From Spirosoma rigui (lineage in GTDB: Bacteria > Bacteroidota > Bacteroidia > Cytophagales > Spirosomataceae), in contig NZ_CP020105.1 in assembly GCF_002067135.1 (NCBI RefSeq), positions 5,084,001 through 5,148,000 of the forward strand: a stretch of 64,000 nt of DNA. The letters are read 5' to 3'. The translations under genes and the position numbers were made by a program. The stretch's first letter is position 1. Each line of letters begins with the position of its first letter. Positions 1-64,000 of this stretch are shown in pieces. The notes below the pieces were generated by a model. The model was given only the letters and a program-made list of their open reading frames with translations. It ran no database searches and had not been told where the DNA came from.

Positions 1-84
1 CGGTTCAATGACCAGATCGATCCCTTTGAGAACGGGTAAATTGCCGTAGTTCCGGCGCAGGTTGGTTGTTTGAAGAAGCGGCAT
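1..84 (-). CDS. ABC transporter ATP-binding protein, N-terminal fragment
   Basis: Reading leftward from an ATG at 84, the frame stays open to the window edge and gives 28 residues beginning MPLLQTTNLRRNYGNLPVLK. The pattern of a short beta strand, an aromatic Y-G pair and then VLKGIDL is the usual start of an ABC ATPase, just before the Walker A region, which lies outside the window. Only the first strands are visible, so substrate and partner permease cannot be told. It is divergent from sucC. It is far from the ATPase-less permeases at 13.7-25.3 kb, so no link to them is claimed. Confidence 0.7.
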   Translation of the reverse strand, partial: MPLLQTTNLRRNYGNLPVLKGIDLVIEP

Positions 85-90
85 TCGTCA

Positions 91-177
91 GGAAATGATG
101 AGTGATGAATAACGAATGAAGGCTGGCAGATGCAGATATCGACGGATATCATTCATCATTGATCGTTCATCATTCAC
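91..177. repeat. Intergenic inverted TGATGAA-rich repeat
   Basis: Copies of TGATGA/GAATGA at 94-119 face reverse-complement copies (TTCATCATT) at 151-177, so the spacer between the ABC ATPase start and sucC can fold into an imperfect hairpin. No protein is encoded here. It could be a repetitive intergenic element or a transcription boundary; the sequence alone does not decide. Confidence 0.4.
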
Positions 178-237
178 CTTTTAGTGGTAATTTGCCGCGC
201 AAAAGTACGATTTACAACACTCCTTGTTGCAGTTGCC

Positions 238-1470
238 ATGAATATACACGAGTATCAGGGTAAAGAAATTCTGAAGAAATACGGCGTCCGGATTCAGGAA
301 GGAATCGTGGCCGAGTCTCCCGAGAAAGCCGTTGAAGCGGCCAAGCAGATCATGGCCCAGACCGGCTCCAAATACGTTGTCGTGAAATCACAGATTCATG
401 CCGGCGGCCGTGGTAAAGGTCAGATCGTTGGGTCGACGCAGCGGGGTGTCGCCCTGGCTAAATCGGTGGACGATGTGCGCGACATCACCAAAAACCTGAT
501 CGGCAACGTACTGGTTACGCATCAGACGGGACCTGAAGGCAAGAAAGTAAGCAAAGTACTGGTTGCTCAGGACGTATTCTATCCGGGTGCTTCGGAGCCG
601 AAAGAAATGTATATCGGTATTCTCCTCGACCGTAACAAAGCCTGCAACGTCATCATGGCCAGCACCGAAGGGGGCATGGACATTGAAGAAGTTGCGGCCA
701 ATACGCCCGAGAAAATCGTGAAAGAATGGATCGATCCGGCCGTGGGTCTGCAGCCTTTTCAGGCGCGGAAGGTAGCCTTCGGTCTGGGTCTGGAAGGCGA
801 AGCGTTCAAAGAGATGGTGAAGTTCGTTACCGCCCTCTACAAAGCGTACGTTGATACCGACGCGTCGATGTTTGAGATTAACCCCGTGCTGAAAACGTCG
901 GACAATAAAATCCTGGCCGTCGATGCTAAAGTGAACCTGGACGACAACGCCCTGTACCGTCACTCCGAGCTGGCGAACCTCCGCGATCTGGCCGAAGAAG
1001 ATCCCCTCGAAGTAGAAGCATCATCCAACGACCTGAACTATGTGAAACTCGACGGTAACGTTGGCTGCATGGTAAACGGCGCTGGTCTGGCCATGGCAAC
1101 CATGGACATCATCAAGTTGTCGGGCGGTGAGCCGGCCAACTTCCTCGATGTTGGGGGTGGAGCCAACGCCAAAACGGTTGAAGCCGGTTTCCGGATCATC
1201 CTGAAAGACCCGAACGTTAAAGCCATCCTGATCAATATTTTTGGTGGTATCGTTCGCTGCGACCGCGTAGCAACGGGCGTCGTTGAAGCCTACAAAGCCA
1301 TCGGCGACATCCCGATCCCAATTATTGTCCGGCTCCAGGGTACCAACGCCGAAGAAGGCGCCCGGATCATCGACGAGTCGGGTCTGAAAGTTTTCTCGGC
1401 CGTATTGCTGAAAGAAGCAGCAGAGAAAGTGAAGCAGGTGCTACAAGGCACCGCCGGAACGGCCGCCTAA
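238..1470 (+). CDS. sucC: Succinyl-CoA ligase (ADP-forming) subunit beta
   Basis: Beta subunit of the TCA-cycle enzyme that converts succinyl-CoA to succinate with formation of ATP or GTP. The 410-residue product opens with MNIHEYQGKEILKKYGV, the hallmark ATP-grasp start, followed by an ATP-grasp nucleotide-binding half. The C-terminal ligase half has the GNVGCMVNGAGLAMATMD and NIFGGIVRCD motifs that contact the alpha subunit and the phosphate. The ATG at 238 is chosen over an upstream in-frame GTG at 184 because family members begin exactly here. It is slightly longer than the roughly 388-residue E. coli protein, as is common in Bacteroidota. The alpha-subunit gene (sucD) is not next to it, and a strong terminator follows at once, so it is probably a single-gene transcript. 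Confidence 0.97.
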   Translation: MNIHEYQGKEILKKYGVRIQEGIVAESPEKAVEAAKQIMAQTGSKYVVVKSQIHAGGRGKGQIVGSTQRGVALAKSVDDVRDITKNLIGNVLVTHQTGPEGKKVSKVLVAQDVFYPGASEPKEMYIGILLDRNKACNVIMASTEGGMDIEEVAANTPEKIVKEWIDPAVGLQPFQARKVAFGLGLEGEAFKEMVKFVTALYKAYVDTDASMFEINPVLKTSDNKILAVDAKVNLDDNALYRHSELANLRDLAEEDPLEVEASSNDLNYVKLDGNVGCMVNGAGLAMATMDIIKLSGGEPANFLDVGGGANAKTVEAGFRIILKDPNVKAILINIFGGIVRCDRVATGVVEAYKAIGDIPIPIIVRLQGTNAEEGARIIDESGLKVFSAVLLKEAAEKVKQVLQGTAGTAA

Positions 1471-1501
1471 CTATACTCGTGCCGGGTTTGTTACCAGGCA
1501 C

Positions 1502-1548
1502 CCAAACGCAAAAAAGCCGAAGCACAGCTTCGGCTTTTTTGCGTTTGG
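1502..1548. terminator. Bidirectional intrinsic terminator between sucC and the M48 protease
   Basis: A near-perfect palindrome: GCCGAAGC and GCTTCGGC around a 3-base ACA loop, flanked by A6 on the left and T6 on the right and then by AAACGC/GCGTTT. It can terminate the convergent genes on both sides. Confidence 0.9.
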
Positions 1549-1555
1549 ACAAACG

Positions 1556-2377
1556 TTACCCGCGTTTGTAGTACTTCATGGCCTCGGGCAAGAGCGACTG
1601 CAGATCCCTGATACGGCGTTCGTCAGACGGGTGGGTCGACAAAAATTCGGGTGGTTTGTTACCGCCACCGGCCTTGGCCATCCGACCCCAGAAACTAATT
1701 GCCTCCTGCGGATTGTAACCAGCCATGGCCATAAAGATTAGGCCCAGTCGGTCGGCTTCCGATTCCTGCTTCCGGCTGTGGGGCAGCGCCCGGCCAACCT
1801 GATAGGCAATGGGGAGTGCCGCACCTACCGATTGCAGCAGGAGCGAGTTGACTTGACTGCGGCTGTTCTGAGCGGCCGTACCTGTGATGATTTGACCACC
1901 CTGCAGCAGCCCGTTGGCCAGCAGACCTTCGCTCATCCGCTCGTTACCGTGCTCGGCAATGGCGTGCGAAATCTCGTGACCCATAACGGCAGCGGCACCC
2001 GCTTCGTTTTGGGTATAAGGCAGGATGCCCGTATAGAAGGCTACTTTGCCACCCGGCATACACCACGCGTTCACCTGGGGACTCTGAATCAGGTTAAACT
2101 CCCACTGGAAGCCCTCCAGGCGACTACCCAGGTTGTTGGCATTCAGGTACTGCTCCATAGCCTGCCGCAACCGGTTGCCTACCCGCTGCACCATTTGTGC
2201 ATCACTGCTGCTCCGAACAACATTGCTGGTATCCAGAACACCTTTATAGTTAGAGAAACTTAACGGCAGTAACTCGGCATTGGAAACTAACTTAAGCTGG
2301 CTTCGACCCGTTAGCGGCACTTTCTGGCAGCCAATAGCCAGGCCAGTCAGCACCATAACAATCATTGCTTTTTTCAT
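1556..2377 (-). CDS. M48-family zinc metalloprotease, lipoprotein
   Basis: A 273-residue M48 (Ste24/LoiP/BepA-like) peptidase, expected to be lipid-anchored in the envelope and to act in outer-membrane protein quality control. The N-terminus has a lipobox ending at Cys17 (GLAIGC). The zinc motif HEISH is at residues 134-138 and the third ligand lies in ESEAD at 205-209. The segment after it (LGLIFMAMAGYNP) and a C-terminal STHPSDERRIRDL are typical of the YggG/LoiP group. It is convergent with sucC across a shared terminator and divergent from the FAH-family gene. No TPR domain is present, so it is the short form rather than BepA. Confidence 0.93.
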   Translation of the reverse strand: MKKAMIVMVLTGLAIGCQKVPLTGRSQLKLVSNAELLPLSFSNYKGVLDTSNVVRSSSDAQMVQRVGNRLRQAMEQYLNANNLGSRLEGFQWEFNLIQSPQVNAWCMPGGKVAFYTGILPYTQNEAGAAAVMGHEISHAIAEHGNERMSEGLLANGLLQGGQIITGTAAQNSRSQVNSLLLQSVGAALPIAYQVGRALPHSRKQESEADRLGLIFMAMAGYNPQEAISFWGRMAKAGGGNKPPEFLSTHPSDERRIRDLQSLLPEAMKYYKRG

Positions 2378-2485
2378 TGGTACGTGTATTTATATTGAAT
2401 GGTTATTCCAACGTATAATGACGTGTAACAGACGTGGTTTGTTCAAATTTTTACGGACGGGCGCGGTCACGCTTCGTTTAGTCCT

Positions 2486-2493
2486 TAGATTTG
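2486..2493 (+). promoter_or_regulatory. Candidate Bacteroidota -7 element (TAGATTTG)
   Basis: Exact match to TAnnTTTG in the divergent spacer, pointing toward the FAH-family gene at 2631. No TTG was found at the expected -33 spacing, so this is a weak call. Confidence 0.4.
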
Positions 2494-2630
2494 CGCCATT
2501 CCGAATAGTTTAAACGCCATTGCGCGCAGCTGTTCGTGCCCGATTTACGCACACAACCTACTTCAGTCAGCCCGTTTCGCGGTATCCGGACTATAACCCG
2601 GCCAGCCGTTACGTGTCTGCCCTAACTATT

Positions 2631-3242
2631 ATGAAAATCATCTGTGTTGGTCGCAATTACGCTGAGCATATTAAAGAACTCAATAATGAACAGCCCGATG
2701 ATCCGGTCATTTTTCTGAAACCCGAAACGGCCATTCCGTTAAAGAACGAGCCTTTTTTCTATCCCGATTTCTCGTCTGACGTGCACTACGAAGTCGAGAT
2801 CCTGGTCAAGATCAACCGGGTGGGTAAAAATATAGACGAGACGTTCGCCCATAAATATTACGACGAAATTGGCATTGGCGTCGATTTTACGGCCCGTGAC
2901 GTTCAAAGCAAACTAAAAGCCAAAGGATTACCCTGGGAGCTGGCGAAGGGATTCAATGGTTCTGCGCCCATATCGGGCTTTGTCCCAAAAACCGATTTCG
3001 CCGATCTACACGACATCAACTTCCGCCTGGATGTCAACGGCGAAACGAAGCAGTTGGGCAATACCAGCCTGATGCTGTTCAAAATTGACTACCTGATCTC
3101 GTTCGTATCGCGGTATTTTCTGCTGCAGCAGGGCGACATTCTGTTTACAGGTACGCCCAAAGGCGTAGGCCCCGTTAAGGTTGGCGATCGACTGACCGCC
3201 TACATTGAGGACCGCAAAATGCTGGAACTCGACGTTAAGTAA
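2631..3242 (+). CDS. Fumarylacetoacetate hydrolase (FAH) family protein
   Basis: A 203-residue single-domain FAH-family enzyme of the YcgM/FAHD1 size class. Such enzymes hydrolyse or decarboxylate 2-oxo acids such as acylpyruvates or oxaloacetate. The divalent-metal ligands of the family are visible: Glu54 and Glu56 in HYEVEILVK and Asp85 in GIGVDFTARD, then the KGFNGSAP loop and the C-terminal FTGTPKGVGPV segment. The ATG at 2631 (MKIICVGRNYAEHI) is the family start; the frame is open upstream to 2520 but that part has no similarity to the family. It lies 32 bases before the M23 peptidase gene. The exact substrate cannot be read from the sequence. Confidence 0.92.
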   Translation: MKIICVGRNYAEHIKELNNEQPDDPVIFLKPETAIPLKNEPFFYPDFSSDVHYEVEILVKINRVGKNIDETFAHKYYDEIGIGVDFTARDVQSKLKAKGLPWELAKGFNGSAPISGFVPKTDFADLHDINFRLDVNGETKQLGNTSLMLFKIDYLISFVSRYFLLQQGDILFTGTPKGVGPVKVGDRLTAYIEDRKMLELDVK

Positions 3243-3274
3243 GAAATAGACCGTGTAACCGTCATTCGTCATCA

Positions 3275-5398
3275 GTGAGTAAACAATATCTTGGGTTTGG
3301 ATGGGCAATATGGCTGTTTAGTATCGGCACCGGCTTCGGCCAGCAGCCAGCGACGGCTGTACCAGCCGGTCAAACGAGTCAGGCCGGACAATCCGTACAA
3401 ACCGGCTACGTGCGTCCGGGCACAATTCAGGCCGGTTATTTTCAGTTTCCGATTATGCCGGGCGGGGCCAACTCCCTCTCCGGCGGGCTGGGTGATCTGC
3501 GACCCAATCACTTCCACGCAGGACTCGACATTCGCACAAACGGACGCGAAGGACTGGATGTCCACGCGGCTGCCGACGGCTACGTATCACGCATTGCCGT
3601 TTTTACGGGGGGCTACGGAAACGTCATTTTCATCAAGCACCCCAACGGCCTCACTACGGTATATGGCCACCTGAAAACGCTGAAGGATACCCTCGGGACG
3701 TACCTCCGTGAGCAGCAGTACGCCCGCAAAACCTTCGAGATCGACCTGCGTCCCGAGCCGGGCCAGTTCCCGGTGAAGCAGGGCGATATCATCGCAGCGT
3801 CGGGCAACACGGGCGGATCGGGCGGACCGCACCTGCACTTCGAGATCCGCGACGCTAAAGACAACCTCATCAACCCGCTGCTTTACGGTTTCCCGGAGCT
3901 TCGCGATGAGGTCCCCCCCTACTTTGAGCGGATTGCCCTGAAAACCATGACACCTACGTCGCGCATCAACGGCGAATACCAGCGCGTGAGCTACGTTCCA
4001 GTCCGGCGAAGCGACGGTACGTACACGATTACCAAACCCATTACGGCCTCGGGGCTGGTCGGACTGGAGGTACTGGCCTACGATAAAACATCGGGTTCGC
4101 CCTACCGCAATGGGATCAGCTGCCTGGAAGTCCGGCTCGACGGGCGGGAAGTGTTCGCCTATAACATGAACAGCTTTCCCAACGAGCAGACCCGGTTCAT
4201 GAATGTGCACGAGAATTACGAAGTGGAACAGATGACGGGCCAGCGCTACCACCGGGCCTACATCGCCGATGGAAACACGCTGGCTATTTATAAGATAGCC
4301 AATAACGCAGCCTACCGGGGCCGGCTGCCACTACTCGACGGCCAGCCACACGAGGTCACGCTGACGCTGTTCGATGCCGCCGACCATGCCACCCGGCTCA
4401 CATTCACTATCCTGCCCGAGACCAGCGCGTCGACCCGGATGGACCCCGGTACGGAGATGCCGGCCGACTACAACCCCGATGCCGATACGGAGCAGATTGT
4501 CTCGGCATCGCCCGTAATGGTCGCCCCCAGCGGCTTGCCAACCGCCACAATTACTACCGATGAAAACGTGTTGAAGCTGGCCGTAAAGAACGTATCGACG
4601 ACAGCCCCGCCGGTAGCCAAACTATTTTCCGGACGCACCGTAACGGAGCAGCCTGTAAGCTATACCCTTGCCAACCAGGCCGTTTACCTCGTAGACTTGC
4701 GCCAGGCACTGCCCGATTCGGTGCAGTTTGGACGGGGGGTAGTACGAACAAATTTCAAAAAACGCATTATACCGGGCCGGGCCGATGTCTTTATAGACGG
4801 AAATACCCGATTGGAGTTCAGTCCGCGAACCCTGTTCGATACGCTGCATCTGGCAGTTCGGGCGGTGCCGGGAGGGGGCATTGAAATTAACCAGCCCACG
4901 ATTCCGCTCAACGACCTTTTGACCATTCAGTACGTACCTAATTACCCCATCGCGATTGATACGATGCGGACCAAGGCGTATTGGGTTAGTGGCGGCCGTG
5001 AAAGCTTTCTGGGCGGTACGTGGAACAAGGGAAAAATCCAGTTCAAGACCCGAACACTGGGACGTTTTCAGTTGCTGACCGATGCCAACCCACCAACGGT
5101 CGATATTCTGACGGCGACACCAAACGGGATTACGGCTAAAATCAGGGATGACCGCTCGGGCATTGCCGAGTTCCGGGCGCTGGTCAACGGCGAATGGGTA
5201 CTCATGCAGTACGACTATAAACGGGCACTCCTGTGGTCGGATAAGCTTGACCCCGACGAACCGTTCGAAGCGGGTGCTACGGTACTCGTGCAGGTGAAAG
5301 ACCGGTCGGGTAATATCGGCTCCGACAGCACGACGATTGAAGTGGCGCGTCCGGTAGTCCGGCAACGGGCCACACCAGCCCGTAAGAAAAAACGGTAA
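3275..5398 (+). CDS. Secreted M23-family (LytM) metallopeptidase
   Basis: A 707-residue exported protein using a GTG start; a signal peptide occupies about residues 1-22 (hydrophobic, ending GFGQQP). A LytM/M23 domain follows at about 60-210, with zinc and catalytic residues in HAGLD (81-85), GHL (His132) and HLHFE (186-190), so it should cut peptidoglycan cross-links. The rest, about 210-690, is beta-rich without a named motif, and the tail is basic (ARKKKR). Large M23 proteins of this layout are common in Bacteroidota, where they are thought to act in cell-wall remodelling. The GTG start is preferred because it gives the signal peptide directly. It may be co-transcribed with the FAH gene. 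Confidence 0.92.
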   Translation: MSKQYLGFGWAIWLFSIGTGFGQQPATAVPAGQTSQAGQSVQTGYVRPGTIQAGYFQFPIMPGGANSLSGGLGDLRPNHFHAGLDIRTNGREGLDVHAAADGYVSRIAVFTGGYGNVIFIKHPNGLTTVYGHLKTLKDTLGTYLREQQYARKTFEIDLRPEPGQFPVKQGDIIAASGNTGGSGGPHLHFEIRDAKDNLINPLLYGFPELRDEVPPYFERIALKTMTPTSRINGEYQRVSYVPVRRSDGTYTITKPITASGLVGLEVLAYDKTSGSPYRNGISCLEVRLDGREVFAYNMNSFPNEQTRFMNVHENYEVEQMTGQRYHRAYIADGNTLAIYKIANNAAYRGRLPLLDGQPHEVTLTLFDAADHATRLTFTILPETSASTRMDPGTEMPADYNPDADTEQIVSASPVMVAPSGLPTATITTDENVLKLAVKNVSTTAPPVAKLFSGRTVTEQPVSYTLANQAVYLVDLRQALPDSVQFGRGVVRTNFKKRIIPGRADVFIDGNTRLEFSPRTLFDTLHLAVRAVPGGGIEINQPTIPLNDLLTIQYVPNYPIAIDTMRTKAYWVSGGRESFLGGTWNKGKIQFKTRTLGRFQLLTDANPPTVDILTATPNGITAKIRDDRSGIAEFRALVNGEWVLMQYDYKRALLWSDKLDPDEPFEAGATVLVQVKDRSGNIGSDSTTIEVARPVVRQRATPARKKKR

Positions 5399-5451
5399 TT
5401 TTAAACTGATCCGGTCATCAGGACCGATACGTATTCTTAACCCGTACCCCT

Positions 5452-5901
5452 ATGCGCTTAGCCATCGGCGACCCCGCCCCCGATTTCAGCAGCACCGACC
5501 AGCACGGCCAGCCCGTGACCCTGTCGGCCTTCCGGGGCAAAAAAGTGGTGCTGTATTTTTACCCCAAAGATGATACGCCGGGCTGCACCGCCCAGGCCTG
5601 CAGTCTGCGCGATAACCATGCCCACATGCAGGCCGCGGGCTATGAAGTGCTGGGTGTCAGCACCGACGATCAGAAATCCCACCAGAAATTTGCCACGAAA
5701 TACGACCTGCCCTTTACGCTCGTTACCGACACCGACACGAAAATCGTTGACGCCTACGGAGTATGGCAGGAAAAGTCGATGTATGGCCGCAAATTTATGG
5801 GCACCATTCGGACTACGTTCGTCATCGACGAAAATGGTATCATTACCAACATCATCGGCAAAGTGGATACCAAAAACCACGCCGATCAGATCTTAAACTA
5901 G
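5452..5901 (+). CDS. bcp: Thioredoxin-dependent peroxiredoxin, Bcp type
   Basis: A 149-residue cytoplasmic peroxiredoxin that reduces H2O2 and organic hydroperoxides. It has the peroxidatic Cys45 in DTPGCTAQAC and the second, resolving Cys50 five residues later, the atypical 2-Cys arrangement of Bcp/PrxQ. The preceding YFYPKDDTPGCT segment is the family signature, and the C-terminal FVIDENGIITNIIGKVDT closes the fold. Length is normal. It lies 53 bases after the M23 gene and 76 before the transketolase subunit, all on the plus strand. Confidence 0.95.
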   Translation: MRLAIGDPAPDFSSTDQHGQPVTLSAFRGKKVVLYFYPKDDTPGCTAQACSLRDNHAHMQAAGYEVLGVSTDDQKSHQKFATKYDLPFTLVTDTDTKIVDAYGVWQEKSMYGRKFMGTIRTTFVIDENGIITNIIGKVDTKNHADQILN

Positions 5902-5977
5902 CGTCACCCGAACATCCGGTTCGTAATTTTTATCTAATACCAATCAATCGCTGTAGACTGGAAGTCTGCATTACAGT

Positions 5978-6835
5978 ATGGAAATCAAAGAACTAGAAGG
6001 TATTGCTACCGCCGTACGGCGCGACATCCTCCGCATGGTAGCGGCAGTTAACTCGGGCCACCCCGGCGGATCACTCGGCTGCACCGATTTTATGGTCGCG
6101 CTTTATTTCGATATTATGCGCCGGAAGAAAGACGAAGCGGGCAATGTTGTCTTCGACATGAACGGTCACGATGAAGACCTGTTCTTCCTGTCGAACGGCC
6201 ACATCTCGCCCGTCTTCTATTCAGTACTGGCGCGCTCGGGTTACTTTCCCGTTTCTGAACTGGCTACGTTCCGGAAGCTCAACAGCCGGTTGCAGGGCCA
6301 CCCCGCTACGGCCGAGCATATTCCCGGTGTTCGTATTGCCTCAGGATCGCTGGGCCAGGGCCTGTCGGTAGCAGCCGGTGCTGCCTACGCCAAAAAACTC
6401 AACGGCGACGATAAGCATGTCTACGTGCTGATGGGTGATGGTGAACAGCAGGAAGGTCAGGTCTGGGAAGCCGCCCAGTTTGCCCCTAACAAGAAACTGG
6501 GTAACTTAACGGCCATTATTGACTTCAACCACGCCCAGATCGACGGGACTACCGACGACGTGAACAGCAACCGCGACCTGGCGGCCAAGTACCGGGCGTT
6601 CGGCTGGTTTGTGGATGAGATGGAAGGCAACGACATCGCCGACGTGATTCGTACGCTCCGCAAAGCGCAGGAAAATCCTGACGTTCCGACGATGATTCTG
6701 ATGCATACCGAAATGGGCTTCGGCGTCGAGTACATGGTTGGCAACTACAAATGGCACGGTACGGCACCCAACGCCGACCAGCTCCAGCAAGCCCTCAACG
6801 GCCTGCCGCTGACCATTGGCGTTACCGATTATTGA
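5978..6835 (+). CDS. Transketolase, N-terminal (thiamine-diphosphate binding) subunit
   Basis: A 285-residue protein equal to the first third of a full transketolase. It has SGHPGGSLG at 26-34, the substrate/TPP loop, and the TPP-metal motif beginning GDGEQQEG at 153-160 and ending at Asn184 in DFNHAQID. With the next gene it forms the split transketolase found in many Bacteroidota and archaea, which moves two-carbon ketol units between sugar phosphates in the non-oxidative pentose phosphate pathway. The stop codon is 67 bases before the partner gene. The spacer holds a short palindrome that recurs after the partner gene. Confidence 0.95.
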   Translation: MEIKELEGIATAVRRDILRMVAAVNSGHPGGSLGCTDFMVALYFDIMRRKKDEAGNVVFDMNGHDEDLFFLSNGHISPVFYSVLARSGYFPVSELATFRKLNSRLQGHPATAEHIPGVRIASGSLGQGLSVAAGAAYAKKLNGDDKHVYVLMGDGEQQEGQVWEAAQFAPNKKLGNLTAIIDFNHAQIDGTTDDVNSNRDLAAKYRAFGWFVDEMEGNDIADVIRTLRKAQENPDVPTMILMHTEMGFGVEYMVGNYKWHGTAPNADQLQQALNGLPLTIGVTDY

Positions 6836-6869
6836 TTGATGCCTGTTCCGACAATTTGACCATTTACCA

Positions 6870-6889
6870 GACACAACGCGTTGCGTCTC
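6870..6889. repeat. REP-like palindrome (ACGCGTTGCGTCTC type)
   Basis: GACACAACGC and GTTGCGTCTC form an imperfect palindrome between the two transketolase genes. The half-site TTGCGTCTC and its complement also appear in the inverted repeat at 7866-7952, so this seems to be a dispersed intergenic palindrome. Confidence 0.5.
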
Positions 6890-6902
6890 TACATACCAAA
6901 CA

Positions 6903-7856
6903 ATGAAAAAATACGAATACACTGAGAAAAAAGATACCCGCTCGGGTTTTGGCGCGGGCATTGCGGAACTAGGACGCTCGAACCCCAATGTGATCGCCCT
7001 CACCGCCGACCTGGCTGGTTCACTCAAACTCGATACGTTCATCAAGGAGAACCCCGAACGCTTCGTGCAGTGCGGCATTGCCGAAGCCAATATGATTGGC
7101 GTATCGGCGGGTCTGACCATTGGCGGCAAAATTCCCTTCGCTACCACCTTTGCCAATTTCGCTACGGGTCGGGTGTATGACCAGATCCGGCAGTCGGTGG
7201 CCTACTCCAACAAGAACGTCAAGATATGCGCTTCCCACGCGGGCGTAACGCTGGGCGAAGACGGGGCTACGCACCAGATTCTGGAAGACCTGGGCATGAT
7301 GAAAATGCTGCCCAACATGACCGTTATCAACCCCTGCGACTATAACCAGACGAAAGCCGCTACCATTGCCATCGCCGAACATGAAGGTCCGGTATACCTG
7401 CGCTTTGGCCGGCCGGTTATTCCCGTTTTCAGCCCCGCCGATCAGAAATTCGAAATTGGCAAAGCGTGGCACGTAAACGAAGGCTCCGACGTATCGATCT
7501 TCTGCACAGGTCACCTCGTCTGGGAATCCATCAAAGCAGGTGAAATCCTGGCAGCCGAAGGGATCGAATCGGATATCATCAATATCCACACGATCAAACC
7601 CCTCGACGAAGCGGCCATTCTGGCGTCGATCAAGAAAACAGGTTGTGCCGTATCGGCCGAAGAACACATGCTCAACGGTGGTCTGGGTGACAGCGTAGCG
7701 CAGGTACTGGCCCGCAATTTCCCCGCCCCGCTCGAATACATCGGGGTTCATGATACCTTTGGCGAAAGCGGTACTCCCGATGAGCTGATGCAGAAGTACG
7801 GATTGACCGCCGACAAGATTGTTGAGCAGGTGAAAAAAGTAATAGCCAGAAAGTAG
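6903..7856 (+). CDS. Transketolase, C-terminal subunit
   Basis: A 317-residue partner of the preceding gene, holding the pyrimidine-binding and C-terminal domains of transketolase. GIAEANM at 58-64 contains the Glu (residue 61) expected to activate thiamine diphosphate, and LGEDGATHQ at 118-125 carries the active-site His. The C-terminal domain includes the EEHMLNGGLGDSVA segment seen in transketolase and 1-deoxyxylulose-5-phosphate synthase. Since the N-terminal subunit sits directly upstream, it is called transketolase rather than a DXS or dehydrogenase beta subunit. The gene is flanked on both sides by related TTGCGTCTC palindromes. Confidence 0.95.
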   Translation: MKKYEYTEKKDTRSGFGAGIAELGRSNPNVIALTADLAGSLKLDTFIKENPERFVQCGIAEANMIGVSAGLTIGGKIPFATTFANFATGRVYDQIRQSVAYSNKNVKICASHAGVTLGEDGATHQILEDLGMMKMLPNMTVINPCDYNQTKAATIAIAEHEGPVYLRFGRPVIPVFSPADQKFEIGKAWHVNEGSDVSIFCTGHLVWESIKAGEILAAEGIESDIINIHTIKPLDEAAILASIKKTGCAVSAEEHMLNGGLGDSVAQVLARNFPAPLEYIGVHDTFGESGTPDELMQKYGLTADKIVEQVKKVIARK

Positions 7857-7865
7857 CGACGTAGC

Positions 7866-7952
7866 CCTTTGCGTCTCGGGTGCAGCTACACAGCACCGGC
7901 CGTCGTATCAGCTGACATGACGGCTGGCTGTGGCACCTGAGAGACGCAAAGG
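7866..7952. repeat. Long imperfect inverted repeat with TTTGCGTCTC arms
   Basis: Left arm 7866-7883 (CCTTTGCGTCTCGGGTGC) pairs with right arm 7933-7952 (complement with a two-base bulge). A smaller GCCGTC/GACGGC pair sits inside the loop. It can act as a transcription boundary between the transketolase and sigma-factor genes and shares its arm core with the palindrome at 6870. Confidence 0.6.
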
Positions 7953-7970
7953 ATCGCTCCATACAAACGA

Positions 7971-8543
7971 ATGACTGACGCAGAACTGCTCGCTAAATAC
8001 CGCGATCCATCGAGCCGGAATTATGCTTTTAATCTGCTGGTACGCCAATACCAGCAGAAAATTTATTGGCATATCCGGAAAATGGTCATCGATCATGACG
8101 ATGCCGACGATCTGGTGCAGGAAACGTTCATAAAAGTCTGGAATAGTCTGGAACAGTTTCGGGGCGACAGTCAGTTATATACGTGGATATACCGAATTGC
8201 GACAAATGAGTGCTTAAATTTCCTGGCCAAAAAACGTCGGCGCTTCTTCCTGCCCATCGGCGACGTGGAAGGAGAACTGATGGAAAAGCTGGAAAGCAAT
8301 TCGGACTATACGACTTCCGGGGGTGAGTTGAGCGGGGAGCAGGTACAGATGAAGCTACAAAAAGCGCTCCTGAAATTACCCGACAAACAGCGACTGGTCT
8401 TCAACATGAAATACTTCGACGACATGAAGTACGAAGAGATTTCGGAGATTACCGGCACATCGGTGGGTGCTTTAAAGGCATCGTACCACCTCGCTGTCAA
8501 AAAAATCGAAGATTATCTGACAAAAACTGATACCAGCGATTAA
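7971..8543 (+). CDS. RNA polymerase sigma factor, ECF subfamily
   Basis: A 190-residue ECF sigma factor. Region 2 runs from about residue 20 to 85 and contains DDLVQETFIKVW and the DNA-melting helix SQLYTWIYRIATNECLNFL. A linker of about 45 residues follows, then region 4 at about 125-180 with LPDKQRLVFNMKYF and the helix-turn-helix YEEISEITGTSVGALKASYHLAVKKI. It directs transcription of its own regulon, probably envelope-related. The two downstream genes (a single-pass membrane protein and a periplasmic helical protein) look like its regulators or first targets. It follows the long inverted repeat, so it probably has its own promoter. Confidence 0.95.
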   Translation: MTDAELLAKYRDPSSRNYAFNLLVRQYQQKIYWHIRKMVIDHDDADDLVQETFIKVWNSLEQFRGDSQLYTWIYRIATNECLNFLAKKRRRFFLPIGDVEGELMEKLESNSDYTTSGGELSGEQVQMKLQKALLKLPDKQRLVFNMKYFDDMKYEEISEITGTSVGALKASYHLAVKKIEDYLTKTDTSD

Positions 8544-8617
8544 ACCCCGGCCCGTGCAGGCTGTCCAATTTCAAACGACGTAAATAACAAATCGTGTGAT
8601 TTGTACACACATAGCTG

Positions 8618-9082
8618 ATGAAAAAAGATACACCATTCCGGCTCGACGAATTGCCACCAGAACACCCACTCCGGCAGCAGCCCTTCACGGCGCCGGACGG
8701 TTATTTCGATCAGTTACCATCGCGGGTGCAAGCCCGGGTTGCGCGCCGATCCAAACCGGCGTTTTCAATCAGTTGGTCGTGGCAGCGTACGATGACATCG
8801 CTGGCGGGTGCCGGTCTGATTGCGGTACTTGTCTGGCAAACATTACCCCAACGGCAGGAATCGCTGGGCAATGAAGCGCTAACGGGCGTGAGCGACGATG
8901 TGATTGCAGCCTACCTGGATGACCAGGGTATCGACGCCAATGAACTGGCCGACAGTCAGCAATTACACTCATCACTGGGGAACGATACCACTGCCATTCA
9001 GTACCTGAACGTGCAACCAGCCGACATTCAGACACTGATTGATGAGCAGACGATAATGGATCTCCAGCATACAGGCTCCTGA
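8618..9082 (+). CDS. Single-pass membrane protein, probable anti-sigma partner of the ECF factor
   Basis: A 154-residue protein with a cytoplasmic N-terminus of about 55 residues, one hydrophobic segment at about 60-76 (MTSLAGAGLIAVLVWQTL) and a polar C-terminal part. The N-terminal motif PFTAPDGYFDQLPSRVQARV resembles the P-x-GYF-LP stretch found in small proteins encoded just after ECF sigma genes in Bacteroidota. The position right after the sigma gene (74 bases) supports an anti-sigma role, but no ZAS-type zinc motif (HxxxCxxC) is present, so this is an inference. Confidence 0.7.
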   Translation: MKKDTPFRLDELPPEHPLRQQPFTAPDGYFDQLPSRVQARVARRSKPAFSISWSWQRTMTSLAGAGLIAVLVWQTLPQRQESLGNEALTGVSDDVIAAYLDDQGIDANELADSQQLHSSLGNDTTAIQYLNVQPADIQTLIDEQTIMDLQHTGS

Positions 9083-9109
9083 TTTTTAAGCATGGTTAAT
9101 TTTACTGCA

Positions 9110-9544
9110 ATGAAACACGTATTGATTGGCTGGCTGATTGTACTGACCCTGACAGCTCATTCGGCCCTGGGTCAGAATGACATGAATGGGCGTCAGAAGA
9201 TTGAATCGGCAAAAATTGGTATGATTACCAATCGGCTGAATTTAACCCCTGACCAGGCTCCCCAGTTTTGGGCCATCTATAATGAATATAGCGGCAAAAA
9301 ACAGGAGCTTAACCGGCGTGTTCGCCAACTGAACAACGAACCGGGACGTAGTAACCTCAACAACGACCAACTCCTGAATGGGCTGCGCGAGGTGAACGCC
9401 ACCAAACAGAAACTGGCCGACCTCGACGATGAATACATGGGGCGGTTCCTGAAAGTTATCTCGCCCGCCCAGCTGGCCGAATTGTATAAGACCGAGCAGG
9501 TGTTCAACAAGATGCTGCTGCAGCGGTTGAACAAACCAGAATAA
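9110..9544 (+). CDS. Periplasmic helical protein, Spy/LTXXQ-like
   Basis: A 144-residue exported protein: a signal peptide of about 20 residues (MKHVLIGWLIVLTLTAHSALG) and then a long helical, charged body. NRLNLTPDQAPQFWAIYNEYSGKKQEL and ISPAQLAELYKTEQVFNKMLL echo the LTxxQ pairs of Spy/CpxP chaperones and of the Bacteroidota proteins that follow ECF sigma genes. The ATG at 9110 is chosen because it puts the signal peptide at the start; an in-frame ATG at 9092 would add six residues. It could bind misfolded envelope proteins or sense stress for the sigma factor two genes upstream. The stop lies just before a long hairpin. Confidence 0.75.
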   Translation: MKHVLIGWLIVLTLTAHSALGQNDMNGRQKIESAKIGMITNRLNLTPDQAPQFWAIYNEYSGKKQELNRRVRQLNNEPGRSNLNNDQLLNGLREVNATKQKLADLDDEYMGRFLKVISPAQLAELYKTEQVFNKMLLQRLNKPE

Positions 9545-9557
9545 TTCCAAGTTGATG

Positions 9558-9626
9558 TACCCCACAGGCGTCGGCCCCAGGCTCACCATTCTGAACGGTG
9601 AACCTGGAGCCGACGCCTGTGGGGTA
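9558..9626. terminator. Long bidirectional hairpin terminator
   Basis: The arms TACCCCACAGGCGTCGGC and GCCGACGCCTGTGGGGTA, extended inward by CCAGG-TTCACC pairing, form a stem of more than 20 base pairs between the convergent genes ending at 9544 and 9632. There is no long T-run, so it may also protect 3' ends. Confidence 0.75.
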
Positions 9627-9631
9627 TTGAC

Positions 9632-10678
9632 TTAGTACCGGACTACTTTGAAGCGGGAGATCCCCCCGTCGAAGCGAATGGTCATTTTCTTGGCGGCCGC
9701 ATCGTAGCCGGGGCTGACAAACTCGCCCCCGCCGACATCCGAAAAATCGTCCAGCTGGTCCAGATTGAGGGCTCCGTCTTTCTTGATCCGGCACCCTACT
9801 TCTTTCGGTACCCGTACCGTTACCGAAGCGGCTCCAACGTCAAGTTTCACGTCGGATACATCGGCTTTAGCCCCTAATTTCAGATCCAGATCGGCAGCTC
9901 CGGCCGCCAGCTTCAAACTCCGGACGGCGTAGGCACTCACGTCCAGATCGCCCTGCCCGGCACCAAGCGCTATATCCATGGTCCAGACGGGTCTGGCATT
10001 CAGATGAACGTCGACACGATTTTCGAGCTTGCCGTCCGACAGATCAATGTTGTGATGCTCGTCGGTAGGTTTGAGCTCGATCGTTGGAATACGCGTGGTC
10101 GCGTCGCGGTCGACCGACATGGAATAGCTGCCGACGTTTTGCCGCGTATCGGCTTTGATGAGTTCCGCCGTTGGGTCACTGATGGTGAACCGGCCCGCGC
10201 CACCCGCCAGCTTCAGCACGGCTTCGCGGGTGTCAGCCGTCATCGACTCCGAGAATGTATTGGCCTGCACATTGTCGGTTACCCGACGCTGGCGCTCCGA
10301 CTGATACGCTTCGTCCGTATTTTCGTCGTGGTTGTCATCATCGCTCTCCGTATCCTCGTCGTCGCCGTCACGGTCGTTATTATCCTCCTCGTCATCGTCG
10401 TGGTTCCAGCGCACCCCATACCGGTCGCGGTCGTGGGCGAAGAAGCCGAAGAGCGTCGTGGGGACAGCCACGGCCAGCATGATGGTGGTGACGAAAGCAG
10501 CGGCACTCCCCCGCCGTTCGAGGATGATGTTGATACCGGCCAAAATAAGCAACACCGGCCATAAGTCTACCAGCGAGTGCCAGTTGACGTCCAGCCAGCC
10601 CGCCCGGCGGGCCAGAAACAATACCCCGAACGTCAGCAGGAATATGCCCCAGAATAAACCGTTGTTTCGGCGTCGCAT
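9632..10678 (-). CDS. LiaF-like membrane protein with a long acidic linker
   Basis: A 348-residue protein with three or four hydrophobic segments at about 8-90 (GLFWGIFLLTFGVLFLARRAGW, WPVLLILAGINIIL, FVTTIMLAVAVPTTLFGFF), matching the LiaI/LiaF-type transmembrane domain. A very acidic low-complexity linker (about 98-130, mostly D, E and N) follows. The C-terminal half, from about 140, is a beta-solenoid-like LiaF/toast-rack domain with repeated GAG/GAADLDLKLGA turns. It is two bases downstream of the PspC gene on the same strand, so the two are one operon. Related proteins in Firmicutes sense cell-envelope stress; here the role is inferred from that similarity. Confidence 0.8.
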   Translation of the reverse strand: MRRRNNGLFWGIFLLTFGVLFLARRAGWLDVNWHSLVDLWPVLLILAGINIILERRGSAAAFVTTIMLAVAVPTTLFGFFAHDRDRYGVRWNHDDDEEDNNDRDGDDEDTESDDDNHDENTDEAYQSERQRRVTDNVQANTFSESMTADTREAVLKLAGGAGRFTISDPTAELIKADTRQNVGSYSMSVDRDATTRIPTIELKPTDEHHNIDLSDGKLENRVDVHLNARPVWTMDIALGAGQGDLDVSAYAVRSLKLAAGAADLDLKLGAKADVSDVKLDVGAASVTVRVPKEVGCRIKKDGALNLDQLDDFSDVGGGEFVSPGYDAAAKKMTIRFDGGISRFKVVRY

Positions 10679-10680
10679 GG

Positions 10681-11169
10681 TTAAAGCGGGTTATTGGGAT
10701 TGTTGAAATCCGATGGGTTATTGGTTGTGTTGTTCTGGTCGTAGGGAGGCTTGATCCGATCGCGGAAGATGAGCCACAACCCGATGGCGATCAGAATAAA
10801 AGGCCACAGATCGCCAAAGTCAATGTCGAAATACCGATCGATGAGGAACATGACACCGAGCAAAATCAGGATGGCTCCGCCGATAAGTCCCCGGTCGGGT
10901 GATGCAGGTTGGTTAGGGTTGTATGGATTCATGGAAAAAATTGGGTTTGAATACACGGTTAGTTGGTTGACCGAAGCCCCGTACGGCTGCTTGGGCATGA
11001 CGATCCACAAGATAGCGTAAATCAGCAGTGCCGGAAAGCCGGGAAGCGGAATGCCGATCAGAAATAGTAGCCGCACCACCGTGCGGTTCAATCCGAAGTA
11101 CTGGGCTAAGCCCGCACACACGCCCCCAATCATTGCCTCGTCGGAGATACGTTCCAGTCGTTTGTTCAT
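10681..11169 (-). CDS. PspC-domain membrane protein
   Basis: A 162-residue protein. Residues 1-60 are a PspC domain: KRLERISDEAMIGGVCAGLAQYFGLNRTVVRLLF followed by a hydrophobic stretch to VMP. Two more membrane helices (GGAILILLGVMFLI and LWPFILIAIGLWLIF) resemble the LiaI/LiaF membrane region, and the tail is rich in Asn and Pro. PspC proteins take part in envelope-stress responses. The LiaF-like gene starts two bases later, and a -7 element lies upstream at 11209-11216. No pspA gene is nearby. Confidence 0.88.
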   Translation of the reverse strand: MNKRLERISDEAMIGGVCAGLAQYFGLNRTVVRLLFLIGIPLPGFPALLIYAILWIVMPKQPYGASVNQLTVYSNPIFSMNPYNPNQPASPDRGLIGGAILILLGVMFLIDRYFDIDFGDLWPFILIAIGLWLIFRDRIKPPYDQNNTTNNPSDFNNPNNPL

Positions 11170-11208
11170 GGCCTTGTTTGCCGGATCGCCGGCCCGTTAA
11201 AACCGTAA

Positions 11209-11216
11209 CAAACGTA
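11209..11216 (-). promoter_or_regulatory. -7 element (TACGTTTG) for the PspC/LiaF-like operon
   Basis: Exact TAnnTTTG match on the minus strand, 40 bases before the pspC-like start codon. No TTG at the -33 spacing. Confidence 0.5.
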
Positions 11217-11378
11217 GCAGGTTGCCGCATTCTGTGGAAATAGAACTGGACAAATGGACGGGGGTATGGATGGAAGTGTGTTTTCAATGATAGTAGGTTA
11301 TACACAGTAGCGGATAGTGATTGCCGGACTTGCTACGCATACCACCAGCCCTATAGAACCGCCAGCGACCTGGTTTAC

Positions 11379-12455
11379 TTACCGGCGACCGGCCAGGTAC
11401 CGCCGGATGGGTTCATCATAGATGACCTGTACCAGATAGGCGAACACTCCCAGCAAAATCACCCCGCCCACCACAATCAGCGACAGTTGCAGGTGACCGG
11501 GTTTGTGACTGGCCAGGTAGTTACCGAAGATCCACATGACAGCGTAATGAGTCATGTAGAGGGGGTAGGAAAGTCTTCCCAGAAACCGGCACAAGTTGTC
11601 AACACGAGCTGGCACCGGGCCGCCCCCCGCGCCGGCCGCGATCAGGATCGGAAAATAGAGCAACACAAGGGCTGGCTCCACAACCCAGTTCCACCGGCTG
11701 TAGGGCATCAGAAAGGCCAGCAAGAGCAGCCCCGCCAGACCCACAAACCCCAGGTTATTCTTCAACGTCCAGTTGGCACGGTAGATAAATAGTCCGACCA
11801 GAAACGAGTACGCGATTCGGGCTCCGCCGTCCCAGACGTTAGAGCCTGCCCAGCCACCCAGCAGATTCCCCGCCCGGTAACTCACCCAGCCAAGCAAAAC
11901 GGCTGCCACCACGATCAACACAGACAGGTAGCGCCGACTGATACGGTACAGCACTAGCGCGTAGACGATGTTGGCTACATATTCCCAGAATAATGACCAG
12001 GCGGGGGCATTAAAACTGAACAGGTTGAACGCCCGTTCCTTTATAATGGGCAGTGGAATAAGAAAGAGCGAGCAGATGAAGGTCAACACCAGCGTGGCCC
12101 GGCTAACCAAACCGGACTGAGCCGCAAAAGGATCAAACAGAAACGCCAACAACCCCAACACCGATCCGAAGACGACCAGGGGATGCAGCCGGATTAGCCG
12201 GATCCTGAAAAAAGCGGCACGCCCTACTCGACGGATTCGGTCATCGTAGGCATAGCCGATGACAAAGCCTGACAGGCAAAAGAAGAAGTCGACAGCTAAA
12301 AAACCATGGGCGATGAAATTGAGACTGGGATCGGTATACACCCACTCCATGAAGTGAAAGAGGACGATAGCCAGGGCCGCCACCCCGCGCAGTCCGTCCA
12401 GAATGGCAATGTGCGGCTTCGTATGTAGCCTGACTGAATTCGTCTCTCCTGTCAC
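11379..12455 (-). CDS. Acyltransferase family 3 (OafA/YrhL-like) membrane protein
   Basis: A 358-residue integral membrane acyltransferase with about ten hydrophobic segments. The start IAILDGLRGVAALAIVLFHF carries the conserved Arg and the catalytic His of the family, and the next segment (FLAVDFFFCLSGFVIGYAYDDRI) is the second signature. Such proteins move acetyl or succinyl groups onto exported carbohydrates, for example O-antigen or exopolysaccharide. The target is unknown because no glycan cluster surrounds it. It starts 27 bases after the TrpF-like gene on the same strand, so the two are likely co-transcribed. Confidence 0.92.
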   Translation of the reverse strand: MTGETNSVRLHTKPHIAILDGLRGVAALAIVLFHFMEWVYTDPSLNFIAHGFLAVDFFFCLSGFVIGYAYDDRIRRVGRAAFFRIRLIRLHPLVVFGSVLGLLAFLFDPFAAQSGLVSRATLVLTFICSLFLIPLPIIKERAFNLFSFNAPAWSLFWEYVANIVYALVLYRISRRYLSVLIVVAAVLLGWVSYRAGNLLGGWAGSNVWDGGARIAYSFLVGLFIYRANWTLKNNLGFVGLAGLLLLAFLMPYSRWNWVVEPALVLLYFPILIAAGAGGGPVPARVDNLCRFLGRLSYPLYMTHYAVMWIFGNYLASHKPGHLQLSLIVVGGVILLGVFAYLVQVIYDEPIRRYLAGRR

Positions 12456-12482
12456 CGGGTTGAAATTTCGTTGCGGAACGAA

Positions 12483-13106
12483 TTAGTTATCGACTTCAAT
12501 GGCTTCCAGAATATCCATCAGCTCACCGAACTCCTTGTTGCCGGGCCGCTCTTCGTCGCCCCCACTGAGGGCGATTCCCTGCACCGGCAGATCGGTCAGG
12601 AGATCGTGGACATTATTAACGGAGATACCCGTACCCAGCAGTACGGCATAGCGACCCGCCAGCCGCTGCAGCGCCAGTTTCAAGTCTTCGTCGAAGTGCA
12701 GAGGTCCGCTGCTTTCGAGTAAGACATACTCCGCCCCGGACGCGCCCGTGTGGAAAAGCGCATCGAGCTGGTCGAGCGTAAGCTGCGACAGGTTGACGCG
12801 CAGAATCAGCCGTTTGCCAAACGTACTCAGGTAGGGCAGCATGGCGGCTTCATCAACCTGTAACAGATCGGGCTGGTACGTCTCAAGGAGCCGCTCAATG
12901 GTATCAATATCCGTGGATGTCGTTTCGCCCACGATCAGCACGCCCGCCACCCACGAGCGCATTTCGGTAAATCGGGCAGGATCGACGTAGTCGGCGGAGT
13001 CCGTATCCATCGAAAAGCCGAGCATATCGACACCCATACCGGCGCAGTAGCGGGCATCGCTCAAATTCGTAACGTTGGAGATCTTGACGAGGGTTTTCAG
13101 GGCCAT
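12483..13106 (-). CDS. TrpF-like (beta/alpha)8 protein lacking the catalytic Cys and Asp
   Basis: A 207-residue protein that follows the phosphoribosylanthranilate isomerase fold from end to end: VKISNVTNLSDARYCAGMGVDMLGF at the start, PDLLQVDE at the position of the VQLHG strand, AEYVLLESSG at the position of LLLDS, and GISVNNV then IALSGGDEERPGNKE at the phosphate-binding end. In true TrpF the first motif is KICG, with the catalytic Cys, and the later strand ends in the catalytic Asp. Here these are Ser (KISN) and Glu. The phosphate-binding end is kept. No other trp gene is in the window. It may be a binding protein or a changed enzyme; tryptophan synthesis is not claimed. Confidence 0.75.
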   Translation of the reverse strand: MALKTLVKISNVTNLSDARYCAGMGVDMLGFSMDTDSADYVDPARFTEMRSWVAGVLIVGETTSTDIDTIERLLETYQPDLLQVDEAAMLPYLSTFGKRLILRVNLSQLTLDQLDALFHTGASGAEYVLLESSGPLHFDEDLKLALQRLAGRYAVLLGTGISVNNVHDLLTDLPVQGIALSGGDEERPGNKEFGELMDILEAIEVDN

Positions 13107-13208
13107 AGTTTCGGGTATCAGTCTTTAGGTAGCACTGTTCGGGTGCACTAGCCGGGTGCGAAGGTACGGGTAAGCCGCGAATTGTATGAGCATCTCTCCT
13201 TACTTCGC

Positions 13209-13246
13209 TGTTCGCTGCCGGACACCCGCTGTACGATTTCGGACAC
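13209..13246 (+). promoter_or_regulatory. Tandem inverted-repeat activator site upstream of padR-1
   Basis: The layout is TGTTCG-N4-CGGACA (13209-13224), then five bases, then TGTACG-N4-CGGACA (13230-13245). The two palindromes are centred 21 bp apart, which is two helix turns. The 28 bases from 13219 to 13246 recur with two changes at 22205-22232 before the second padR gene, at an equal distance from a sigma54-type promoter. Such an arrangement fits binding of a dimeric NtrC-type activator. Confidence 0.7.
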
Positions 13247-13297
13247 AGAGACCCGAACAAAACCCCGCTGTAAGCCAGAAAAAGCTGATTGCACAAA

Positions 13298-13313
13298 TTG
13301 GCCCTTCATTTGA
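13298..13313 (+). promoter_or_regulatory. Sigma54-type (-24/-12) promoter of the padR-1/permease operon
   Basis: TTGGCCC, N5, then TTG, with GG at 13300-13301 and G at 13312, giving the exact GG-N10-G spacing of sigma54 promoters. It matches the consensus TTGGCAC-N5-TTGC except at the A of GCAC and the final C. The matching element before padR-2 keeps the same bases and the same distance from the upstream palindrome. Confidence 0.65.
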
Positions 13314-13342
13314 TCGGCATTATCGTATAAAATCAACGGGGT

Positions 13343-13681
13343 ATGAAGCGAGCGTTTCTGGGTGAGTTTGAAGAGGTGGTCCTGCTCACCGTCGCCGTGC
13401 TGGATGAAGGGGCCTACGGGGTCAGCATCACGCAGGAGATCGAGCAAAAAACCGGGCGGGCGGTTGGCTTCAGCACCGTGCATACTACGCTGCAGCGACT
13501 GACTGAAAAAGGATTTCTAGCATCCCGCATGGGTGGGGCTACGGCCGAACGGGGCGGACGCCGGAAACGCTTCTTCACCGTAACGGCCGCGGGCCGGAAA
13601 GCATTGCTCGAAGTCCGGCAGGTGCGGGACGAACTATGGGGGTCGCTGCCACCACAAACCCTGCAACTGATGGGAGGCTGA
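13343..13681 (+). CDS. PadR-family transcriptional regulator (first locus)
   Basis: A 112-residue winged-helix regulator of the short PadR type. The start KRAFLGEFEEVVLLTVAVL and the segment GAYGVSITQEIEQKTGRAV are the conserved PadR helices, VHTTLQRLTEKGFL is the recognition region, and GGRRKRFFTVTAAGRKAL is the wing with its TxxG turn. The usual C-terminal dimerisation helix is short. Only two bases separate its stop from the first permease start, so it should control, and be expressed with, the three permeases. It is clearly paralogous to the 22328 gene, which has the same length and the same neighbour type. Confidence 0.93.
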   Translation: MKRAFLGEFEEVVLLTVAVLDEGAYGVSITQEIEQKTGRAVGFSTVHTTLQRLTEKGFLASRMGGATAERGGRRKRFFTVTAAGRKALLEVRQVRDELWGSLPPQTLQLMGG

Positions 13682-13683
13682 GT

Positions 13684-16293
13684 ATGCGAACGAACAGACC
13701 CCATTCTCCGCCCCGCTGGGCCACTACCCTGCTACGCTGCTGGGCCGACCCCGCCACCCGGGAGGAGGTTGAGGGCGACCTGCTCGAACTTTACAGCGAC
13801 TGGCTGACGACTGCGGGCAAACGACGCGCCGACTGGCGGTATAGCCTGAATGCCCTGAAATTAGTACGACCACTGACCCAATCGAACATAACAGACTACC
13901 CATCCCCCTTTTTTCTCAACGCGTCTATGATCCGCAACTATTTCACCATCGCCTGGCGCAACCTGATCCGCAACAAAGCGTTCTCGGGTATCAACATCCT
14001 GGGCCTTGCCCTCGGTATGACCTGTAGCATACTGATTCTGCTCTGGGTGCAGGACGAACGGAGCATCGATGCTTTCCACGCAAACGGCAGCCAGTTGTAC
14101 CAGGTGTACGAACGGCAGGAGTATGACGGTACGGTCGAAGCCAATTACTTCACGCAGGGGCTGCTGGCCGACGAGTTAAAGCAGGTTATTCCCGAGGTGC
14201 AGCGCGCCAGCAGCCTGGACGATATCAACGCCATCGCTTTCGAGGCAGGTAACAGGATTTATAAGTTGAACGGCACGTTTGCCGGTGCCGACTTCTTTCA
14301 GATGTTTAGCTATCCCCTGCTACAGGGAACGCCCGCCACGGCCCTGAATCGCCCGGGCAGCATTGCCATCTCGCGCCGGATGGCCGGGCAGTTTTTCGGC
14401 AGTGCAGATGAGGCCATCGGAAAATCCATTCGTTATCAGAATAAAGAAGAGCTGCAGGTGACAGCCGTGTTCGAGAACATCCCGGCCAATTCCTCCCAGC
14501 AGTTCGACTTTCTGCGGCCTTGGGTCGACTTCGTCAAGCTCAACCCGTGGGCGAAAAACTGGGGTAACACCAATCCTCTCACCTTCGTGCAGCTACGGCC
14601 CGGCACCGATCCGGTAAAAGTCGAAGCAAAGATCAAGGATTTCGTTTACCGGTACCGGGCTAAAAACCCGGGCTCCCGCACCGAACTGGCCCTGCAACCC
14701 TACGCCGAGAAGTACCTGCACGCAACGTTCAAGAACGGCCGGATCGACGGGGGGCGTATTGAATACGTTCGCCTGTTCAGCCTGGTTGCCCTGTTCATCC
14801 TGCTTATTGCCTGCGTCAACTTCATGAACCTGGCCACCGCCCGTTCCACCAAACGAGCCAAAGAAGTAGGCGTTCGTAAGGTAGTCGGGGCGCTTCGCTC
14901 CGCGCTGATCGGGCAGTTCGTGGGAGAGGCCCTGCTTATCACATCCCTCGCCATCATCCTTGCCGTAGCGCTGGCCTGGCTACTCCTACCCGGCTTCAAT
15001 ACCCTGACCGGCAAGCAGTTGAACCTGCCCATTGGCGAGCCCCGGTTCTGGGCCCTGCTGCTTGGCCTGCTCCTACTGACCGGTTTTCTATCGGGTAGTT
15101 ATCCGGCACTGTTTCTGTCGTCGCTGAGCCCGTCGCGCGTTTTGAAGGGAGGTTTGTCGGTGAACGCAGGAGCCGCCTTTTTCCGGAAAGGACTGGTCGT
15201 TTTCCAGTTCTCGCTGTCCATTATGCTCATCGTCGGCATGATTGTGATGTATCGGCAAACCAGTTACATCCAAACCAAGAACCTTGGCTACAACCGTGAG
15301 AATCTTCTGTACATCCCGATAGAGGGCGATTTAACCGCTAAATACGAGCTGCTTAAAAGCGAAGCGACCAAGCTGCCCGGTGTCCTCAGCGTATCCCAGA
15401 TGCGCGAATCACCTACCCAAATCGGTCACCACATCAACGATGTCGGCTGGGCGGGTAAAGACCCCACGCTGGTTACCTCCTTTGCCAATACGGCCGTGGG
15501 CTACGACTTCGTGAAGACAATGAAACTGCACCTGAGCGAGGGCCGGGATTTTGACCGGAGTTTTGGTACCGACTCCCTTGGGTACCTCATCAACGAAACT
15601 GCTCTGGCCAGAATCGGCTACAAAGACCCTGTTGGCAAGCCCCTGTCCTGGGGCCAGCGCAAAGGTACCATCGTTGGCGTACTGAAAGATTTTCATTTCA
15701 CCACCATGCACCAGGCCATTGAACCCCTGATCATTCGACTGGACGGCAACCGGCAGTGGGGTACTGTCCTGGTCCGTACCGAAGCCGGAAAAACCAGCGA
15801 AGTCCTGGCTGGCCTGGAAGCCCTGTGCCGGGATCTGAACCCGAAGTTCCCATTCAGTTACCAGTTCTCAGACCAGGAATACGACAAGCTCTACCGGAGC
15901 GAACGAATTGTCAGTCAACTGGCCAGTTACTTTGCCCTGCTGGCCATTGTCATCTCGTGTCTGGGTCTGTTTGGCCTGTCGACATTTACCGCCGAGCAGC
16001 GCACCAAAGAAATCGGCGTTCGCAAAGTACTGGGGGCCTCGGTGGCCAGCGTCGTGGCCCTGCTGTCGACTGATTTCCTCAAACTGGTCGTCATTGCCTT
16101 GCTGATTGCCTCCCCCATTTCCTGGTTCGTCATGAACCAGTGGCTGGGCGGGTTCGTGTACAGAATCGATGTCGAATGGTGGATGCTCGCCGTGGCGGGG
16201 GTCATGGCTATTTGCATCGCCTTTCTGACGATCAGCTTTCAGAGTATCAAAGCCGCCCTCATGAATCCAGTCAACAGCTTACGGAGCGAGTAA
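13684..16293 (+). CDS. FtsX/MacB-type ABC permease with N-terminal prefix domain (1 of 4)
   Basis: An 869-residue permease. Residues 1-75 are a soluble prefix (PPRWATTLLRCWADP, then EEVEGDLLELYSDW) of the kind annotated as permease prefix domain 2. Two MacB/FtsX modules follow: the first membrane helix at FSGINILGLALGMTCSILILLWV, a large extracytoplasmic loop, three helices around FILLIACVNFMNLATARSTKRAKEVGVRK, then a repeat of the layout ending FSLSTFTAEQRTKEIGVRKVLGAS-type and NPVNSLRSE. The ATG at 13684 starts right at the prefix; the frame is open upstream but overlaps padR. No ATPase gene is adjacent. MacB-like permeases without transport activity often transmit force or signals, but the role here is unknown. 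Confidence 0.93.
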   Translation: MRTNRPHSPPRWATTLLRCWADPATREEVEGDLLELYSDWLTTAGKRRADWRYSLNALKLVRPLTQSNITDYPSPFFLNASMIRNYFTIAWRNLIRNKAFSGINILGLALGMTCSILILLWVQDERSIDAFHANGSQLYQVYERQEYDGTVEANYFTQGLLADELKQVIPEVQRASSLDDINAIAFEAGNRIYKLNGTFAGADFFQMFSYPLLQGTPATALNRPGSIAISRRMAGQFFGSADEAIGKSIRYQNKEELQVTAVFENIPANSSQQFDFLRPWVDFVKLNPWAKNWGNTNPLTFVQLRPGTDPVKVEAKIKDFVYRYRAKNPGSRTELALQPYAEKYLHATFKNGRIDGGRIEYVRLFSLVALFILLIACVNFMNLATARSTKRAKEVGVRKVVGALRSALIGQFVGEALLITSLAIILAVALAWLLLPGFNTLTGKQLNLPIGEPRFWALLLGLLLLTGFLSGSYPALFLSSLSPSRVLKGGLSVNAGAAFFRKGLVVFQFSLSIMLIVGMIVMYRQTSYIQTKNLGYNRENLLYIPIEGDLTAKYELLKSEATKLPGVLSVSQMRESPTQIGHHINDVGWAGKDPTLVTSFANTAVGYDFVKTMKLHLSEGRDFDRSFGTDSLGYLINETALARIGYKDPVGKPLSWGQRKGTIVGVLKDFHFTTMHQAIEPLIIRLDGNRQWGTVLVRTEAGKTSEVLAGLEALCRDLNPKFPFSYQFSDQEYDKLYRSERIVSQLASYFALLAIVISCLGLFGLSTFTAEQRTKEIGVRKVLGASVASVVALLSTDFLKLVVIALLIASPISWFVMNQWLGGFVYRIDVEWWMLAVAGVMAICIAFLTISFQSIKAALMNPVNSLRSE

Positions 16294-16295
16294 CC

Positions 16296-18920
16296 ATGAA
16301 GCCCCCTGTTCAGCCTTCGCCACCCCGCTGGGCCACCTGGCTATTAAGCCGGTTTGGTCACCCTGATACGCTCGAGGACGTAGCCGGTGACCTGCTCGAA
16401 CTCTACAGCTACTGGCTGCCGACGGTGGGCAAGCGACGCGCCGACTGGCGGTATATGCTGAATGTTTTTACGTTACTGAGGCCCCTAGCCTCATCAAAAC
16501 GACCATCTGAATACGCTTCTCCCCTTTTATCAAGTCCCGTTATGATACGCAACTACGTAAAAATCGCCTGGCGCAATCTGATTCGAAACAAGGTTTTCTC
16601 GGGTATCAACCTGCTGGGCCTATCTACGGGCATTACGGTATGCCTGCTGATTTTTCTGTTCATCATGAACGAGTTCAGCGTCGATAATTTCCACAAAAAT
16701 GGAAATAACATCTACCGGGTTATGCGAGGCATTGAAAATGAGGGCAAAGAGATAGCCGTCTCTTACCTCTCTGGCCCTTATGCACCCGCCTTGCTGACCG
16801 ACTTCAGGGGCCAGATCGCCCAGGCAGTGCGCGTAAATCCGACCGACGCCCTGGTGACCAGCCAGGACCAATCGTTTCACGAGCGTAAAATCATTGATGC
16901 TGACCCTAACTTTTTCACTTTCTTCTCTTTCCCCTTGCTGAAAGGTGATCCAGCCACCGTATTAGCCGACCCGGCGAGTGTCGTCCTTACCGAATCTACC
17001 GCCCGGAAATACTTTGGCAGCACTGACAATGCCCTGGGTAAAATCGTGAAAATCGATAAAAATCTGGCCGTAAAAGTTACGGGTATTGCGCAGGACGTAC
17101 CAGCTAACTCTCACCTGGATTTTGACCTGGTGGTACCGCTGGAAAACTACAAAGACCGGAGTTATATGAACGTCTGGATTAACAACGGTCTGTACACCTA
17201 CGTGCAACTGGCCCCTTCGGTCAGCGCAGCCCAGGTAGAGCGTAGTTTCCCACAGTTCATGGATAAGCACATGGGCCAAATCATGAAGGAGGCCGGTTAC
17301 CAGTTCAGCTTATCGCTCACACCGTTAAAGGACATCTACTTTGAGGAGTCGGCTATCGACAGCGTAAAGCACGGCGACAAGAAAGTTGTCTACATCTTCC
17401 TGTCAATTGCCATACTCATCCTGCTGGTGGCCTGCATCAATTTCATGAACCTGTCGACCGTTCGGGCGGTGGAGCGATCGAAAGAGATTGGCGTCCGTAA
17501 AGTACTGGGAGCCATTAAAGGGCACCTCGTCTGGCAGTTTATCGGGGAGTCGCTATTGCTGGCAGCCTTCTCATGCCTAATCGCCATCGGCTTACTGACC
17601 CTGGTTTTACCCTTTTACAAACAACTACTGGGCTACCCGCTGAACCTGGCTGTCTACGCGTTTCCGATTGCGCTGTTCATGATCGGCATCATTACGGTGG
17701 TGGGATTTCTGGCCGGTAGTTACCCCGCCTTTGTCCTGGCAGCATTCTCGCCCATCCAGTCGTTGAAAGGTAAATTACGGCTCGGTAAAGGAGGTACATC
17801 GCTACGGCAGATGCTGGTGGTCGTGCAGTTCAGCATTTCGATCCTGCTCATGCTCGGCACTGCCATTGGTACGCAGCAGATGAGCTACCTCAAAAACAGG
17901 CACCTGGGCTACAACAAAGAGCAGACGCTGGTAGTCCCCATCGACAATGAGGATATCTATAATTTCTTCCTGAACCACAAACCCGAACTACTGGCCCAGA
18001 GCCGCGTCGAGGCTGTGTCGATGATGTCGGGTGAGCCGGGCGGTTTTTTCGACGGGTTGATGTTCGATGTTGAAGGACATTCCAACCGGTGGAAGTCGCG
18101 AACAGAATTTGCTGATTTCGATTTCGTCAAAACGCTGGGGCTGAAAATCATTGCGGGGCGGGACTTTTCGCCCCAGTTTCCTTCCGATACGACGCGGGCG
18201 GCCCTGATCAACCGAACGGCAGCAGCCCGGCTGGGCTGGACGCCGGAGCAGGCCGTTGGCAAGTGGTTAAAAAACACCCTGCGCGATAGCACCAACCGCA
18301 TCATCGTTGGCGTGATCGACGACTTTAATTTCCTGTCCCTGAAAGAAGCAATGGAGCCGCTGGTCATCACGGCGGCCAACGACCGACGGACTGCGTTGAT
18401 CAGGCTGAAACCCGGCAACCTGACGGCTACGGTCGATATGATCCAGCAGGTGTACGCTAAAACGCGCCCGGCTTATCCGCTTGAGTACCACTTCCTGGAC
18501 CAGCAGTTTGACCAGCTGTACCGGACGGACCTACGCCAGCAAACGATTCTGAGCGTTTTTGCCGGACTGGCCATTTTTATTGCCTGTCTGGGCCTGTTCG
18601 GGCTGGCTACGTTCTCGGCGCAGCAACGTACCAAAGAGATCGGGGTTCGCAAAGTGCTTGGTGCATCCGTGGGCAGTATCGTAGAGTTGCTGTCCCGCGA
18701 TTTTCTGAAACCGGTGGGCATCGCCATTCTGGTTGCCAGTCCGATTGCCTGGTACGCCATGAGTCAGTGGCTGCAGCAGTTTGCGTACCGCATTGATATT
18801 GGGTGGTGGCCCTTTGCGCTGACGGGTCTGCTGGCCGTGGGCATTGCTCTGCTGACGGTGAGCTTCCAGAGTATCAAAGCCGCCCTGATGAACCCCGTTA
18901 GATCCCTGCGGAGCGAATAA
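16296..18920 (+). CDS. FtsX/MacB-type ABC permease with N-terminal prefix domain (2 of 4)
   Basis: An 874-residue paralogue of the previous gene, starting two bases after its stop. The prefix PPRWATWLLSRFGHPDTLEDV and GDLLELYSYWLPTVGKRRADWRY is well conserved, followed by two FtsX modules with the cytoplasmic loops ERSKEIGVRKVLGAIKGHLVWQF and QRTKEIGVRKVLGASVGSI, and the end NPVRSLRSE. The first extracytoplasmic domain differs more between paralogues than the membrane parts do. Together with genes 1 and 3 it probably makes homo- or hetero-oligomers expressed from one operon. No ATP-binding domain is in the protein or next to it. Confidence 0.93.
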   Translation: MKPPVQPSPPRWATWLLSRFGHPDTLEDVAGDLLELYSYWLPTVGKRRADWRYMLNVFTLLRPLASSKRPSEYASPLLSSPVMIRNYVKIAWRNLIRNKVFSGINLLGLSTGITVCLLIFLFIMNEFSVDNFHKNGNNIYRVMRGIENEGKEIAVSYLSGPYAPALLTDFRGQIAQAVRVNPTDALVTSQDQSFHERKIIDADPNFFTFFSFPLLKGDPATVLADPASVVLTESTARKYFGSTDNALGKIVKIDKNLAVKVTGIAQDVPANSHLDFDLVVPLENYKDRSYMNVWINNGLYTYVQLAPSVSAAQVERSFPQFMDKHMGQIMKEAGYQFSLSLTPLKDIYFEESAIDSVKHGDKKVVYIFLSIAILILLVACINFMNLSTVRAVERSKEIGVRKVLGAIKGHLVWQFIGESLLLAAFSCLIAIGLLTLVLPFYKQLLGYPLNLAVYAFPIALFMIGIITVVGFLAGSYPAFVLAAFSPIQSLKGKLRLGKGGTSLRQMLVVVQFSISILLMLGTAIGTQQMSYLKNRHLGYNKEQTLVVPIDNEDIYNFFLNHKPELLAQSRVEAVSMMSGEPGGFFDGLMFDVEGHSNRWKSRTEFADFDFVKTLGLKIIAGRDFSPQFPSDTTRAALINRTAAARLGWTPEQAVGKWLKNTLRDSTNRIIVGVIDDFNFLSLKEAMEPLVITAANDRRTALIRLKPGNLTATVDMIQQVYAKTRPAYPLEYHFLDQQFDQLYRTDLRQQTILSVFAGLAIFIACLGLFGLATFSAQQRTKEIGVRKVLGASVGSIVELLSRDFLKPVGIAILVASPIAWYAMSQWLQQFAYRIDIGWWPFALTGLLAVGIALLTVSFQSIKAALMNPVRSLRSE

Positions 18921-18923
18921 GCC

Positions 18924-21581
18924 ATGAAGCGCCCTGCCTATACCCCTCCTCCCCGCTGGGCTACCACCCTGCTCCGGCGGTGGGGACACCCCGATACGGC
19001 CGAGGAAGTGCAGGGCGATCTGCTCGAACTCTACCACTATTGGCGGCAAACGGTAGGCCAACGAGAAGCCAACTGGCGCTACATCGTCAGCGCACTGAAA
19101 CTGTTGCGGCCGCTGGCCAGACGCAAACCATCTGACTATCCATCTTCTTATATCCTGAACGCCAACATGCTACGCACGTATTTAACACTTGGCATTCGTA
19201 ACCTTGTCAAGAACAGGGTGTACTCGGCTATCAACATTGGTGGTTTGGCGCTGGGCATTGCCTGCTGCCTGCTGATCAGTCTGTATGTGTACGATGAGTT
19301 CAGCTACGACCGGTTTAACACGCATTACAAACACATTTACCGGATCATTGAACGCCAGAAGCAGGCCGACGGCATTTTCGACGTAGCGGTGACGCCGGGA
19401 CCACTGGCTGCTGCCATCGCCAAGGACTTTCCGGAAGTAGCACTTACAACCCGCGTTGGCCGGTGGCACGGATCACTGAGCCAGGGACGCCACCTGATCG
19501 AGCCTGAGCAGTTTCTGATCGTTGACCCCAGCTTTTTCAGTTTGTTCACCTTCCCCCTCGTGGTCGGGGATACGAGCACCATTTTTCGCGGCCCCAATGA
19601 AGTTATTTTCAGTGAAGCAGCCGCCGAACGTTTTTTTGGCACCGACTGGAAACAGCAGCATGTCCTTGGCCAGACCATAACGTTTAACAACGAGCAGCCG
19701 CTCAAGCTGGTGGGTATCGCCAAAAATCCGCCCGTCCAGTCACACATTCAGTTCGACGTACTGATTCCGTTCAAATGGCTGGAGCGTAACTACGAATGGA
19801 GCATGAAATGGAACAGCAATAGCTACCATACCTACGTTCAGCTCCGACCCGACCCATCCGGCGAGCCCGCCAACCCGGCAGCCTTCGGCCATAAGATCAG
19901 GGAGCAGCTCAGCCGGTATGACTCGGGCAACAAAACACCGTTGTTACTACAGCCGCTGTCAGCTATTTACCTGTATTCATCGTTCGCGTTCCAGACCGAT
20001 TACGGGAAGCGCAGCGACATTGCCTACATCCATATCTTCGTCTCGGTCGGGCTTATCGTGTTGCTCATTGCGGTCATCAACTTCATCAATCTAGCCACCG
20101 CGCGGGCATCGCAGCGCGCCAAAGAAGTTGGGGTCCGGAAGAGCGTTGGGGCCCAGCGGTCAAGCTTGATAGCGCAGTTTTTGGGCGAAGCCTTCCTGAT
20201 GACAAGCCTGTCCGTACTGTCTGCCCTTTTACTGGCCGAGCTGCTGCTACCTATCTTCAACGAGCTAGCCGCCAGAGCCAGTCGAATTCCTTATCACCTT
20301 CCGGTTTTTTGGGCGATCCTGCTCGGGATAACCGTCGTGGTCAGCCTGCTGGCGGGTCTGTATCCTGCTTTTGTCCTGTCGTCGTTTCAACCTGTCAGCG
20401 TGCTGAAGACGGGTATAGCAGGCCATTTTAGCCGGGTGCATACAGGACGGCGTTTTCGACAATCGCTGGTTGTGGGGCAGTTCGTGTTATCGATCACCCT
20501 GGCCATCAGCACCATCGTCATCTACCGCCAGCTGACGTTTATGCAAACAACAAAACTGGGTTTCGACAAGTCACACCTCCTTTATGTGAGCCTCAAAGGG
20601 AATCTGCGCGGTAAAGCCCTGGCATTTAAAGAGGCCGTAAGCCAGTTGCCGGGCGTAGACCAAGTATCCGTTGCTACGAGTAATCTGGTCGATATGAGCA
20701 ACGGCACCAACATCGAATGGGAAGGGCAATTCCCAAAGGATGCTTTTTCAATCACCCAGATGAACATCGACGCGGATTTTATCCGGACAACCGGCATGTC
20801 GATGGCTGCGGGGCGAAACTTTTCGGCGCAGATAACCAGCGATACCGCAGCGGCATTGGGTACGTACCTTGTGAACGAAACAGCCGCCAAACGTATGGGC
20901 TGGACACCCACCCGTGCGCTCGGCAAACGCGTTAAGGTTTGGGGTACCGACGGCACCATTATCGGCGTAGTAAACGACTTTCACTTCCAGCCACTACGGG
21001 TGCGCATCGAGCCATTTATTTTCCGGTTTCGGCCCAAGGAATTCTACTTCACCCTGCTGATCAAAACCAACCCGAATCTACTACCCCGTACGCTGGCCGA
21101 AGTGTCGGGTATCTACAAAAAAATGGACCCCGGTACTGCGCTTTCCTATGGCTTCGTCGACCAGGATCTAGATCGGCAATACCAATCCGAACAACGCATT
21201 GGCCGGATCATTTTCTGCTTCGCCATTCTGACGATTCTGGTTTCCTGCCTTGGTCTGTTGGGGCTGACCGCCTTCACCGCTGAGCAACGTACCAAGGAAA
21301 TTGGTATCCGTAAAGTGCTGGGGGCCTCGGTGGCCGGCATCGTCGCGCTGTTGTCCAGAGACTTTCTCAAGCTGATGCTGCTGGCCGTCGTGCTTGCTTC
21401 GCCCCTGGCTTGGTATGCCATGTCCTACTGGCTACATCATTTCGCCTACAAAACCCGCTTCGAATGGTGGATGCCCGCGCTGGCTGGTCTGCTAGCCATT
21501 GGTATCGCCCTGCTGACGATCAGTTTTCAGAGCATTAAGGCTGCCTTAGCCAATCCCGTCAGGAGTTTACGGAATGAATAG
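18924..21581 (+). CDS. FtsX/MacB-type ABC permease with N-terminal prefix domain (3 of 4)
   Basis: An 885-residue permease, three bases downstream of gene 2. It has the same prefix (PPRWATTLLRRWGHPDTAEEV, GDLLELYHYWRQTVGQREANWRY), a first membrane helix at YSAINIGGLALGIACCLLISLYVYDEF, two FtsX modules with QRAKEVGVRKSVGAQRSSLI and QRTKEIGIRKVLGASVAGI, and the ending NPVRSLRNE. A GC-rich hairpin six bases after the stop probably ends the padR-1 operon. Substrate is unknown. The tight spacing (2, 2 and 3 bases) across all four genes argues for one transcript of about 8.3 kb. Confidence 0.93.
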   Translation: MKRPAYTPPPRWATTLLRRWGHPDTAEEVQGDLLELYHYWRQTVGQREANWRYIVSALKLLRPLARRKPSDYPSSYILNANMLRTYLTLGIRNLVKNRVYSAINIGGLALGIACCLLISLYVYDEFSYDRFNTHYKHIYRIIERQKQADGIFDVAVTPGPLAAAIAKDFPEVALTTRVGRWHGSLSQGRHLIEPEQFLIVDPSFFSLFTFPLVVGDTSTIFRGPNEVIFSEAAAERFFGTDWKQQHVLGQTITFNNEQPLKLVGIAKNPPVQSHIQFDVLIPFKWLERNYEWSMKWNSNSYHTYVQLRPDPSGEPANPAAFGHKIREQLSRYDSGNKTPLLLQPLSAIYLYSSFAFQTDYGKRSDIAYIHIFVSVGLIVLLIAVINFINLATARASQRAKEVGVRKSVGAQRSSLIAQFLGEAFLMTSLSVLSALLLAELLLPIFNELAARASRIPYHLPVFWAILLGITVVVSLLAGLYPAFVLSSFQPVSVLKTGIAGHFSRVHTGRRFRQSLVVGQFVLSITLAISTIVIYRQLTFMQTTKLGFDKSHLLYVSLKGNLRGKALAFKEAVSQLPGVDQVSVATSNLVDMSNGTNIEWEGQFPKDAFSITQMNIDADFIRTTGMSMAAGRNFSAQITSDTAAALGTYLVNETAAKRMGWTPTRALGKRVKVWGTDGTIIGVVNDFHFQPLRVRIEPFIFRFRPKEFYFTLLIKTNPNLLPRTLAEVSGIYKKMDPGTALSYGFVDQDLDRQYQSEQRIGRIIFCFAILTILVSCLGLLGLTAFTAEQRTKEIGIRKVLGASVAGIVALLSRDFLKLMLLAVVLASPLAWYAMSYWLHHFAYKTRFEWWMPALAGLLAIGIALLTISFQSIKAALANPVRSLRNE

Positions 21582-21586
21582 TATGA

Positions 21587-21613
21587 TACAGCCGACCGGG
21601 ACAGTCGGCTGTA
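21587..21613 (+). terminator. Hairpin at the end of the padR-1/permease operon
   Basis: TACAGCCGAC and GTCGGCTGTA form a perfect 10-bp stem with a 7-base loop, without a clear T-run. It also lies just beyond the end of the convergent VOC gene. Confidence 0.65.
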
Positions 21614-21628
21614 CGCGCAAACACGTCA

Positions 21629-22024
21629 CTACATTTGGCGTTCGCCGAAACTGTAGCATAGCTCATCGGGGGCGACAATGAAGAGGACCTTCCACGTGAC
21701 ATCACCGTATTTCTGCTGCCGGTAGTCGGGATTTACGTTGCCAAACCCAGTTGCCCTTATTTCTGCGAACATCGTTTCGACATCGTCAACTTCGAAGAAG
21801 CATCCATCCTGCTGGGGGTCTCCCCCGTTTTCGGACAGCCCAATCCGGATGCTGTCGCGCTCAAGTGTAGCCGACGGGTGGGGTGTTTCACCGCGTGAAA
21901 GCACCCGGAAACCCAGGACGGTTTCGTAGAAAGGCAGTGCCGTTTCCAGGCTGACTACGGGCAAATTCATTCGGTCCTGCTGGTAAGGCCAGGCGTTTTT
22001 CAGCGTAGCTTTTGGTGAAAGCAT
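21629..22024 (-). CDS. VOC-superfamily (glyoxalase/bleomycin-resistance-like) protein
   Basis: A 131-residue single-domain vicinal oxygen chelate protein. It shows the typical order: N-terminal beta strand with LPVVSLETALPFYETVLGFRVL, then SATLERDSIRIGLSE, and CFFEVDDVETMFAEIRATG in the second beta-alpha-beta-beta-beta unit, ending in WKVLFIVAPDELCYSFGE with the C-terminal acidic ligand region. The function could be glyoxalase-like, resistance or dioxygenase; nothing points to one. The start at 22024 (MLSPKATLKNAW) is chosen because the open frame beyond it runs into the promoter region of padR-2 and looks non-coding. It separates the two permease loci and lies on the other strand. Confidence 0.85.
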   Translation of the reverse strand: MLSPKATLKNAWPYQQDRMNLPVVSLETALPFYETVLGFRVLSRGETPHPSATLERDSIRIGLSENGGDPQQDGCFFEVDDVETMFAEIRATGFGNVNPDYRQQKYGDVTWKVLFIVAPDELCYSFGERQM

Positions 22025-22204
22025 AAGTTCGGTTGACAAGGGTTTAGCAATCTGTTTTCTTTTTGAAACAAGAATACGGCGCTCAAAACGTAATCTTTTT
22101 ATGCTCTTACCGGGCGAGTGAAATTTTCCACCGGCTACCCGTTCGGAGCTTCCTGACACTACGTCCGCCAATGGATGGCCGGTCAGGTAAACCGTTTTCA
22201 GAAC

Positions 22205-22232
22205 CGGACACCAGCTGTACGTTTTCGGACAC
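22205..22232 (+). promoter_or_regulatory. Inverted-repeat activator site upstream of padR-2
   Basis: CGGACA, then N5, then TGTACG-N4-CGGACA (22216-22231). It matches the 13219-13246 element at 26 of 28 positions. The outer left half-site seen in locus 1 is degraded here (22195-22200). It ends 51 bases before the sigma54-type TTGG, the same as in locus 1. Confidence 0.7.
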
Positions 22233-22283
22233 GGGTATCGAGCATAACCATCGTTTTCCGGCAGGAAAAGGCATTTTTTAGAA

Positions 22284-22299
22284 TTGGCCCCGTATTTGT
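22284..22299 (+). promoter_or_regulatory. Sigma54-type (-24/-12) promoter of the padR-2/permease operon
   Basis: TTGGCCC, N5, TTG with GG at 22286-22287 and G at 22298, giving the exact GG-N10-G spacing. Same core bases and same offset from the upstream palindrome as the element at 13298. Confidence 0.65.
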
Positions 22300-22327
22300 T
22301 CTACAAAAGTTGATTATACCCGAACGG

Positions 22328-22666
22328 ATGAAACGGACATACCTGGGAGAATTTGAAGAAGTGGTGCTGCTAACGGTAGCGGTACTGGGCGAAGGGGCCT
22401 ATGGCGTCGCCATCACCGACGAGCTGGACCGGCAAACCGGCCGCTCCGTGAGCATCAGCGCGGTTCATGCCGCCCTGCATCGGCTGCAGGAAAAAGGGAT
22501 GCTCAACTCTTACTTAGGCGACGCGACCGCCGAGCGGGGTGGTCGGCGCAAACGCCTGTTCACGGTGACAGTGTTGGGCAGCCGGACGCTCCACGAAATC
22601 CGGGCCGTCCGTAACCAGCTCTGGAATTCGATTGCTCCCCAAACCTTACCGGCAGTCAGCCTATGA
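22328..22666 (+). CDS. PadR-family transcriptional regulator (second locus)
   Basis: A 112-residue PadR protein closely related to the 13343 product: KRTYLGEFEEVVLLTVAVLGEGAYGV at the start, VHAALHRLQEKGML in the reading helix, and DATAERGGRRKRLFTVT in the wing. The ATG at 22328 aligns exactly with the start of its paralogue; the frame open upstream contains the promoter elements and is not coding. Its stop codon overlaps the start of the permease gene by four bases (ATGA), which indicates translational coupling. Confidence 0.93.
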   Translation: MKRTYLGEFEEVVLLTVAVLGEGAYGVAITDELDRQTGRSVSISAVHAALHRLQEKGMLNSYLGDATAERGGRRKRLFTVTVLGSRTLHEIRAVRNQLWNSIAPQTLPAVSL

Positions 22667-25299
22667 ACACTCACCCCACCCCGCCCCGCTGGGCCGACCG
22701 TCTGCTGGAATGGTTCTGTGCCCCGCATCTGCTGGAAGAGGTGCAGGGCGATCTGTACGAACGCTTCCTCCGCAATGTAATCCTGCTGGGCGTATCCCGC
22801 GCCCGGCAACAGTACGGCCGGGAAGTGCTGAGCTTCCTGCGTCCGTTTGCCATTAAACGAAAACCCGGTCATTATGCCACTCGCGTTGTATTCAGTCCTG
22901 CCATGATACAGAACTACGTCAAAATCGCCCTCCGAAACCTGGCCCGGAACAAAGCGTACTCGGCCATTAACATCATTGGCTTGAGCATTGGGCTGGCTGC
23001 CGCCATGCTGATCATGCTCTACACCAAGGACGAGGTTAGTTACGACCGCTTCCACCCCAATCATCCCGCCATTTACCGCATTACCAGTCGGGCGTTAACA
23101 CCGGGCGGGAAAGTAAGCCGGGTTGATCCCTATACCGGCTATTTTCCCGGACCTAAATTTCACGCGGGCGTCCCGGAAATACGGTCATTTGTCCGGTACC
23201 AGGAGAATCGGAAAGACATGAAGCAGGGGCGTGAGATCAAAAGCCAGTCTGTCTACTACACCGATACCAGCTTCTTCTCGGTGTTTACCTTTCCGGTATT
23301 GAGTGGCAACCCCAGGACCGCTTTACAAAACCCCCGGTCGGTCGTGATTTCAGAAACGATGGCCGAAACGCAGTTCGGTACGACGGATGCTGTGGGTAAG
23401 ACCTTGTACTTTAAAGATGAAGACACGTTCCAGCCCTATACCGTAACGGCGGTGGCCAAAACCTGTCCGCAAAATTCATCCATCAAATTCGACGTGCTCC
23501 TGCCCCTCATCGTCAGCCCGGAAGAGATGGCTAACAATGAAAACTGGTTCAGCATCTTCATGAATACGTTTGTCGTCGTCAGTCCGGGTGCTAACCTCGC
23601 GGCCGTAGAAGCGAAGATGAACCAGGTCTACGTAGCCGATGCCCGCGCGACCATTGTGGAGATGGCCAGGAAATATGGTATCACTGAAAAAAACCAGTAC
23701 GCACTTCAACCGTTGACCGACATGCACCTGAGCCGGGAATTACCCGCCAGCAATGGGTTGGTAGACGACAGCAACCCTACCTTCTCGTACATTCTGTCGG
23801 GCATTGCCCTGTTCATTCTTCTGATTGCCTGCATCAATTTTGTGAATCTGACGGTGGCCCGTTCGCTGAAGCGGGCGAAGGAAATTGGCGTCCGGAAAGT
23901 CGTGGGTGGGGCGCGGAGTCACCTTATCGTGCAGTTTCTGGGTGAGTCGTTCATCCTGTGCCTGGTCGCCTTTTTGTTAGCCCTGGCGCTGGTTCAGCTG
24001 GCCCTGCCCACTTTTAATCAGCTGGCCAATAAGGCGCTGTCGCTGGCCTACCTGTTCGACCTGCGGCTGGTACTGGGCTACATCGCGCTTTTCATTACCA
24101 CCAGTCTGCTGGCGGGTTTTTACCCGGCGCTGGTCCTGTCGGGCTACAGTCCGGTGGCAACGCTCTACAGCCGTTTTAACCTGTCCGGAAAGAGCTACCT
24201 GCAAAAGGCTCTGGTGGTGCTGCAGTTTTCGCTGGCGTCCTTCCTCATCATTGCTTCACTGACGATCTACTCACAGTTTACGTATCTGACCAGTAAAGAC
24301 CTGGGTTACGATGACAAAAATGTTGTTGTCATCGACAAAAGGAACCTGAGCCGTAGTGAAGTCAAACTCTTTAAAGAAGCGCTGCTGAAGAACCCGAACA
24401 TTGTGGACGTTGCGCCAAAAAATGGCGGTAACTGGGGCACGGTAGCTAAAATCAATGGCGACACGCAACTGAATTTCGCCTACGAAACGGTCAATGAGGC
24501 ATACCTTCCGCTGTTCCATATACCCATTGTGCAGGGACGCAACTTCTCGCCCGACTACCCGTCTGACTCCACCCACTCGGTACTGGTCAACGAAACATTC
24601 GTCAAAAAAGCGGGCTGGAAAAACCCGATTGGCCAGGTCGTTGACTTCTGGTTTCAGGATGTTAAGCCGTTTACCGTTGTTGGGGTGGTGAAAGACCACC
24701 ACTATGAATCGCTGAACAAGGCCATAAAGCCCCAGTTGTTTACCATGAAGCCAGCCAATGAATACGGCCAAGCGTTTATCAAGCTGAAACCCAATACCGA
24801 AACGGTGAGCCTCCATTACATCGAAAAGGTATTCAAGACGTTGTTCCCCATCCACCCCTATTCCTACAAGTTTTTGGATCAGGAAAACCTGAAGCGCTAC
24901 GAGTCGGAAGCCAAGTGGAAACAAATGATGCTCTTCGGGGCCATCCTCACCATATTCATTTCCTGCATTGGCCTCTTCGGGCTGGCCACCCTCTCAGCCG
25001 AGCGACGTACCAAAGAGATCGGTATCCGGAAGGTGTTGGGCGCATCGGTACCGGGTATTGTGCAGCTACTCTCGACAGATTTTCTCCGACTCGTATCCCT
25101 CTCGTTCGTATTCGCCTTCCCGGCGGCCTGGTACGCCATGCAGGAATGGCTTAAAAACTACCCTTATCGCATCGATGTGAGTGTCTGGATGTTTGCCCTG
25201 ACCGCCTTCATTGCTATCGCCATTGCGTTTCTGACCGTGGGCTGGCAGTCGCTGCGGGCTGCCAGGATCAACCCGGTCACGAGTTTAAAATCGGAGTGA
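22663..25299 (+). CDS. FtsX/MacB-type ABC permease with N-terminal prefix domain (4 of 4)
   Basis: An 878-residue permease translationally coupled to padR-2. The prefix is recognisable but more divergent (PPRWADRLLEWFCAPHLLEEV, GDLYERFLRNVILLGVSRAR). Two FtsX modules follow, with the loops KRAKEIGVRKVVGGARSHLIVQF and RRTKEIGIRKVLGASVPGI, and the end is NPVTSLKSE. As in the first locus, no ATPase is encoded nearby. The single-permease locus looks like a copy of the first locus or its founder, since regulator, promoter and permease are all paralogous. Confidence 0.93.
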   Translation: MNTHPTPPRWADRLLEWFCAPHLLEEVQGDLYERFLRNVILLGVSRARQQYGREVLSFLRPFAIKRKPGHYATRVVFSPAMIQNYVKIALRNLARNKAYSAINIIGLSIGLAAAMLIMLYTKDEVSYDRFHPNHPAIYRITSRALTPGGKVSRVDPYTGYFPGPKFHAGVPEIRSFVRYQENRKDMKQGREIKSQSVYYTDTSFFSVFTFPVLSGNPRTALQNPRSVVISETMAETQFGTTDAVGKTLYFKDEDTFQPYTVTAVAKTCPQNSSIKFDVLLPLIVSPEEMANNENWFSIFMNTFVVVSPGANLAAVEAKMNQVYVADARATIVEMARKYGITEKNQYALQPLTDMHLSRELPASNGLVDDSNPTFSYILSGIALFILLIACINFVNLTVARSLKRAKEIGVRKVVGGARSHLIVQFLGESFILCLVAFLLALALVQLALPTFNQLANKALSLAYLFDLRLVLGYIALFITTSLLAGFYPALVLSGYSPVATLYSRFNLSGKSYLQKALVVLQFSLASFLIIASLTIYSQFTYLTSKDLGYDDKNVVVIDKRNLSRSEVKLFKEALLKNPNIVDVAPKNGGNWGTVAKINGDTQLNFAYETVNEAYLPLFHIPIVQGRNFSPDYPSDSTHSVLVNETFVKKAGWKNPIGQVVDFWFQDVKPFTVVGVVKDHHYESLNKAIKPQLFTMKPANEYGQAFIKLKPNTETVSLHYIEKVFKTLFPIHPYSYKFLDQENLKRYESEAKWKQMMLFGAILTIFISCIGLFGLATLSAERRTKEIGIRKVLGASVPGIVQLLSTDFLRLVSLSFVFAFPAAWYAMQEWLKNYPYRIDVSVWMFALTAFIAIAIAFLTVGWQSLRAARINPVTSLKSE

Positions 25300-25362
25300 T
25301 GGGATTTGTACCCAAGCCCATTTATGGGCAACTTGCCGCTCTGTTGACGTTATGCGCTTTTT

Positions 25363-26628
25363 ATGAAACCTGGCCTTTTCTCTCTGATACCGCTGTTGAT
25401 CGGCGTTTTGTGTTCGGCAAACCGGTTTAGCCCTGCCCTCCAGCCTGTCACTCCTGCTTCCCACGCCCCCGGGCCAGTTGCCGGTAAACCAAAGCCCGCC
25501 CTCCTGACGGGTGCCGACCAGCTCTCGGCGTATCTGCCTTATTTGAAAGGCAAACGTGTGGGAATGGTGGTCAACCAGACATCCATCATCGGCAACAAAC
25601 CCAGCGTCGATAGTCTGCATAGCCTGGGCGTGAACATCGTGTCGATTTTCGGGCCTGAACACGGCTTCCGGGGCAATGCCAGCAACGGGGCAAAAGTCGA
25701 CGATGCCGTTGATGCCAAAACGGGTATTCCGGTCGTTTCGCTGTATGGCAAGAACAGCAGACCATCCAAAGAGCAACTGGCCAACATCGACCTGATGATC
25801 TTCGACATTCAGGACGTCGGCTGTCGGTTTTACACCTACATCAACACGCTCAACCACGTGATGGAAGCCTGCGCCCAGAACAACAAGGAGCTGATGATTC
25901 TGGACCGCCCCAACCCGAACGGGTTCATCATTGATGGTCCTGTTCTGGAAGCTCATCTGCATTCGGGAATTGGAATGCACCCGATCCCCATTACGCATGG
26001 CTGTACCATCGCCGAGTTTGCCCGGATGATCAATGGCGAAGGCTGGGGTGGAGTTACCAAAACGAATCCCTGTAAGCTGAAGATTATCAAAATCGCCAAC
26101 TACACCCACGACACGCCTTACACGCTGCCCGTATTACCCTCGCCCAATCTGAATACGCAGCAGTCAATTTTACTATACCCAAGCCTTTGCTGGTTCGAAG
26201 GAACGATCATCAGCCAGGGCCGGGGTACCTACATGCCGTTTACCGTCTTGGGAGCCCCCGCCCTGAAAGGCACGTATTCGTTCTCCTTTAAACCCATAAG
26301 TATCAAAGGTATGAGCGAAACACCCCTGCACCAGAATGAGGATTGTTACGGATTTGACCTTCGGACCTATGATACCAACCTGCTGCGCAAAACAAAACAG
26401 CTCAATCTGAAATGGCTGATGGAGCTGTACAAAGCGTATCCCGACAAAGCCCGTTTCTTCGATACGAGCTATAGCAAGCAGATGGGAAATTTCGACTACC
26501 GGAGCGGTAATGACGCTCTCCGCAAACAAATCATTGCGGGCGCTTCCGAACAGGAAATTCGCCAGAGTTGGGAGCCGGGCCTGTCGGCCTACAAGCAGAT
26601 GCGGAAGAAATATCTGATTTATCCGTGA
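25363..26628 (+). CDS. Exo-beta-N-acetylmuramidase NamZ-like protein (DUF1343)
   Basis: A 421-residue exported protein of the DUF1343 family, whose Bacteroidota member NamZ (from Tannerella) removes terminal N-acetylmuramic acid from peptidoglycan fragments. A hydrophobic signal lies at about residues 5-20. The body has the family segments KGKRVGMVVNQTS, FGPEHGFRGNASNGAKV with the conserved Glu-His, LYGKNSRPS, FDIQDVGCRFYTYI and LDRPNPNG. Length is normal for the single-domain form. It is on the same strand as the permease gene 63 bases upstream but functionally separate. It points to peptidoglycan recycling; no muropeptide transporter is nearby. Confidence 0.92.
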   Translation: MKPGLFSLIPLLIGVLCSANRFSPALQPVTPASHAPGPVAGKPKPALLTGADQLSAYLPYLKGKRVGMVVNQTSIIGNKPSVDSLHSLGVNIVSIFGPEHGFRGNASNGAKVDDAVDAKTGIPVVSLYGKNSRPSKEQLANIDLMIFDIQDVGCRFYTYINTLNHVMEACAQNNKELMILDRPNPNGFIIDGPVLEAHLHSGIGMHPIPITHGCTIAEFARMINGEGWGGVTKTNPCKLKIIKIANYTHDTPYTLPVLPSPNLNTQQSILLYPSLCWFEGTIISQGRGTYMPFTVLGAPALKGTYSFSFKPISIKGMSETPLHQNEDCYGFDLRTYDTNLLRKTKQLNLKWLMELYKAYPDKARFFDTSYSKQMGNFDYRSGNDALRKQIIAGASEQEIRQSWEPGLSAYKQMRKKYLIYP

Positions 26629-26727
26629 CGTAGGACCGCCCGTCCCGGTCAGACGGGTCGTAAACTGTCGTATCGGCTGAATCCAATTCCAGCTTCCCGA
26701 AACTAAGACCGCTTCACTTTGTGTTCG

Positions 26728-26735
26728 TATCTTTG
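26728..26735 (+). promoter_or_regulatory. -7 element (TATCTTTG) for mnmA
   Basis: Exact TAnnTTTG match 70 bases before the mnmA start. It places the transcript start near 26742, leaving a leader of about 64 bases that includes the small hairpin at 26783. No clear -33 TTG. Confidence 0.5.
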
Positions 26736-26782
26736 TGAATCGGTTCAGAACGGAACCGGCAGAGCAAAAAACACTAAAATCG

Positions 26783-26799
26783 CGGGGCTTTGAACCCCG
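26783..26799 (+). promoter_or_regulatory. Small GC hairpin just before the mnmA start codon
   Basis: CGGGG, a seven-base CTTTGAA loop and CCCCG pair perfectly, ending six bases before the ATG. A stem at this place would limit ribosome access; its role is not known. Confidence 0.4.
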
Positions 26800-26805
26800 G
26801 CAGAT

Positions 26806-27951
26806 ATGAGCAAACACGGACGAATTCTGGTCGCCATGAGTGGCGGCATCGACTCTTCGCTGGCAGCAGTGATGCTGCACGAAGAAGGCTATGAGGTCAT
26901 TGGCATGACCATGAAAACCTGGGACTATGCCTCTTCGGGCGGTACCAAAAAAGAAACGGGCTGCTGCAGCCTCGACAGTATCAACGACGCCCGTAACATT
27001 GCCGTTAACCTGGGCTTCCCGCACTATATTCTCGATATTCGCGAAGAGTTCGGCGATGCCGTGATCAATCACTTCACCGGCGAATACCTCGAAGGCCGCA
27101 CGCCCAATCCCTGCGTTATGTGCAACACCCACATCAAATGGGATGCGCTGCTGCGCCGGGCCGACCGGCTCGACTGCGAATCCATTGCAACGGGTCACTA
27201 CGCCCACATCCGGAAAGAAGATGGCCGGCATATTATTTCCAAAGGTGTCGATACGTTAAAAGACCAGTCCTACGTACTCTGGGGCGTGTCGCAGGAAAGC
27301 CTGAGCCGGACAAAGCTGCCACTGGGACACCTGCGTAAATCCGAGATTCGCGATATGGCCACCGACCGCGGCTTTATGGAACTCGTCACGAAATCAGAAT
27401 CGTATGAGATCTGCTTCGTACCCGACAACGACTACCGGGGCTTTCTAAAACGGCGGGTGCCGGGTTTGCAGGCGGAAGTCGCGGGTGGTAATTTCGTTAT
27501 GGAAGGTACCGGTAAAGTGCTCGGTAAACACGAGGGGTATCCGTTCTACACCATCGGTCAGCGGAAAGGATTGGGTATGGCGTTCGGTCAGCCGATGTTC
27601 GTGACCGAAATTCGGAAAGACACCAACGAAGTTGTGCTGGGCGTCGACAAAGACCTGCTTCGCGATGGAATGATCGTGAGCAAACTGAATCTGCAAAAAT
27701 ACCCCACTATTGCTGGTCCCCTGGAGACCGTTACGAAAGTGCGGTACAAAGACGCGGGTACCCCGGCGACGATTACGCAGACCGGCGACACCATTGAGGT
27801 GCTGTTCAGCGAAGGCGTATCAGCCATTGCGCCGGGACAGGCCGCCGTATTCTACGAAGGCAACGACGTTATCGGCGGGGGCTGGATCATGAAAAGCTTC
27901 CGGCAGGGCGATACCCGCTGGACCCCTGCGGCCGAAGCCGCGTTGGTCTGA
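26806..27951 (+). CDS. mnmA: tRNA-specific 2-thiouridylase
   Basis: A 381-residue MnmA that adds sulfur to U34 of tRNA-Lys, -Glu and -Gln using ATP and a sulfur carrier. The N-terminal PP-loop AMSGGIDSS is at 10-18. The two catalytic cysteines are Cys103 (NPCVMCN) and Cys203 (SESYEICFVPD), and ATGHYAHI lies between them. Central and C-terminal beta-barrel domains carry the segments GYPFYTIGQRKGLG and PGQAAVFY. Cytoplasmic; an essential-type housekeeping gene. It has its own -7 element and leader hairpin and is followed by a strong terminator, so it is monocistronic. Confidence 0.97.
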   Translation: MSKHGRILVAMSGGIDSSLAAVMLHEEGYEVIGMTMKTWDYASSGGTKKETGCCSLDSINDARNIAVNLGFPHYILDIREEFGDAVINHFTGEYLEGRTPNPCVMCNTHIKWDALLRRADRLDCESIATGHYAHIRKEDGRHIISKGVDTLKDQSYVLWGVSQESLSRTKLPLGHLRKSEIRDMATDRGFMELVTKSESYEICFVPDNDYRGFLKRRVPGLQAEVAGGNFVMEGTGKVLGKHEGYPFYTIGQRKGLGMAFGQPMFVTEIRKDTNEVVLGVDKDLLRDGMIVSKLNLQKYPTIAGPLETVTKVRYKDAGTPATITQTGDTIEVLFSEGVSAIAPGQAAVFYEGNDVIGGGWIMKSFRQGDTRWTPAAEAALV

Positions 27952-27969
27952 TTTGTTTTGTACAAGACT

Positions 27970-28004
27970 GAACAGCCCGCTCCGGATTCCGGAGCGGGCT
28001 GTTC
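27970..28004 (+). terminator. Intrinsic terminator after mnmA
   Basis: GAACAGCCCGCTCCGG and CCGGAGCGGGCTGTTC, a perfect 16-bp stem with a three-base loop; only a short T-run (GTTT) follows. Confidence 0.85.
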
Positions 28005-28106
28005 GTTTACGGTGCAATCCGGTGATGCGTGCATCCTGGTAATGCTGTATCCTGGTGGTGGGGCATCATCAGGATATACGTATCATCAGTATGTAATCTT
28101 TTTTTC

Positions 28107-28113
28107 TACTTTG
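28107..28113 (+). promoter_or_regulatory. -7-like element, short form (TACTTTG)
   Basis: TACTTTGC differs from TAnnTTTG by one missing base. It is 39 bases before the DUF1080 gene in a T-rich stretch. The same short form is seen at 40503 (minus) and 50336. Confidence 0.4.
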
Positions 28114-28151
28114 CCTGAGTAACCAGTCTTTCATTTGTCATTCAAGTCAGC

Positions 28152-28838
28152 ATGAAAAAGATCTTATATAGTGCATGTGTTCTGCTCGGACTAGCCACTT
28201 CCACGCTGGCACAGGGCGTTCCCAAGGGCCACCCCAACACGAATACGGCGGGTTGGAAACCCCTGTTCGAGTCCGACCTGTCGGATGCGGGTTATCCAAA
28301 AGGCATCTGGACCATGACGGAGGGAGTGCTAACCGCCAGCGCGGATAAAACCATCTGGACCGCCCAGCCGTATGAGGACTTTGTACTGGACCTGCAATTT
28401 CAAACGGCCGACGGGACCAACAGCGGAGTCGTTGTTCACTGTAGCGACACCACCAACTGGATTCCCAACTCGGTCGAGATTCAGATTGCCGACGACTACG
28501 CCAAACAGTGGGCCGAGTCGCCCAAGAACTGGCAGTGCGGGGCGCTGTTCGGGCACCAGGCCCCTATCCGGAGCCTGGTCAAAAAGCCCGGCGAGTGGAA
28601 TCGCTATACCATAACCTGCCAGGGCAAAATGATCTATATCGTTCTCAACAACCAACTGGTCAACACCATCGACCTGGCTCAGTTCACCTCGACTTCTAAA
28701 AACCCCGATGGCTCCGACGTGCCGGAGTGGCTCAACAAACCCGCGGCCGATCTGCCCCTGCGCGGCTTCATCGGTCTGCAGGGTAAACATGCCGGAGCCC
28801 CCATCTATTTCCGGAACATGAAAATTAAACCTCTATAA
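28152..28838 (+). CDS. DUF1080 (3-keto-disaccharide hydrolase-like) exported protein
   Basis: A 228-residue protein with a signal peptide (about 1-20, ending LAQG) and one concanavalin-like jelly-roll domain of the DUF1080 family: GWKPLFESDLSD near the start, IWTMTEGVLTA, FVLDLQFQTADGTNSGVVVHCSD, VEIQIADDYA, GEWNRYTITCQGKMIYIVLN and GFIGLQGKHAGAPIYFRNMKIKP. Some family members hydrolyse 3-keto-glycosides; others may only bind glycans. No 3-ketoglycoside dehydrogenase is near, so the substrate is open. It has a short-form -7 element upstream and a hairpin terminator downstream, and thus looks monocistronic. Confidence 0.92.
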   Translation: MKKILYSACVLLGLATSTLAQGVPKGHPNTNTAGWKPLFESDLSDAGYPKGIWTMTEGVLTASADKTIWTAQPYEDFVLDLQFQTADGTNSGVVVHCSDTTNWIPNSVEIQIADDYAKQWAESPKNWQCGALFGHQAPIRSLVKKPGEWNRYTITCQGKMIYIVLNNQLVNTIDLAQFTSTSKNPDGSDVPEWLNKPAADLPLRGFIGLQGKHAGAPIYFRNMKIKPL

Positions 28839-28846
28839 AGCCCCTC

Positions 28847-28887
28847 CCCGGTTCGGCGACATAACACGCTTCCACCGCCGAACCGGG
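28847..28887 (+). terminator. Hairpin after the DUF1080 gene
   Basis: CCCGGTTCGGCG pairs with CGCCGAACCGGG around a loop of 17 bases, nine bases after the stop. Confidence 0.7.
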
Positions 28888-28942
28888 AATGCGGCTTTAC
28901 ACAGGAGCGAACCCAACGGCACAGGCTTGGTGTTGTTCTCGT

Positions 28943-29200
28943 ATGTCAGATGATCTGCAAACCCGCCACAGCCGCGTCCTGCCTGAACTCCGCTTTTCGC
29001 TCAACCTGCTGTATGTCGGGCGTTTTTTGCTGGGCATGAACCAGACCGCAGCGACCGATATGGACGCGTTCGACGAGCGGATCGAAGACGTGACGGACGA
29101 GCTCATTGCCACCGAACTGCTGCACGAAGCGGCCATGCTGGCGGGCGATGTCCTGCCAACGGATTTGCCGCCGTCAGCCCCTCAGGCGGATGCGACGTAG
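28943..29200 (+). CDS. Small protein of unknown function
   Basis: An 85-residue, mostly helical and acidic protein (MSDDLQTRHSRVLPELRFSL at the start), with a long stretch of D, E, A and L and no membrane segment or known motif. An in-frame ATG at 28889 would lengthen it but falls in the hairpin spacer. Its last 19 bases overlap the end of the GAF gene on the other strand. Steady use of GC-rich codons and a clean start favour a real gene, but the function is not recognised. Confidence 0.55.
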   Translation: MSDDLQTRHSRVLPELRFSLNLLYVGRFLLGMNQTAATDMDAFDERIEDVTDELIATELLHEAAMLAGDVLPTDLPPSAPQADAT

Positions 29201-29718
29201 ACTTCGATAACGGGTTGCAGACGCGGCAGAATGGCTTCGATCTGCGCTTTTTCCCCGTCGGTCCAGTGGCGGGGTTTCCCGAACATACAGGGCTGCAGAA
29301 TACCCCACAGCTTGTTGTCTTTTTGTATATGGGCGTGAATCAGCGCCCGGTGGCCAAAGGTTTCGCGCTCGAAATCCCGGTTCAGTACGTCGGAGGCAGC
29401 CACGTCCACATCGTCGACGTAAACCGACGGCTTCATTGCCAGGCCCGCCCGGATCAACGGATCTTCGGCGGGTAATGTCGTCGTATCGGGCTGCCAGTGG
29501 GGCTGAATGGTATTTTTATCAGGTACCTGCTCATTTCTGCGCCAGCAAAACGCAGTACGACCCCGCTCCAGATCGGGTTGTCGAACGTACAGAAAACAGC
29601 GATCGGCGTTGAGGGCTTCGCCCACACATTGCACAACATCATGCAGGATTTCGGCCGGGTCGTGGCCTGCTGCCAGGCGTTCGTCAATGGTTGCCGGCAA
29701 GGTATGTAAGGATATCAT
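29182..29718 (-). CDS. Single GAF-domain protein
   Basis: A 178-residue protein made up almost wholly of one GAF domain of the phytochrome/cyanobacteriochrome-like type: LHDVVQCVGEALNADRCFLYVRQ, then a variable loop, and LWGILQPCMFGKPRHWTDGEKAQIEAI, which matches the LWGLL-HQC-PRxW end of such domains. The Cys-His pair that binds bilins in cyanobacteriochromes is not seen, so it probably senses something else or acts as a partner of a kinase elsewhere. No output domain is present. The start at 29718 (MISLHTLPATIDERL) is preferred to the open frame extending to 29823. Confidence 0.8.
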   Translation of the reverse strand: MISLHTLPATIDERLAAGHDPAEILHDVVQCVGEALNADRCFLYVRQPDLERGRTAFCWRRNEQVPDKNTIQPHWQPDTTTLPAEDPLIRAGLAMKPSVYVDDVDVAASDVLNRDFERETFGHRALIHAHIQKDNKLWGILQPCMFGKPRHWTDGEKAQIEAILPRLQPVIEVYVASA

Positions 29719-29837
29719 ACGGGTGTAACGGCCTGATCGCAGCGCGGGTTTTACGGATTTATCCGGTTTTCCACGGCTGCGGTATGCGGGGCTGGCAGCA
29801 AAGCCGTTTCTTTGCTCCGTCATACAACCATACCCAT

Positions 29838-30512
29838 ATGCTCGACCGACCGGTTGCCGCCCTCTTCGATATGGACGGCGTGTTAATTGCCAATACCGAC
29901 TTTCACATCAACGCCTGGCTGCAGTTCGCCCAGCGTCACGGCTTCCCCCTCACCACCGATCATTACGTCGAACATATCAACGGGCGCGTATCGGCCGATG
30001 CCATGGCTTACGTCTTCCAGCGGCCTGTTACCGCCAACGAACTCACTACATTAACCGAAGAAAAAGAAAGCATTTACCGGGAGTTGTACGGCCCCCACCT
30101 GCAACCCACGCCGGGTCTGCTACCGTTTCTGGACGCGCTGAAAGCCGAACAGGTCAAACTGGCCGTTGGCACATCGGCACCGGTTAGCAACGTGCGCTTC
30201 ACCCTCGACGGCCTGCCACTACGGCCGTATTTCGACGCGATCGTCGACGCGAGTATGATCCGGCGTGGCAAGCCCGACCCCGAAATTTACCTCACGGCCG
30301 CCGAGCGCGTGGGCGTCGACCCGGCATACTGCGTCGTGTTCGAAGATGCGCTGGCGGGTATTGAAGCGGGCCTGCGGGCGGGTATGCCGGTGATTGCCCT
30401 GGCTACTACGCACACACGGGCTGAACTGGCCGGCACGGGTGCGGCCCTGATTGTCGATGACTTCACCCAGCTAACGACCGATGCCGTACGGGCACTGATA
30501 CCCGTAGCTTAA
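29838..30512 (+). CDS. HAD-superfamily hydrolase (beta-phosphoglucomutase/phosphatase-like)
   Basis: A 224-residue HAD hydrolase of subfamily IA. The catalytic pair Asp11 and Asp13 is in LFDMDGVL, a helical cap follows at about 20-85, motif II is in VGTSAPVSN, the motif III Lys is in RRGKPDPEIYL, and the acidic motif IV is CVVFEDALAGIEAG. The cap and the FDMDGVL start resemble beta-phosphoglucomutases and sugar-phosphate phosphatases. The substrate cannot be assigned. The start at 29838 is the ATG directly before the catalytic strand. Confidence 0.93.
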   Translation: MLDRPVAALFDMDGVLIANTDFHINAWLQFAQRHGFPLTTDHYVEHINGRVSADAMAYVFQRPVTANELTTLTEEKESIYRELYGPHLQPTPGLLPFLDALKAEQVKLAVGTSAPVSNVRFTLDGLPLRPYFDAIVDASMIRRGKPDPEIYLTAAERVGVDPAYCVVFEDALAGIEAGLRAGMPVIALATTHTRAELAGTGAALIVDDFTQLTTDAVRALIPVA

Positions 30513-30547
30513 CGGCCGCGCGGGCTGCTCGACCCGCCCAATTTTCG

Positions 30548-30555
30548 TACCTTTG
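30548..30555 (+). promoter_or_regulatory. -7 element (TACCTTTG) for the agmatine deiminase gene
   Basis: Exact TAnnTTTG in the context GTACCTTTGC, ending 12 bases before the ATG at 30568. The leader would be very short. A near match to TTG (CTG) lies at the -33 spacing (30526-30528). Confidence 0.55.
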
Positions 30556-30567
30556 CGGGCTAACTCC

Positions 30568-31653
30568 ATGTCAACACCAACGTCTCCACTTTTGAACGCG
30601 TCGTCAGAAACTACCCCCACGCCCGCTGAACAGGGCTTTTTCTTTCCTCCCGAATGGCATCCGCAGGTGGCTACCTGGCTCAGCTGGCCCCATACCGAAG
30701 CATCGTGGACCCGCGAACGGCAGGAGCTGATGTTTCCGGCCTATATCGATTTCATCAAAGCCATTGCCGAGAGCCAGCAGGTGTGCATCAACGCCCATAA
30801 CGACGTGGTGATGCAGGCGGCTAAACTGCGGCTGATGCTGGCCGGTGCCGATATGAGCCGGATTACCCTCCTGCCTCACCCGACCAACGACTCCTGGTGC
30901 CGCGACCACGGCCCCGCCTTTCTGATCAACCCCGACAAGAAAGAGCGCATGATCGTGAACTGGGGCTATAATGCCTGGGGCAACAAATACCCGCCCTTCG
31001 ACCGGGACGACCTGATTCCCATCCGGATTGCCAACTACCGCAAGCTCGACTACGTTACGCCGGGTATTATCATGGAAGGCGGTTCGGTCGAGTTCAACGG
31101 TGCCGGCACCGTGCTCACGAGCCGGGCCTGCCTGCTCAATCAGAACCGGAACAGCCACCTCACCCAGGCCGATATTGAACGGTATCTGTGCGACTACTAC
31201 GGGGTTAAGCAGGTTTTGTGGGTGGAAGAAGGAATCGTGGGCGACGATACCGATGGCCACATCGACGATACGGTCCGGTTTGTGAACGAAGACACCGTCC
31301 TTGCCGCTTCCGAAGCCAACCCGAACGATGACAATTACCCGTTTCTGAAGGATATTCACCGCGAGTTGCGGGCGATGCGTCTGCTCAACGGTAAGCCGCT
31401 CAACGTTGTGGAGTTGCCCATGCCCGACCCCGTCACCAGCGATGGTCTGCGTCTGCCGGCTTCCTACGCCAACTTCCTCATCACCAACGGCTCGGTTATC
31501 GTTCCCACGTTCCGCTGCGACAAGGACCAGCCCGCCCTGGATATCATTGGCCAGTGTTTTCCGGACCGGAAAATCATTGGTATCGACTCAACCGATATTG
31601 TATGGGGCCTGGGTAGTTTCCATTGCCTGAGCCAGCAGGAGCCGCGTATCTAA
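30568..31653 (+). CDS. Agmatine deiminase / peptidyl-arginine deiminase family protein
   Basis: A 361-residue guanidino-group hydrolase that probably turns agmatine into N-carbamoylputrescine in polyamine synthesis. It shows HPQVATWLSWPHTEASW at the N-terminus, NDSWCRDHGP with the substrate-binding Asp, GGSVEFNGAG, the active-site DTDGHIDDTVRF, and the catalytic Cys353 in GSFHCLSQQEPR near the end. The length fits the family. The ATG at 30568 fits the -7 element just upstream. No N-carbamoylputrescine amidohydrolase gene, its usual partner, is in the window. Confidence 0.93.
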   Translation: MSTPTSPLLNASSETTPTPAEQGFFFPPEWHPQVATWLSWPHTEASWTRERQELMFPAYIDFIKAIAESQQVCINAHNDVVMQAAKLRLMLAGADMSRITLLPHPTNDSWCRDHGPAFLINPDKKERMIVNWGYNAWGNKYPPFDRDDLIPIRIANYRKLDYVTPGIIMEGGSVEFNGAGTVLTSRACLLNQNRNSHLTQADIERYLCDYYGVKQVLWVEEGIVGDDTDGHIDDTVRFVNEDTVLAASEANPNDDNYPFLKDIHRELRAMRLLNGKPLNVVELPMPDPVTSDGLRLPASYANFLITNGSVIVPTFRCDKDQPALDIIGQCFPDRKIIGIDSTDIVWGLGSFHCLSQQEPRI

Positions 31654-31681
31654 CCCGAATTTCATTGTGTTAACCCAGATC

Positions 31682-32356
31682 ATGCGTACCCTGCTTCTCG
31701 TCCTCCTGCTGGTCCAGGTAGCCTGCACCCGTTCGGCCACGTTGGTAGCCGAACTGACGCCCCGTTCCCTGAAAGCCGTTAATCTGGAAGAAACCGTTAG
31801 CCGGCGCGACGAACTGATGATGGCTTATTCCATGACCAGTTACGACGCCCAGAATAAACCGGTCGGGGTTGTCAACGGCGGCTGGGGTGTTGAGTCGATG
31901 GAGAAAGGACAGCTGGCTAACCTGCAAACCATACAACCCATCAGCCTGCCGCTGCCCCGCAACGGTCGTATCGTGGCCTCGCTGGTGTTGATTGAAGTTG
32001 ACGACTATAACCGGGCCGGTAAAATGATGGATCAGGTGCGCAAGGTTCATAACGTAGTAGCCGGTCCAGCCTCGCTGCTGCTGACGGCTACCGAGATATT
32101 GACACCGCTGAAATACGTAGCGGCCGGACTGGCCGCGTCGGGCATCGGACTCAAGCTCGTCGACCAGCTTGACGACGATGACCTGCTTGGCCAGAGCAGC
32201 GTCGACATTCGGGAGACCGATTTGCGGGCTAAAAACCAGCGGGTGGTGCACGTACCCGCCGTGTTCACCGGCCAGAACATGCGTGACTCGTTCGAGTACC
32301 AGCTCACCTACGACATCACGCTGAAGGCAGCACGCATCAAGCCCATTCGCCAATAA
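31682..32356 (+). CDS. Putative lipoprotein of unknown function
   Basis: A 224-residue protein beginning MRTLLLVLLLVQVACTRSA, a lipoprotein signal with the lipid-bearing Cys at residue 15. The rest has beta-strand patterns, a hydrophobic stretch around VAGPASLLLTATEILTPLKYVAAGLAAS that could be a helix or membrane segment, and a C-terminal FEYQLTYDITLKA. No family is recognised. An in-frame GTG at 31667 is possible, but the ATG gives the cleaner signal. It lies 28 bases after the deiminase gene and 90 bases before the PpiC/OmpA lipoprotein, so an envelope role is plausible. Confidence 0.7.
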   Translation: MRTLLLVLLLVQVACTRSATLVAELTPRSLKAVNLEETVSRRDELMMAYSMTSYDAQNKPVGVVNGGWGVESMEKGQLANLQTIQPISLPLPRNGRIVASLVLIEVDDYNRAGKMMDQVRKVHNVVAGPASLLLTATEILTPLKYVAAGLAASGIGLKLVDQLDDDDLLGQSSVDIRETDLRAKNQRVVHVPAVFTGQNMRDSFEYQLTYDITLKAARIKPIRQ

Positions 32357-32446
32357 GCGCCTGACTCGTTCGTTGTAAAAGCAACGAATGTTTTTACCCA
32401 CGAATCTGTTTTCCGTTCATCTTACTATTCAGTTAATTCCGTCGCT

Positions 32447-34828
32447 ATGCGCCAACTTACAGGCGGTTTATTGCTCGCTTCCGTTCTTGTAGCCTGCAAA
32501 ACATCCGCGCCGGTGGTTCAGCAAACGCCCCCGACACCCGTCATTTTATCGCTGGGAAACAAGGCGTTTACCACCGATGATTTCTTCCAGTCGTTTACGA
32601 AAAACCAGTTATCGTCGGACTCTGCCCAACGGACCGATGTCAATCAATACTTTGATTTATACACCAACCTGAAGCTCAAGGTTGTTGCGGCCGAAGACGA
32701 AAAGAGCGATACGACCGAAGCGTTTCGGGAGGAGATGAATACCTACCGCAAGCAACTGGCGCAATCGTATCTGGTCGATAACGTACTGGTCGAATCCCTG
32801 GCGGCCGAAGCGTACCAGCGGATGCAGCAGGAAGTCAATGCATCGCATATACTGGTTCCGGTTGTGGAGGATGCGACTCCCGCCGACACCCTCAAAGCCT
32901 ACCAGACCGCACTTGACCTGCGCAAGCAGGCGCAGTCCGGTGCCGATTTCGCCAAACTGGCCAGCGACAATTCGCAGGATGCAACGACAGCTCCCAACGG
33001 CGGCAACCTGGGTTATTTCACGGCCTTCTCCGTCGTGTATCCGCTCGAAACGGCAGCCTATACAACCCCGGTCGGAACGGTGTCGATGCCCGTCCGGACC
33101 CGGTTTGGGTATCACCTCGTACGCGTTAACGACCGGCGACCCAGCCGGGGTATTATCCGGGTAGCCCATATCCTCGTCCGGATCAGTCCGGGTGCCGATG
33201 ATGCGGGGCAGAAAGCCGCCCAGCAGCGGATCGATGCCGCCTACGCCCGGCTGCAGAAAGGGGAGTCGTTCGAGACGGTTTGCCGCGACGTGTCGGACGA
33301 CGCGACGTCGCGGGGCAACGGTGGGCTGCTGCCCGGTTTTGAAACGGGTCGGCAGGTAGCCCCCTTTGAGGAAGCGTCTTTTGCCCTGGCAAAACCCGGC
33401 GATCTGTCTAAACCGGTACGGACCAACTACGGCTGGCACATCATCAAACTCGTTGAGCGCAAGGGCATCGCGTCTTTTGCCGATCTGGCTCCGGCGCTTC
33501 GCCAGCGCGTCACAACCGACACCCGCGCTGATGTACTGCGCCAGTCGACCGTGCAGCGGCTGATGAAAGAGTACGCTATCCGCGAAAACAAAGCCGTTGT
33601 CGACAATGCCATTGCCAAAGCCGACAGTTCATTGCTGCGGGGCCGGTGGCGGTTTAAAGAACCCCTCGACCCGGTCCTGCAGAACAAACCGATCCTGACC
33701 ATTGCCGATCAGCCATTCACGGTTAATGAGTTCTTCGACTACGTTCAGCAACGGCAGCAGCCCCAGCGCAACCCGACCATGGCGATGAGCGGTACGCCGG
33801 ATGCTACCGGCCCCGTAACCGGCTCGCCCGCAGTTGCCATGCGCCGGTTGTTCGATCGGTACATTGGCGACCGGCTAATAGCGACGGAAGAGCAGAACCT
33901 GGAAAAGAAATCGCCCGAGTTCCGGGCCCTGCTCAGCGAAATTCGGGATGGCGTGCTGCTGTCGCAAATGATGGAACGTAATGTCTGGGAGCGGTCCATG
34001 TCTGACTCAACGGGCCAGCTCCAGCACTTCGAACAGAACCGGGCGAAGTACAATTTTCCGGAACGCGCGCAGGCTACCATCATCGTTGCCCCGACCGACG
34101 AGCTGCTGAAACAAATTACCGAACTCACCAGCGGTCAGCCCCCCTACCAACTCAAGCGGTCGGGTGCCCCGCTGGCTTACAGCCGGAACCAGACCAATCT
34201 GAACGCCAGCCAGCGCGAAAGCCTGCTCGAAGTGCTGGCAGTGCTTACCCGTAATGCCGATTACCGGCTGGAAGTGACGGGTTCCCATGACACTGCCGAA
34301 AACGATTCTATCTCGGCCGGCCGTATTCGGGCGGTCGTGGGTTACCTGCAACAGAACGGAATATCGCTCAGCCGCATCGCGGAGAAAGATTACCAGGGCG
34401 CCCGGCCCGGCGAATCCAAAGCGGGGGCGAAAGACCCGGCTACCCAGCGCACCGTTACGTTCCAGTATTTCTCCACCGCCAAAGCCGACGTAGCCAAGGC
34501 GCTCAGCGCCCAGCTTCAGCCTGCTACGGCACAGGCGGCCGATCAGGCAGTAACGATTACCGAGGGCCTGTTCGCCCGCGGGGCCAACCCCTACCTCGAC
34601 GCGGTCAGTCAATGGCAGCCGGGCACTACCCGGCAACACCCCGCCGGGAAAGCCGTTTCGCTGACCATTACGCGGGTGGAGCCCGCCCGGCCCAAAACAT
34701 TCGCCGAAGCGCGCGGAGCCGTCATCAACGACTACCAGGCCGTGCTGGAACAGCAATGGCTGGCCCAACTTCGCCAGAAGTACCCGGTAAAAATCAACGA
34801 GGAAGAAAAGAGAAAACTAATCAAGTGA
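32447..34828 (+). CDS. PpiC-type peptidyl-prolyl isomerase lipoprotein with an OmpA-like domain
   Basis: A 793-residue protein. A lipobox ends at Cys17 (VLVAC). A SurA-like helical N-domain covers about 35-125; two parvulin (PpiC) domains lie at about 130-228 (ASHILVPVV, GANG-type PNGGNLGYF, FGYHLVRV) and 238-338 (VAHILVRIS, GNGGLLPGF, YGWHIIKL). A second helical region runs to about 540. Residues 575-675 resemble an OmpA C-terminal domain: YRLEVTGSHDTAEND, GRIRAVVGYLQQNGISLSRIA and QRTVTFQYF. It may fold outer-membrane proteins while bound to peptidoglycan. It lies before a second SurA-like gene and a MoxR gene. The OmpA assignment is by pattern and is less certain than the PpiC one. Confidence 0.88.
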   Translation: MRQLTGGLLLASVLVACKTSAPVVQQTPPTPVILSLGNKAFTTDDFFQSFTKNQLSSDSAQRTDVNQYFDLYTNLKLKVVAAEDEKSDTTEAFREEMNTYRKQLAQSYLVDNVLVESLAAEAYQRMQQEVNASHILVPVVEDATPADTLKAYQTALDLRKQAQSGADFAKLASDNSQDATTAPNGGNLGYFTAFSVVYPLETAAYTTPVGTVSMPVRTRFGYHLVRVNDRRPSRGIIRVAHILVRISPGADDAGQKAAQQRIDAAYARLQKGESFETVCRDVSDDATSRGNGGLLPGFETGRQVAPFEEASFALAKPGDLSKPVRTNYGWHIIKLVERKGIASFADLAPALRQRVTTDTRADVLRQSTVQRLMKEYAIRENKAVVDNAIAKADSSLLRGRWRFKEPLDPVLQNKPILTIADQPFTVNEFFDYVQQRQQPQRNPTMAMSGTPDATGPVTGSPAVAMRRLFDRYIGDRLIATEEQNLEKKSPEFRALLSEIRDGVLLSQMMERNVWERSMSDSTGQLQHFEQNRAKYNFPERAQATIIVAPTDELLKQITELTSGQPPYQLKRSGAPLAYSRNQTNLNASQRESLLEVLAVLTRNADYRLEVTGSHDTAENDSISAGRIRAVVGYLQQNGISLSRIAEKDYQGARPGESKAGAKDPATQRTVTFQYFSTAKADVAKALSAQLQPATAQAADQAVTITEGLFARGANPYLDAVSQWQPGTTRQHPAGKAVSLTITRVEPARPKTFAEARGAVINDYQAVLEQQWLAQLRQKYPVKINEEEKRKLIK

Positions 34829-34967
34829 GCCGGTGCCTTGGCAGGTAAATCTGCTTTGTCGCCTGCTGACACTAGCAGACCACACCGACCCGGTAACTGA
34901 CCGCCTGGCATAACTTAAAAATACTTAAAAATCAGCGTATACGACGTTCCTTTCGTATATTTATCAC

Positions 34968-36344
34968 ATGAAAAAAGTACTGAACAGTGCGCTTATCGCG
35001 CTGATTGGCTGGTTCTTAACAGCACCTGCGTTTGGACAGGGGCAGCCCGTCAGTCTGAATAAAATCATTGCCAAAGTCGACAACTACTACGTTCTCCAGT
35101 CTGACCTGGAGGAAACGGTTCAGTCCTACGTTGGTCAGAACCAGACGGCTCCGCCCAAATGCCAGTTGCTCGAAAGCCTGGTCATCAATAAAATGATGCT
35201 CGCCAAAGCTGAAATCGACTCGGTCATTGTTGAAGAAAAAATCGTCGATAGCGAACTCGACCAGCGGATGGCCTACATGGTCCAGCAGTTTGGCTCCGAC
35301 AAAAACATCGTTGAAGCCTACGGAAAGAGCCTGGAAATGCTCAAGAGCGAACTGCGGCAACAGGTGAAAGACCAGAAGACCGTGCAGAAAATGCAGTCGA
35401 AAATCACGACCGACATGAAGGTGACGCCCCGTGAGGTTCGTAAATTTTTCGACGCTATTCCCAAAGACAGCCTCCCCTATATGCCCGCCGAGGTAGAAGT
35501 GGGTCAGATTGTTCGCTTTGCCAAACCGACCAAAGAGCAGAAAGAAGCCCTGGCCCAACGGCTGCTGGACTACAAAAAACGGGTACAGAACGGCGAAGAT
35601 TTTGCGAAACTGGCGAAAGAAAACTCCGAAGACGTGGGCTCGGCACCCAACGGGGGCGACCTCGGCTTTGCCAAGCGGGGAGCCATGGTGGCTCCCTTCG
35701 AAGGAGCCGCACTGAAGCTCAAGCCCAACGAAATCTCCGACGTCGTGGAGTCAGACTTCGGTCTTCACCTGATTCAACTGCTCGAAACCCGCGGTGCTGA
35801 ATACCATGCCCGTCACATCCTGCTCCGGCCAGACTACAACCGACTGGACGTCAGCGGCCCCACGCGTTACCTTGACAGCCTTAAGAACTTAATCGAAATC
35901 GACTCGCTCAAGTTCGAGAAGGCCGCCCATGATTTCTCCGATGACAAAGCAACGGCCGACGCCGGTGGTCTGATCCGCGATCCGCAAACGGGGGGCAGCC
36001 GGCTTGCGATGGATGGTTCTATGGAGTACGCCATGTTCCAGATGCTCGACACGATGCAGGTGGGCAAAATTTCGGCTCCCCTGCCGTACCGGACCGAAGA
36101 CGGCAAGAGCGCTGTTCGGTTGCTGTACTTCAAAAGCAAAGTGCCGCCCCATACGGCCGACTTCAAAGTCGATTTCGAGAAGTTGCAGACCATTGTCCTG
36201 ACGAACAAAAAGAACCACGCCATTGATGAGTGGTTCCGGAAGTCGGTCGCCGACGTATATATTACGGTCGACCCCGAATACCATAGTTGCCGCATTTTCG
36301 GCACTACCCAGGGCAGTGCCGCCAGCCTCGGTAGCGGGAACTAA
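34968..36344 (+). CDS. SurA-like periplasmic peptidyl-prolyl isomerase
   Basis: A 458-residue exported chaperone. A signal peptide (about 1-24, ending PAFGQ) is followed by a SurA N-domain beginning LNKIIAKVDNYYVLQSDLEETV. Two parvulin domains follow: about 175-270, with FAKLAKENSEDVGSAPNGGDLGF and DFGLHLIQLLE, and about 275-395, starting YHARHILLRPDYN. SurA helps outer-membrane proteins cross the periplasm. The second domain is more divergent. A near match to the -7 consensus (TATATTTA at 34956-34963) is five bases before the ATG. Together with the preceding PpiC/OmpA protein it suggests an outer-membrane-assembly cluster. Confidence 0.93.
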   Translation: MKKVLNSALIALIGWFLTAPAFGQGQPVSLNKIIAKVDNYYVLQSDLEETVQSYVGQNQTAPPKCQLLESLVINKMMLAKAEIDSVIVEEKIVDSELDQRMAYMVQQFGSDKNIVEAYGKSLEMLKSELRQQVKDQKTVQKMQSKITTDMKVTPREVRKFFDAIPKDSLPYMPAEVEVGQIVRFAKPTKEQKEALAQRLLDYKKRVQNGEDFAKLAKENSEDVGSAPNGGDLGFAKRGAMVAPFEGAALKLKPNEISDVVESDFGLHLIQLLETRGAEYHARHILLRPDYNRLDVSGPTRYLDSLKNLIEIDSLKFEKAAHDFSDDKATADAGGLIRDPQTGGSRLAMDGSMEYAMFQMLDTMQVGKISAPLPYRTEDGKSAVRLLYFKSKVPPHTADFKVDFEKLQTIVLTNKKNHAIDEWFRKSVADVYITVDPEYHSCRIFGTTQGSAASLGSGN

Positions 36345-36467
36345 GAAAACTATCGACTATTGTTTGCTGATTAATGCGTATCAACGCGATAAAAATCGCT
36401 TTTGATATTCGCTATTCAGCGTTCAGTAGTCGATATTCATTTTTTTAAACATTAACCCAAACTCCCT

Positions 36468-37430
36468 GTGCCATACTCATCGGATGTTGCGGCTGCAGAA
36501 GCCCTTACCAATTCCTATCAGAAACTCAGAGCTGAAATATCCAAAGTAGTTATTGGCCAGGACGATACGGTCCGGTTGCTGCTAACGGCCATCTTTTGCC
36601 AGGGTCACTGTTTGCTGGTGGGTGTACCAGGACTGGCGAAGACACTTTTGATTCAAACCATTGCCGGAGCGCTGGACCTTGATTTCAACCGGATTCAGTT
36701 CACCCCCGACCTGATGCCGTCGGATATTCTCGGTTCCGAAACACTCGATCAGGATCGTAACTTCAAATTCATTAAAGGGCCTGTTTTTGCCAATATCATC
36801 CTGGCCGATGAGATCAACCGGACCCCGCCCAAAACGCAATCGGCGCTGCTCGAAGCAATGCAGGAGTATTCCGTTACCATTGCTGGTCAGAAATACGGCC
36901 TGGGTCGTCCCTTCTTCGTACTGGCCACCCAGAACCCGATTGAGCAGGAAGGGACCTACCCCCTGCCCGAAGCACAGCTGGACCGGTTCATGTTCAACAT
37001 TTACCTGGATTACCCATCCTACCAGTCAGAGCTTGACATTGTCAAGAACACTACGTCCGACAAGCGGTACGATGTGCAGCGCGTGGTAACGGGCGAGGAA
37101 ATCCGGGAGTTTCAGCACCTGGTTCGCCGGGTACCAGTCGTCGATAACGTCATCGAATACGCCGTTAAGCTGGTTCATAAAACCCGCCCCAACACCGAAA
37201 TGGCCGCGGCCGATGCCAACCAGTACCTGGAATGGGGTGCGGGTCCCCGGGCCTCGCAGGCGCTGATCCTGGCGGCCAAATGCAACGCCCTGCTCAACGG
37301 CAAATACTCTCCGGATATCGAAGATGTGCGGGCTGTCGCGCTGCCTATCCTCCGCCACCGGGTCGTTCGTAACTTTAAAGCCGAAGCCGAGAACATCTCC
37401 GTCGAGCAACTCATCAACCGGATGATGTAA
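36468..37430 (+). CDS. MoxR-family AAA+ ATPase
   Basis: A 320-residue AAA+ ATPase. Walker A is GVPGLAKT at 52-59, Walker B is ILADE with Asp114-Glu115, and sensor 1 is in FFVLATQNPIEQEGTYPLPEAQLDRFMF, the MoxR signature. A C-terminal helical lid covers about 240-320. MoxR proteins act as chaperones that activate or insert metals into partner complexes, usually with VWA-domain proteins encoded beside them; no VWA or DUF58 gene follows here because a terminator and minus-strand genes come next. The GTG start at 36468 is used because no in-frame ATG lies near the family's N-terminus. Confidence 0.94.
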   Translation: MPYSSDVAAAEALTNSYQKLRAEISKVVIGQDDTVRLLLTAIFCQGHCLLVGVPGLAKTLLIQTIAGALDLDFNRIQFTPDLMPSDILGSETLDQDRNFKFIKGPVFANIILADEINRTPPKTQSALLEAMQEYSVTIAGQKYGLGRPFFVLATQNPIEQEGTYPLPEAQLDRFMFNIYLDYPSYQSELDIVKNTTSDKRYDVQRVVTGEEIREFQHLVRRVPVVDNVIEYAVKLVHKTRPNTEMAAADANQYLEWGAGPRASQALILAAKCNALLNGKYSPDIEDVRAVALPILRHRVVRNFKAEAENISVEQLINRMM

Positions 37431-37449
37431 ACAATAGAGGAGTAAATAA

Positions 37450-37515
37450 AAGCGGGGGACGAAGAAAAGAATGGATTGCATGAGCAAACCCGTTTCTTTC
37501 CTTCGTCCCCCGCTT
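37450..37515. terminator. Bidirectional hairpin between moxR and the acidic small gene
   Basis: AAGCGGGGGACGAAG (37450-37464) pairs perfectly with CTTCGTCCCCCGCTT (37501-37515) around a 36-base loop. It serves the convergent moxR and 37538 genes. Confidence 0.8.
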
Positions 37516-37537
37516 CTTTGTTCTGCCCGTTCCTCTT

Positions 37538-37702
37538 CTACGCTTCCTTATTTGAACGGCCGAGGTAGTCGTCGTCGCCCAGGCCAGTCGAGTCGTCGTC
37601 GACGCCCGACGCGTCAACATCGTCGGTCTTTATATCCAGTAACACCCCTTTTCCCTGGGCTTCTTCCTCTGTCTGCTGCTGACGTCCTTCGTTGGATTCC
37701 AT
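37538..37702 (-). CDS. Very small acidic protein (54 residues)
   Basis: Reading down from an ATG at 37702 gives 54 codons: MESNEGRQQQTEEEAQGKG at the start, then VLLDIKTDDVDASG, a D-rich centre and YLGRSNKEA at the end. It is strongly acidic with no hydrophobic segment and is probably disordered. The in-frame codons fit the wobble bias of its neighbours, and the gene sits cleanly between a terminator and the ABC ATPase stop upstream on the same strand (58 bases), so it may share that transcript. No function is recognised. Confidence 0.6.
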   Translation of the reverse strand: MESNEGRQQQTEEEAQGKGVLLDIKTDDVDASGVDDDSTGLGDDDYLGRSNKEA

Positions 37703-37760
37703 ACCGTTGCTGATTTTGTTTATTTATACAACCGGAAAGGAGCGGCCGGGTTTACGATCA

Positions 37761-38753
37761 CTAGCTTTTGAGCGGCCAAACCGACTCTGCGGACACCCGG
37801 ATACCAATGTCCTGCCCTGCTTTCAAGTCGCTCCGGGTGGTGAGTATCCGTACACAAACATACCGCGACAGTTCTACGTCGACCTCGGAATGGCTCCCTC
37901 TGAAAAATGCCGCCCTAACCCGGCCCGGTATACCAGATGGATCGGCATGGATCTGCTCGGGACGCAGGCAAAACAAGGCGTCGGGCTGGTTCGTCTCCGG
38001 CAAACCCAGCACCGGCAGGTGTTTCCCTTTCAGAATGTTAACCGAGCCTGTCATCCGGGCGGCATATACCGTAGCCGGTTTGTGGTAGACCGTAGCCGGT
38101 GCATCGAGTTGCACAAGCCGCCCGTGGCGCAGGATACCCAGCGTGTCGGCAATGGACAGTGCATCGGTGGCGTCGTGCGTAACAAACAGGCAGGCCGTTC
38201 TGTCATATTTGATCAGCTCAAACAGTAACTCCCGAATGACCAGCCGGTTTGGCAGGTCGAGGTGGCTGAATGGTTCATCCAGCAATAGCACAGCGGGTTT
38301 GTCGGCAACGGCGCGGGCAATAGCGGCCCGCTGCTTCTCGCCCCCTGACACCTGACGCGGCTGCCGGTGCTGCACATCGACCAGCCGGCATCGTTTAAGC
38401 AATTCATCCACGCGGCTTTCGCGGTAGGTCTTTTCCATAAAACGAACCGCATACAGGATGTTATCCCGAATGGATACGTTCGGCATCAGCTGGTATTCCT
38501 GATGCACCAACCGAATCTGGGGATGACCCGCTACCAGCACCTCACCCGGTCCTTTCACCCGTTCGCCATTGAGCCGTACCTCACCCGAGTCGGCATCGGC
38601 CAATCCGGCCAGTATGTTCAGCAAAGTACTTTTACCGGAACCGCTGGCCCCAACCAGGCCCGTAATCCGGCCCGGTTCAAGAGTGAGTGATACCGATCGA
38701 ACCGCCGTAACGTCATTCGCAAAGGCTTTCGTGAGTTTTGTGGCCGTCAGCAT
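37761..38753 (-). CDS. ABC transporter ATP-binding protein of the CysA/PotA type
   Basis: A 330-residue importer-type ATPase. Walker A GASGSGKST is at 35-43, the signature VSGGEKQR at 135-142, Walker B VLLLDEP ends at Glu160, and the switch His is in FVTHDATDAL. Residues from about 240 look like a TOBE regulatory domain (CLRPEQI, GRVRAAFFRGSHSEVDVEL), the layout of ATPases for sulfate, iron, spermidine or molybdate importers. No permease or binding protein is beside it, so it is an orphan in this window. The ATG at 38753 (MLTATKLTKAF) is preferred over a TTG-started extension to 38807. Confidence 0.92.
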   Translation of the reverse strand: MLTATKLTKAFANDVTAVRSVSLTLEPGRITGLVGASGSGKSTLLNILAGLADADSGEVRLNGERVKGPGEVLVAGHPQIRLVHQEYQLMPNVSIRDNILYAVRFMEKTYRESRVDELLKRCRLVDVQHRQPRQVSGGEKQRAAIARAVADKPAVLLLDEPFSHLDLPNRLVIRELLFELIKYDRTACLFVTHDATDALSIADTLGILRHGRLVQLDAPATVYHKPATVYAARMTGSVNILKGKHLPVLGLPETNQPDALFCLRPEQIHADPSGIPGRVRAAFFRGSHSEVDVELSRYVCVRILTTRSDLKAGQDIGIRVSAESVWPLKS

Positions 38754-38843
38754 GTGGAGCCGCCCCTCCGGGTCGGCAGAAAAGAATACATATGGTCTCG
38801 CCACCAACCCCTTACGTGATCAGGTTGCCGGTGACGAGTGCCC

Positions 38844-40469
38844 CTAAAAAATAAAGTTCGTGCTCAGGAATTCCGATTTGTGCTCGCTCACGATCTCATT
38901 GAGAATGGCTTTGTTCTCGGCAGTATCCTTGGTAGCCACAGCCGACCGGATCGAGAACGAACGTAGCGCATCTTCTACCGACAAGGTTCCTTCGGCGGAG
39001 TCTTTGCGGCCGGTGAAAGGAAATGTATCAGGTCCGCGCTGGCACTGGGCGTTGATATTGACCCGGCTCACCAGGTTTACCAGCGGGTCAATCAGCCGGG
39101 CAATGGCTTCGGTGTCGGTCCCGAATATGCTGGCCTGCATCCCGTGGTCGTCGGTAATCAGGTACTGGATGAACTCCTCTTCATCGTCGTAGGGAACAAC
39201 CGGTACGATAGGCCCAAACTGTTCTTCGCGGTACAGCCGCATGCCTTCCCGGACGGGGTAGACAACGGCGGGTTTGAACAGCGAGGCCGTTGTATCGCCC
39301 CCGTCTTCGTTCACAATGGCCGCCCCACCCGCCTGAGCATCGGCAATGATGTCGGCCAGGTACTGCGTCTTGGCTGGTTCGGGCAAGGGGGTTATCTGCG
39401 TGCCCGCATCCCAGGGCATACCCGCTTTCAGTTTACTGACTTCGGGACTGAACCGGCGCAGGAATTCGTCAACGACCGAGCGGTGCGCCCAGATGATCTT
39501 GATTGCCGTACAGCGCTGCCCGTTGAACGACAGCGAACCGAGCAGGCATTCTTTCACGGCTACGTCCAGATCGGCGTCAGGCAGGATAATGGCCGCATTC
39601 TTGGCGTCGAGGCTCATGATCGACCGCAGCCGGTTTAGTTTGGGATGCTGACGCTGTAGCTCGTCGGCTACCCGGCTGGAACCAATCAGCGTCAGTACGT
39701 TCACCTTGCCCGACTGCATCACGGGCGGCACCACATCGGCCCCACGCCCGTACAATGAGTTGACAACCCCCTTCGGGAAACTCGTCCGGAAGGCTTCCAA
39801 TAGTGGATAGTGCAGTAGCGACCCGTGTTTAGGCGTCTTAAACAGGATGGTATTACCCATCAGGATGGCCGGAATAAGCGTCGTGTAGGTTTCGTTAAGA
39901 GGGTAGTTGAACGGACCCATTGCCAGCACCACGCCCAGGGGCGACCGCCGGATCTGGCCAATGATACCTTCTTCGATCCGGAACCGCGAGGAAGTACGGT
40001 CCATATTCTTAAGGGTATCGATGGTGTCGTAGATATACTTCACCGTCCGGTCGAACTCTTTGGTAGCGTCGGCGAGGTTTTTCCCGATCTCCCACATGAT
40101 CAGGTTGATCACGAGTTTGCGCTGCTCCAGCATCTTGCCCACGAAGGTTTCCATGCACTGAATCCGGCCCGCCACCGACATCTGGGGCCACTCACCCCGG
40201 CCGTTGTCGTAGGCAGCCACGGCAGCTTCGAGTGCCTCGAGCGCTTCGGCGGGGCCCGTAACGGGGAAACTGCCAACCAGCTGGCGCTGTAGGATTCCGT
40301 TGGCATCCGGGTAACAAACGGGCGAGTACACGTCAGACACACGCCCGTTCCAGGAACGCATTTCCCCGTTGAGCAGGTACTCGCGCTGGTGGATAGGATC
40401 AATTCGATACTCGGCAGGAACGGCCTGTTCGTTGGCCGGAAAGAGGGAGGCTAACACTTGTGAGGGCAT
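38844..40469 (-). CDS. gapN: NADP-dependent glyceraldehyde-3-phosphate dehydrogenase-type aldehyde dehydrogenase
   Basis: A 541-residue enzyme of the GapN branch of the aldehyde dehydrogenases, which oxidises glyceraldehyde-3-phosphate straight to 3-phosphoglycerate and makes NADPH. The cofactor region has LGVVLAMGPFNYPLN, the catalytic Cys is in SLSFNGQRCTAIK, and MSLDAKNAAIILPDADLD and RVNINAQCQRGPDTFPF are typical of this branch. Two more in-frame ATGs lie at 40496 and 40505, but a promoter-like TAGTTTG covers 40503-40509, which makes the ATG at 40469 (MPSQVLASLFPANEQ) the better start. It lies between an ABC ATPase and a cation transporter on the same strand. Confidence 0.87.
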   Translation of the reverse strand: MPSQVLASLFPANEQAVPAEYRIDPIHQREYLLNGEMRSWNGRVSDVYSPVCYPDANGILQRQLVGSFPVTGPAEALEALEAAVAAYDNGRGEWPQMSVAGRIQCMETFVGKMLEQRKLVINLIMWEIGKNLADATKEFDRTVKYIYDTIDTLKNMDRTSSRFRIEEGIIGQIRRSPLGVVLAMGPFNYPLNETYTTLIPAILMGNTILFKTPKHGSLLHYPLLEAFRTSFPKGVVNSLYGRGADVVPPVMQSGKVNVLTLIGSSRVADELQRQHPKLNRLRSIMSLDAKNAAIILPDADLDVAVKECLLGSLSFNGQRCTAIKIIWAHRSVVDEFLRRFSPEVSKLKAGMPWDAGTQITPLPEPAKTQYLADIIADAQAGGAAIVNEDGGDTTASLFKPAVVYPVREGMRLYREEQFGPIVPVVPYDDEEEFIQYLITDDHGMQASIFGTDTEAIARLIDPLVNLVSRVNINAQCQRGPDTFPFTGRKDSAEGTLSVEDALRSFSIRSAVATKDTAENKAILNEIVSEHKSEFLSTNFIF

Positions 40470-40502
40470 ACGACGTTCTGGATTACAACCAATCATTTTT
40501 TG

Positions 40503-40533
40503 CAAACTACACCATTTGACCGGCCAATATCAA
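40503..40533 (-). promoter_or_regulatory. Promoter of gapN (TTG-N21-TAGTTTG)
   Basis: On the minus strand TTG at 40531-40533 is 21 bases from TAGTTTG at 40503-40509, close to the Bacteroidota -33/-7 layout with a one-base-short -7. Its position implies that the gapN start lies downstream of 40500. Confidence 0.5.
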
Positions 40534-40595
40534 CCCGGCCGCCCGAAAACCAGCGTAGCGTAGTGCCGCCCCGGTAGTGCCACAGAGCAACTGTT

Positions 40596-41516
40596 TCAGG
40601 CAGCCTTACCCGCTTCGGTCAGGGCAACGGGCTGCATGTAGGCATGCTTGATCGCCGGGAACGCCTGCCGGATGGCTTCATGAATTCGGACAATGGCTTT
40701 GTTGATGGCATCGGTCGTTAGGTCGTCCTGGAACGCTACCCCCTGTACCAGCGTAATCTCCTCCGGTCCGAGATAAATGGTCGCAATCCGCATGGCTTTC
40801 TGCACCGCCGGGTCGGCTTCGGTAATGGCCATGAGCTTCCGGGTTGTGTCGGCATCAACACCTTCACCCATGAGCAGGCTTTTGCTCTCGCGGGCCAGCA
40901 CAACGGCCACCGCTACCAGCAGCAGCCCGATCAGGATCGAAGCAGCACCATCGAAATAGGGGTTCTGAAGCTGATGACCCAAAAACACCCCCAGAAACGC
41001 GATGATCAGGCCCAGCACATCGGAAGCATCTTCGAACAGAACCGTGAACGTAGCGGAGTCCTTGCTGTTCTTGACCGCCGTCCAGAACGGCTCCTCACCC
41101 CGGCGCTGGTTGAAGGCCCGCCAGGCCGTTATGAGGGAGTACCCGTCGAGCAGGAACGCAATACCCAGTACGATGTAATTCCAGAACGGATCGGCAATTA
41201 TTTCCGGATGCTGGAGGTGCGTCACCCCTTCGTAGAAGGAAACCCCGCCCCCCACGGCGAAGATGAGCAGGGCGACGACGTACGACCAGAAGTACTGCTC
41301 CCGACCGTACCCAAACGGCCGTTTCTCGTCGGGGGCACGTCGGCTTCGGTTAATGCCCAGCAATAGCAGCAGTTCATTCACGGTATCGACCAGCGAGTGA
41401 ATGCCTTCCGAAATCATGGCGGAGCTACCCGTGATGCTGGCCGCCACGAATTTTGTAGCCGCAATACCCAGATTAGCCGCCAGTGCCGTGTAGAGTGGTG
41501 TTTTTGAAGAAGCCAT
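40596..41516 (-). CDS. Cation diffusion facilitator (CDF) family metal transporter
   Basis: A 306-residue efflux protein with about six membrane helices, likely exporting Zn2+ or similar ions against protons. The metal site of helix 2 is SEGIHSLVDTVNELLLLLG (His and Asp spaced by three) and that of helix 5 is FEDASDVLGLIIAFLG. A cytoplasmic C-terminal domain follows from about residue 210 (ESKSLLMGEGVDADTTRKL). The GREQYFWSYVVALLIFAVGGG helix and the Glu in place of the usual Asp in helix 2 place it with the SLC30A9/ZnT9-like branch. No metal-responsive regulator is beside it. Confidence 0.93.
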   Translation of the reverse strand: MASSKTPLYTALAANLGIAATKFVAASITGSSAMISEGIHSLVDTVNELLLLLGINRSRRAPDEKRPFGYGREQYFWSYVVALLIFAVGGGVSFYEGVTHLQHPEIIADPFWNYIVLGIAFLLDGYSLITAWRAFNQRRGEEPFWTAVKNSKDSATFTVLFEDASDVLGLIIAFLGVFLGHQLQNPYFDGAASILIGLLLVAVAVVLARESKSLLMGEGVDADTTRKLMAITEADPAVQKAMRIATIYLGPEEITLVQGVAFQDDLTTDAINKAIVRIHEAIRQAFPAIKHAYMQPVALTEAGKAA

Positions 41517-41778
41517 ACGCAGAAAACAGCGCGTCTGTTCCGGATGTTTGACTGCTCTGCCGGATAAACCGAATTCCAGTCAGTAGTAACGACGGGGTCG
41601 GGTGTTTTATACCGGCACCACCGCCCTGCTGCCGGTTGGCATAACACGCCCTGCGGTGATGACGGTGCTTGCCCGACTCGGTTCAACCCATAACGAAAAC
41701 GGCCTCAGGCAATTCGCATCCCATAGACACGTCATTGCTGAACAGCCCCCCTACTACTACCCTAAACAAACGCACGCC

Positions 41779-42689
41779 ATGACTTTCATAACGCGTCGAA
41801 CGGCGCTCAAAACTTCCCTGGGCGTCCTGGCTACGGCGCTGGCCAGCCCGTCGACAGGAGGAGCCAAACCGAAGCCGCTCCTGTCCTTTTCCACCCTTGG
41901 CTGCCCGAACTGGTCGCTGGATACCATTCTGAAAACAGCCGTCGGCAGCGGCTATCAAGGGTAGAGTTCCGGGGCCTGCTGGGGCAGCTGGACCTGACCA
42001 AAAGCCCGGCGTTCAGCACGAGCGCGCAAGCTGCGGAAACCCGGAAGCGGTTTGCCGATCAGGGTATCCGGATCATTAACCTGGGTGCCTCCACGCAACT
42101 GCACCATGCCGATCCGGTAAAGCGGTCCCAGCACCTGGACGAAGCCCGGCGGTTCATTGACCTGGCCGGACAACTCAACTGTCCTTTCGTCCGGGTCTTT
42201 CCCGATCAACTGCCGCCCGACCAGAGCCGCGAGCAAACGCTCCGGCTCATCAGCGATGGGCTGCTGGAACTGGGTAATTACGCCAAAAACCACGACGTTA
42301 CGGTCCTGCTCGAATCTCACGGCGAACTCACCCGCAGCGACCTGCTCACCCAACTCATGACCGCGGCCGATCACCCCAATGTGGGCCTGATTTGGGATGT
42401 GTTCAACATGTGGGCCGACAGCCACGAGCCGCCCGCCGAGGTCTATCGGAAATTAAAGAAATACATTCGTCATACTCACATCAAAGACGCCCGGATCGAA
42501 GGCAGCAAGCACCACTACGTAGCGATCGGGCAGGGAGACGCGCCCCTGCGCGAAGCCATCACGGCGTTGAAGAAAGGTGGGTATTCCGGGTTCTACAGCT
42601 TTGAATGGGAGAAACTGTGGCATCCGGAAATTGACGAGCCGGAGCGCGCTATTCCGCAGTACCCGACCGCCATGAAGGCGTACTTGTAG
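41779..42689 (+). pseudogene. Sugar phosphate isomerase/epimerase (TIM barrel), interrupted by a -1 frameshift
   Basis: The first 61 codons give a twin-arginine-like leader (TRRTALKTSLGVLATALA) and then KPLLSFSTLGCPNWSLDTILKTAVGSGYQG, ending at a TAG at 41962. Reading on in the -1 frame from 41961 gives VEFRGLLGQLDLTKSP and a complete xylose-isomerase-like barrel through HDVTVLLESHGELT, VGLIWDVFNMWA, IRHTHIKDA and GFYSFEWEKLWHPE, to a stop at 42689. One extra G in the GGG at 41959-41961 would restore a single 303-residue protein. So this is either a true recent frameshift or an assembly error in a short G run. No other damage is visible and the downstream part is intact. Confidence 0.88.
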
Positions 42690-43072
42690 CCTGTGAACGA
42701 TCCGCACCAGGCGGGGTGGTTCGGCTCGTGTCTACCACCCGGATAGGTGGGTCAGCATCCGAAACAACGCAAACGAACGTAGCGGCATCTTTTTTCAGAT
42801 TCTGCTACGTTTTTTTGCGTGCCAAATTTTAGAAAAACACGAATTTTTTTTAATAATTTTATTAAAATCAACCCTGTAAAATTATTTTAGGCAAACCATT
42901 TGTTTAATAATTAAACGATAAGTTAATTTATAGTGTTTTATAGACTTATATTAAGAATAATAGATATTTAGAGCCTGCATTAAACCGTTTGGCAAAGTAT
43001 TTGTCAGAACTCAAAGAATAATACCTATAGTGCTAGTAGATTCTTTGCGGTTCATCAGACACCTATTTTAAC
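42690..43072. other. AT-rich intergenic region
   Basis: A 383-base gap. The part from about 42820 to 43000 is far richer in A and T than the rest of the window, with many TTTAATA/TTATA tracts. No gene is seen on either strand. It could hold promoters or binding sites for a nucleoid protein controlling the small genes at 43073 and 43334. Confidence 0.6.
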
Positions 43073-43282
43073 ATGCGACAGGCATTACTGGTTACCTTCC
43101 TGGTTGTGGGGAGTATCAGCTTTTTAATTGGAAGCTGGCTGGCTCTGATCGATTGGATGGACGCTATTGCAACTGGTTTTTACCGAAGTAACTATCTTGA
43201 AATGGTCCTGGAGGTTTTGGCGCTGGCGGCCTACGGCTATTTAAGCCTTCGCTTCATCAAAAGCCGACTCACCCACATGTAA
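43073..43282 (+). CDS. Small two-helix membrane protein
   Basis: A 69-residue protein with hydrophobic segments at about 3-27 (ALLVTFLVVGSISFLIGSWLAL) and 43-61 (MVLEVLALAAYGYLSLRFI), a short loop between them and a basic end (KSRLTHM). No family is recognised. It is 51 bases before the LytTR gene on the same strand and follows the AT-rich region. Two-helix proteins beside stand-alone LytTR regulators sometimes act as membrane partners; here that is only a suggestion. Confidence 0.6.
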   Translation: MRQALLVTFLVVGSISFLIGSWLALIDWMDAIATGFYRSNYLEMVLEVLALAAYGYLSLRFIKSRLTHM

Positions 43283-43333
43283 GCGTGTAAACCAACTATT
43301 TATAAACGTACCATACATCCCTCAGTTCAACTT

Positions 43334-43675
43334 ATGACTAATCAACATCTACAAAACAGTTCACTGCTCATCCCTGGTTACCGCCACTTTCAGGACACTC
43401 ACCTTATGATGCGCCTGGAGGGAGACGGCAATTACACCCTCATTCACTTAAGCGGTCACTCCCACCCGCTGCTGGTTAGCCAGACTCTGAAGTATTTCGA
43501 ACTTCAGCTGCCGTTCTTCATCCGGGCCAGTAAATCGTCGCTGATCAACCCGGCCTACATCGATACGGTCGTTAAACAGGATTCAAAGACCATGCACCTG
43601 CGCCTGACTGATGGCGCTCGCATACCGGTTTCCCGGCGTCGCATCATCGATACCGAAGCGAAACTGGCTGCGTAA
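43334..43675 (+). CDS. Stand-alone LytTR DNA-binding protein
   Basis: A 113-residue protein made of a LytTR domain only: HLMMRLEGDGNYTLIHLSG at the first strands, LLVSQTLKYFELQLPFFIRASKSSLINPAYIDTV in the middle and DGARIPVSRRRIID at the end. There is no receiver domain, so it is not a standard response regulator. The consensus R-x-HRS-x-xVN is changed to IRASKSSLIN. It probably acts as a constitutive or protein-controlled regulator. The small membrane protein upstream may be its partner. Confidence 0.88.
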   Translation: MTNQHLQNSSLLIPGYRHFQDTHLMMRLEGDGNYTLIHLSGHSHPLLVSQTLKYFELQLPFFIRASKSSLINPAYIDTVVKQDSKTMHLRLTDGARIPVSRRRIIDTEAKLAA

Positions 43676-43709
43676 CGGCGCCAATTGTCCGGACTGCCTT
43701 ACGTTTGTG

Positions 43710-43738
43710 CCCTACCGGCGGGCGACCCGCCGGTAGGG
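43710..43738 (+). terminator. GC-rich hairpin after the LytTR gene
   Basis: CCCTACCGGCGGG and CCCGCCGGTAGGG form a perfect 13-bp stem with a 3-base loop; no T-run follows. Confidence 0.65.
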
Positions 43739-43816
43739 ATAGCCAGCGCATTTTTCGGAACCGCTGCGTTTCAGCCCTCTTAAAAATTTCCGATTCACCA
43801 GGCACTATACGTACTC

Positions 43817-43855
43817 AAAAAGGGACAAATCAACGAAGTTGGTTTGTCCCTTTTT
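43817..43855 (+). terminator. Intrinsic terminator before the GH92 gene
   Basis: AAAAAGGGACAAA and TTTGTCCCTTTTT with inner CAAC/GTTG pairing around GAA. A strong stem ending in a T-run. It lies between the LytTR gene and the GH92 start and could also work as an attenuator of the latter. Confidence 0.8.
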
Positions 43856-43943
43856 ATTAATACCGGCATCCTGGGTACCTTGCACGTCTTCTGATTACGT
43901 TTCTCTTCCTTCGGCCGTGAAGGCGTGCCGATTTGTAACAGGT

Positions 43944-46235
43944 ATGAAAAAAAGACTGCTCTTCCTTTTCCTGATGGCGGGGATCGCTCCCGCGTTCGCC
44001 CAATCCGTCGATGTTGTAACGGACCCCGTTGAATGGGTGAATCCGCTCATCGGTTCCGATTCAAAACCAAGCCTATCCAATGGGAATACCTACCCCGCCA
44101 TTGCACTGCCCTGGGGCATGAATTTCTGGATGCCGCAAACCGGCAAAATGGGAAGCGGCTGGTCGTACACCTATGCCGCCGACAAAATCCGGGGTTTCAA
44201 GCAAACCCACCAGCCCTCGCCCTGGATGAACGACTACGGTCAGTTCTCGATCATGCCCCTGACGGGCAAAAAGCGTATTACCGAGGAAGAGCGCGCCAGC
44301 TGGTTTTCTCACAAGGCCGAGATCGTGAAGCCGTACTACTACAGCGTTTACCTCGCCGACCACGATGTAACAACCGAAATTGCGCCCACCGAACGGGCCG
44401 CCAGCTTCCGGTTCACTTTTCCCAAAACCGACAGTTCCTACGTTGTGGTCGACGCGTTCGACAAAGGATCCTACGTCAGGATTATTCCCAAACAGCGCAA
44501 GATCATTGGCTACACCACACGCAACAGCGGTGGCGTTCCGGAAAATTTCAAAAACTACTTCGTCATCTATTTCGACAAACCTTTTGCCACAGCTCAGGCC
44601 TGGCACGACACGACCCTGGCGAAAGACACGATTGAAATTCAGGCGGCCCACGCGGGTGCTATCGTTCAGTTCAAAACGGACAAAGGTGAACAGGTTCACG
44701 CCCGCGTAGCGTCGTCGTTCATTAGCTACGAGCAGGCCGAGCTAAACCTGAAGGAAATTGGCAACGACAACTTCGAGGCCGTCAGACAGAAAGGGAAAGA
44801 AGCCTGGAACAAAGAGTTGAACCGAATCAGGGCTGAGGGCGGTACACCGGGGCAGATGCAGACCTTTTACTCTTGCCTCTACCGCTCGCTGCTTTTTCCC
44901 CGCAAGTTCTTCGAGATCGACGCCAGCAAACAGGTTGTTCATTACAGCCCTTACAATGGCAAGGTGCTACCCGGCTATATGTTCACCGACACGGGTTTCT
45001 GGGACACGTTCCGGTCCATGTTCCCCTTCCTGAATCTGATGTACCCGTCGCTGAACGCGCAGATGCAGGAAGGACTGGCCAATGCCTACAAGGAAGGCGG
45101 CTGGCTGCCCGAGTGGGCCAGCCCCGGCCTGCGCAGCGTGATGGTTGGCTCTAACTCGGCCTCGGTCATTGCCGATGCCTACCTGAAAGGGGCCCGGGGG
45201 TATGATATCAATACCTTGTACGAAGCTGTACTTAAAAACTCAGAAAACGAAGGACCGATGGATGCCATTGGTCGGCGGGGCGTGGCGTATTACAACAAAC
45301 TGGGCTACGTTCCCTACGATGTCAATATCAACGAAAATGCCGCCCGGACGCTGGAATACGCCTACGATGACTTCGCTATTTACCAACTGGCAAAGGCGCT
45401 GAAACGCCCGCAGGCCGAAATTGACCGCTTTGCCAAGCGCGCCCTGAACTACCGCAACCTGTTCGATCCAAAAACCGGGCTCATGCGGGGGAAGAATCAG
45501 AATGGTACGTTCCAGTCGCCGTTCAATCCCTTCAAGTGGGGAGACGCGTTTACGGAAGGCAACAGCTGGCACTATACCTGGTCCGTTTTTCATGATGTGC
45601 AGGGGCTGGTCGATCTAATGGGCGGCCGCAAAAAGTTCGTGGCAAAGCTGGATTCGGTATTCACTATCCCGCCCGTTTACGACGAGAGCTACTACCGGAG
45701 CGTGATTCACGAGATCCGGGAGATGCAGATTGCCAATATGGGTCAGTATGCCCACGGTAACCAGCCTATCCAGCACATGATCTACCTGTATAACTACGCC
45801 GGGGAGCCCTGGAAAGCGCAGTACTGGCTGCGCGAAGTTATGAACCGGCTCTACCTGCCGACACCGGACGGCTACTGTGGCGATGAAGACAATGGCCAGA
45901 CCTCGGCCTGGTATGTATTTACGGCTATGGGTTTCTATCCCGTTTGTCCGGCCACCGATCAGTACGTATTGGGAGCGCCCCTCTTCCGGAAGGTAACAGC
46001 AACGCTGGAAAACGGCAAGCAGATCATTATCAATGCAGCCAATAACAGTGCCTCGAACCGGTACATCGATGCCATGCGTTTGAATCAAAACGAGTATAAC
46101 CGGAACTGGCTGAGCCATGCGGACTTACTAAACGGTGCCATCATCGACATCAACATGTCGGATAAGCCCAACAAGAAACGCGGTACTACGCCACAGGATT
46201 ACCCCTACTCGTTCTCGACCAGTAACCAGAAGTAA
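43944..46235 (+). CDS. GH92-family glycosidase (alpha-mannosidase type)
   Basis: A 763-residue exported enzyme of glycoside hydrolase family 92, calcium-dependent exo-alpha-mannosidases. A signal peptide covers about 1-20 (MKKRLLFLFLMAGIAPAFAQ). The family start WVNPLIGSDSKPSLSNGNTYP and ALPWGMNFW is followed by GSGWSYTYAADKIRGFKQTHQPSPW, and the C-terminal (alpha/alpha)6 domain contains YMFTDTGFWDTFRSMFP, GNQPIQHMIYLY and GDEDNGQTSAWYVF with the catalytic acid region. The ATG at 43944 gives the signal directly; the longer frame from 43839 crosses the terminator. It is not in a SusC/SusD locus. Confidence 0.94.
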   Translation: MKKRLLFLFLMAGIAPAFAQSVDVVTDPVEWVNPLIGSDSKPSLSNGNTYPAIALPWGMNFWMPQTGKMGSGWSYTYAADKIRGFKQTHQPSPWMNDYGQFSIMPLTGKKRITEEERASWFSHKAEIVKPYYYSVYLADHDVTTEIAPTERAASFRFTFPKTDSSYVVVDAFDKGSYVRIIPKQRKIIGYTTRNSGGVPENFKNYFVIYFDKPFATAQAWHDTTLAKDTIEIQAAHAGAIVQFKTDKGEQVHARVASSFISYEQAELNLKEIGNDNFEAVRQKGKEAWNKELNRIRAEGGTPGQMQTFYSCLYRSLLFPRKFFEIDASKQVVHYSPYNGKVLPGYMFTDTGFWDTFRSMFPFLNLMYPSLNAQMQEGLANAYKEGGWLPEWASPGLRSVMVGSNSASVIADAYLKGARGYDINTLYEAVLKNSENEGPMDAIGRRGVAYYNKLGYVPYDVNINENAARTLEYAYDDFAIYQLAKALKRPQAEIDRFAKRALNYRNLFDPKTGLMRGKNQNGTFQSPFNPFKWGDAFTEGNSWHYTWSVFHDVQGLVDLMGGRKKFVAKLDSVFTIPPVYDESYYRSVIHEIREMQIANMGQYAHGNQPIQHMIYLYNYAGEPWKAQYWLREVMNRLYLPTPDGYCGDEDNGQTSAWYVFTAMGFYPVCPATDQYVLGAPLFRKVTATLENGKQIIINAANNSASNRYIDAMRLNQNEYNRNWLSHADLLNGAIIDINMSDKPNKKRGTTPQDYPYSFSTSNQK

Positions 46236-46252
46236 CAACTCATCAAGACCCG

Positions 46253-46313
46253 GCAAGCAACCCCGCCCCCCTACCGTTGTCTGAACAGACGGTAGGGGGG
46301 CGGGGTTGCTTGC
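46253..46313 (+). terminator. Long GC hairpin after the GH92 gene
   Basis: GCAAGCAACCCCGCCCCCC and its complement GGGGGGCGGGGTTGCTTGC form a stem of about 25 bp with an 11-base loop. Confidence 0.75.
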
Positions 46314-46507
46314 TATGCAAAAATCCAGAGTAGCGGATGCTGATCGGCAATAAATCCGATTATTATGCGGTAAAAATCAGCTATAGCCATACATTTTACT
46401 GAACAGGAAGCATTGGCCCGTTTTTGTGTTAACTTGGCTTGCGGACACAAGTGAACGGCAAACAGTGCTCATCAACAGCCGGAACTGTCTGTGAACCAAG
46501 CAACCTG

Positions 46508-47656
46508 ATGAAAACGAACCGACGTAATTTTCTACAACGAACAACGCGCAACAGTCTCGCCCTGCTATCGGCCGGCACGCTCCCGGCCCAAGCCACCGAT
46601 CTGTTAATCCCCGATACCCAGCGGCCCGAAGGCGCTACCCATTCCTTAACCCGGTTAAAACCCGATCATGTTGTTCGGTCGCTGCCCGAAAATATGGTAT
46701 GGGGGTATTTCGGGGCCGACGTTCCACCCGTCTACAAGGTTAAAGATGGCGATGTCGTCGAAATTCAAACGGTAAACCCATCGGGGGTGAGCCGCACCAA
46801 CCCCGAAGAGTTTTACACCAAAAATAATCTTCCCCTCGACCAGCACGCGCAGGAAGTCATTGCCATTCTGAAAAACGTAAAACCCGAACCGTCGGGTATT
46901 CGGGGACACATGCTGACCGGTCCTGTCTATATCGACGGAGCCCAGCCCGGCGATAGTCTCGAGATACGCATACTGGATTTGACCTTTCCCGCCGGTTTTG
47001 GCGTCAACAGTGTCTGGCCGGGCGGTGGAGGCATACCGGATGCCGTAACAACCCGCGAAACATTCGTGTACCGCTACGATGCGAAACGAAAAATGGCGCT
47101 GCTCAAGGAAGGCGTCGCGATACCCCTGAAACCGTTTATGGGTGTCATGGCCCTCTCGCCCCCGGCCGATATGGGCCGCCAGAGTTCTATTCCTCCGGCC
47201 TTCTTCGGCGGAAATCTGGATATAAAGCACCTGACCAAAGGCACGACACTGTACCTGCCGGTATCTGTTCCGGGCGGTTTGTTCACTACCGGCGATGGTC
47301 ATGGCGCGCAGGGAAACGGCGAGGTTAGTGGCGTTGCCATCGAAACGGCGCTTAACCTGACCGTCAAGTTCTTTGTGCACAAAGGGAAAACCCTGAAACA
47401 ACCCCGTGCCGAAACACCAACGCATTTTATTGCCGTTGGGCTGGATAAAGAACTCAACAAGGCCATGAAGAATGCACTTGCTGAAGCCGTTGCCTTTATG
47501 AAAGACGATTTGGGCTTTACCTTCAACGAAGCGCTGTCCATTGCCAGCACAGGTGTCGACTTCGAGGTAAGTCAGGTTGTCGACCAGACCCTCGGCGTTC
47601 ACGCCATGATTCCAAAGGCCATTTTCACCAATAAGAAATTCAGTTACTGGCAGTAA
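46508..47656 (+). CDS. Acetamidase/formamidase-family protein with a Tat-type leader
   Basis: A 382-residue protein. The N-terminus (MKTNRRNFLQRTTRNSLALL) has the twin-arginine RRNFLQ pattern and a hydrophobic stretch, so export by the Tat path is likely. The body follows the FmdA/AmdA family: PEPSGIRGHMLTGPVYIDGAQPGDSLEIRIL, PFMGVMALSPP, FGGNLDIKHLTKGTTLYLPV and GGLFTTGDGHGAQGNGEVSG, the last with the conserved metal and active-site residues. It should hydrolyse a small amide such as formamide. The ATG at 46508 starts the Tat motif; the frame is open further upstream but non-coding in character. Confidence 0.92.
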   Translation: MKTNRRNFLQRTTRNSLALLSAGTLPAQATDLLIPDTQRPEGATHSLTRLKPDHVVRSLPENMVWGYFGADVPPVYKVKDGDVVEIQTVNPSGVSRTNPEEFYTKNNLPLDQHAQEVIAILKNVKPEPSGIRGHMLTGPVYIDGAQPGDSLEIRILDLTFPAGFGVNSVWPGGGGIPDAVTTRETFVYRYDAKRKMALLKEGVAIPLKPFMGVMALSPPADMGRQSSIPPAFFGGNLDIKHLTKGTTLYLPVSVPGGLFTTGDGHGAQGNGEVSGVAIETALNLTVKFFVHKGKTLKQPRAETPTHFIAVGLDKELNKAMKNALAEAVAFMKDDLGFTFNEALSIASTGVDFEVSQVVDQTLGVHAMIPKAIFTNKKFSYWQ

Positions 47657-47690
47657 ACACCCGTTTCTGGTGCCAGCAGCATTCACACAA

Positions 47691-47735
47691 AAAGCCCTGC
47701 CTGTATAGCCAGATCCGGCCATACTGCAGGGCTTT
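47691..47735 (+). terminator. Terminator after the acetamidase-like gene
   Basis: AAAGCCCTGC pairs with GCAGGGCTTT, with an inner GCC/GGC pair. It serves the convergent genes ending at 47656 and 47761. Confidence 0.8.
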
Positions 47736-47760
47736 CGTCAATCAGGTTGTTCTGTACTTA

Positions 47761-48150
47761 CTAAACGTACTGGCCGGTATGTGTTGGCGTCAGGTGCGCC
47801 AACTCGCCCGGCTCAAACAGCCGGGAGCGCGTTAGAAAGCGCACACCCAGGGGAATTTCCAGCGAGAAGCTGGCGCCCCGACCGGGTGTTACGTCGATAA
47901 GTAGCTGGGTGTACTGCCAGTAGATAAACTGGTCTTCCGACATCCAGAAGTCGCAGCCCTCGATCTGCCCCAGCCAGATGTCTGACGCACCAACGATAAA
48001 ATCGCCCACGGCATAACACATCGGGGATGAGCCGTCACAGCAGCCCCCACTCTGGTGAAACATGAGCGGTCCGTGCCGGTCCCGAAGCTGCGCAATGACA
48101 TCGGCAGCGGCTGGCGTAACGTCGACCCGGGCAATTGTTTGTGCAGTCAT
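47761..48150 (-). CDS. DUF779-family protein
   Basis: A 129-residue soluble protein of the DUF779 family: ARVDVTPAAADVIAQLRDRHGPLMFHQSGGCCDGSSPMCY, then GQIEGCDFWMSEDQFIYWQYTQLLIDVTPGRGASFSLEIPLGVRFLTRSRLF. The clustered Cys residues (GGCCDGS and PMC) are conserved in the family. Members are found next to acetaldehyde/aldehyde dehydrogenase genes, as here, and are expected to support that enzyme, but no activity is established. It ends the minus-strand operon, 15 bases after the EthD-domain gene. Confidence 0.9.
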   Translation of the reverse strand: MTAQTIARVDVTPAAADVIAQLRDRHGPLMFHQSGGCCDGSSPMCYAVGDFIVGASDIWLGQIEGCDFWMSEDQFIYWQYTQLLIDVTPGRGASFSLEIPLGVRFLTRSRLFEPGELAHLTPTHTGQYV

Positions 48151-48165
48151 AGCAATCCAGTTTAT

Positions 48166-48483
48166 TTAGGCCTCTACCGTTCGGCAAATTTGCGTTTGCG
48201 GCTGAACAGTGGTGAAGTTGGGAATGTCGCCCAGCAACTCAGGCCCGTGGGTACCCATGCCGATAGTTAGTTCATCGGTTGTGTTGAAGATAAGGCCGGT
48301 AATCATCGCATAAGGAGGGGCCGATTCGGGCGTACCGCCCGCTATTCCCTCCTGCATGTCAACGCCAACCAGGCCGAAGGGTGTTAGCCGCTCCTTCACC
48401 AGCGGAATATGTTTCTCGAGGTAATAGTCCCGGTCGAACTGGCTGTTGTCGGTTTTGGGGTACAGGACCGTTAGTCGTATCAT
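48166..48483 (-). CDS. EthD-domain (dimeric alpha/beta barrel) protein
   Basis: A 105-residue protein of the ferredoxin-like dimeric alpha/beta barrel type: IRLTVLYPKTDNSQFDRDYYLEKHIPLVKERL is the EthD signature, and the end has LLGDIPNFTTVQPQTQICR. EthD proteins are linked to ether breakdown in actinobacteria but the domain is widespread with unknown functions. The ATG at 48483 is used; the frame extending to 48522 runs into the hairpin spacer. It lies between the aldehyde dehydrogenase and DUF779 genes on the same strand. Confidence 0.85.
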   Translation of the reverse strand: MIRLTVLYPKTDNSQFDRDYYLEKHIPLVKERLTPFGLVGVDMQEGIAGGTPESAPPYAMITGLIFNTTDELTIGMGTHGPELLGDIPNFTTVQPQTQICRTVEA

Positions 48484-48526
48484 ACGTAAAAAAAGTAAAA
48501 GAGTGAAAATTGACCATGTCAATGAA

Positions 48527-48567
48527 TTCCGGCGTGCACCGCCCCCACTGGAACCGTCACGCCGGAA
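48527..48567 (-). terminator. Hairpin between the aldehyde dehydrogenase and EthD genes
   Basis: TTCCGGCGTG (48527-48536) pairs with CACGCCGGAA (48558-48567). A T-rich stretch follows in the minus direction. It may attenuate transcription into the EthD and DUF779 genes. Confidence 0.6.
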
Positions 48568-48587
48568 CTCATTCGCTCGTTCACTTT

Positions 48588-50114
48588 TTAAAAGAAGCCC
48601 AGTTTACTCTTGCTGTAGGAGATCAGCAGGTTCTTGGTTTGCCGGTAGTGGTTGAGCATCATGTGGTGATTCTCGCGGCCAAAACCCGACTTCTTGTAGC
48701 CGCCGAAAGGCGCGTGAGCAGGGTAGTTGTGGTAACAGTTTACCCACACCCGACCCGCCTGGATCTGACGCGGTACCTGATACAGCTCGTGCGCATCGCG
48801 GGTCCAGAGGCCGGCACCCAGCCCGTACAGCGTATCGTTAGCCATAGCAATGGCTTCGGTGCTGTCCTTGAAAGTAGCCACCGACACCACGGGACCAAAG
48901 ATTTCTTCCTGGAAAATGCGCATCTTGTTATTGCCCTTGAAAATCGTTGGCTGGATATAGTAGCCCGTTTCCAGCCCGTCGCCTACCATCGTAGCCGGTC
49001 CGCCACCGGTCAGAATTTCGGCCCCCTCCTGCTTGCCGATGTCGATGTACGACAGGATTTTTTCGTACTGGTCATTGCTGGCCTGCGCACCCATCATCGT
49101 GTCAGGATCGAGGGGGTGTCCCATTTTAATGGCTTTTGTCCGCTCGATGACCCGCTCAATAAAGCGGTCATAAGCGCGCTCATGGATGAGCAGCCGCGAG
49201 GGGCAGGTACAGATCTCACCCTGGTTCAGGGCGAACATGACCGCTCCCTCTACACACTTGTCGAAGAACTCATCGTCGGCATCGGCAATCGACTCCATGA
49301 ATATGTTCGGCGACTTACCCCCCAGCTCCATCGTTACCGGGATCAGGTTTTCCGACGCGTACTGCATGATCAGGCGACCGGTGGTAGTTTCGCCTGTAAA
49401 GGCTACTTTCGCAATCCGCTTCGACTGCGCCAGTGGTTTACCCGCTTCGGGGCCAAATCCATTGACGATGTTGACAACGCCCGGCGGAATCAGCCCTTCG
49501 AGCACTTCCATCAGCACCAGAATCGACGTTGGCGTTTGCTCGGCGGGTTTCATAACCACGCAGCAGCCAGCTGCCAGCGCCGGTGCCAGCTTCCAGGTCG
49601 CCATCAGCAGCGGGAAGTTCCAGGGAATGATCTGGCCTACCACGCCCAGTGGCTCTTTGATAATCAGCGATACGGTATCAGCATCGAGTTCAGTAGCCAC
49701 CCCTTCTTCAGCCCGAATCACGCCGGCGAAGTAGCGGAAGTGGTCAACGACCAGCGGTAGGTCGGCGGCCATGGTTTCCCGGACGGCTTTGCCATTCTCG
49801 ACGGTTTCAACGCGCGCCAGGAATTCCAGATTTTGCTCGATCCGGTCGGCAATCCGAAGTAGTATGTTGCTACGCTCGGTAGCCGATGTTTTTGACCAGG
49901 AAGGGAAAGCTTTATGAGCCGCATCCAGCGCCAGATCGATGTCGGCCGCTTTCGAACGGGGCACCCGGGCAATCAGACTATCGTCGACCGGTGAGTTGTT
50001 ATTGAAGTATTCACCATCGACCGGGGCTACCCAATTACCGCCAATGTAGTTTTCGTATTGAGCTTTGAACTGCGGCCGTGGCAGAAGTTTACTTGGGGCT
50101 TCCAGGACTTCCAT
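48588..50114 (-). CDS. NAD(P)-dependent aldehyde dehydrogenase (AldB/ExaC type)
   Basis: A 508-residue aldehyde dehydrogenase. The Rossmann part has [29 protein letters not shown]; the catalytic Glu is in [11 protein letters not shown] and the catalytic Cys in [13 protein letters not shown]; the C-terminus has [21 protein letters not shown]. The sequence closely follows the acetaldehyde dehydrogenase group (AldB, ExaC). It oxidises acetaldehyde or similar aldehydes to acids. It heads an operon with EthD and DUF779 genes and is divergent from an AraC-type regulator 297 bases away, which probably controls it. Confidence 0.94.
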
Positions 50115-50335
50115 ATTCGTAGTAGAAATAGTTTAAATTGGATTTGTCACAAAGTTTGCCCGAATTAGTCAATCATAGTTGAGCAATCGTATCGTCTGCT
50201 TGCACTATCCTATCATAATAAACGAATTGCCGACACCGGCCGTCGATCGGGCGACAGCTTGGGGCATCCCTTCGCGCGGATACGTCCTTTTCTTTGGATA
50301 ACTATAAAATTTATACTATTATGACTAGATTTATG

Positions 50336-50342
50336 TACTTTG
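50336..50342 (+). promoter_or_regulatory. -7-like element, short form (TACTTTG), before araC-type gene
   Basis: TGTACTTTGC in an otherwise AT-rich divergent spacer, 69 bases before the AraC gene. Same one-base-short form as at 28107. No -33 TTG. Confidence 0.4.
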
Positions 50343-50411
50343 CGGGGTGTACGTCCCGCTTCGTGACCTACTGTACTCCAGGTGCCTTATCCCGTAAGCT
50401 GATCCTCTGCC

Positions 50412-51344
50412 ATGAAACGTGTATCGCCCAAACCCCTCGACATTTCCCGCCATCTGCGTTCCCGGCGTCTGGAGCAGGAAGTCGAAAACCGGACGGCTTA
50501 CACCATCGATACGGCCGAGCTGAACATCTACGAAACCCAGCATATTGCCGAACAGGTGGAGCTGACGTTCACCAGCCCGGTGCTCGCCAGCATGATCCGG
50601 GGCAAGAAGGTAATGCACTTGCCAGGTACCCCTTCGTTCGATTTTCTGCCCGGTGAATCGGTCATTGTTCCCGGCCAGGAAACCATGCGCATCGACTTTC
50701 CCGAAGCCCAGACCCAGAACCCTACCCAGTGCCTGGCGCTGGCCATTGCGCCGGACAAGGTCAAGCAGGTTACCGACCTCCTCAACGACCAGGCCCCCCT
50801 CGTCGACAACGCCCAGGGCTGGCAGTTTGGGCAGCATAACTTCTTCCTGACCAATGATGTGCCCATTCACCAGCTCATCAGCCGGCTGATCTACATTTTC
50901 ACCGAGAACAACAAAGCGAAAGAAGTCTTCGCCAACCTTGTCCTGCAGGAACTGGTCGTTCGGCTGATGCAAACCCAGGCACGCAGTATTCTTTTGAGTC
51001 CCGAAACATCGTTTTCCAACATCAACCGGCTGGCGCACGTAGCGCAGTACATCAACAAGCACCTGAACCGCAGTCTCCAGATCAGGGAGCTGGCCGACGA
51101 GGCCTGCATGAGCGAACCGAACTTTTACCGGACGTTCAAAAATACGTTCGGCATGACACCCGTCGATTACATCAACCAGCAACGGATTGCGCTGGCGTCG
51201 AAACTGCTACGTACAACCAACCGCTGTCTGGCCGATGTCAGTCTGGAATGCGGCTTCAACAACCTAACCTATTTCATGAAGCTGTTCCGCCGGGAAATTG
51301 GCCTTTCGCCCGCGCAGTACCGCAAGCAGATTCTGCCCGCCTGA
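50412..51344 (+). CDS. AraC-family transcriptional regulator
   Basis: A 310-residue regulator. The N-terminal part (about 1-200) resembles the AraC_N-type ligand/dimer domain of aldehyde- and alcohol-linked regulators (YTIDTAELNIYETQHIAEQV, PSFDFLPGESVIVPGQETMRIDFPEA). The C-terminal 100 residues hold two helix-turn-helix motifs: LQIRELADEACMSEPNFYRTFKNTFGMTPVDYINQQRI and LADVSLECGFNNLTYFMKLFRREIGLSPAQYRKQ. It is divergent from the aldehyde dehydrogenase operon and is its likely activator. The inducer is unknown but may be an alcohol or aldehyde. Confidence 0.93.
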   Translation: MKRVSPKPLDISRHLRSRRLEQEVENRTAYTIDTAELNIYETQHIAEQVELTFTSPVLASMIRGKKVMHLPGTPSFDFLPGESVIVPGQETMRIDFPEAQTQNPTQCLALAIAPDKVKQVTDLLNDQAPLVDNAQGWQFGQHNFFLTNDVPIHQLISRLIYIFTENNKAKEVFANLVLQELVVRLMQTQARSILLSPETSFSNINRLAHVAQYINKHLNRSLQIRELADEACMSEPNFYRTFKNTFGMTPVDYINQQRIALASKLLRTTNRCLADVSLECGFNNLTYFMKLFRREIGLSPAQYRKQILPA

Positions 51345-51503
51345 AAATAGTTTGCCGCAGCCGATTGCCTTACTCATTTCTGCGTTCTGCCCGCCCCCGT
51401 TTGACCACAATCAGCCCAACGGCCAACACCCGTCAGCCTTAGTCGAAAGGGCGCTTTCTAGCTTTGGCTTTCATGACCGGTAAAGGTTCATGGCAGCTGG
51501 GCT

Positions 51504-54065
51504 ATGCACACACCCCCTTTTTCTTCTTGCTCACCCGACCAACTTTTCCAGCAGCTTCACTCGTCACCCAATGGGCTCGACAGTTCGACAGCAGCGGTAC
51601 GGATTCGGGAGCAGCGAAAACGCCTGAAGATCGAGAGCCGCTTCCGGCGCGAGTTAAAACTGCTCGTCCGTCAGTTTGCCAATCCGCTCGTTCTCCTGCT
51701 GGTTGTAGCCGTTTTTTTGTCGGCGCTCCTGGGCGAAACCTCCGATACGCTCATCATCCTGGTCATTCTGCTCACGACCGGCCTGCTGGGCTTCTGGCAG
51801 GAACTGAACGCCGGACGAGCCATCGAAAAACTGCGGTCCATGATCGCCATGACGCATACGGTCCTGCGGGATGGTACTGGACAGCAGCTACCATCGGACG
51901 AGATCGTTCCCGGCGACGTACTCCTATTCGACGCGGGCGACATCATTCCCGGCGATTGCCGCCTGCTGGATAGCAATGAACTGCACGTTAACGAAAGCGC
52001 ACTGACGGGCGAGTCGTTTCCGGTTGAGAAGATGGCGGGAATAACGGCGGAATCCACGCCCTTGAGCCAGAAAACAAATTGTTTGTGGCAGGGTACGAAT
52101 GTCATCAGCGGCACGGCACGGGCTATCGTGGTCCAAACGGGCAACCAGACGGTGTTTGGTCAGTTGGCCCGCAGCCTCACCCAAACTTCGGAGACGGCCT
52201 TCGAAGCGGGCATCAAACACTTTGGCTACTTTCTGCTACGTATTACCATTGTCCTGGCGCTGATCATTCTGGCCGCTAACCTATATTTTGACAAACCGTT
52301 TTTCGATTCAGTTCTCTTCTCGCTGGCCTTAGCCATCGGTATGGCCCCCGAACTGCTACCGGCCATTATGACCTTCGCCATGTCGGCGGGTGCCCGGCGG
52401 ATGCTGGCCAAAAAAGTGATCGTCAAAAAACTATCGTCGATTTTTAATTTTGGGGAGGTCACGGTCCTCTGCACCGACAAGACGGGCACCATCACGGAGG
52501 GCAACGCCACCGTGAAGGATATTGTGAACTGGCGGGGCGAACCCGACTCCCGCAGTCGGCTTTATGCCTTTCTGAACGCCCGCTTTCAACGGGGCTTTTC
52601 CAACCCAATCGACCGGGCCATTGCCGCCCTACCCCTGTCGACGGATACTTACCAAAAGCTCGACGAGATCCCCTATGACTTTCTCCGAAAGCGGCTCAGC
52701 ATTGCCGTTCGGCACGAAAACCAACGTTTTTTTGTCACAAAGGGCGATCTGAACAGCGTTCTGACCATTGCCCGATACGTGGAGCAGGAACCTGGTCAGC
52801 CGGAGTTACTCAGCGATGCCACCCGGCAGACGATCAACGAGCGGTTTGCTTCGTACTGCCAGCTAGGGTATCGGGTTCTTGGCTTGGCAAGTAAGCAGCT
52901 GACAACTGATTCGATAAGCCGGGCCGATGAAACGGCGCTGACATTCATGGGCTTTATTCTGCTCGAAGATCCCCTGAAAGAAAGCGCACTGGCGTCCATC
53001 AGGCAGCTTCAGCAGCTACAGGTGTCCGTAAAGATCATCACGGGCGACAACCGGTTTGCCGCCCGGCATATTGCTCAACTGATCAGCAGCCGGGAGCCGG
53101 TACTGCTGCGGGGCGATGAGCTGGACGCGTTAACGCCGGAAGCCCTGACGGTACGAGCCGTCCAGACCGACGTATTCGCCGAAATTGAACCCCACCAGAA
53201 AGAGCGAATTGTTAAAGCCCTGCAACAGGCGAAGGAGACGGTTGCCTACATTGGCGATGGTATCAACGACGTAGCCGCCATCCACGCGGCCGACGTGGGC
53301 ATGTCGACCAGCAACGCCGTCGACGTAGCACGGGAGGCCGCCGATTTTGTGTTGTTGCAGAAGGATCTGTCCGTATTGGCCGATGGCATTGTGGAAGGGC
53401 GAAAATCCTTCGCCAACTCCATGAAGTATATTTTTATCACAACGGGCGCTACGTTCGGGAACATGTTCAGTGTGGCGGGCGCTTCCCTGCTGCTCCCTTT
53501 TCTGCCCATGCTTCCCAAGCAGCTCCTGCTTACCAACCTCATCACCGACTTCCCTTTCCTGATTATCGCATCGGATGAGGTCGATGCGCAACAACTCACA
53601 AGCCCCAAAAAGTGGGATATGGGTCAGATCCGAAACTTTATGATCGTTTTTGGTCTGCATAGCTCGCTCTTCGATTTTATCACGTTCTACGTCCTGCACA
53701 ACCATTTCAGGCTCGCAGGCTCCCCCTTTCAAACCGGCTGGTTTCTGGAGTCATCGCTCACCGAACTCATTATCCTGTTCATCATCCGCACCCGAAAACC
53801 TTTCTTTAGAAGCAGACCAGCGAGGTGGCTGATTATAACGGGCGTACTGGCAGCATCCATAGCGATCTACCTGCCTCTTTCGCCACTTGCGCCCGTACTG
53901 GGTTTCTCGCTGGCCCACGCGCAGCAGGTTATAGCACTCGGGCTTATCCTGGTAGCCTACACCGTAACGGCCGATTGGCTGAAACTGGTATTCTTCCGGT
54001 TTAGCAGCGAGCCAAACCGAGCCGTACTGATACAGCAGCCGGGGCTACCGGTGATTGCCCAATAA
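51504..54065 (+). CDS. Magnesium-translocating P-type ATPase (P3B, MgtA-like)
   Basis: An 853-residue membrane ATPase that should import Mg2+. The actuator TGES is at 168-171, the phosphorylated Asp325 is in CTDKTGT, the hinge is YIGDGINDVAAIHAADVGMS, and the helix-4 segment IGMAPELLPAIMTFAMS matches the MgtA/MgtB IGLTPEMLP region. Ten membrane helices are expected. The N-terminus lacks extra metal-binding domains. The C-terminal NLITDFPFLIIASDEVD is also typical of MgtA. The sequence upstream (51345-51503) was searched by eye for a leader peptide or a Mg2+-sensing leader and none was seen. The tRNA-Leu gene is convergent with it. Confidence 0.92.
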   Translation: MHTPPFSSCSPDQLFQQLHSSPNGLDSSTAAVRIREQRKRLKIESRFRRELKLLVRQFANPLVLLLVVAVFLSALLGETSDTLIILVILLTTGLLGFWQELNAGRAIEKLRSMIAMTHTVLRDGTGQQLPSDEIVPGDVLLFDAGDIIPGDCRLLDSNELHVNESALTGESFPVEKMAGITAESTPLSQKTNCLWQGTNVISGTARAIVVQTGNQTVFGQLARSLTQTSETAFEAGIKHFGYFLLRITIVLALIILAANLYFDKPFFDSVLFSLALAIGMAPELLPAIMTFAMSAGARRMLAKKVIVKKLSSIFNFGEVTVLCTDKTGTITEGNATVKDIVNWRGEPDSRSRLYAFLNARFQRGFSNPIDRAIAALPLSTDTYQKLDEIPYDFLRKRLSIAVRHENQRFFVTKGDLNSVLTIARYVEQEPGQPELLSDATRQTINERFASYCQLGYRVLGLASKQLTTDSISRADETALTFMGFILLEDPLKESALASIRQLQQLQVSVKIITGDNRFAARHIAQLISSREPVLLRGDELDALTPEALTVRAVQTDVFAEIEPHQKERIVKALQQAKETVAYIGDGINDVAAIHAADVGMSTSNAVDVAREAADFVLLQKDLSVLADGIVEGRKSFANSMKYIFITTGATFGNMFSVAGASLLLPFLPMLPKQLLLTNLITDFPFLIIASDEVDAQQLTSPKKWDMGQIRNFMIVFGLHSSLFDFITFYVLHNHFRLAGSPFQTGWFLESSLTELIILFIIRTRKPFFRSRPARWLIITGVLAASIAIYLPLSPLAPVLGFSLAHAQQVIALGLILVAYTVTADWLKLVFFRFSSEPNRAVLIQQPGLPVIAQ

Positions 54066-54108
54066 AAAAGCCCCTATCATCAGCTACCTGTGCTGGCAAT
54101 AGGGGCTT
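54062..54108 (-). terminator. Terminator of tRNA-Leu (minus direction)
   Basis: AAGCCCCTAT (54069-54078) and ATAGGGGCTT (54099-54108) form a 10-bp stem. Read on the minus strand it is followed by TTTTTTATT, an intrinsic-terminator tail that overlaps the end of the ATPase gene. Confidence 0.8.
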
Positions 54109-54114
54109 ACTGTG

Positions 54115-54198
54115 TACCGGGAGCCGGACTCGAACCGGCATGTCCTTGCAGACAATGGTGTTTGAGACCATCGCGTCTACCGATTCCGCCATCCCGGC
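54115..54198 (-). tRNA. tRNA-Leu (anticodon CAA)
   Basis: The reverse complement reads GCCGGGATGGCGGAATCGG at the 5' end and GGTTCGAGTCCGGC in the T arm. The anticodon stem-loop is ATGGT-CTCAAAC-ACCAT with anticodon CAA, reading the UUG codon. The acceptor stem GCCGGGA pairs with TCCCGGT (G-U at the end), with A as discriminator; CCA is not encoded. The 84-base length includes the long variable arm of leucine tRNAs. A promoter is at 54248-54278 and a terminator at 54062-54108. Confidence 0.96.
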
Positions 54199-54247
54199 CT
54201 TTAGAATCGTCCTGCCAGTGGCAGGAAGCGTCTGTCAAACGTGGGTG

Positions 54248-54278
54248 CAAAAGTAGGCAACTACCCACATCAATACAA
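54248..54278 (-). promoter_or_regulatory. Bacteroidota-type promoter of tRNA-Leu (TTG-N20-TACTTTTG)
   Basis: On the minus strand TTG (54276-54278) is 20 bases from TACTTTTG (54248-54255), a full match to the -33/-7 layout. Transcription should start near 54241, about 43 bases before the tRNA. It is the best-formed promoter in the window. Confidence 0.75.
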
Positions 54279-55423
54279 GGATTTAAGCGAAACGATTTAC
54301 GAAACCCCTGTGAAATAATGGTGCCGTACGCTAGCCGGGTGTTAATACCCTGACGACCAGTGGCTCCTGTTCGCGCCCGGTCCGTGGTTCAGGCTGAATA
54401 GAACAGCACACGGGCAAGTCACACCAATATTATACTTTAATGAATACTATATATACTTAAACACAACCTTTTGTACATACTGACGCAGATGCTTAACATC
54501 GGCTGTGACCGATGGCATACTATTTGAACTAGTTACTGTGTAGTTACACAAACCTAAACCCCTTAAAGTCAATAGTAAACAGAGAGTAGAGTAAGTCAAG
54601 GATTGAGGACAGGGGTACTAACTAATTAGCCAGATCAATTTTCTAGGGTATGCTTTGTAAGCGATTCATACCAGATCGACACAAGGCGGGCAAATTTTTG
54701 GTTACCAATTAGTTACACCTGTTGAAATGAAAAAGAGAAACCCGCAGTTGGCGCTGCGGGCTCTCCGGAAAACAGCCTCCACCGATTGGTTTCGACTGGG
54801 TATCTTTATGCCTCTCGGACGGTTCTTTCCTCCCTTCAGGTACTCCACCGGGGTCTCCTCACGAATCTGATGTACGGGTAGTCGATGCTTCGTGGGCTGG
54901 AACACAAATCGTTTCGGCCCACAGCACCCACCGGTTCACCCCATCTACGTCTTCGCAAAATTCAGGCCAATTCGACATTACCTGTTCAAATCGGGCGGGC
55001 CAATGCTGGATCAGGCCACCGACAAAAAAACATTGCTCTTTTTTCCGGATACCGGTAATCGGCTACCGATCGGTCGTTTGACCGGCCAGTCAACCTTTTA
55101 ACGATGGGCCATGGCCGTTGGTCACACAACCGATCGCGTAATCTAGGGTATGGACCGATCCTGCCCGGAAAAAAGTGCGTTCAGCCTTACCATTCACTCC
55201 TATACCATGCGTATGACCCGTTTCATGAAAAATTATATCGGCAACAATAGGGCCAGTTGGCAATGGACCAGCATGGCAAGTGCCAACCCGTCTGTTTTAC
55301 CGGCAGTTTCCGTACCTGACCCGGCCAGGCCACCCGATTTGTTCAGCGACTTACCGCCTTAGTCAATCATCCGGTATCCCGCTTTTCTACTATTCCTGCT
55401 GACTATTTTCTCCACGTGTTCGT
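54279..55423. other. Long intergenic region without a convincing gene
   Basis: About 1.1 kb. The part 54400-54700 is AT-rich. A minus-strand intrinsic terminator is seen at 54724-54765 (next feature), implying a transcript that enters from the right. Short open frames at 54702-54905 (minus), 54892-55101 (plus) and 55150-55362 (plus; alternative ATG at 55207 gives 51 residues) have no recognisable motif and are not called as genes; the first runs through the terminator hairpin. Confidence 0.5.
54724..54765 (-). terminator. Intrinsic terminator of an unidentified minus-strand transcript
   Basis: CCCGCAG (54741-54747) and CTGCGGG (54754-54760) with a six-base loop and extra GAG/CTC pairing outside. 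Reading leftward, TTTCTCTTTTTCATTT follows. No gene is called upstream of it on that strand, so the transcript could be a small RNA. Confidence 0.6.
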
Positions 55424-58342
55424 ATGAACCACCTTTCCCTCTTCCAACTCCCCTTTCCTCGATTCATCCGGTCGGGTCAGGCCGCATGGATCATGCGCCG
55501 GCTCGGTTTGTTGTCCGGGTTACCAGCGCACCGGCGCGTACAGACTCTTCGGGTTCCGCGGCTGGCGGGTCTGGCCACGGGCCTGATACTCTACTGGCTG
55601 GTCACTACGGCTGCTCAGGCCCAAACCTGTGGCAATGTTACGTTCACGACCGATCGAATTGCTTCAGCCGCCATTGTACCCGCCCGGAGCGGGACACCCA
55701 CCGGTTTACTCAAGCCAAGCGGAGTCAACACCATCAGCAACGTCACCAACGCCGATATAACCGACGCAGCGCAGCTGGTTCTGGGACTCGTCCTGGCATC
55801 AGAGGATATTTCGACTCAGGTATCGTCGGTGACTCTGCCCGCCGGGGCCACGGCCGGTTACGTGATTCAGCGTAGTGGGCTAAGTCTGGGCGTGGGCCAA
55901 TCCATAACCATACATACCTACCTGGATGGAACACCACAGGATCAGGGTACGGTCAACACTTTACTGGATCTGCCCCTGCTCGGATCGGGCAAAACGTTTG
56001 TGGGTATTCCTACCACCAAGCCATTCAACGAAATTCAGCTTACCGTCAGTGCGCTCGTCAGTGCGTCGACCATCAATGTTTATTATCCGCTGGCGGTGTA
56101 TACGGGCAGCATGACGACCGTGAACCCGACAACGGCAGCGGCCAGTGATGGGTCGGTGAGCGTCTCGCTGGCCGGTATCAATGTTGCCGGTAATGTGCCC
56201 GTAACCTACACCTGGAACACGGGTGGCAGCACCTCAGCCCTGACCGGACTCACAACGGGTACGTACTCAGTTACCGTAAGCCGGACGGGGGCGGGTTGCC
56301 TGTATACGGGTGTAAAAGATATTGGTGCGTTGGCCTGCGGCACGACGCCCCTCACTATGGCTTATTCATCAGGAGTAACGGTGAGCACGGCAACGGTGGG
56401 CGGGGACGTCAGAACCGGCATTTACGGGGCTGCCTGTGTCGGATGTGGGGTCACCAATACGGCTAACGTAGTGGATGCCAGCCTGACCAATGCCGCCCAG
56501 GTCTACGTTGTTGCGGGCATCCTGGCGGGCGGGCGGGTCTCGGTGCTGGACACCCGCCGTACGTATCCCGCCGGCATTCAGGCGGGCTACGTTGTTCAGG
56601 ATGGTGGCTTACTGGGAACAGCCCTTTTCAATGGAACGACGATCCGGACCTATCTGGACGGGGTACTGCAGGAAACGGCCAATGTAACGGGCCTGCTGGA
56701 CCTGCCGTTGCTCACTACCGGCTACTCGTCCATTGGCTTTACTACGACCAAATCGTTCAACGAAGTACAGCTGGATGCCAGCAGCGTGGTGGGGGCGCTT
56801 ATCAACGTCAACGTGGCATACGCCTTTGTCCGTTCGGCAGATGTTACCCTGGCTACCTCCACTACGGCAGCCACGAACGGAACCAATGGCGCGATCAACC
56901 TGACCGTTAGCGGGGGCGTGTCCCCGTATTCCTACGCCTGGAGCAACGGCGCTACGACCCAGGCCATTAGCGGACTGGCTGCGGGTATCTACTCCGTAAC
57001 GGTTACGGGGGGCAATGGGTGTACAGGTACGACATCGGCCACGGTCCTTACTGCGGCACCCAGTTTTTCGTTTACCTGCGCGACGGCCTCGGTTTCGGGT
57101 ACTTTCACCGCCAATGGAACAGGGGGGCAGACCGGCATACTCACCCTTCCCATCGTGAACGCTACGGCGGGGGTAGCCAGCCTGAGTATTGTGTCGGGCA
57201 GTGATTTTATCTCCTCGCCTTCACCCTACACAGCACTGGTTACGGCGGGCCAAACCAGCCTTTCGATTCCCGTGCTGTACGACGGAATGGGCTTGCCGGG
57301 CGTGCGGATTGTCAGCGTCGTTTCCGCCAACGCGACCGGTAGTTGTTCGCCCACCGCCACCATCCTGACGAGTGTGATTCCACCCGTCGTCGCTATCGTA
57401 AGCCCGCTCAACAACAGCACGATCTCGGCATCACCGGAGCCGGTGATTACGGGTACGGCTACCCCAGGGGCGGACATCCTCCTTAAATCGCCCACCAATG
57501 CGAACCTGTGCAGTACTACAGCCTCTCTGGCCGGAACCTGGTTTTGTGCCGTTGGCTTACCAACGGGCCTACAGACTCTCACCGCAATAGCCACCAACTC
57601 GGGCGGGTCGGCAGCGGCACAGGCTACCGTTACGGTCGTTTCCCTACTGTCGGTGACTGGAAGTCCGGCAACACTCACGGCCCTGAGCGGCCAGCCCCGG
57701 TCGGGCAGCGCGGTCAATGCCCTCAATCCCGGGGGTGGTACCTTACCCTACCTGTACAGCGTATTTTCACCCGCGAGTGGTTCGGCTGCGAGTGGTCTTA
57801 CCACTAACACGGCACACGGCGGGGTTACAATCAACGCCATCGACGGGACCTATCTCTATACCTCAACGCCCGGCTACAGTGGTACCGATGTTATCGGCAT
57901 CAACGTGTGTGACTCGGGAACGCCCCAGCAGTGTCAGTCGGCTCTAATTCCTGTCACCGTTACCCCGGCGCAGGGTGTGGGTACTCTCGACTGCCTGACG
58001 CTCCAGTTATCGGGTATTCAGGCCGGAACGGCCAGCGATGGTGTCCTGAAAATGACAGTCGTCGTAGCAACAGGCGGGCAGTTTCCCATATCCCTGAGCG
58101 GCTCCGGTCTATCACTCAGTCAGTCACCCTACGCGCTGATCCTGTCAACGACTGGCGTTCATGTGGTCTACATACCGATCCGCTACGATGGTTCGGCTTT
58201 TGGCCCGGCTTTACTCACAGTCACCGGAGCCGGGGTCTGCTCTCCAAACCTGACGGGTCTTGCCCCACGGGTTGTCAGCAGCCCCGTTCTGAATCTGGGC
58301 AGTACCTGCATTCCACCCTCCGCGGCCATTTTAAGCAAATGA
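55424..58342 (+). CDS. Secreted surface protein with SprB repeats and Ig-like domains
   Basis: A 972-residue exported protein. The N-terminus has a long basic region and then the hydrophobic stretch LAGLATGLILYWLVTTAAQAQT (about 48-68). A unit of about 150 residues (TDAAQLVLGLVLAS, AGYVIQRSGL, YLDGTPQDQ, LLDLPLL, TTKPFNEIQL) occurs twice, each followed by an SprB-type repeat (TTQAISGLAAGIYSVTVTGGNGCTG is the second). Ig-like parts with TPGADILL-type loops follow. There is no clear T9SS C-terminal domain; the protein ends with a Cys and the tail PPSAAILSK. SprB repeats are linked to cell-surface adhesins and gliding in Bacteroidota. It heads the surface cluster that runs to the window end. Confidence 0.85.
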   Translation: MNHLSLFQLPFPRFIRSGQAAWIMRRLGLLSGLPAHRRVQTLRVPRLAGLATGLILYWLVTTAAQAQTCGNVTFTTDRIASAAIVPARSGTPTGLLKPSGVNTISNVTNADITDAAQLVLGLVLASEDISTQVSSVTLPAGATAGYVIQRSGLSLGVGQSITIHTYLDGTPQDQGTVNTLLDLPLLGSGKTFVGIPTTKPFNEIQLTVSALVSASTINVYYPLAVYTGSMTTVNPTTAAASDGSVSVSLAGINVAGNVPVTYTWNTGGSTSALTGLTTGTYSVTVSRTGAGCLYTGVKDIGALACGTTPLTMAYSSGVTVSTATVGGDVRTGIYGAACVGCGVTNTANVVDASLTNAAQVYVVAGILAGGRVSVLDTRRTYPAGIQAGYVVQDGGLLGTALFNGTTIRTYLDGVLQETANVTGLLDLPLLTTGYSSIGFTTTKSFNEVQLDASSVVGALINVNVAYAFVRSADVTLATSTTAATNGTNGAINLTVSGGVSPYSYAWSNGATTQAISGLAAGIYSVTVTGGNGCTGTTSATVLTAAPSFSFTCATASVSGTFTANGTGGQTGILTLPIVNATAGVASLSIVSGSDFISSPSPYTALVTAGQTSLSIPVLYDGMGLPGVRIVSVVSANATGSCSPTATILTSVIPPVVAIVSPLNNSTISASPEPVITGTATPGADILLKSPTNANLCSTTASLAGTWFCAVGLPTGLQTLTAIATNSGGSAAAQATVTVVSLLSVTGSPATLTALSGQPRSGSAVNALNPGGGTLPYLYSVFSPASGSAASGLTTNTAHGGVTINAIDGTYLYTSTPGYSGTDVIGINVCDSGTPQQCQSALIPVTVTPAQGVGTLDCLTLQLSGIQAGTASDGVLKMTVVVATGGQFPISLSGSGLSLSQSPYALILSTTGVHVVYIPIRYDGSAFGPALLTVTGAGVCSPNLTGLAPRVVSSPVLNLGSTCIPPSAAILSK

Positions 58343-58395
58343 CCGCAGGAGCCTCTTTTGTCTCCCCCCACCTGTCGAATCTTAACCGATTAACT

Positions 58396-61300
58396 ATGAT
58401 GGATTACTCCACCCCTGCCCGTTACCCTCGCTCGTTTCGAACCCGCAGCGAATATTTATGGATAGCACTGCTGCTGAGCCTGCTGCTGTCTGTTACCGCC
58501 CGGGCTCAGCAGCCTATTCCGCCCCTCACCGTACCCACCTCGTGTAGTTACGTGGGTATACCGGCCACCATCACCCTGACCAGCGTTGATATTCCTCTTG
58601 GCTTTAGCACCCGTTACCTGCTGGTGGATATGACTACGGGATTGATTGTGAGCACCAACCCGCTCCTACCCGTATTTACGTCCATCGATGCCGGTCTGTA
58701 CTATGCCGTAGCGGCTCATTACACCGGTACACTAACCAATGCCGTAGCCGGTCGCCTGATCACGGAGGTGTACGAAAGTACGGGGTGCCTAACCTACGGC
58801 CCTACTACCGGCATCAAAGTCTGCCAGTCGCCCGGCGCCTGCGATTTCGCCAGTGCACCGGCTAACCTGACTTTTACAGCCGCCAATGTATCAGCCGACG
58901 CCACTACGACGTACGTTCTGGTCGACGAGGCAACGAACCTGATTACGCAAACCAGTTCGACGCCTTCGTTCAGCAACGTACCCATTGGCGATTATGCCAT
59001 AACTGCGATTACCTACACCAGTCCGCTGATCGGTTTCGCTCCTGGCAACAGTCTGTACGATGTTACGACGAATTACGCAAACTGCTCTGCCGTTTCACAG
59101 GCCATTCATGTCCGCGTTTGTAATTCCCCCATTACCATCACCAGCCCGGCCAATGGCGCGACCCTGGCTCTTTTTAATCCCCCCGTCACTGGCGTGGCCA
59201 CGCCGGGCAGCAACGTGACAATATTGGGGCCGAACAACCAGGTCTGTTCGACGACGGCACTACCCATTACCGGTTTGTACACCTGTACAAGTCTGACGTT
59301 TGTCAATGGACCGGCTTCCATCACGGCCATCTCATCAGATAACAGTACGGCCACCAGCAGCTTCAATGTCGTGGTGGTGCCCACCGTCACCATCCTGACG
59401 CCCCTCAACGGGACCATCGCTGCCAGTTTCAACCCGCTCATCACCGGTACGGCCACGCCCGGTAGCTCCGTCACCATCGCCGGACCCAACGGACAGGTCT
59501 GCACCACCACCGCTACTCTGGCAGGGCTCTATTCCTGCGCCAGCCTGACGTTCGTCAACGGACCGGCCTCCGTCACGGCAGTTGCTGCCGACAATGGTGT
59601 GTTGAGTAACACCGCCACCAGCAGCTTCAATGTCGTAGTGGTGCCCACCGTCACCATCCTGACGCCCCTCAACGGGACCATCACTGCCGACTTCAACCCC
59701 TTGATCACCGGTACAGCCACGCCCGGTAGCTCCGTCACCATCACCGGGCCCAACGGACAGGTCTGCACCACCACCGCTACTCTGGCAGGGCTCTATTCCT
59801 GCGCCAGCCTGACGTTCGTCAACGGACCGGCCTCCATCACGGCGGTTGCTGCCGACAATGGTGTGTTGAGTAACACCGCCACCAGCAGCTTCAACGTCGT
59901 AGTGGTGCCCACCGTCACCATCCTGACGCCCCTCAACGGGACCATCGCTGCCGACTTCAACCCCTTGATCACCGGTACAGCCACGCCCGGTAGCTCCGTC
60001 ACCATCACCGGGCCCAACGGACAGGTCTGCACCACCACCGCTACTCTGGCAGGGCTCTATTCCTGCGCCAGCCTGACGTTCGTCAACGGACCGGCCTCCA
60101 TCACGGCGGTTGCTGCCGACAATGGTGTGTTGAGTAACACCGCCACCAGCAGCTTCAATGTCGTAGTGGTGCCCACCGTCACCATCCTGACGCCATTGAA
60201 TGGCAGCGTAGCAGCCGACTTCAACCCCTTGATAACCGGTACGGCCACGCCCGGTAGCTCCGTCACCATCACCGGGCCCAACGGACAGGTCTGCACCACC
60301 ACTGCTACTCTGGCAGGGCTCTATTCCTGCGCCAGCCTGACGTTCGTCAACGGACCGGCTTCCATCACGGCAGTTGCTGCCGACAATGGTGTGTTGAGTA
60401 ACACCGCCACCAGCAGTTTCATCATTGCCGTTATTCCGACGGTTGCCTTTACCGGACCAGCACCGGGCAGCCAGACGACACTAACGCCGGTTATTGAAGG
60501 GCTGGCGACACCGGGCAGTTCCGTTACGCTTACCGATGGCACCGCAGTGCTGTGCATAACCACGGCAGATCCGCTGACCGGTATCTTCAGTTGCCCCGTG
60601 ACACTCGCCAGTCCAGGGTCAAAAACCCTATCAGCCGCAACGTCGATCGATGGGCTGGTTTCGCTCACGGTCACCCTGAACTTCACGGCAATTTCGGTGG
60701 GCGGGGGACTTACCCTGCAAGCTAAAGTTCTCCTGCAAGGCGCACTGATCAACTCGCCCGGCAGCCCGCTAATGCGAGACGATCTGCGAGTGGGTAACTA
60801 CCTGCCCTTGTTGACCCCCTACGCATCACTGGTCAGCCCGCGCTTTGCCCAGGTTGGGGGCGGGGGTGAACTCACTACCCCCCTGGTCCTGCTGGCCAAC
60901 GCCGGTACACCCGATGCCATCGTCGATTGGGTATTGGTCGAACTACGGGACGCAGCCAATCCCCAAACGATAGTAGCAACCCGCTCGGCCCTGGTACAGC
61001 GTGACGGAGATGTGGTGGTAGCCGACAATGGTACCGCACCGCTTTCCTTCACCGGGCTCACAGGCTCTAGTTTCTACGTATCGATAAAACACCGCAACCA
61101 CTTGGGTGTCATGACGGCAGCGGCCATTCCGCTGAGCACGACGGGAACGGTTGTCGATTTTACGACGCTGTCGGCCACCGCCACCTTCGACAAGTCGACA
61201 ACGGCAATCAGCTACGATGGCCTGGAAATGGCAACTATCAACGGGAAGAAGGCGCTATGGGCGGGCAATGCCAACCACGACGACCGGGTGAAATATACCG

Positions 61301-61551
61301 GGCTCCAGAACGACAACACGGCCATTCTGGACGACGTCATCAACGCGCAACTGCTCCCCCCACCGGCTTACAACTATGACCTGGCCTTCGGATACTTCTT
61401 CGGAGATCTCGATATGGACGGAAAAGTCAAGTACCAGGGCCAGACCATCGACCCGAACGTGATTTTCAACAACGTACTGAGTCTGTTCCTGCCCAATGCC
61501 ACCGATGGACAACTCTACAACTACGACCTGTTCATCGAGCAGTTACCCTAA
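58396..61551 (+). CDS. Large secreted Ig-like repeat protein with EF-hand/dockerin-like C-terminus
   Basis: A 1051-residue exported protein; signal at about 18-38 (WIALLLSLLLSVTARAQQ). Two related Cys-bounded domains follow (CSYVGI to KVC and CDFASA to RVC), also found in the 62249 product. Next come six Ig-like repeats of about 88 residues, four of them almost identical (feature at 59353). The last 120 residues have two similar Asp-rich motifs, GNANHDDRVKY and GDLDMDGKVKYQG, resembling calcium-binding dockerin/EF-hand loops, ending NYDLFIEQLP. ATG at 58396 (MMDYSTPARYP) is chosen; an ATG at 58339 overlaps the previous stop (ATGA), and the frame stays open back to 57931 inside the previous gene. 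Probably a cell-surface adhesin. Confidence 0.85.
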   Translation: MMDYSTPARYPRSFRTRSEYLWIALLLSLLLSVTARAQQPIPPLTVPTSCSYVGIPATITLTSVDIPLGFSTRYLLVDMTTGLIVSTNPLLPVFTSIDAGLYYAVAAHYTGTLTNAVAGRLITEVYESTGCLTYGPTTGIKVCQSPGACDFASAPANLTFTAANVSADATTTYVLVDEATNLITQTSSTPSFSNVPIGDYAITAITYTSPLIGFAPGNSLYDVTTNYANCSAVSQAIHVRVCNSPITITSPANGATLALFNPPVTGVATPGSNVTILGPNNQVCSTTALPITGLYTCTSLTFVNGPASITAISSDNSTATSSFNVVVVPTVTILTPLNGTIAASFNPLITGTATPGSSVTIAGPNGQVCTTTATLAGLYSCASLTFVNGPASVTAVAADNGVLSNTATSSFNVVVVPTVTILTPLNGTITADFNPLITGTATPGSSVTITGPNGQVCTTTATLAGLYSCASLTFVNGPASITAVAADNGVLSNTATSSFNVVVVPTVTILTPLNGTIAADFNPLITGTATPGSSVTITGPNGQVCTTTATLAGLYSCASLTFVNGPASITAVAADNGVLSNTATSSFNVVVVPTVTILTPLNGSVAADFNPLITGTATPGSSVTITGPNGQVCTTTATLAGLYSCASLTFVNGPASITAVAADNGVLSNTATSSFIIAVIPTVAFTGPAPGSQTTLTPVIEGLATPGSSVTLTDGTAVLCITTADPLTGIFSCPVTLASPGSKTLSAATSIDGLVSLTVTLNFTAISVGGGLTLQAKVLLQGALINSPGSPLMRDDLRVGNYLPLLTPYASLVSPRFAQVGGGGELTTPLVLLANAGTPDAIVDWVLVELRDAANPQTIVATRSALVQRDGDVVVADNGTAPLSFTGLTGSSFYVSIKHRNHLGVMTAAAIPLSTTGTVVDFTTLSATATFDKSTTAISYDGLEMATINGKKALWAGNANHDDRVKYTGLQNDNTAILDDVINAQLLPPPAYNYDLAFGYFFGDLDMDGKVKYQGQTIDPNVIFNNVLSLFLPNATDGQLYNYDLFIEQLP
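59353..60408 (+). repeat. Four tandem 264-bp repeats inside the surface-protein gene
   Basis: Units start at 59353, 59617, 59881 and 60145, exactly 264 bases apart, each coding for 88 residues beginning TSSFNVVVVPTVTILTPLNG and containing TATPGSSVTI and NGQVCTTTATLAGLYSC. Units 2 and 3 are nearly identical over their full length; units 1 and 4 carry a few changes. More diverged units flank the array on both sides (about 59126 and 60409). Confidence 0.93.
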
Positions 61552-61568
61552 CCTACCCTAACCTGGCA

Positions 61569-61597
61569 GACCGGGAGAGTACCTCGCTCTCCCGGTC
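61569..61597 (+). terminator. Hairpin after the large repeat protein
   Basis: GACCGGGAGAG and CTCTCCCGGTC form a perfect 11-bp stem with a 7-base loop. No T-run, so read-through into the next gene is possible. Confidence 0.65.
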
Positions 61598-61631
61598 CCT
61601 ATCGCATTCATTATTTAACCAACAGCATTTT

Positions 61632-62210
61632 ATGAAACTGATAACATTCCTCCTATTCTTCGTCGGCCTGACGCTACAGGGATATAGCCAGAACCTGATT
61701 GACTTGACCCTTCGCTACAGCGCAGCCCAAAATCGCTACGAAGTGTATGCCCGTCCAACGTTTACGCAGGCTCAGTTCAACTGGGGTAGTTCGCAGGTGT
61801 CGATTGTGACGCCTGCCACTTCCGTTTCCAATACGGCATTCACGGTAACGAGTTATTTTGGCGGTAGCTGGGACGATGCCTCGCAGGTGTACGCACCTCT
61901 CTCCGCCCCGGGTTCCGATTTCCACGGTATCAGTTCGCAGGGCAAAAAAGTTGACCTGGTGGCCAATCAGGAACTACTGCTTTTCTCATTTACGCTACCC
62001 CTTTCCGTCTGCGTTTCCGGACTTCGCCTGTTCGTCAACGGGGGTGATCCAAACTCCGGCGCAACTGGTATGCAGGGGGGCGACTTCACCAATGTCATCT
62101 ATACAACGAGTATCAGCCAGTCCCAGACCAACGTGTTTCAGATGGTCTACGCCAATTCGGGAACGAGCTGTACGGTGTGTAATCTGGTCGCGCCCTCACT
62201 CAGCAAATAA
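61632..62210 (+). CDS. Secreted protein of unknown function, family A (without sorting domain)
   Basis: A 192-residue exported protein: signal at about 1-20 (LITFLLFFVGLTLQGYSQ), then a beta-rich domain beginning LIDLTLRYSAAQNRYEVYARPTF and SSQVSIVTPATSVS, with VYAPLSAPGSDFHGI, LLLFSFTLP and LRLFVNGGDPNSGATGMQGGDFTN. The same domain forms the main part of the 63210 product. It ends in CNLVAPSLSK and has no T9SS tail, whereas the 63210 protein has one. No known function; the context suggests a surface or matrix protein working with the large repeat proteins. Confidence 0.82.
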   Translation: MKLITFLLFFVGLTLQGYSQNLIDLTLRYSAAQNRYEVYARPTFTQAQFNWGSSQVSIVTPATSVSNTAFTVTSYFGGSWDDASQVYAPLSAPGSDFHGISSQGKKVDLVANQELLLFSFTLPLSVCVSGLRLFVNGGDPNSGATGMQGGDFTNVIYTTSISQSQTNVFQMVYANSGTSCTVCNLVAPSLSK

Positions 62211-62248
62211 TTTTTCGTTTCGAGACACTCAAACCCAGGTGACTGCCT

Positions 62249-63121
62249 ATGAACCCTATGATTCATTTTACGCGCTCCGGTATTCGATGGCAACTGCTGC
62301 TCATGCTGCTACTGCCACTGACGGTTTGGGCATCACCACCCGCTCTCGTATTGGCAGAAACCACGAAAACGCAGGTAGCCGTGGCAGACGCGGATAACGA
62401 TGGGGTACCCGACGCGAACGACCGTTGTCCCAATACGCCCACTGGCACCACCGTCAATACCTACGGCTGTCCGCTAACGCAGACCACCTGCGATTTTACG
62501 ACGGTCAGCATTACGTTGACGAGTACCGGAGGAAGCGGTGACGGGATGCTCCGCTACGTGCTCGCCGATTCGGTGGGCCAGATTCTTCAGGCGAGTGAAA
62601 CGCCTTCCTTTACGGGGCTGACCGGCGCGCATACCTACATGGCGTTGTCGATCAGCCACGACGGCAGCGTTAGCAACCTCACCGCCGGTCAGTCGCTCAG
62701 CAGCGTAACGGCAACCTGCTTCGACTGGTCGGATGCGTTGATAGTCCGGGTTTGCGTACCGCAGCCCCCCCCACCCGCCCGCTGCGACTATACGATTGGT
62801 ACGTCTATTGTCCTGACCAGCACCGGTGGCAGCATAACAGCCGGTACACTCACGCGCTACGTACTCGTCGACAGCGCCGGCCTTATGGTGCAGATTGCCA
62901 GTGGCCCGTCATTTGCCACGGCAGGTTTGTTACCCGGTTCCTACTCAGCCTATGCGCTCGTTTACAGCGACGACCAGCGTATCGTTAATTTACAGACGGG
63001 GCAGGCACTGGGACAGGTTCAGTCCTCCTGCCTGGCGCTGTCTGACCCGTTGAGACTAACGCTGTGTAACGCCGATTGTGTAGCCAGATGCGTCCCGTTC
63101 GTGATCAGACGTATCCGGTAA
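62249..63121 (+). CDS. Secreted protein with a thrombospondin type-3-like motif and two Cys-bounded domains (family B)
   Basis: A 290-residue exported protein. After a signal at about 1-30 (WQLLLMLLLPLTVWASPPA) there is a calcium-binding thrombospondin type-3-like motif (DADNDGVPDANDRCPNTPTG). Two related domains follow, CDFTTVSITLTSTGG to RVC and CDYTIGTSIVLTSTGG to TLC, matching the N-terminal domains of the 58396 protein (CDFASA and CSYVGI). The C-terminus, CVARCVPFVIRRIR, is basic and has no sorting domain. It lies 38 bases after the family A gene and 88 before the next family A member, so these genes form one secreted-protein cluster. Confidence 0.82.
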   Translation: MNPMIHFTRSGIRWQLLLMLLLPLTVWASPPALVLAETTKTQVAVADADNDGVPDANDRCPNTPTGTTVNTYGCPLTQTTCDFTTVSITLTSTGGSGDGMLRYVLADSVGQILQASETPSFTGLTGAHTYMALSISHDGSVSNLTAGQSLSSVTATCFDWSDALIVRVCVPQPPPPARCDYTIGTSIVLTSTGGSITAGTLTRYVLVDSAGLMVQIASGPSFATAGLLPGSYSAYALVYSDDQRIVNLQTGQALGQVQSSCLALSDPLRLTLCNADCVARCVPFVIRRIR

Positions 63122-63209
63122 AGGCATCGCTACGTAGTGCCACTGTAAAAAGTCAGGGGATTCAGGACCCAACTATTCCATTGCCAACGCATTGAATAAA
63201 CCGACCACT

Positions 63210-64000
63210 ATGCAAACCAAACTTCTTTTTCTTGCCGGTATGCTGACCGCCACAGCGGCACTGGCGCAGCCTGGACAAGCCAGTACCAGCAGTCCCCATT
63301 TTGGGGTACACTTGACTTACAACAGTGCGGAGAGTCGGTACGAAGTCTACGCCCGCCCCACCTTCAACGGAAATCGCTTCACCCTGGGTCCTTCGCAGGT
63401 ATCGGTAGTGGTTCCCGGATCGGTAGCCGATCAGCCACTGGCCGTGTACAGTGAGACGCCTGTTCGCTGGGCTGATTACTCCGATGTGTATGCCCCCCGG
63501 GTAGCGCCCGACATCGATATTCACGGTATCCACAGCATGGGGCGACTGCTCGACTTCGCGAAGGATACGCCCCTTCTTTTGTTCACGTTTTCGCTCCCCG
63601 GTGGTTATATCGACGGGGTTCGGTTGTTCGTGACGGGGAAAGACCCTAACTCCGCCCAGGCTGGTATGCGGGGTGGTGATTTCACCAATACACTAGAAGA
63701 TGCCAAAGGTATTAACTACTTCCGTAGTGTGCTCGACCAGACAGAGCTCGCTAAACTGAGCAGTGCTCCGCCAGAGGCTCTTGCCCCCTCCGTTGCTGTA
63801 TACCCGAACCCGATTACGGGTGATTCGTTCGTGGTGACGGCCCGTCAGTTTGACACAGGAGAACGGCTCCGGCTCCGAGTCGTTTCCAGCTCGGGCGTTG
63901 AGCTTAGCACCCGGGAAGAACCGGCTTCGGCGCTCGGCAGCTACCGCATCAGTCTACCCCGGCAGGCAACGGGTCAGCTCTATCTCTATACCGAACGACT
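63210..64000 (+). CDS. T9SS-sorted secreted protein, family A, truncated by the window end
   Basis: The frame from the ATG at 63210 is open to the end: 263 codons. Signal at about 1-20 (MQTKLLFLAGMLTATAALAQ). A family A domain follows (RYEVYARPTF, SQVSVVVPGS, DVYAP, IDIHGIHSMG, LLLFTFSLP, VRLFVTGKDPNSAQAGMRGGDFTN), closely related to the 61632 product. After a Pro/Ala linker comes SVAVYPNPITGDSFVVTAR, the start of a type A C-terminal sorting domain of type IX secretion, continuing to LGSYRISLPRQATGQLYLYT. So it should be exported by T9SS and anchored or released at the surface. Confidence 0.9.
   Translation, partial: MQTKLLFLAGMLTATAALAQPGQASTSSPHFGVHLTYNSAESRYEVYARPTFNGNRFTLGPSQVSVVVPGSVADQPLAVYSETPVRWADYSDVYAPRVAPDIDIHGIHSMGRLLDFAKDTPLLLFTFSLPGGYIDGVRLFVTGKDPNSAQAGMRGGDFTNTLEDAKGINYFRSVLDQTELAKLSSAPPEALAPSVAVYPNPITGDSFVVTARQFDTGERLRLRVVSSSGVELSTREEPASALGSYRISLPRQATGQLYLYTER

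Follow-up and report, generated by a model that had tools for sequence, protein, structure and literature searches.

NtrC and ZraR are types of NtrC-family response regulators that act with sigma54, and the enhancers of classic sigma54 systems tolerate variation in distance. PadR regulators are known companions of the acidobacterial duplicated orphan permeases (ADOP). In Bacteroidia, sigma54 promoters were found to be enriched before FtsX-like (COG0577) permeases, which was termed first evidence (PMC12316311, 2025). The system in that study shares its target gene class and sigma factor with the switch described here, also in Bacteroidota, and by word search its main text contains neither the activator, the site, the spacing, nor the PadR link proposed below. 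Orphan-permease copies annotated by RAST number 28 and 33 in two Dyadobacter genomes (PMC11573002). Here we propose which regulator, site, and promoter control permease operons of Bacteroidota, turning the statistical link between sigma54 and FtsX-like permeases into a concrete regulon that can be tested. We put at roughly 85% the probability that the elements upstream of two operons from Spirosoma rigui are upstream activator sites of an NtrC-family protein, NtrC-1, that would drive these padR-permease operons through sigma54. Among the matches listed from the open-licence PMC literature there was no paper on this activator, on the palindrome, or on sigma54 PadR-permease operons.

The window, which is the whole 64,000-nucleotide stretch of DNA that was analysed, contains two operons that begin with a padR gene. 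Operon 1 consists of padR and three permease genes, and operon 2 of padR and one permease gene:

13343 to 13681, + strand: padR-family regulator, first gene of operon 1 (PF03551, E 2.8e-10)
13684 to 16293, + strand: MacB_PCD/FtsX permease with permease prefix domain 2, operon 1 (domain profiles)
16296 to 18920, + strand: second MacB_PCD/FtsX permease with prefix domain 2, operon 1 (domain profiles; the scanned stretch began at 16284)
18924 to 21581, + strand: third MacB_PCD/FtsX permease with prefix domain 2, operon 1 (domain profiles)
22328 to 22666, + strand: padR-family regulator, first gene of operon 2 (PF03551, E 2.1e-8)
22663 to 25299, + strand: MacB_PCD/FtsX permease with prefix domain 2, operon 2 (domain profiles)

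Both regulators belong to the PadR family, with PF03551 scores of 40.5 and 34.5 bits against a gathering score of 27. The + strand of either operon is filled by padR and the permeases, leaving no room on it for an ABC ATPase gene. The arrangement of MacB/FtsX-type permeases behind padR resembles ADOP (TIGR03434, TIGR03433). In contrast to ADOP, however, all four permeases score 300–323 bits against a TIGR03434 cut-off of 622.3, and the two PadRs score 35.7 and 26.5 bits against the cut-off of 101.8 for TIGR03433. Because these scores fall below the cut-offs, the window permeases and PadRs are relatives of the ADOP families and not members. The permeases do pass the cut-off for permease prefix domain 2 (NF038404), and the closest named matches of the locus-2 permease are from Spirosoma species, with S. 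utsteinense at 85%.

Upstream of each operon, the original prediction had placed a shared element followed at fixed distance by a sigma54-type promoter, and direct reading of the sequence confirmed that observation at both loci:

13209 to 13224, + strand: distal palindrome TGTTCGCTGCCGGACA, found at locus 1 only, with the proximal palindrome two helical turns downstream
13219 to 13245, + strand: putative three-half-site activator element CGGACA-N5-TGTACG-N4-CGGACA, locus 1 (proximal palindrome 13230 to 13245)
13298 to 13312, + strand: sigma54-type -24/-12 promoter TTGGCCC-N5-TTG, locus 1 (sequence pattern)
22205 to 22231, + strand: putative three-half-site activator element CGGACA-N5-TGTACG-N4-CGGACA, locus 2 (palindrome 22216 to 22231)
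22284 to 22298, + strand: sigma54-type -24/-12 promoter TTGGCCC-N5-TTG, locus 2 (sequence pattern)

The 28-mers at 13219–13246 and 22205–22232 differ at two of 28 positions, and each holds TGTACG-N4-CGGACA with a further CGGACA ahead of it. The second palindrome claimed for locus 1, TGTTCG-N4-CGGACA, lies 21 bp upstream of the first, and the distal site of locus 2 is degenerate (TTTTCAGAACCGGACA, two mismatches). As predicted, 51 bases separate the 28-mer from TTGG at both loci; elsewhere in this work the gap is counted from the end of the element to TGG, which gives 53 at the window loci (52 to TTGG). Both promoters have the GG-N10-G spacing, padR starts 30 (locus 1) or 29 (locus 2) bases past the -12 G, and the exact TTGGCCC-N5-TTG pattern occurs in the 64-kb window at these two promoters only. 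One departure of the window promoters from the usual sigma54 pattern is that the -12 G is followed by A or T, where C would be expected. At the 127 composite sites described below, the promoters nearly always have TGGCAC, a preference that is partly imposed by the search pattern TGGCNC.

The genome encodes the sigma factor on which the original prediction depended, with one rpoN match (Sigma54_DBD, E 7.7e-55). Its single contig of 5.83 Mb contains the strict palindrome TGTNCG-N4-CGNACA at six places, three of them within the two window loci, and three copies of the exact three-half-site element. The third exact element lies on the minus strand at 5825500; CTGGCACGGCATTGG comes after the same gap as in the window, and an HlyD-ABC-permease operon after that. 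A weaker element at 4541243 (one mismatch) has a promoter at a gap of 52 and a permease downstream, and another at 2923856 (two mismatches) has a promoter at a gap of 54 followed by a secreted-looking ORF of 133 residues with no Pfam or NCBIfam match. Altogether, five sites combine an element with at most two mismatches and a one-mismatch promoter at a gap of 52–54. At two mismatches the palindrome is not enriched within the window (26 observed vs 22 expected), and the promoter pattern shows a slight excess there only (95 vs 79 expected). In the genome, the element at up to three mismatches gave 39 matches, compared with 18 for a reversed control, and the weak end of this list is mostly noise. 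A promoter scan that covered 30 of the 39 found no promoter at the two-mismatch elements at 1297558 and 3414859, promoter matches at two mismatches only for the two-mismatch element at 3701639, and weak promoter matches for a few three-mismatch elements. Two palindromes, at 1434719 and 3260304, were set aside as looking like chance, with no strict promoter 30–60 bases away on either side.

We then searched related genomes for composites of the palindrome and a -24/-12 promoter, with the gap left free between 30 and 60 bases and the reversed pattern as control. In the genus, composites occur in 32 of 36 genomes at 56 sites (control, 1). They were also found in 53 of 121 genomes and 17 of 36 genera of a family sample (control, 0), which included ten genomes of the genus itself, so that the count outside the genus is 44 of 111. 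A phylum sample gave 14 of 296 genomes (control, 0), or 11 of 293 outside the family. The gap is 52–55 at 54 of the 56 genus sites and 43 and 33 at the remaining two. Among 127 distinct sites, a set that omits a family match with a gap of 35 (G088 C27) and many other family-sample rows, the gap is 52–55 in 115, 50–51 in three, 42–45 in seven, and 32–33 in two, with none at 34–41, 46–49, or 56–60. The nine sites with gaps of 42–45 or 32–33 lie approximately one or two helical turns nearer the promoter. In line with the original prediction, palindrome and promoter recur together at near-fixed spacing in the genus, family, and phylum samples. The four genus genomes lacking a strict composite (G014, G019, G026, and G027) all have an NtrC-1 match, partial in G026. 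A search of these four for one half-site plus promoter gave 15 matches vs 7 for the reversed control, and on inspection by eye the G019 and G026 matches seemed to be due to chance.

This recurrence bears on whether the two loci could simply be a duplication, with the shared element as residual similarity. Both operons do consist of padR and prefix-domain permeases. However, the spacers between element and promoter differ at the two loci, as had been claimed, and in other genera and before unrelated genes the surrounding sequence changes while the element is kept. These observations make duplication hardly credible as the source of the match.

The genes that follow the composites are varied. 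At the 56 genus sites, labelled from phmmer matches to S. rigui proteins, they are padR and a permease (14), a permease directly (4), an HlyD-ABC operon like that of S. rigui (8), a second type of HlyD-ABC operon, preceded by TGTGCG palindromes (9), a small secreted-protein family (9), an ORF of ~350 residues (8), and others (4). One of the ~350-residue ORFs (from L086) is DUF4097 by domain test, those of L091, L117, and L128 look alike, and the other four were grouped by ORF position only. The upstream CGGACA-N5 is exact in 12 of the 14 padR-type genus sites. For the 127 composites, the next gene is of HlyD type in 45, small secreted-protein in 24, permease in 18, padR in 17, ABC in five, and other in 18. 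Beyond the PadR/permease operons of the original prediction, the regulon takes in other permease, adaptor, and envelope-protein genes in the genus, family, and phylum samples. The small secreted-looking family recurs behind composite promoters in many loci (L101, L105, L106, L110, L267–L271, L289–L295, and others).

PadR proteins commonly recognise palindromes close to the genes that encode them. The CGGACA palindrome could accordingly be an operator for PadR as repressor, with the -24/-12 match incidental, and both window copies do lie upstream of padR. Three observations make this very unlikely: padR follows only 17 of the 127 distinct composites, the type of half-site goes with the neighbouring NtrC group where one is present (see below), and the proximal palindrome has its centre ~86 bases upstream of where transcription is predicted to begin, not over the promoter. 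Activation through sigma54, our preferred reading, was also examined at 24 loci picked by permease protein similarity alone, in genomes some of which overlap those of the genus and family searches. All ten of these loci with padR directly upstream have the composite, with 0–2 mismatches in total and a gap of 51–54 in nine and 46 in one (L331, a weak case). Shuffling these ten loci 20 times each gave best matches with 2–5 mismatches, and 2 once. At L324 and L332 there is an exact composite without padR. Seven of the 24 loci have another permease directly upstream and no composite, as expected of genes internal to an operon. The upstream scan found no composite at L326 and L334, and L322, L327, and L328 had too little upstream sequence to score. 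L332 comes from a metagenome-assembled genome labelled Thermoanaerobaculia, in which the exact composite, with a gap of 53, begins 110 bases upstream of the matching permease region. Its presence there might reflect transfer, an older common ancestry, or mis-binning.

The S. rigui genome has five strong Sigma54_activat genes. One of them, NtrC-1, is split by the contig ends, running from 5827588 across the linearised end to base 578, ~0.7 Mb from the window loci and ~2 kb from the third exact element. Linearisation inside the gene means that annotation may miss or split the regulator. The search for an NtrC-family regulator beside a similar operon, suggested with the original prediction, led to one adjoining the sister HlyD-ABC-permease operon, which has the same promoter type. 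NtrC-1 has 464 residues in a receiver-AAA+-HTH_8 arrangement, with PF00072, PF00158, and PF02954 all above cut-off, and a histidine-kinase gene lies ~3 kb beyond it, with three unrelated genes between them in the ORF list. Like NtrC and ZraR, it has receiver, AAA+ sigma54-interaction, and Fis-type helix-turn-helix domains, a kinase gene nearby, and palindromic sites upstream of a -24/-12 promoter. In contrast to NtrC and ZraR, the palindrome is TGTNCG-N4-CGNACA, the targets are MacB/FtsX permeases and envelope proteins, the gap is nearly fixed at 52–55 with shorter ones in helical steps, and the protein carries a GAFTDA motif. S. rigui NtrC-1 has GAFTDA in place of GAFTGA, as do 24 of the 30 NtrC-1 sequences examined; in the other six the search expression matched no motif. 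This departure counts against NtrC-1 as the activator, though GAFTDA is listed among the variants that would keep activity (PMC4641369).

NtrC-1 matches are present in the 35 other genus genomes at 66–92%, two of them partial, and two further groups were found at 46–48% (NtrC-2) and 51–53% (NtrC-3, four genomes). The genus thus has at least three NtrC paralogue groups, and these go with different palindromes. At all 17 genus sites within 20 kb of a scored NtrC gene, each type of palindrome goes with a single paralogue group: TGT[C/A]CG-type with NtrC-1 (9/9, eight within 2.1 kb), TGTGCG with NtrC-2 (7/7), and TGTTCG with NtrC-3 (1/1). At the other 39 of the 56 sites, both window sites among them, no scored NtrC gene lies as near as 20 kb, and the pairing is therefore drawn from 17 sites in related genomes. 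A fourth NtrC group, with 34 rows, has no member within 100 kb of a genus site. The pairing was first run with all rows for NtrC-1, -2, and -3 and nine of these 34, and including all 34 left the result unchanged. G032 has a TGTGCG site and no NtrC-2 row at the cut-off used.

The window site might instead be read by one of the four other strong NtrC-type proteins of the genome (near 5386417, 5465678, 4155480, and 2304349), given that no NtrC gene lies beside the window loci. By coordinates, however, NtrC-1 alone adjoins an exact site. In seven other genus genomes a TGTCCG site lies within 2 kb of NtrC-1 in the same neighbourhood, and neighbourhoods of this type also occur beside related NtrC proteins in other genera. 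Furthermore, the recognition helices differ in three of the four other proteins, and the open frame at 5386417 is without such a tail. We consider a different activator unlikely, and NtrC-1 remains the favoured candidate.

The original proposal that an NtrC-type activator reads CGGACA palindromes and switches on transcription through sigma54 is supported by rpoN, the recurrent composite, and the sister operon adjoining the regulator. From the computed element, its phasing and recurrence, rpoN, the domains of the regulator, and the pairing of paralogues with sites, we infer binding, phosphorylation, and activation along the following lines. Through its Fis-type helix-turn-helix, NtrC-1 would recognise CGGACA half-sites; a dimer would probably occupy the TGTNCG-N4-CGGACA palindrome, helped by the extra half-site. 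Phosphorylation, presumably by the product of the histidine-kinase gene 3 kb away, would then allow NtrC-1 to remodel sigma54 polymerase at the -24/-12 promoter, with its TGG box 52–55 bases downstream, turning on the padR-permease operons. It may also drive the HlyD-ABC-permease operon beside its own gene and other envelope genes. Because the gap is near-fixed and helically stepped, the data suggest that NtrC-1 reaches the polymerase across a short stretch of DNA with a defined length and not through a loop of free length, which bears on how strict activator-promoter geometry is at sigma54 promoters. Judging from the targets, the signal might be envelope stress or an antimicrobial compound, and we speculate that PadR acts as a feedback repressor of its own operon.

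A strict IHF-like site, WATCARNNNNTTR, is absent from both window spacers. It occurs in the spacers of 14 of 24 small secreted-protein sites (shuffle mean 0.17), 5 of 45 HlyD-type (0.23), 5 of 18 other (0.07), 3 of 18 permease (0.02), 1 of 5 ABC, and 1 of 17 padR-type sites. We rejected an IHF-like site as a general part of the switch, although it may be real for some gene classes.

Paralogue-specific half-sites bear on how Fis-type helix-turn-helix domains choose DNA. We fetched 60 family and phylum loci, chosen to cover the palindrome types and not at random, and found an NtrC gene in 23. Within the family, recognition helices with ITRF go with TGTGCG (5/5, four genera), LTRS with TGTTCG (5/5, one genus), LTRAS with TGTACG (3/3, one genus), and SRQ or TRQ with TGTCCG (4/4, three genera). 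Of 32 helix-turn-helix columns compared across 40 paired proteins, that of Q453 is the most informative about the fourth base of the half-site, at 1.67 bits, a value inflated by kinship. Outside the family, one of six proteins fits (L281, TRQ with TGTCCG), four do not (L276, L279, L280, and L282), and L242 has a helix of its own. A simple one-residue code is broken there by L276 (A) and L279 (S), both at TGTCCG sites, and L280 and L282 have mixed sites. As a tentative generalisation, which we hold at somewhat less than even odds, NtrC paralogues of Bacteroidota may divide TGTnCG-N4-CGnACA sites by the fourth base (at one recognition-helix position, Q for C or sometimes A, F for G, either M or S for T, and A for A), such that co-variation of residue and base during paralogue divergence forms a readable Fis-type recognition code, combined with a set, helically phased activator arm in place of an enhancer that tolerates changes in distance.

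Elsewhere in the window, two adjoining ORFs occupy 9632–11169 on the minus strand. They resemble a LiaF-type (toastrack) protein and a membrane protein of the PspC type, which together would make up an envelope-stress pair. A tandem array of about four 264-base units, with 96% matches, lies at 59350–60421.
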